DNA from: an uncultured Porphyromonas sp.
GTDB taxonomy: Bacteria > Bacteroidota > Bacteroidia > Bacteroidales > Porphyromonadaceae
Length of the DNA: 21,780 nucleotides
Assembly: GCA_945875135.1 (NCBI GenBank)
Contig: CAMCJO010000002.1
Coordinates: 1-21,780, forward strand
Direction of reading: 5' to 3'
A program made the translations under genes and the position numbers. The notes beneath the pieces were generated by a model. It worked only from the letters and a program-made list of their open reading frames with translations, ran no database searches and had not been told where the DNA came from. Positions 1 through 21,780 of the stretch are shown piece after piece (position 1 is the first letter of the stretch; the number at the start of each line of letters is the position of its first letter).

Positions 1-91
1 CACTTTTCCCCGACACGACACCGTTTCGATATGTAGTCAGCTCTAAATTATTGTAACGAGTCAGCGTTGGATTTTCCCAGTCTGGGAACTT

Positions 92-128
92 TTTGCCACA
101 CACCATTCTCTCTATTTTGCTACCTTTG
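92..128 (+). promoter_or_regulatory. candidate Bacteroidota promoter for the secreted repeat protein gene
   Basis: A perfect -7 element TACCTTTG (consensus TAnnTTTG) lies at 121-128, and a TTTG at 92-95 could serve as the -33 element. The spacer is 25 bases, longer than the usual 19-21, so the upstream box is doubtful. Transcription would begin near 134-136, about 20 bases before the ATG at 154. This position rules out the in-frame ATG at 67, which lies upstream of the promoter. Confidence 0.55.
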
Positions 129-153
129 CACATATCATCTAGGCTCTACAACT

Positions 154-819
154 ATGCAGCACTTTACCCTAAAGGCCCTACTCTTACCACTCCTGCTACT
201 CCTAGGAGCGACCTATGCTATGGCGCAGGTGCGTGCCATCACGAGCGATGGCGATGAGGTGATGCTCTACCCCAATGGCACGTGGGAATATATCAATAGA
301 CGACCTAACCCCTATGACTATCAGGAGCCCTCGACAGCTGTCGGAGCGGGCATATCAGGCCGGCATATCGGCATCATAGTGCGCAGGCAGCTGCTCGTCG
401 TGCTGCGTGATGGGATGCTAGAGGATGTCATCATCTATGACTCAAAAGGTCAGCCCGCCTACTCCTACCGCGACGGGGTCTACCAGCTCCCCTATGGATG
501 GCAGGTGAGGTACGAGCCTCTCTCCGACCGAGTAGCCCAATTCGGCCCCTACACATTTAAGTATCAGATGCTCTCGGATCGATTAGAGCGCGTCGGCACC
601 TGCGAGATAGAGTACGAAATGCTTTCCGACCGCATCAGACGGATCGGAGGCTACGACATCCGTTACGACGCTTTCTCTAGCCTTATCAAAAGGGTAGGCA
701 ATATAGAGATCCTGTATGACGCCTTCAGCGAGCGCGTCACAGGCCTTCGTGGGCAAGACCCCAATCTCGAGATCTACTTCATGCGCCAGGGCAAGAGACG
801 TCCACTCCCCTTTTTGTAG
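154..819 (+). CDS. secreted or periplasmic protein with five 17-residue repeats, function unknown
   Basis: The product is 221 residues. I chose the ATG at 154 because residues 1-25 then form a classical signal peptide: a short polar start with one Lys, a Leu-rich core, and Ala-Met-Ala before Gln25. The candidate promoter at 121-128 also excludes the in-frame ATG at 67. Residues 26-60 include the stretch LYPNGTWEY, seen in small Bacteroidota envelope proteins. The middle is beta-rich. From residue 120 there are five repeats of about 17 residues with pattern Y-x-x-[LF]-S-[DS]-[RL]-[IVL]-x-[RQ]-[VIF]-G, each probably a short beta hairpin. No catalytic motif is visible. I do not recognise a named family; export is likely and the function unknown. 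The end is 22 bases before the methyltransferase gene, but base composition differs, so a shared operon is not implied. Confidence 0.75.
   Translation: MQHFTLKALLLPLLLLLGATYAMAQVRAITSDGDEVMLYPNGTWEYINRRPNPYDYQEPSTAVGAGISGRHIGIIVRRQLLVVLRDGMLEDVIIYDSKGQPAYSYRDGVYQLPYGWQVRYEPLSDRVAQFGPYTFKYQMLSDRLERVGTCEIEYEMLSDRIRRIGGYDIRYDAFSSLIKRVGNIEILYDAFSERVTGLRGQDPNLEIYFMRQGKRRPLPFL
511..765 (+). repeat. five tandem 51-base (17-codon) repeats inside the secreted protein gene
   Basis: Units begin at Tyr codons at 511, 562, 613, 664 and 715, exactly 51 bases apart. The first three share LSDR at the same place (EPLSDR, QMLSDR, EMLSDR); the last two read DAFSSL and DAFSER. The repeat is clear in protein but much diverged in DNA, so it is an old protein repeat and not a slippage-prone DNA tandem repeat. 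The fifth unit is degenerate after its first half. Confidence 0.85.
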
Positions 820-841
820 CACCAAAATTAGAAACTGACAT

Positions 842-1702
842 ATGAGATTTTTCGGAAGTAGTGATATTAAGATAATACACGGAGACGCTCTGCAGGCTCT
901 CTCTGAGTGTATTTCGGACAACTCTGTTGATTTAGTTTTTGCAGATCCTCCATATAATATAGGCAAGAACTTCGCAGGATGTCTAGATAAATGGGATAGT
1001 GACGAGTCTTACCTTCATTGGTGCTACAATTGGCTCGACTTATGCATCCAAAAGCTAAAGCCAACGGGAGCTCTCTATGTGATGACCTCAACACAGTTTA
1101 TGCCCTACTTTGACCTATACTTGCGTGAGCGACTAGATATATTGTCGAGAATAGTTTGGTCTTATGACAGCTCTGGAGTACAAGCCAAGCGATATTTTGG
1201 TTCTCTATATGAACCTATCCTCTTTTGTGTCAAAGACAAAAGACAATACACTTTCAACGCATCAGATATCCTTATAGAAGCTAAGACTGGTGCCAAGCGA
1301 GGCTTAATAGACTACCGTAAGAACCCGCCACAGCCCTACAGCAAAACGAAGGTGCCAGGCAATGTATGGGAATTCACCCGAGTAAGGTATCGTATGCCAG
1401 AGTATGAGAACCACCCTACTCAAAAGCCCATAGAGCTCCTAGAGCGAATTATCAAAGCGAGTTCCAATGAGGGGGATGTCGTATTAGATCCATTCTCTGG
1501 TACCTTTACGACATCGTACGTTGCCCGTCTGCTACACCGCAAGTCTATCGGGATCGAGCTCCAAGATGAGTATGTGAATATAGGCTTGAGGAGATTAGGG
1601 CTGTCCTACGCCCCTACGGACTCTCCCATAAAAAGTGCTGACACATCGCTCCAATCAAGACCGATGAACGAAGCCGTCCATCCATACTTGCTTCAGATAT
1701 AA
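842..1702 (+). CDS. YhdJ-like adenine-specific DNA methyltransferase (beta class)
   Basis: The 286-residue protein should transfer a methyl group from S-adenosylmethionine to N6 of adenine in DNA. Motif IV (DPPY) is at residues 35-38, early in the protein. The SAM-binding motif I (DPFSG, then TFTT) is at 216-224, late. This order defines the beta class. Conserved blocks WSYDSSGVQAK (106-116), GLIDYRKNPPQPY (154-166) and ENHPTQKP (189-196) match my recollection of E. coli YhdJ, which methylates ATGCAT; I infer the same target here. E. coli YhdJ is an orphan enzyme, whereas this one is followed after three bases by a putative nuclease, so it is probably the protective half of a type II restriction-modification system. 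GC content is visibly lower than in flanking housekeeping genes, consistent with acquisition. The family call is firm; the target site is inferred. Confidence 0.92.
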   Translation: MRFFGSSDIKIIHGDALQALSECISDNSVDLVFADPPYNIGKNFAGCLDKWDSDESYLHWCYNWLDLCIQKLKPTGALYVMTSTQFMPYFDLYLRERLDILSRIVWSYDSSGVQAKRYFGSLYEPILFCVKDKRQYTFNASDILIEAKTGAKRGLIDYRKNPPQPYSKTKVPGNVWEFTRVRYRMPEYENHPTQKPIELLERIIKASSNEGDVVLDPFSGTFTTSYVARLLHRKSIGIELQDEYVNIGLRRLGLSYAPTDSPIKSADTSLQSRPMNEAVHPYLLQI

Positions 1703-1705
1703 AGA

Positions 1706-2818
1706 ATGAAAGAATACGCTTTTACATCTTCAATCAAGGAGATTCTAAAGAGTCATTTCCGTGAAAAGGTGGAGGACATTTATGACAAGAGTCCTCTACT
1801 CCAGTATGTAAATGAAAAAACGAAGTCTGCCAATAGAGGATCCAAATCACGCTCAAGCTTTGCAAATCTATATGCTATCTATGTTCTTGTCGAGGACTAT
1901 CTCAATCAGACCACAAATAATGGGATAGAATATAGCAAACACGAAGGGGCTCTATTTTCTGACCTGATTAAACGGCAGAGAGAACTTCCGTTTGGAGAGA
2001 GGCTACAAAACCACGCTCTAAATAATCGGGTAAATGCTGAGTTTCAAAAGTTTTTCCCGACTACAAACTTGATGCCTATCATAAGGGATCTGAAAGCCAA
2101 GAGGTATTGGATTAATGAAAATCTTCTGAGAGTCAGACTCGGTCATCATACCTATAACATTGCAGAGAGCCTCATTGAGATTCTAGATAAATACATTGAG
2201 GTGAAACAGCAGACGCTCAAACAGTTTATAGAGCAGTGTTCGCGACTACAAGCGATGGAGCGTCTGGGAGCAGAGGACATCTACGCTTTTATCTCAAATC
2301 TACTATCTCCAAAGCTTGACGCTCGACTGTTTGAAATCGTGAGCTATGCAATCCTCAAGTACTCTTACAAAGAACAGACAATCATTTGGGGGTATGACAT
2401 AAAGACTTTAACCAAGGAGCCTCTAACCCTATATAAGACTGGTAGGACAAATGCCAACGATGGCGGAATAGACTTTGTCATGAAGCCTCTTGGTCGATTC
2501 TTTCAAGTTACAGAAGATCTAGACTTTAAAAAGTTCTTTCTTGATATAGAAAAAGTGAGACACTATCCACTATCTTTTGTGGTCAAGACAGAAAAAACTA
2601 TCCCATGGATTCTATCAGAGTTAAGGGAAAAGGCACTAGACACCTATGGCATAGAACGAGTTGTAGAAGAGTTTATGACCTGCATTGAGGAAGTGATAAA
2701 CATACCCACACTTCTAGACTGCCTCACTCAAGTTATCGACAAAGATGGAGGAGAAAATCTTTTGGAAGAGATTATCCTACAAAGTAAAGTCGAATTTAAT
2801 TATAGTGATGACGATTAG
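1706..2818 (+). CDS. putative type II restriction endonuclease, PD-(D/E)XK-like
   Basis: The 370-residue protein starts three bases after the methyltransferase stop and is almost surely co-transcribed with it, the usual layout of a type II pair. Early conserved-looking blocks are NRGSKSRSSFANLYAIYV (43-60) and RQRELPFGERLQNHALN (90-106). The likely nuclease core is Glu210 on a helix, GGID at 253-256 and FQVTE at 266-270, resembling the E...GGxD...QxK pattern of Mrr-type PD-(D/E)XK enzymes. The usual catalytic Lys after Gln267-Val is Thr, followed by Glu, so the active site would be a variant or my alignment is off. If the pair is a real system it should cut where its partner methylates, by inference ATGCAT. 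A sampled 60-base line (2041-2100) is about 38% GC against about 58% in the recombinase gene (6361-6420). No frameshift is visible. Confidence 0.75.
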   Translation: MKEYAFTSSIKEILKSHFREKVEDIYDKSPLLQYVNEKTKSANRGSKSRSSFANLYAIYVLVEDYLNQTTNNGIEYSKHEGALFSDLIKRQRELPFGERLQNHALNNRVNAEFQKFFPTTNLMPIIRDLKAKRYWINENLLRVRLGHHTYNIAESLIEILDKYIEVKQQTLKQFIEQCSRLQAMERLGAEDIYAFISNLLSPKLDARLFEIVSYAILKYSYKEQTIIWGYDIKTLTKEPLTLYKTGRTNANDGGIDFVMKPLGRFFQVTEDLDFKKFFLDIEKVRHYPLSFVVKTEKTIPWILSELREKALDTYGIERVVEEFMTCIEEVINIPTLLDCLTQVIDKDGGENLLEEIILQSKVEFNYSDDD

Positions 2819-2910
2819 CCCGGAATCACTAACCGAGTAAAAGAGTCCTAGGTCCACGACTTTTTGCCTTCAGACCATAGATAGCAGAGAAACAATACCC
2901 TAACGGCTAT

Positions 2911-4704
2911 ATGAAGCGATCAATACCAATGCGACTAAGCAAGATCTGGAAGCGAATGCGTGAGCAGACCTTTCTTGCGCTCTTCCTGCCACTCATGCAG
3001 TTGTTTTTGCTCTGCCTATACTTATACACATCTGGGCAGATGGTCAGTGGATCGGTCTTGGTCAATTGGCTCGGTGGGAGTGTGCTCCTTGTAGCGAGTT
3101 GCGCACTGCTCGTCTCTCTACCTCAGCGTAAGTTGATACGCTACGGACTATCAGGTGTCGTAGTCTTACTCCTCTCACTCCTCTTCATCTATGAGTACTA
3201 CCTAATTACGGATGTGCAAGTGCTTCTTAACGACAGCGTTGCACTACAATACCGTCAGCTCCCTGGCGAAGGCGTGGATAGTCGCCTACTCCTCAGCTCT
3301 ATCCCCACGATGAGCTGGCTTAAAGCGATTGGGTGGTTACTCCTCCTAGCCCTTGCATCCTATGGTGCTATATGGCTCTATCGATATCGTAGAGAAGCCC
3401 TCCGCCCCTGGCGTCTGATCGCCTGCATCTTACTACTTGCTGTACCCACATATATAGTAGTCACAGTGCGGGCTCAACGAGATGTCGATGTCAGACTACA
3501 AGACTCTTATGGTTATTTCCGCTCGGCGGATATGGTTAATAGGTATATAGCCACAACTCGTGGGGGACTAAAAACCGTACGCCACGCCAAGGAGAAACTT
3601 GCTTACCTAAGGAGCCACCTGCCAGAAGTGACGCTCACCAATCAAGTCCGCTCACCTCACAATGTCGTCGTTGTCATGGGCGAGTCTTTACGTCGGCTGG
3701 ATATGCACTGCTACGGCTATCCACTTGAAGATACGCCCCATCTAGACTCTCTGGTGCAGACTGGTAGTCTCGTGCTATACGATGATGTAGTCTCTTGCGC
3801 CCCTACGACGCTTTTGTCTCTGCGCAAGGTTTTCTCCATCAGGGATGCGAGTCGTCCTAGTCGACCTTGGGATGAGACCTCCACACTCCCTCTAGCCTTC
3901 TCACAAGCAGGGTATCGCACTTACTGGGCAACAAATCAAGAGGTCGCTGGAGAGTATATGACAGACATTACGGTTATAGCAAACACCTCAGACACACTGG
4001 CTAGCACGGATATGCTGGACTCGACAGTCTCCTGGTTGTGGAGTAGAGGTGCCGAAAAGAAGAAGTATGATGAGCTGATCCTCCCTCTACTGCAAGACTA
4101 CAAGACAATTGGAATGAGTGGAAAAGCGAATCTATTCACGCTAGTCCACCTAATGGGTAGTCATATTGACTATAAAGATCGCTACCCCGAGCCGTTTGGA
4201 GTCTTTAAGGCAGAAGACATCCACCCTATAGAGCCTCACCTCCTATCTAAAGAGGCGGAGAAGTCGGCTCACTATATAAACTCTGTACTATACAATGACT
4301 GGATCGTTAGCGAGATCATCCGTTACTACAGTCACACCTCCTCAATTGTCATATACATGTCCGACCATGCAGTAGCTCGCTACGATGATCCTATGGAGCC
4401 TCACACGACTGCCCATAGTATGACACAGCACTCACTCTCCATCCCCTTTATGGTTTATATGTCAGATCAATTTATGGCAGAGAATCCAGACATTGTAAAG
4501 CTCGTCAAAGGGGCCTGTCATAAGCCTTTTATGACAGATCTCTTCACCAACTCACTGCTTAGTCTAATGGGGATACAGGTCCCCTACTCCGCACCCCAGA
4601 TAGAGCTTTGGTCTGCTCAATATGACGCTTCACGGCCGCGAGAGGTGCATGAGTGGGGTGAGGAGATAGCCTTCGAACCTAAATACCCTAACCAGCTACA
4701 ATGA
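2911..4704 (+). CDS. EptA-like phosphoethanolamine transferase / membrane sulfatase-fold enzyme
   Basis: The 597-residue inner-membrane protein has about five N-terminal membrane segments (roughly residues 21-41, 49-70, 78-99, 138-157, 167-187) and a periplasmic alkaline-phosphatase-fold domain from about 250. The active-site set expected in EptA-type enzymes is present: Glu258 in VMGES, the nucleophile Thr300 in SCAPTT, His418 in HLMGSH, Asp485-His486 in YMSDH, and His507. Such enzymes move phosphoethanolamine from phosphatidylethanolamine to lipid A or glycans, using zinc; Porphyromonas lipid A is known to carry this group. The exact acceptor cannot be read from sequence. The gene overlaps the next one by four bases (ATGA), so the two are translationally coupled. 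The start at 2911 is followed by a possible Met7 alternative. A broader sulfatase-family transferase remains possible. Confidence 0.85.
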   Translation: MKRSIPMRLSKIWKRMREQTFLALFLPLMQLFLLCLYLYTSGQMVSGSVLVNWLGGSVLLVASCALLVSLPQRKLIRYGLSGVVVLLLSLLFIYEYYLITDVQVLLNDSVALQYRQLPGEGVDSRLLLSSIPTMSWLKAIGWLLLLALASYGAIWLYRYRREALRPWRLIACILLLAVPTYIVVTVRAQRDVDVRLQDSYGYFRSADMVNRYIATTRGGLKTVRHAKEKLAYLRSHLPEVTLTNQVRSPHNVVVVMGESLRRLDMHCYGYPLEDTPHLDSLVQTGSLVLYDDVVSCAPTTLLSLRKVFSIRDASRPSRPWDETSTLPLAFSQAGYRTYWATNQEVAGEYMTDITVIANTSDTLASTDMLDSTVSWLWSRGAEKKKYDELILPLLQDYKTIGMSGKANLFTLVHLMGSHIDYKDRYPEPFGVFKAEDIHPIEPHLLSKEAEKSAHYINSVLYNDWIVSEIIRYYSHTSSIVIYMSDHAVARYDDPMEPHTTAHSMTQHSLSIPFMVYMSDQFMAENPDIVKLVKGACHKPFMTDLFTNSLLSLMGIQVPYSAPQIELWSAQYDASRPREVHEWGEEIAFEPKYPNQLQ

Positions 4705-6353
4705 ATAGACTCAGCCATTACGCTCGAGGCGTAGTAAGTCGATTACCACAGCTGTCGTGGTTACCGCTTTTCATCATAGGGATCTTATGGCTTAATGGAC
4801 GCATTGTAGGGTCTGTACTATATAGCTCAGGCGGATACCTATCTCTAGAAAACTGGCGACTGATATGTAATATGCTCGGCATAGCTCTCACCGGCTGGCT
4901 ACTCACAGCATTGATACCATGGCGAGTGGCTAGAAGGATCTGGATAGGAGTCCTCTTAGGGGGACTCCTGGTGATGCACTTCACGGATTGGTTTCTAGTA
5001 GAGACCTATCAGATGCCGTTCAACGATGTAATTATAGAGCCCTTGATGGCGACTAATCCAGAGGAGGCACAAGGCTTCCTAACCTCTATGCATCTAGACT
5101 GGCTGTCGTTACTTACAGAGTGTGCCCTACTGACACTCGCTCTAGCCCTCTCAATAGCTCTCCCATACGCTATTAGAGAGCTTCACAAGTTAAGTAGCCG
5201 GTCGAAACACTTCCATCGTGGAGTGCAGTGGGCAGTGGGGGCTATCCTACTAATTGCGAGCATCTCTCATGTCGCAAACATGATAAGCCAGTACAACCTT
5301 AATGATCCGATTTATGAGAGACTCACCTCGACAGAGCGGGTCTGTGTGGCGCAAGGCTTGGCACAGCGACAGATAGCTCAGAGTGGTCTAAACTACCATA
5401 TCGCACAACCTAAAGCGGGGTCTGTCTCCTCAAGTATCCTGCAAAAAGAGATACACAACGTAGTAATCGTATGGGTTGATGAGCTTTACGCACGACTGAT
5501 GCATTGCTATGACCCTCAAGTAGATGCGAACACACCACTCGTAGATAAGCTGATAGCCTCAGGAGTCATTCTTCGCTCGGATAGTGCTTATGCGGCTACT
5601 GATAATCTTGGACTATCTAAGGCTTGGACTTTTAGTCTTTGTCCTAAGGGATCTACAGAGAGCTGGGATAGATACCCCTCGATCTATGGTGTACTACGAG
5701 AAGCTGGCTATGACTCCTACTGGGTGAGCAATTATCCTCGAGTGGGTATAGGCCTAGACGTAACTCCTCAGTTAGCCCTAGACTGCGATCGCTCCTACCA
5801 CACCAATCTACGGACAGGACTAGAGACCAAGACGGCGCCCCCCACCTACGATGGAGATGTGCTAAAACATTTACACCGAGCAGAGGAGCGTCCACTCGTC
5901 TCCACAATACATCTAGTGGGGAGTGCCACCAACATTTGGTATCGAGTACCAGAGGAGTTTACCCCTTTTAATCGAAACACCATTGACCCGCCCACGGAGC
6001 TAGATGGCGACAGTAGGGATAACCTAGCTCAGTACTACAACTTAGTCTCCTATGAAGACTATATCTTTAAGGAGATAATTGATTACTATGCCGAGACCCC
6101 AGCTATCATTCTCTTTCTTTCTACGTCTGGAGCCTTTGGCGAGTGGTATCCATATCGATCCGATCAGATTCCTCAAGGTAGCATCGGACAAGCACCTTTC
6201 TTAGCTTACGTATCGCCTCTTATGGAGCGCGCGTATCCGAGCGTGAAGTCTTATCTAGAAGAGCTGTGCTCCAGACCATTTAACCTTGGAGACTTTGCTC
6301 CACAGCTCTGCAAGCTCCTCGGGATCACTTATCAACCACAAACATCATGCTGA
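4701..6353 (+). CDS. degenerate EptA-like membrane paralogue, probable pseudoenzyme
   Basis: The 550-residue protein has the same plan as its upstream neighbour: about five membrane segments (roughly 20-38, 57-74, 80-100, 134-156, 176-195) then an alkaline-phosphatase-fold domain from about 250. Matching blocks include LMHCYD (266-271) against DMHCYG and HLVGS (404-408) against HLMGS. At the aligned active-site positions the residues are replaced: Glu258 by Asp260, the nucleophile Thr300 by Asp301, His418 by Ala409, Asp485-His486 by Thr475-Ser476, and His507 by Ser494. Zinc binding and phosphoryl transfer by the family mechanism therefore look impossible. The frame is intact, so the gene is not simply decaying; a partner or regulatory role for the active sister is a reasonable inference. 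It overlaps the upstream gene by four bases and the recombinase gene by seven. Confidence 0.8.
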   Translation: MNRLSHYARGVVSRLPQLSWLPLFIIGILWLNGRIVGSVLYSSGGYLSLENWRLICNMLGIALTGWLLTALIPWRVARRIWIGVLLGGLLVMHFTDWFLVETYQMPFNDVIIEPLMATNPEEAQGFLTSMHLDWLSLLTECALLTLALALSIALPYAIRELHKLSSRSKHFHRGVQWAVGAILLIASISHVANMISQYNLNDPIYERLTSTERVCVAQGLAQRQIAQSGLNYHIAQPKAGSVSSSILQKEIHNVVIVWVDELYARLMHCYDPQVDANTPLVDKLIASGVILRSDSAYAATDNLGLSKAWTFSLCPKGSTESWDRYPSIYGVLREAGYDSYWVSNYPRVGIGLDVTPQLALDCDRSYHTNLRTGLETKTAPPTYDGDVLKHLHRAEERPLVSTIHLVGSATNIWYRVPEEFTPFNRNTIDPPTELDGDSRDNLAQYYNLVSYEDYIFKEIIDYYAETPAIILFLSTSGAFGEWYPYRSDQIPQGSIGQAPFLAYVSPLMERAYPSVKSYLEELCSRPFNLGDFAPQLCKLLGITYQPQTSC

Positions 6354-7558
6354 CCGAAGCACTTCAGCAGACGCTGGAGGCCTTTATGGAGTACCTGCGA
6401 CTGGAGCGAAACGCCTCTCCGCTCACGCTCACCACCTACCGCCCCGCCATCACCTCCTATATGGAGTGCGCCCTAGAGCAGGCCAGCGACGAGTGGCAGC
6501 CTGGTGATGCCGATCGGGACCTGGTACGCAACTGGATCATGCAGCAGATGGACAACGAGCTGACCAGTACGACGGTCAATAAGAATCTGAGTGCCGTCAA
6601 GTCCTTCTACAAGTATCTTCAGCTACGAGGGCTCATCGACAACAATCCGACTCGCTATCTGCGAGGACCGAAGCGAGAGCACACACTCCCCTCCTTCCTC
6701 ACACAAGCTCAGATAGAGGAGGCACTAGAGACGATCTCGACCGATCCCGAGGACTTTCTCGCAGTACGCAATCGGCTCATCATAGAGACTATCTACCAGA
6801 CAGGTCTGCGCCGTGCTGAGGTGGCTAGCCTAGAGACACAGCAAGTCGACCTCGCCTCCATGTCTCTACGCGTGGTGGGTAAGGGACGCAAGGAGCGTAT
6901 CGTACCCTTTGGAGAGGCTCTAAGAGAGCAAATGAAGGCTTATCTCACATTAAAGGAGCAAAAAGTGGGTCAGTCTCGTTATTTTTTTGTTACTTTGAAG
7001 TGCAGACCGCTCTCAGGAGCTGACGTCTATCAAGTGGTACACAAAGCACTCGATGTAGTGCCCGGCTTGCCCCGCAGAGGAGCTCACACGCTAAGACACT
7101 CCTTTGCTACTGAGATGCTCAATGCTGGAGCTCCGATCACCTCCATCAAAGAGCTACTAGGGCATAGCAACCTAGAGACCACCACACGATACACGCACAC
7201 CTCCTTCGAGCAGCTCAAACAATTGTATCACGCTCACCCTAGAGCACAAAATCAAGTATCACCTATGATTAACGTACACATCCAGTCTCTACAGTTTGAT
7301 GCCAGTGAGGCACTCCAAGAGTTTGCAAAAAAGAAGATCGATCGCCTTGCACGCTTTGACGACACCATTAGCAAAGCTGAGGTCACGCTACGACTAGACA
7401 AGTCAAACGCTACCCAAGGTAAGATAGCCGCCATCCGTCTCATCGTGCCAGGCTATGATCACTACGCTGAGAAGGGTGCAGCTTCCTTTGAGGAGGCTAT
7501 CGATGAGACCATCGATGCACTCAAGCGTCAGATAGATCGCGCTAAGGCAAATAAATAG
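6347..7558 (+). CDS. xerC: XerC-type tyrosine recombinase fused in frame to hibernation promoting factor
   Basis: The 403-codon frame holds two complete proteins. Residues 1-303 are a XerC/XerD-type recombinase, which resolves chromosome dimers at dif. It has an N-terminal SAM-like DNA-binding domain (about 5-95) and a catalytic domain with the full set Arg155 (TGLRR), Lys179 (GKGRK), His247 and Arg250 (HTLRH), His273 (LGHS) and Tyr282 (TRYTH). It ends HPRA, typical of a Bacteroidota XerC C-terminus, but the next codon is CAA and not a stop. After six linker residues, Met307 opens a complete HPF domain. A single T-to-C change (TAA to CAA) could have joined the two. The start ATG overlaps the preceding gene by seven bases. 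Fusion, read-through from a lost stop, or a sequencing error are all possible; internal initiation at 7265 may still give free HPF. Confidence 0.85.
   Translation: MLTEALQQTLEAFMEYLRLERNASPLTLTTYRPAITSYMECALEQASDEWQPGDADRDLVRNWIMQQMDNELTSTTVNKNLSAVKSFYKYLQLRGLIDNNPTRYLRGPKREHTLPSFLTQAQIEEALETISTDPEDFLAVRNRLIIETIYQTGLRRAEVASLETQQVDLASMSLRVVGKGRKERIVPFGEALREQMKAYLTLKEQKVGQSRYFFVTLKCRPLSGADVYQVVHKALDVVPGLPRRGAHTLRHSFATEMLNAGAPITSIKELLGHSNLETTTRYTHTSFEQLKQLYHAHPRAQNQVSPMINVHIQSLQFDASEALQEFAKKKIDRLARFDDTISKAEVTLRLDKSNATQGKIAAIRLIVPGYDHYAEKGAASFEEAIDETIDALKRQIDRAKANK
7265..7558 (+). CDS. hpf: hibernation promoting factor (HPF/RaiA) domain, possible internal translation start
   Basis: These 97 codons, in frame with the recombinase, encode a complete short HPF/YfiA-type protein. 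HPF binds the decoding region of the 30S subunit in stationary phase and idles ribosomes. The sequence shows the beta-alpha-beta-beta-beta-alpha pattern: INVHIQSL, the helix ASEALQEFAKKKIDRLA, strands around AEVTLRL, KIAAIRLIVP and HYAEKGA, and the helix FEEAIDETIDALKRQIDRA. There is no C-terminal dimerisation domain, so it is the short form. Met307 at 7265 is preceded by a purine- and A-rich stretch (about 7244-7258) like the leaders of other genes here, so ribosomes might still start here. This is the same DNA as the C-terminus of the frame at 6347-7558. Confidence 0.7.
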   Translation: MINVHIQSLQFDASEALQEFAKKKIDRLARFDDTISKAEVTLRLDKSNATQGKIAAIRLIVPGYDHYAEKGAASFEEAIDETIDALKRQIDRAKANK

Positions 7559-7565
7559 TTTGGAC

Positions 7566-7656
7566 GCGTAGTAGATAGTGAGTAGCGGGTCCTCACGAGC
7601 GACTAGAGCCGATTAGAGCTTACCGCAAGAGCCCTCCTATCCACTATCTACTACGC
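7566..7656. repeat. perfect 15-bp inverted repeat around a 61-base spacer
   Basis: GCGTAGTAGATAGTG at 7566-7580 is the exact reverse complement of CACTATCTACTACGC at 7642-7656. The arms start eight bases after the recombinase-HPF stop and end 49 bases before the promoter -33 box. Two further copies of TACGCACT follow at 7652-7659 and 7673-7680. No U-run follows the right arm, so it is not a normal terminator; it may be an RNA-processing or protecting stem, or a two-site operator. The region 7559-7705 holds no gene. Confidence 0.7.
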
Positions 7657-7705
7657 ACTATCGCACTCTTGGTACGCACTTTTTGGAAAGAAAGTTGCCC
7701 GAAAG

Positions 7706-7737
7706 TTTGGGGGTTTCCAAAATAGTTCGTACATTTG
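7706..7737 (+). promoter_or_regulatory. Bacteroidota promoter for tRNA-Tyr, tRNA-Thr and tuf
   Basis: TTTG at 7706-7709, a 20-base spacer and TACATTTG at 7730-7737 match the primary sigma consensus of Bacteroidota (TTTG, N19-21, TAnnTTTG) without mismatch. Transcription should start near 7744, about 68 bases before tRNA-Tyr. The leader holds a small hairpin (arms 7765-7769 and 7774-7778). This is the best promoter in the window. Confidence 0.88.
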
Positions 7738-7811
7738 CACTCAGTTTGTGATGCCATTCATCTCTCTCAAGCGTGAGAAGTGCCTTGGCCACACAGATCG
7801 AAACAGCAATC

Positions 7812-7894
7812 GGGCAGTTACCAGAGTGGCCAAATGGGGCTGACTGTAACTCAGCTGGCGCAAGCCTACGGTGGTTCGAATCCATCACTGCCCA
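7812..7894 (+). tRNA. tRNA-Tyr (anticodon GTA)
   Basis: The acceptor arms GGGCAGT (7812-7818) and ACTGCCC (7887-7893) pair fully, with discriminator A7894. The anticodon stem GCTGA/TCAGC encloses loop CTGTAAC with GTA at 7846-7848. The long variable arm (about 7856-7870) is the class II form required for bacterial tRNA-Tyr. The T loop reads TTCGAAT. CCA is not encoded. It lies ten bases before tRNA-Thr, in the tuf transcript. Confidence 0.95.
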
Positions 7895-7904
7895 CACACG
7901 ACAT

Positions 7905-7976
<72 letters not shown>

Positions 7977-8075
7977 CTAGATATGGCAGCACCTAGCACA
8001 CAGATCCCAGTGAGACTGTGGAGGGTGGTTAGCCTTTGTAACGAACAAGATTAAGACAAACATAAGAACAAGGTT

Positions 8076-9263
8076 ATGGCTAAAGAACATTTTCAAAGGA
8101 CGAAACCACACGTCAACATCGGTACCATCGGTCACGTAGACCACGGTAAGACTACGCTAACCGCAGCAATCACCAAGGTATTGGCTGACGCAGGCTTCTC
8201 AGAGGCTCGCTCATTTGACTCTATCGACAACGCACCCGAGGAGAAGGAGCGTGGTATCACCATCAACTCTTCACACGTTGAGTACGAGACTGCAAATCGT
8301 CACTACGCACACGTAGACTGCCCGGGCCACGCCGACTATGTCAAGAACATGGTTACTGGTGCTGCTCAGATGGACGGTGCTATCATCGTAGTTGCTGCTA
8401 CTGATGGTCCTATGCCTCAGACTCGTGAGCACATCCTACTAGCACGTCAGGTCAACGTACCTCGTCTAGTTGTCTTTATGAACAAGTGTGACCTTGTTGA
8501 TGACGAGGAGATGCTTGAGCTCGTAGAGATGGATATGCGTGAGCTACTCAGCTTCTACAACTTCGACGGAGATAACACTCCAGTCATCCGTGGTTCTGCT
8601 CTGGGTGCTCTCAATGGTGAGCCTCAGTGGGTAGAGAAGGTCATGGAGCTCATGGAGGCTGTAGATACTTGGATCCCACTACCTGAGCGTGACATCGACA
8701 AGCCCTTCCTGATGCCTGTGGAGGACGTATTCTCTATCACAGGTCGTGGTACCGTCGCTACTGGTCGTATCGAGACTGGTGTCGTTAAGGTCAACGACGA
8801 GGTTCAGATCATCGGTCTAGGTGCTGAGGGTAAGAAGAGCGTCGTAACTGGCGTGGAAATGTTCCGCAAGATCCTTGATGAGGGTGAGGCTGGTGATAAC
8901 GTAGGTCTCCTACTCCGTGGTATCGACAAGGACGAGATCAAGCGCGGTATGGTCCTCGCACACCCAGGACAGGTTAAGCCTCACGATCACTTCAAGGCTG
9001 AGGTCTATATCCTGAAGAAGGAAGAGGGTGGTCGTCACACACCATTCCACAACAAGTACCGTCCTCAGTTCTACATCCGTACGCTAGACGTAACGGGCGA
9101 GATCACACTCCCAGAGGGTGTAGAGATGGTTATGCCTGGTGATAATGTCACCATCGACGTCAAGCTCATCTCTCCAGTAGCTTGTAGCGTAGGTCTACGC
9201 TTCGCTATCCGTGAGGGTGGTCGTACAGTCGGTGCTGGTCAGATCACCTCACTAGAGGACTAA
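8076..9263 (+). CDS. tuf: elongation factor Tu
   Basis: The 395-residue GTPase brings aminoacyl-tRNA to the ribosomal A site. The nucleotide-binding motifs are intact: G1 GHVDHGKT (19-26), the switch I region with RGITI (59-63), G3 DCPGH (81-85, with the GTPase-activating His85), G4 NKCD (136-139) and G5 SAL near 174. Domains 2 and 3 follow at normal length. Codon choice is strongly biased, as expected of a highly expressed gene. It is downstream of two tRNA genes and their promoter, so it is probably in the same primary transcript. A weak box, TAGCCTTTG near 8033, has one base too many between TA and TTTG to count as a promoter. Only one copy is seen in this window. Confidence 0.98.
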
Positions 9264-9336
9264 TAACTCTCTGCTGACTTGGCCTCTGGCTCATCTAGAG
9301 CCTGCTTAAGGTCAGACAGCAACCTTAACTTCTCCC

Positions 9337-9403
9337 AACTCCCTCCCCCACTAAATATGGACTCACTCCTCTAGGAGCAAAGGCCATAGTGGGAGGGGGA
9401 GTT
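9337..9403 (+). terminator. probable terminator or attenuator after tuf
   Basis: Arms at 9337-9353 (AACTCCCTCCCCCACTA) and 9387-9403 (TAGTGGGAGGGGGAGTT) pair over 17 positions with one G-U and one C-A mismatch. The loop may fold again (TATGG 9356-9360 with CCATA 9384-9388). Only a short TTTT run follows, at 9413-9416, so termination may be partial. Two smaller hairpins precede it (arms 9288-9292/9298-9302 and 9306-9312/9322-9328). Confidence 0.6.
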
Positions 9404-9483
9404 ACGAGGAGTTTTCACCTCCACAATCATCATCTCTAGCAGATCGAGTCTTCTGACTAATTAGGACTCACAGACTGCGCACA

Positions 9484-9513
9484 ACACGTCCGAGACTAAG
9501 TAGTCAGACGTGT
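9484..9513 (+). other. stable hairpin just upstream of tRNA-Trp
   Basis: ACACGTC (9484-9490) pairs with GACGTGT (9507-9513), and inside it GACT (9494-9497) pairs with AGTC (9502-9505). It ends 18 bases before tRNA-Trp and has no U-run, so RNA processing is more likely than termination. Another pair of arms, GAGTC/GACTC, is at 9446-9450 and 9465-9469. No gene was found in 9264-9531. Confidence 0.5.
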
Positions 9514-9531
9514 ACGAGACGATGCTAACAT

Positions 9532-9604
9532 ACGGGTTTAGCTCAGTTGGTAGAGCACAGGTCTCCAAAACCTGGTGTCGGGAGTTCGAGCCTCTCAACC
9601 CGTG
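9532..9604 (+). tRNA. tRNA-Trp (anticodon CCA)
   Basis: The acceptor arms ACGGGTT (9532-9538) and AACCCGT (9597-9603) pair fully, with discriminator G9604. The anticodon stem CAGGT/ACCTG encloses CTCCAAA with CCA at 9565-9567. The D arm has GCTCAGTTGGTAGAGC and the T loop TTCGAGC. CCA is not encoded. The secE start is only 19 bases downstream, so the tRNA is probably cut out of the secE messenger. Confidence 0.96.
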
Positions 9605-9623
9605 CAAACTATAAGATGCTCTT

Positions 9624-9824
9624 ATGAACTTTTTCAAGCGTACAGGTTCCTACATCAAGAACTGCTACAATGAGTTGGTACACAAAGTTAGCTGGCCCAG
9701 TCGTAGCGAACTGATCAATAGCACAGTGGTCGTCATGATCGCTTCGGTGATTATCGCCATCTTTGTCGCAGGCGTAGACTTTGTCTTCCAGCAGCTCATG
9801 CAGTTTGTGTACGGGCTCGTCTAG
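9624..9824 (+). CDS. secE: preprotein translocase subunit SecE
   Basis: The 66-residue protein is the short, single-span form of SecE, which clamps SecY in the protein-export channel. An amphipathic N-terminal helix with KVSWPSRSEL (residues 21-30, the hallmark [KT]VxWPxxxE) precedes one membrane segment at about 33-57. The position between tRNA-Trp and nusG is the usual one in Bacteroidota and many other bacteria. The ATG at 9624 gives the complete family length. A 213-base structured spacer separates it from nusG. Confidence 0.95.
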   Translation: MNFFKRTGSYIKNCYNELVHKVSWPSRSELINSTVVVMIASVIIAIFVAGVDFVFQQLMQFVYGLV

Positions 9825-9843
9825 ACTGTGCATCCAGTAGAGA

Positions 9844-9894
9844 GCATTGACATATTAAGCCTAGAGAGATAAGCAAGAGTCTAGGGGGCAATGT
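9844..9894 (+). other. nested stem-loop in the secE-nusG spacer
   Basis: GCATTG (9844-9849) can pair with CAATGT (9889-9894, one G-U), and CCTAGA (9860-9865) with TCTAGG (9880-9885) inside it. Further hairpins follow: CTACT and GTAAA (9956-9960, 9966-9970) with TTTAC and AGTAG (9974-9978, 9981-9985), and ACGG/CCGT (9992-9995, 10001-10004). No reading frame, U-run or consensus promoter was seen in 9825-10037. Confidence 0.4.
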
Positions 9895-10037
9895 GCGACA
9901 TCAGCACAGCAGACCCCAGCCAGGGTTTGTAAGGTCCCATAGTTATGTCGCTTATCTACTATTGAGTAAAGGCTTTACCGAGTAGTCAAAAACGGATCAA
10001 CCGTATTCTATCATCGAATCTAATCTAAACTAAAGAC

Positions 10038-10601
10038 ATGAGTCAAGATTCACAACCCATGAGATTTTACGTCCTTCGTGTCCTCAGCGGACAGGAAAAG
10101 AAAGTCTGTGAGTATATAGAAGCGGCTAAGTCCAATGGAACTTTAGGCTCGTACGTACGTCGTGTACTAGTCCCCACCGAGCAGGTGGTCTCTCAGCGCA
10201 ATGGCAAGAAGGTGGTCAAAGAGCGCCCCTACATGCCTGGCTATGTGCTGGTGGAGGCTGCACTCGTTGGCGATACGGAGCACACGTTGTGTACGATACC
10301 TAATGTAATAGGTTTCTTGAACTCTCGCATGACTGACGGTCAGCTATCTCCAGAGCCCCTACGTACTCAAGAAGTACAGGCTCTCTTGGGACAAGCAGAT
10401 CGTGACGCTGAGGGCGCTGGACGTTTTGACGTTGAGTACAGCGTCGGCGAGTCTGTACGGATCATTGATGGTCCATTCTCAGACTTCTCAGCAACAATCG
10501 ACGAGGTCAAGAGTGATAAGAGAAAGCTCAAGGTGATGGTGAAGATCTTCGGAAGGAAGACTCCACTGGAGCTTGAATACACACAGGTCGAGAAGGAATA
10601 G
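10038..10601 (+). CDS. nusG: transcription termination/antitermination factor NusG
   Basis: The 187-residue protein binds RNA polymerase and links it to Rho or the ribosome. The N-terminal NGN domain has FYVLRVLSGQE (10-20) and the signature RPYMPGYVLVE (63-73). A linker rich in Glu, Asp and Ala (about 105-130) leads to the C-terminal KOW domain with VGESVRIIDGPFSDF (136-150). Length and order are normal. The start at 10038 gives the seven extra residues expected before the first strand; Met8 is a weaker alternative. It stands between secE and rplK as usual. Confidence 0.97.
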   Translation: MSQDSQPMRFYVLRVLSGQEKKVCEYIEAAKSNGTLGSYVRRVLVPTEQVVSQRNGKKVVKERPYMPGYVLVEAALVGDTEHTLCTIPNVIGFLNSRMTDGQLSPEPLRTQEVQALLGQADRDAEGAGRFDVEYSVGESVRIIDGPFSDFSATIDEVKSDKRKLKVMVKIFGRKTPLELEYTQVEKE

Positions 10602-10676
10602 GAGATTGTTACGGATCGAGCATACCGACTCATAGTTGCTCACATAGGTGTAGTGCTAACTCTCTCGGATAGCGTC

Positions 10677-10718
10677 GAGCAGTGGTCTAGCTTCCAACTA
10701 AAAGACCTCTACTCGCTC
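10677..10718 (+). promoter_or_regulatory. long stem-loop in the nusG-rplK spacer, possible leader element
   Basis: GAGC-AGT-GGTCT (10677-10688) pairs with AGACC-ACT-GCTC (within 10703-10718), 12 pairs interrupted by an internal TCT and one bulged C. A smaller hairpin (GAGCA/TGCTC, 10618-10622 and 10637-10641) precedes it. Ribosomal protein L1 represses its own rplK-rplA messenger in other bacteria, so a leader target is plausible, but I could not match a known L1 site. No gene lies in 10602-10789. Confidence 0.4.
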
Positions 10719-10789
10719 CACGAGGATACTACCCTAGATGCAGTGATGACCTCCGTGTGTATCTGTTTATAATATAATCGAATAACAAA

Positions 10790-11233
10790 ATGGCAAAAGA
10801 AGTTGCAGGGCAGCTTAAGCTGCAAATCAAAGGAGGGGCCGCTAACCCCTCGCCTCCTGTAGGCCCGGCACTTGGTGCTAAGGGTATCAACATCATGGAG
10901 TTTTGTAAGCAATTTAATGCCAGGACTCAGGATCGCGCTGGTAAGGTATTGCCAGTCGTGATAACCTACTATGCTGACAAGTCCTTTGACTTCATCGTCA
11001 AGACTCCTCCTGTAGCCGTACAGCTACTAGAGGCTAGTAAGGCTAAAGGCGGCTCAGCAGAACCCAACCGAATCAAAGTTGCTAAAGTCACTTGGGATCA
11101 AGTTAAGGCTATAGCAGAAGATAAGATGTCTGACCTCAACTGCTTCGCTGTCGAGTCGGCTATGAAAATGGTCGCTGGTACAGCTCGTAGTATGGGGATT
11201 AGTGTGACGGGTACGAAACCTGAGAATCTCTAA
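10790..11233 (+). CDS. rplK: 50S ribosomal protein L11
   Basis: The 147-residue protein binds 23S rRNA at the GTPase-associated centre and takes part in stringent-factor activation. The N-terminal domain has the hallmark [19 protein letters not shown] (20-38), and the C-terminal RNA-binding domain ends with [12 protein letters not shown]. Length is normal. An AT-rich leader (TATAATATAAT near 10769-10779) precedes the ATG, in place of a Shine-Dalgarno sequence. rplA follows after 15 bases, the conserved pair. Confidence 0.98.
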
Positions 11234-11248
11234 TCGCAATCAACTGAA

Positions 11249-11953
11249 ATGAGTAAACTAACAAAAAATCAGAAGATAGTAGCGAGTAAGGTCGAAGCAG
11301 GCAAGTCCTATTCACTAGATGAGGCTTCCAAGCTTCTGAAGGAGATTACCTTCACGAAGTTTGACGCTTCAGTAGACATAGACATTCGCCTGGGTGTCGA
11401 CCCTCGCAAGGCTAATCAGATGGTGCGTGGCACTGTCTCACTGCCTCATGGTGTCGGTAAGGAGGTACGTGTCCTAGCACTCTGTACTCCAGATAAGGAG
11501 GCAGAGGCGCAAGCGGCTGGAGCCGACTATGTCGGTCTCGATGAGTACATCAACAAGATCAAGTCTGGATGGACTGACATCGATGTGATCATCACCATGC
11601 CTAGCGTCATGGGCAAGATCGGAGCTTTGGGTCGTGTACTAGGACCACGTGGTCTGATGCCTAACCCCAAGAGCGGTACCGTAACAAACGATATCGGCGC
11701 TGCTATCAAGGAGGTTAAGGCTGGTAAGATCGACTTCAAGGTCGACAAGGCAGGTATCATACATACCTCTGTGGGTAAGATCTCTTTTGATCCTAAGCAA
11801 ATTAGAGAAAACGCTAAGGAGTTCATCGACACGGTGGTACGCCTGAAACCTTCCTCTGCTAAGGGAACCTATATCAAGAGCATCTACCTCTCTACAACAA
11901 TGAGTGCAGGGATCAAAGTAGATCCCAAGTCAGTCGTATCCGTAGTAGAATAA
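11249..11953 (+). CDS. rplA: 50S ribosomal protein L1
   Basis: The 234-residue protein forms the mobile L1 stalk that helps deacylated tRNA leave, and it is the translational repressor of rplK-rplA in other bacteria. The signature [16 protein letters not shown] spans about residues 131-146, and the two-domain layout is complete: residues from both ends form domain I, and about 68-160 form domain II. It starts 15 bases after rplK and ends 28 bases before rplJ. Nothing unusual is visible. Confidence 0.98.
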
Positions 11954-11981
11954 CGTCTCACCATCTAAGAAACACAATTCT

Positions 11982-12512
11982 ATGAAAAAGGAAACGAAGT
12001 CAACTGTCATCGAGCAGTTACACTCTTATATAGAGAGCTACCCCAACTTCTACTTGACCAACATCGAGGCACTCAATGCTGAGAAGACGAGCGAACTACG
12101 CCGTCTCTGCAATAAGAGTGGCGTCAAGCTGCTCGTAGTCAAGAACACGCTGATGCGTCGTGCCCTCAGCGAAATCGACTCTGTCGATTACGCAGAGCTC
12201 TACGAGTCTCTCAAGGGCAATACGGCGGTCATGTTCTCAGAGGTTGCTAATGCTCCTGCTAAAGCGATCAAGGCTTTCCGCTCTGACAATAAGGAACTCG
12301 GACGTCCCGACCTAAAGGCTGCGTACGTTCAAGAGGGCTTTTACATCGGAGCTGACCAACTCGAGACTCTTGTCAACATTAAGAGTCGCGAGGAGCTCAT
12401 TGCTGACGTTGTAGCTATGCTGGAGGGCCCAATCCAGGGCGTACTCGGACAGCTCGATTCAGCAGCTGGCACTATCCATGGGGTCTTAGATACCCTAGCC
12501 GAGAGGCAATAA
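11982..12512 (+). CDS. rplJ: 50S ribosomal protein L10
   Basis: The 176-residue protein is the base of the ribosomal stalk, holding L7/L12 dimers on 23S rRNA. The N-terminal RNA-binding half contains the LxVVKNTLMRRAL block (about 49-62) and the GNTAVMFS block (78-85); the C-terminal helix (about 136-174) binds L7/L12. Length is normal. In other bacteria L10 bound to L7/L12 represses its own messenger. The ATG at 11982 follows an A-rich leader, and rplL follows after 50 bases. Confidence 0.97.
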   Translation: MKKETKSTVIEQLHSYIESYPNFYLTNIEALNAEKTSELRRLCNKSGVKLLVVKNTLMRRALSEIDSVDYAELYESLKGNTAVMFSEVANAPAKAIKAFRSDNKELGRPDLKAAYVQEGFYIGADQLETLVNIKSREELIADVVAMLEGPIQGVLGQLDSAAGTIHGVLDTLAERQ

Positions 12513-12562
12513 ACATCTAAGAAATCACTTCAATCAGAAACAAACATAACATCAATACAGAC

Positions 12563-12937
12563 ATGGCAGATATAAAGGCTATTGCAGAGACTCTTGTTAA
12601 TCTCACAGTAAAGGAAGTAAGCGAGCTCAAGGAGCTCCTCAAGGAGGAGTATGGTATCGAGCCTGCAGCTGCAGCAGTCGCTGTAGCTGGTCCTGCAGCT
12701 GGTGCTGCAGCAGAGGCTGAGGAGAAGTCCTCTTTCGACGTTGTACTTAAGAGCTTTGGCGCTGCTAAGCTTGCAGTCGTTAAGGCTGTTAAGGAGCACG
12801 CAGGTCTTGGTCTCAAGGAGGCTAAGGAGCTAGTCGACGCTGCACCTACGAACATCAAGGAGGGTGTCGACAAGGCTACAGCTGAGGCTCTCAAGGCTGC
12901 ACTTGAGGAGGCTGGTGCTGAGGTTGAACTAAAGTAA
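12563..12937 (+). CDS. rplL: 50S ribosomal protein L7/L12
   Basis: The 124-residue acidic protein recruits translation factors to the ribosome. The N-terminal dimerisation and L10-binding domain covers about 1-33, a flexible Ala/Gly-rich hinge covers 34-55, and the globular domain with [15 protein letters not shown] (81-95) runs to the end. The hinge DNA is a run of GCA/GCT codons with repeated CTGCAG, so it is the most repetitive coding stretch of the cluster. A terminator-like hairpin starts 42 bases after the stop. Confidence 0.98.
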
Positions 12938-12978
12938 ACCCGCTTGACACCTGTCTGACACAGGTCATATTGGTTAAG

Positions 12979-13009
12979 GATTCCCCCCTCGATACGTATG
13001 GGGGGAGTT
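12979..13009 (+). terminator. terminator or attenuator hairpin between rplL and rpoB
   Basis: CCCCCC (12983-12988) pairs with GGGGGG (13000-13005), extended by the flanking bases (including a T-A and an A-T pair plus G-U wobbles), around an 11-base loop that contains the palindrome ATACGTAT. T-rich sequence follows (CTTTTCG, CTTTTGC, 13016-13031). The genes downstream are essential, so termination is probably partial or relieved by the candidate promoter at 13217-13248. The rest of the 333-base spacer 12938-13270 has small hairpins only (13063-13080, 13141-13160) and no gene. Confidence 0.7.
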
Positions 13010-13216
13010 CTTAGCCTTTTCGCATCTTTTGCTCTCTGGAGGCACCACCCACAGATGAAGCTGTCACAGTACGAAGTGACGCTCTCTACACGTTGAGGCG
13101 GTGTCTTGGACTGTCAGATAGGATTAGATACAAGTCTCTAGAGCTAGACTCTTATAGCTCGATCTCTCGAGTAGTAGCTCGCTACACGCTAGTGAGTATC
13201 TGCTCCCCCGACTCTC

Positions 13217-13248
13217 TTCGTGAGAGCAGCTCCTCTCCCCTACATTTA
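13217..13248 (+). promoter_or_regulatory. candidate second promoter for rpoB-rpoC
   Basis: TTCG (13217-13220), exactly 20 bases, then TACATTTA (13241-13248) matches TTTG-N20-TAnnTTTG with one mismatch in each box. Transcription would start near 13255, 16 bases before the ATG at 13271. The small inverted repeat CTCTC/GAGAG (13212-13216, 13222-13226) overlaps the -33 box. This position argues against a GTG start at 13220. Confidence 0.5.
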
Positions 13249-13270
13249 CCATTTCTCTCTGAAGCATACG

Positions 13271-16200
13271 ATGGCATCCAAACCAACTAATACTAGAAAG
13301 AGCTTCGCATCTATTGCTCATCCAATGGAGTACCCTGACTTCTTGGAGGTGCAGCTCAAATCTTTTCAGGACTTCTTTCAGCTCAATACTCCTGCCGAGA
13401 GTAGAAAGAAAGAGGGATTATTTAAAGTCTTCTCTGAGAACTTCCCCATCGAAGACACTCGCAACAACTTCAAGCTTCTATTTGAAGACTACTTCGTCGA
13501 TCCTCCCAAGTATTCGATAGAGGAGTGCTTGCGTCGTGGTCTGACCTATAGCGTCCCCCTAAGAGCCAAGCTCAAGCTCACCTGCGAAGACCCCGAGCAC
13601 GAAGACTTTGAGTCCACCGTACAGGACGTCTTCCTAGGTTCGATCCCCTATATGACACCTGCCGGGACCTTTGTCATCAATGGTGCAGAGAGAGTAGTCG
13701 TATCTCAGCTACACCGCTCACCGGGAGTCTTCTTTGGATCTAGTCTACACAACAACGGGACGAGACTCTACTCGGCTCGTATCATCCCATTCAAGGGGTC
13801 GTGGATCGAGTTCGCTACTGATACGAACAACGAGCTATACGCTTACATCGATCGTAAGAAAAAGCTCCCCATCACGACCCTCCTACGTGCCATCGGCTAT
13901 GAGACAGACAAAGACATCCTCGACCTCTTTGGCATCGCTGAGGAGATCCCTGTCACGCTAGAGTCGCTACAGGCTAACTATGGACGACAGCTAGCTGCCT
14001 CCGTCATACTGAAGTATTACGATGAGGAGAGCGAGGAGGAGACAGGAGAGACTGAGACCTTCGCACGATACAATACGCTCGTAGAGCAAAATGCTATCCT
14101 AGACGAAGACAACGCTCAGGTCATCCTAGAGAATGGTATCGAGACCATCCTCCTACGTCGTGACTTAGCCACATCTGATCAGGAGTCTACAGACCAAGAG
14201 GTCATGGACTACTCGATCATCTTTAACACGCTCAAGCGTGACTCAGCCAACTCTGAGCAGGCTGCCTACAACTTCATCTACAACCTCCTACGCAACTCTA
14301 CTCCACCCGATGATCAGAGTGCTAAGGAGATCTTCAACAACATCTTCTTCTCAGAGAAGCGCTATGACCTAGGCGATGTAGGGCGCTACAAGATCAATAG
14401 CAAGCTAGGACTAGACATAGATCCCAACGTCAAGATCCTCACAGCTGAGGATATCGTTGCGATCATACGTCATCTGATCAAGCTAGTCAATGGTAAGGCT
14501 CCTGTCGATGACATCGACCACCTCTCCAACCGTCGTGTTAGGACCGTAGGCGAGCAACTATACAACCAGTTTAGTATAGGTCTAAGTCGTATGGCTCGTA
14601 CGGTCAAGGAGCGTATGAACGTACGTGACAGCGAGGTCTTTACTCCCGTCGATCTAGTCAACTCTAAGACGATCGCATCGGTTGTCAACAGCTTCTTTGG
14701 GACCAACGCACTCTCACAGTTTATGGATCAGCAGAATCCACTCTCTGAGATCACGCACAAGCGTCGTCTGTCAGCACTAGGACCTGGCGGTCTGACTCGA
14801 GATCGTGCAGGCTTTGAGGTGCGAGACGTACACTACACTCATTATGGTCGTCTCTGTCCTATCGAGACGCCTGAGGGTCCAAACATCGGACTCATCTCCT
14901 CGCTTTGTGTCTATGCAAAGATCAACGAACTAGGCTTCATCACGACGCCTTATCGTAATGTCAAGAAGGGTACGGTAAGCTTTGAAGACTCCGAGCTTGC
15001 CTACTTTACGGCTGAAGAAGAGGAGGACAAGACCGTAGCTCAGGGTAACGCTCCCCTAGACGACGACGGACACTTCATCCGCTCTCGTGTCAAGGCGCGT
15101 TATGGGGCTGACTTCCCCGTTGTGGAGCCTGATGAGGTAGACCTGATGGACGTCTCTCCGACGCAGATCGCTTCGATTGCTGCTTCGCTCATTCCATTCC
15201 TCGAGCACGACGATGCTAACCGTGCCCTCATGGGATCGAACATGATGCGTCAGGCCGTACCGCTACTGACACCCGAGGCTCCTATCGTAGGCACAGGCAT
15301 CGAGCGCAGACTAGTCTCAGACTCTCGTACTCAGATAGAGGCTGCGGGCGACGGCGTGGTCGTTTATGTCGATGCCACCAAGATCGTGGTCGACTATGAC
15401 CGCACAGAGGAGGAGGAGCTTGTCAGCTTTGAGCCCTCAGAGGTTACCTACAAGCTACCTAAGTATCGCAAGACAAATCAATCTACAACGATAGACCTAA
15501 GCCCCGTCTGCCGCAAGGGAGACCGAGTCACCAAGGGGCAGATACTCACCGAGGGCTTCTCCACACAAGATGGCGAGCTAGCACTCGGACGCAATATCTT
15601 GGCCGCTTACATGCCTTGGAAGGGGTACAACTACGAGGATGCGATCGTACTCAACGAGCGTGTCGTCTCAGAGGATCTCTTCACCTCTATACATGTCGAT
15701 GAGTACTCACTCGACGTACGTGAGACGAAGCGCGGCATGGAGGAGTTTACGGCAGACATCCCCAACGTAAGTGAGGAAGCAACCAAAGACCTCGACGCTA
15801 ACGGTATCGTTCGTGTCGGTGCTCGCATCGTACCGGGCGACATCCTAGTAGGTAAGATTACGCCAAAGGGCGAGTCCGACCCCACCCCTGAGGAGAAGCT
15901 ACTCTTAGCCATCTTTGGCGACAAGGCGGGTGATGTCAAGGACGCTTCGCTCAAGGCTTCGCCCTCACTCAAGGGTGTCGTCATCGACACAAAGCTCTAC
16001 TCACGAGCCAATCGTAAGGGAGGTATAGCCGCAACCCGCAAGATCAACCAGCGCTACGAGGAGGAGCTCTCCAAGCTACAAACGGCACTCAAGGACGAGC
16101 TAGTCTCCAAGCTGCAGATCATCCTCAAGAAGCACAAGACCACAGCAACAGACTTCGTCGACTACATCGGTGTCGTCAAGGTCAAGGCTGGTACACGCAT

Positions 16201-17113
16201 CACTAAGTCGCTGCTCCTCGAGCTAGACTACAATGACTTGCGCATGTCTGACTGGACCAAGGACGAGCATACTAATGAACTTGTCAAGCAGACGATCGCT
16301 AACTATATCAAGAAGGACAAGGTCACAATCGCAGAGGTCAATAGACGCAAGCTCGATGAGACCCTCGGCGATGAGTTGCCCTCAGGCATCATCCAGACCG
16401 CTAAGATCCTGATCGCTAAGAAGCGTAAGATACAGGTCGGCGACAAGATGGCTGGACGACATGGTAACAAAGGTATCGTCTCCAAGATCGTACGTCGTGA
16501 GGATATGCCTTACCTGCCAGATGGTACTCCAGTAGACATCTGTCTTAACCCGCTGGGTGTGCCTTCGCGTATGAACCTAGGACAGATCTTTGAGGCCGTT
16601 CTAGCGTGGGCTGGGCAGAAGCTAGGCGTCAAGTTTGCGACTCCTATCTTCGATGGAGCTACACTCGAAGATCTCAACGAGTGGACCGACAAGGCTGGTC
16701 TACCACGTGGCGGTCAGATGAAGCTCTACGATGGCGGTACAGGCGAGCCCTTTGACCAGGAGGCGACCGTAGGTGTCACCTACTTCCTCAAGCTGGGCCA
16801 CATGGTCGATGACAAGATGCACGCCCGCTCGATCGGTCCGTACTCACTGATCACACAGCAACCTCTCGGTGGTAAGTCCAACTTCGGAGGTCAGCGCTTC
16901 GGAGAGATGGAGGTGTGGGCTCTGGAGGCCTTCGGTGCGGCACACGTCCTTCAGGAGATCCTCACCATCAAGAGTGATGACGTCGTGGGTCGCTCTAAGG
17001 CTTACGAGGCGATCGTACGTGGCGACAACATGCCCACGCCAGGTCTCCCCGAGTCTCTCAACGTGCTACTCAATGAGCTCAAGGGTCTAGCCCTCAGCGT
17101 ACATATTGAGTAA
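13271..17113 (+). CDS. rpoB: DNA-directed RNA polymerase subunit beta
   Basis: The 1280-residue catalytic subunit has the Bacteroidota length and N-terminus (ASKPTN..., then [20 protein letters not shown]). I chose the ATG at 13271; the in-frame GTG at 13220 would add 17 unmatched residues and lies within the candidate promoter. The rifampicin-binding cluster at about 481-507 ([19 protein letters not shown], then LSALGPGG) has Asp486, His496 and Ser501, the sensitive form of E. coli Asp516, His526 and Ser531. Later core motifs include [16 protein letters not shown] sequence ([12 protein letters not shown]) and [17 protein letters not shown] near the active centre. An acidic stretch, [14 protein letters not shown], lies near residue 252. 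rpoC follows after 45 bases. Confidence 0.98.
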
Positions 17114-17158
17114 TCCCCTCCCCTATCCTTACACACTATATATAGTCAGACTTAATTT

Positions 17159-20100
17159 ATGGCATACAAGACAGCCCCTAAGAGCAAGACCACCTTTTCA
17201 TCCATTAGGCTCTCCCTGGCATCCCCAGAGGAGATACTAGCGGCATCACATGGAGAGGTTACGAATCCGAATACTCTTGACTATAAAACATACAAGCCAG
17301 TACGTGACGGACTCTTTTGCGAGAGAATCTTCGGTCCAGTCAAAGATTACGAGTGCAACTGTGGTAAGTTCAAGCGCATACGCTTCCGTGGTACCATCTG
17401 CGACCGTTGTGGTGTAGAGGTTACGGAGAAGAAAGTGCGTCGTGAGCGTACTGGGCATATCAAGCTCGCTGTACCCGTTGCACACATCTGGTACTTCCGC
17501 AGTCTACCTAACAAGCTCGCCTCACTGCTCAATCTCAAGTCGAAAGACCTTGAGGCGATCATCTACTACGAGAAGTATATCGTACTGCAGAGCGGTGTCT
17601 CTGATCTAGAGGTCAATACGATCCTCACCGAAGAGGAGTATCAGGCCAAGCTAGACGAGATCGATCAGAGCCACCCAGACAACTACGACCTACCCGAGAG
17701 TGACCCTGACAAGTTTGTTGCAAAGATCGGGGCCGAGGCACTCTATGAGATGCTCTCTAACCTAGATCTAGATAGCCTCTCTTACGAGCTACGCGACAAG
17801 GCTCAGACAGAGACCTCACAGCAGCGCCGTCTAGACGCACTCAAGCGACTCAACGTCGTCGAGTCCTTCCGTGCTTCCAAGGATATCAACCGCCCCGAGT
17901 GGATGATCCTCAAGGTCGTACCCGTCATTCCTCCCGATCTACGCCCACTCGTACCGCTCGATGGTGGTCGCTTTGCAACAAGTGATCTCAACGAGCTCTA
18001 TCGTCGTGTCATACTGCGTAACAATCGTCTCAAGCGACTCCTAGAGCAGAGCGTCCCCGAGGTGATCATTCGCAATGAGAAGCGCATGCTCCAAGAGGCT
18101 GTCGACTCACTCCTCGACAACTCACGTAAGTCTAGCGCATTCAAGGGCGAAAACAACCGTCCCCTCAAGTCTCTCTCTGACAGCCTCAAGGGTAAGCCTG
18201 GTCGCTTCCGTCAGAACCTACTCGGTAAGCGTGTAGACTACTCGGCACGCTCCGTCATCGTCGTCGGTCCTGAGCTACAGATGCATGAGTGCGGTCTGCC
18301 TAAGGATATGGCAGCTGAGCTCTACAAGCCCTTTATCATCCGCAAGCTCATCGAGCGTGGTGTCGTCAAGACCGTCAAGAGCGCCAAGCGTATCGTAGAT
18401 CGTCGTGACAACGTCATCTGGGAGATCCTTGAGAACGTCATGAAGGGGCACCCCGTACTACTCAACCGTGCTCCGACGCTACACCGTCTAGGTATACAAG
18501 CCTTCCAGCCCAAGATGATCGAGGGCAAAGCTATCCAGCTACACCCCTTGGCTTGTACCGCTTTCAACGCTGACTTCGATGGTGACCAGATGGCTGTACA
18601 CCTACCCCTAGGCAACGAAGCTATCCTCGAGGCACAGCTACTCATGCTCGCCTCACACAATATCCTCAACCCTGCCAATGGTGCACCTATCACCGTTCCC
18701 TCTCAGGATATGGTCTTGGGACTCTACTACATCACCAAGATCCGCAAGGGGGTCAAGGGTAGCGGACTCACCTTCTATGGTGTCGAAGAGGCCCGGATTG
18801 CGTACAACGAGGGCAAGCTAGACATTCACGCACCGATCAACGTACTCATTGACAACGTCCTCGAGGACGGTCAGCTCGTCAGCAAGATCATCGAGACCTC
18901 TATGGGACGTATCATGGTCAATGAAAACGTTCCCTCCGAGGTCGGTTACATCAACGAGACTCTGGGTAAGGGCGCTCTCCGCTCTATCATCTCCAATGTG
19001 ATCAAGGTGTGTGGCTTTGCCAAGACCGCACAGTTCCTAGACAAGATCAAGAACCTCGGATACTACATGGCATTCAAGGGTGGTCTCTCCTTCCGTCTGC
19101 AAGACGTCGTCATTCCTAAGGACAAGGAGAAGCTCGTCGCTGAGGGCAATGAGCGTGTCGAGGAGATCTTTGCACAGTACAACGAGGGCTTCATCACCAA
19201 TACCGAGCGATACAACCAGATCATCGACACGTGGAGTAACGTCTCTAACAAGATCACCGCTTCACTGATGAGACAGCTAGCTCAAGACGACGAAGGCTTC
19301 AACAACATCTTCATGATGATGGACTCAGGAGCTCGTGGTTCGAAGGAGCAGATTCGTCAGCTCGCTGGTATTCGTGGTCTGATGGCTAAACCTCAGAAGA
19401 GTGGTTCAGGTGGCGGACAGGTCATTGAGAACCCTATTCTCTCCAACTTCAAGGAGGGTCTCTCCGTGCTGGAGTACTTTATCTCCTCACACGGTGCTCG
19501 TAAGGGTCTGGCCGATACCGCACTTAAGACGGCTGATGCGGGTTATCTGACACGTCGTCTCGTGGATGTATCGCACGATGTCGTCATCTCTGAGGAGGAT
19601 TGTGGCACACTGCGAGGCATCGAGATGGCTGACGTGATGAAGAATAGTACCGTCGTCGCCACCCTCGGCGAGCGCATCCTCGGTCGTACATCCGTCCATG
19701 ACATCAAGCACCCCGAGACTGGCGAGTATATCGTACGTGCTGGTGAGGAGATCAACGAGGTAGCTGTAGCTGCCATCACCGCAGCTGGTATCGAGACTGT
19801 CGAGGTACGCTCCGTACTCACCTGCGAAACGAAAAACGGTGTCTGCGCCAAGTGCTACGGTCGCAACCTCGCCACCAACAAGCTCGTACAGCGCGGCGAG
19901 GTGGTCGGTGTCATCGCAGCGCAAGCTATCGGTGAGCCAGGTACGCAGCTGACGCTACGAACCTTCCACGCTGGTGGTACAGCAAGCAACCAAGAGACCG
20001 ATGCTACCGTACGTGCACGATTCTCTGGTACCATCGAGTACTCAGACATCCGCTACGTAGACGTAGAGCGAGCTGGACGAGATGGCAACATGCGACCCGC

Positions 20101-21508
20101 ACATATCGTAGTCAATCGTACTGCCGAGCTACGCATCCTAGACTCCAAGACAGGTGTCATACTGCAGCACGAGTTGGTACCCTATGCCAGCACCATTTTC
20201 TTTGCAAACGGAGCTACCGTCAGCAAGGACGATACGCTGCTCAACTTTGACCCACACAATACGGCACTCGTCTCCGAGTTCTCAGGTCGTCTTGTCTTCG
20301 AGAATCTTGTTGAGAAGGTCACCTTCGAGTACGAGACCGACGAGAGTGCTTCGCACAAGGAGATAGTCATCATCCGCAAGCAAGGTGTCAAGAACAACCT
20401 CATCCCGACGGCCCAGATACTAGACGAGCAGGGCAATGTACTTCGCTCGTACAACCTCCCCGTCGGTGCACACCTAGTCAAGGAGGACGGCGATATGATC
20501 ACTCAGGGCGACATCATCACCAAGACGCCACGCGCTATCTCTGGTGCGGGTGATATCACGGGTGGTCTGCCACGTGTTCAGGAGCTCTTTGAGGCGCGCA
20601 ACCCTTCGAGCCCTGCTGTCGTAGCAGAGATCGATGGTACCATCGACTTCGCTGGCGTCAAGCGTGGCAATCAGGAGATCTCCATCACCTCTCGTCTAGG
20701 TGAGATCCGTAAGTACTTCGTACCACTTACGAAGCAGATCCTCGTACAGCCTGGCGACTATGTACGTGCAGGTATGCCCCTCTCCGAGGGTGCTATCACG
20801 CCAGCAGACATCCTCGCCATCAAGGGTCCCACGGCCGTACAGGAGTACATTGTCAACGAGGTGCAGGACGTCTATCGTCTACAAGGTGTGAAGATCAATG
20901 ATAAGCACTTTGAGGTGATCGTCCGCCAGATGATGCGCAAGGTACAGGTCATCGATCCAGGAGATACCCATCTGATGCCTCAGCAGATTGTAGACAAAAA
21001 CGATGCTACCGAGGAGAACGACAAGCTCTGGGGTATGAAGGTCATCACCGATGCAGGTGACTCCACCACCATGAAGCCTGGACAGATCATCTCGAGCCGT
21101 AAGCTACGTGATGAGAATAGCTCCCTCAAGCGTCGCGACCTCAAGCCCGCTGTAGCACGAGATGCGATGCCTGCCACGACCAATCAGATCCTACAGGGTA
21201 TCACAAAGGCTGCGCTACAGACGCGAGGCTTCATCTCGGCGGCTTCCTTCCAGGAGACCTCCAAGGTACTCAACGATGCGGCCATCTCGGGCAAGGTAGA
21301 CAAGCTCGAGGGCATCAAGGAGAATGTCATCTGTGGTCACCTCATCCCCGCAGGTACAGGTCTACCCGAGTATGACAAGCTCCTCGTCATGTCGCAAAAG
21401 GAGCATGACGAGATCGAGGCACAGAGCCGTCAGACTGGATCTAACGCCAGCTACCGCGCTAAGAAGATCGACGAGGAGAAGACCTCCGAGACCGCTCCCG
21501 CTAAGTAA
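17159..21508 (+). CDS. rpoC: DNA-directed RNA polymerase subunit beta'
   Basis: The 1449-residue subunit carries the catalytic magnesium site NADFDGDQM (470-478, with Asp472, Asp474 and Asp476). The N-terminal zinc ribbon uses Cys66, Cys68, Cys81 and Cys84; the second zinc site uses Cys815, Cys889, Cys896 and Cys899. The region with [16 protein letters not shown] is the conserved bridge and trigger-loop area. The C-terminal tail (about 1410-1449) is charged, repetitive in Glu/Lys/Ala, and probably flexible. The ATG at 17159 follows an AT-rich leader. It is the last gene of the cluster; a strong terminator follows 87 bases after the stop. Confidence 0.98.
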
Positions 21509-21595
21509 CAACTGCCTCACAGAGCAGCTCGTATAGTAGCTCTAAAGCAAAGATTATCTCAGGAGTACCCTATGTAGTCTCCTCATAGATACAGA

Positions 21596-21660
21596 CAACG
21601 AAAAGGAAGGCTCACCTCACAGGTCCACACGACCTCATGAGGCGAGCCTTCCTTTTGTTG
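21596..21660 (+). terminator. strong intrinsic terminator after rpoC, possibly bidirectional
   Basis: AAAAGGAAGGCTC (21601-21613) is the exact reverse complement of GAGCCTTCCTTTT (21644-21656). The stem extends outward (CAAC with GTTG, one bulged G) and inward through CCTCA/TGAGG (21615-21619, 21638-21642) and AGGTC/GACCT, leaving a CACAC loop. The A-run before and T-run after the stem suit termination on either strand. Confidence 0.93.
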
Positions 21661-21780
21661 TGTCTCTTCGCCAGCACCTAAATATAGGAGGACGAAACGA
21701 GTAGCCCGATTTCCGAAATCTGAAATTATTGCTGTCCGATAAAAGTCAGAAAGGACATCCCGAGGGGGCTCAACTGTAGA
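21661..21780. other. intergenic end of the window, no gene seen
   Basis: These 120 bases after the terminator hold no reading frame of note. GATTTCCGAAATC (21709-21721) is a short palindromic hairpin, and TGTCC/GGACA (21733-21737, 21753-21757) can pair around 15 bases. The stretch may be the start of a neighbouring element that the window cuts off; nothing here identifies it. Confidence 0.4.

Follow-up and report, generated by a model that had tools for sequence, protein, structure and literature searches.

A candidate hpf gene embedded in frame within the 3′ end of Porphyromonas xerC

Several bacterial genes give rise to more than one protein from a single reading frame, among them clpB, infB and cheA, short forms of which begin at in-frame internal starts. 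The locus described here resembles these genes in that a shorter protein would be read in frame from an internal start, but it differs from them in two respects: the nested part is a whole separate protein family with a promoter-like element of its own, and relatives carry the two parts as separate genes. The nested part belongs with the short HPF or YfiA proteins (such as Escherichia coli HPF, 6h4n, and Vibrio cholerae HPF, 4hei), here encoded behind a recombinase in one frame. Another close arrangement is that of other Bacteroidales and of Flavobacteria, in which the same two proteins are encoded in the same order by adjacent xerC and hpf genes, with a small hairpin in many of these loci and AGGAGG before hpf in some; there, however, a stop codon lies between the two genes, or they share a short out-of-frame overlap. 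A literature search, judged mostly from listings, returned no paper combining XerC, hibernation promoting factor, fusion and Porphyromonas, and the only match for tyrosine recombinase together with ribosome hibernation was, by its title, a paper on viral ribosomal proteins. The join is not mentioned in the portions available of PMC6994654, PMC5329018, PMC4222909, PMC10913375 and PMC5570325.

The window, that is, the whole stretch of 21,780 nt analysed here, comes from a contig of an uncultured Porphyromonas sp. The features of the locus are as follows.

6347..7558, + strand: stop-free XerC-HPF reading frame, 403 aa (ORF reading and Pfam matches)
6347..7246, + strand: Xer recombinase part, residues 1-300 (PF02899 and PF00589; nearest NCBIfam model XerC, under its cut-off)
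6990..6997, + strand: TTACTTTG, promoter-like element that would drive hpf, within xerC codons (TWWCTTTG conservation, low synonymous change)
7232..7245, + strand: small hairpin GCTC-ACCCTA-GAGC in the putative hpf leader, over the AHPRA codons (comparison of loci)
7247..7264, + strand: linker codons, A-rich putative initiation region of hpf (comparison of joined genes)
7265..7558, + strand: nested hpf reading frame, 97 aa and stop, with internal ATG at 7265 (PF02482, TIGR00741)

In the window translation no stop codon interrupts the frame before TAG at 7556-7558, and complete translation from the xerC start must therefore yield XerC-HPF. Residues 297-300 are HPRA, followed by CAA AAT CAA GTA TCA CCT and then by the ATG of Met307. 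Three Pfam domains are matched above their cut-offs: PF02899 at residues 10-94 (51.1 bits), PF00589 at 117-288 (129.6 bits) and PF02482 (Ribosomal_S30AE) at 310-401, the HPF part taken by itself scoring 62.1 bits with the last of these and 46.1 with TIGR00741, whose cut-off is 40.9. The recombinase is Xer-type and XerC-like. It scores 283.8 bits against a cut-off of 335.15 with the XerC equivalog model TIGR02224 and 220 against 329.6 with the XerD model TIGR02225; as the former cut-off is missed, the status of XerC equivalog is not certified, and XerC is used as a short name. R155, K179, H247, R250, H273 and Y282, which make up the catalytic motif R-K-H-R-H-Y of tyrosine recombinases, are invariant in 25 of 25 joined relatives. 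A sequence-only reading of this DNA had described a recombinase with all six catalytic residues running without a stop into an HPF that starts at Met307, and the window letters, the Pfam matches and the relatives bear this out. In an AF2 model built from 25 sequences, residues 290-307 have pLDDT below 50 and lie between two better parts. The HPF part is predicted to adopt a beta-alpha-beta-beta-beta-alpha fold from its residue 1 (mean pLDDT 88), and in a structure comparison solved HPFs align with this predicted model starting at their own residue 1. XerC works together with XerD at dif under FtsK, and a second recombinase-like match is found on contig C264 of the same genome. Upstream in the window, a DNA methylase (PF01555) is directly followed by a 370-aa ORF with no Pfam match (842-2818), which looks like a restriction-modification pair, and two tandem sulfatase-domain proteins occupy 2911-6353, the second overlapping the xerC start by 7 nt.

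How widely is the join shared? The frame was searched for in 61 genomes, plus all 26 genomes of the same genus. Comparison of the junction with related Porphyromonas, a check put forward in the sequence-only reading, showed that, of the 25 same-genus genomes having this xerC, 18 carry both domains in one stop-free frame, the 26th genome being 54% complete and giving no xerC match at the cut-off. Relatives at 98, 95, 87 and 86% identity also have the frame across the two domains, and two of these relatives come from genomes of 2 and 1 contigs. Among the other seven, TAA stands just before hpf in one, hpf overlaps xerC out of frame by 4 nt in two and hpf lies elsewhere in four. A second genus of the family has the joined state in three of 12 genomes (G027, G036 and G035), and another of its members, G028, has hpf elsewhere, away from xerC. 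Outside the family, four genomes of the order (G407, G171, G294 and G324) are joined without a stop, in a sample of 393 genomes of which 148 passed a strict cut-off of 1e-72. Relatives examined outside the two family genera mostly have xerC and hpf as separate neighbours, the usual arrangement according to the earlier reading. Among database proteins matching the junction region, both PF00589 and PF02482 are present in 113 of 114 found with the window query and in 22 of 22 found with that of the same-genus genome G025; a few of these proteins are named, as HPF/YfiA or RaiA of Porphyromonas sp., P. crevioricanis or Massilibacteroides sp.

A tree of 49 XerC proteins requires seven changes of the joined state, at least four of them on well supported branches, and separate same-genus members are nested inside joined ones. 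The tree holds 25 same-genus proteins, 11 of the 12 from the second genus (G028 omitted) and 13 others, which are no fair sample because they were hand-picked. Directly after HPRA the 25 joined genes encode Q, S, K, I, R or E. The sequence-only reading had derived the fusion from one TAA-to-CAA change; a single recent event of this kind is unsupported, since joined genes are scattered across the tree of the genus. In another family, one A in a run of A decides whether the genes are joined (G171 and G407) or out of frame (G267). At the A run before hpf, a difference of one A (L094 and L096 versus L117) switches between joined frame and out-of-frame overlap, and slippage at this run could give both. 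G407 carries, besides its joined XerC-HPF on contig C42, a second XerC-like match without HPF on C51.

The internal start itself is conserved. All 25 of the joined genes examined have ATG at the start of HPF; the next most conserved internal Met column reaches 20 of 25. The linker ahead of the ATG, 5 to 7 residues long, is variable in both length and letters. A linker Met is present in all 136 database proteins (134 by pattern, 2 by eye), 135 of which carry PF02482. Ranked against other windows of the same genes, the 20 nt before the internal ATG are A-rich (median rank 0.049) and the 42 nt around it are weakly folded (median rank 0.044); G016 and G294 are neither notably A-rich nor unfolded there, and G011 is an exception for folding only. 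In-frame AAGGAGG precedes the internal ATG in G407, G171 and G294, joined members of other families. No larger conserved fold was found around the internal start, where RNAalifold gave only the small 4-bp hairpin and five single-sequence folding z-scores lay between -1.1 and +1.9. Exactly one PF02482 match occurs in 37 of 38 family genomes and none in the 54%-complete one, so that the nested copy is the only HPF found in joined genomes.

Synonymous change was counted only at codons with equal amino acids between related pairs. In five same-genus pairs it falls to 9/55 at residues 288-300, just before the internal ATG (p 5e-7), and to 4/36 at residues 210-218, around the upstream element (p 2e-6), versus 488/970 elsewhere. 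Two unfused adjacent pairs, which share one genome, have the same drops (3/21 and 1/13 versus 182/391). The drops are absent from a clade with hpf elsewhere (13/23 and 4/8 versus 213/377), a small control of 23 and 8 codons. Over seven pairs, synonymous change is 0.16 in the 20 codons before and 10 codons after the internal ATG, whereas the bins lying farther towards the xerC start show 0.25-0.67. A pooled Fisher test compares 11/94 with 744/1657 and is less clean, as one group contributes two pairs to it. In the second genus the drop at the start region is weak and not significant (13/42, p 0.11), and around TATATTTG 2/26 synonymous changes are counted versus 352/793. As judged from these counts, the internal ATG, its putative leader and the upstream element are more conserved than the XerC protein by itself would demand.

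The upstream element, which the sequence-only reading had missed and which lay beyond what that reading could test, consists of a T-rich stretch followed by T[A/T][A/T]CTTTG. It lies 268-275 nt ahead of the ATG and is seen in 21 of 21 same-genus genomes in which hpf follows xerC. Across these 21 genomes the third base is invariant at residues 216, 217 and 291 only, out of 268 codon columns scored. TAnnTTTG is the -7 promoter element of Bacteroidota; the window's TTACTTTG is one base off this consensus, which is matched exactly at that place in 8 of the 21 adjacent same-genus genomes. Where hpf lies elsewhere in the genus, TWWCTTTG is gone from xerC in four of four genomes, leucine codon included, and the moved hpf genes have a TAnnTTTG, reading TAACTTTG or TACCTTTG, 90, 94, 94 and 109 nt before their ATG, preceded by TTTTT in three cases and by TTTT in the fourth. 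In the second genus, TATATTTG is found at a different position of xerC, in 11 of 11 adjacent genomes. In G028, the corresponding xerC stretch is without TATATTTG, one TAGCTTTG occurring further on, and TATATTTG stands 105 nt before the ATG of its hpf. Each of the two lineages is thus a natural control, because the moved hpf carries such an element while the xerC site is absent. Synonymous shuffling yields TWWCTTTG in that stretch in 14.5% of trials on average, and further TAnnTTTG sites are present in xerC of several genomes. A clear -33 box could not be established. Between 6300 and 8080 no E. coli-type sigma-70 site was found, and one terminator-like site was found, 1.2 being expected; a search for known RNA families in 6800-8100 gave only two tRNAs at E 0.1.

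Between the element and the start lies the small hairpin, mostly GCYC-AYCCNA-GRGC, 12-19 nt before the ATG within the genus. All four of its pairs can form in 21 of 21 adjacent same-genus loci, 8 of 11 in the second genus, 11 of 13 others and none of the four with hpf elsewhere. Three of the pairs largely follow from the amino acids AHPRA; the remaining one is free and switches mainly between T-A, C-G and T-G. The hairpin over the AHPRA codons is thus seen in most Bacteroidales loci examined and is broken where hpf has moved.

We consider it likely that a complete hpf gene, equipped with its own signals, is embedded in frame within the 3′ end of xerC. RNA polymerase would start a few bases past the element at 6990-6997, and the resulting hpf mRNA would have a leader of about 260 nt inside xerC, on which ribosomes would initiate at 7265 to make an ordinary 97-aa HPF, which would idle ribosomes. 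Because hpf would have its own signals, the xerC stop would be dispensable; it would have been lost early in the genus and separately elsewhere, some same-genus species having become separate again, and the HPF domain is probably a flexibly attached tail that XerC can tolerate. The occurrence of separate species inside joined ones would be easiest to understand if hpf always had its own start. The short HPF probably arises from the internal start because the Met is kept, synonymous change drops, the moved hpf genes serve as controls and a single HPF is found. Internal initiation, one of two outcomes envisaged in the sequence-only reading, thereby gains strong comparative support from the kept Met, the synonymous constraint and the A-rich, weakly folded start. 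Cells of the joined species would then probably make both the joined protein and a short separate HPF.

If both products are made, the joined XerC-HPF may have a job of its own and the stop-free frame may have been selected. The joined state is indeed found across the greater part of the genus tree, in 18 of 25 genomes, and in a neutral simulation the observed scarcity of stops has a chance of 0.02 to 0.38 according to the assumed rate, a range too wide to decide for or against selection. Evidence to the contrary comes from the seven of 25 same-genus genomes that manage with XerC alone and the single A that decides between joined and out of frame in another family, and we regard a selected joined protein as unlikely. 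A true bifunctional fusion, in which every HPF is the C-terminal domain of a XerC-HPF protein and a short form is never made, would agree with the stop-free frame in 25 joined genes, with at least five linker length changes within the genus that are all multiples of three (though this follows from the definition of joined) and with the full 401-aa sequence listed in PDB 9i5v. However, it leaves unexplained why the Met is kept in 25 of 25, why synonymous sites are constrained at the start and the element, why this constraint is absent in the clade with hpf elsewhere and why separate species lie inside joined ones, all of which make it very improbable. Loss of the stop through a sequencing or assembly error, for which one could cite the 305-contig draft state of the window's genome, is rejected with near certainty because many database proteins show this stop-free frame, as do 17 further genomes of the genus, some of which consist of 1 or 2 contigs.

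The entry 9i5v bears on the long form. Its chain 14, of 401 aa and named 'Ribosome-associated translation inhibitor RaiA', aligns over its whole length with the entire fused protein of G025, and the entry also includes a bS21 chain matching the bS21 (rpsU) encoded beside the fused gene in that genome. Queries with L1, EF-Tu and L11 from the window did not return 9i5v among the matches at strict cut-offs, and the bS21 query did. Since the bS21 encoded next door shares the entry, 9i5v, as known by sequence and name, appears to be a ribosome structure listing the fused sequence. The likeness, in this comparison by sequence and name alone, extends to the whole of XerC-HPF, and the protein bound in 9i5v might be the long form, given the 401 aa listed. 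It is conceivable, but quite doubtful, that every full-length XerC bears a functional HPF domain by which starved cells keep the recombinase on idle ribosomes, off the chromosome, while the nested promoter and start give separate HPF. A ribosome-held XerC, if real, would couple the completion of chromosome segregation to translational shut-down.

Apart from its mechanism, the join has consequences for work on these bacteria. In 18 of 25 same-genus genomes the only HPF found shares its frame with a recombinase, and some database entries label the joined protein HPF/YfiA or RaiA. Deletion of xerC in a joined species would remove hpf too, and expression of such an 'HPF' would mean producing a recombinase. 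The locus also amounts to a natural experiment in which a promoter-like element, a leader hairpin and a start of one gene lie within the codons of another, these signals fading in relatives once the inner gene sits elsewhere. It suggests how two genes may lose the stop between them yet keep separate expression.
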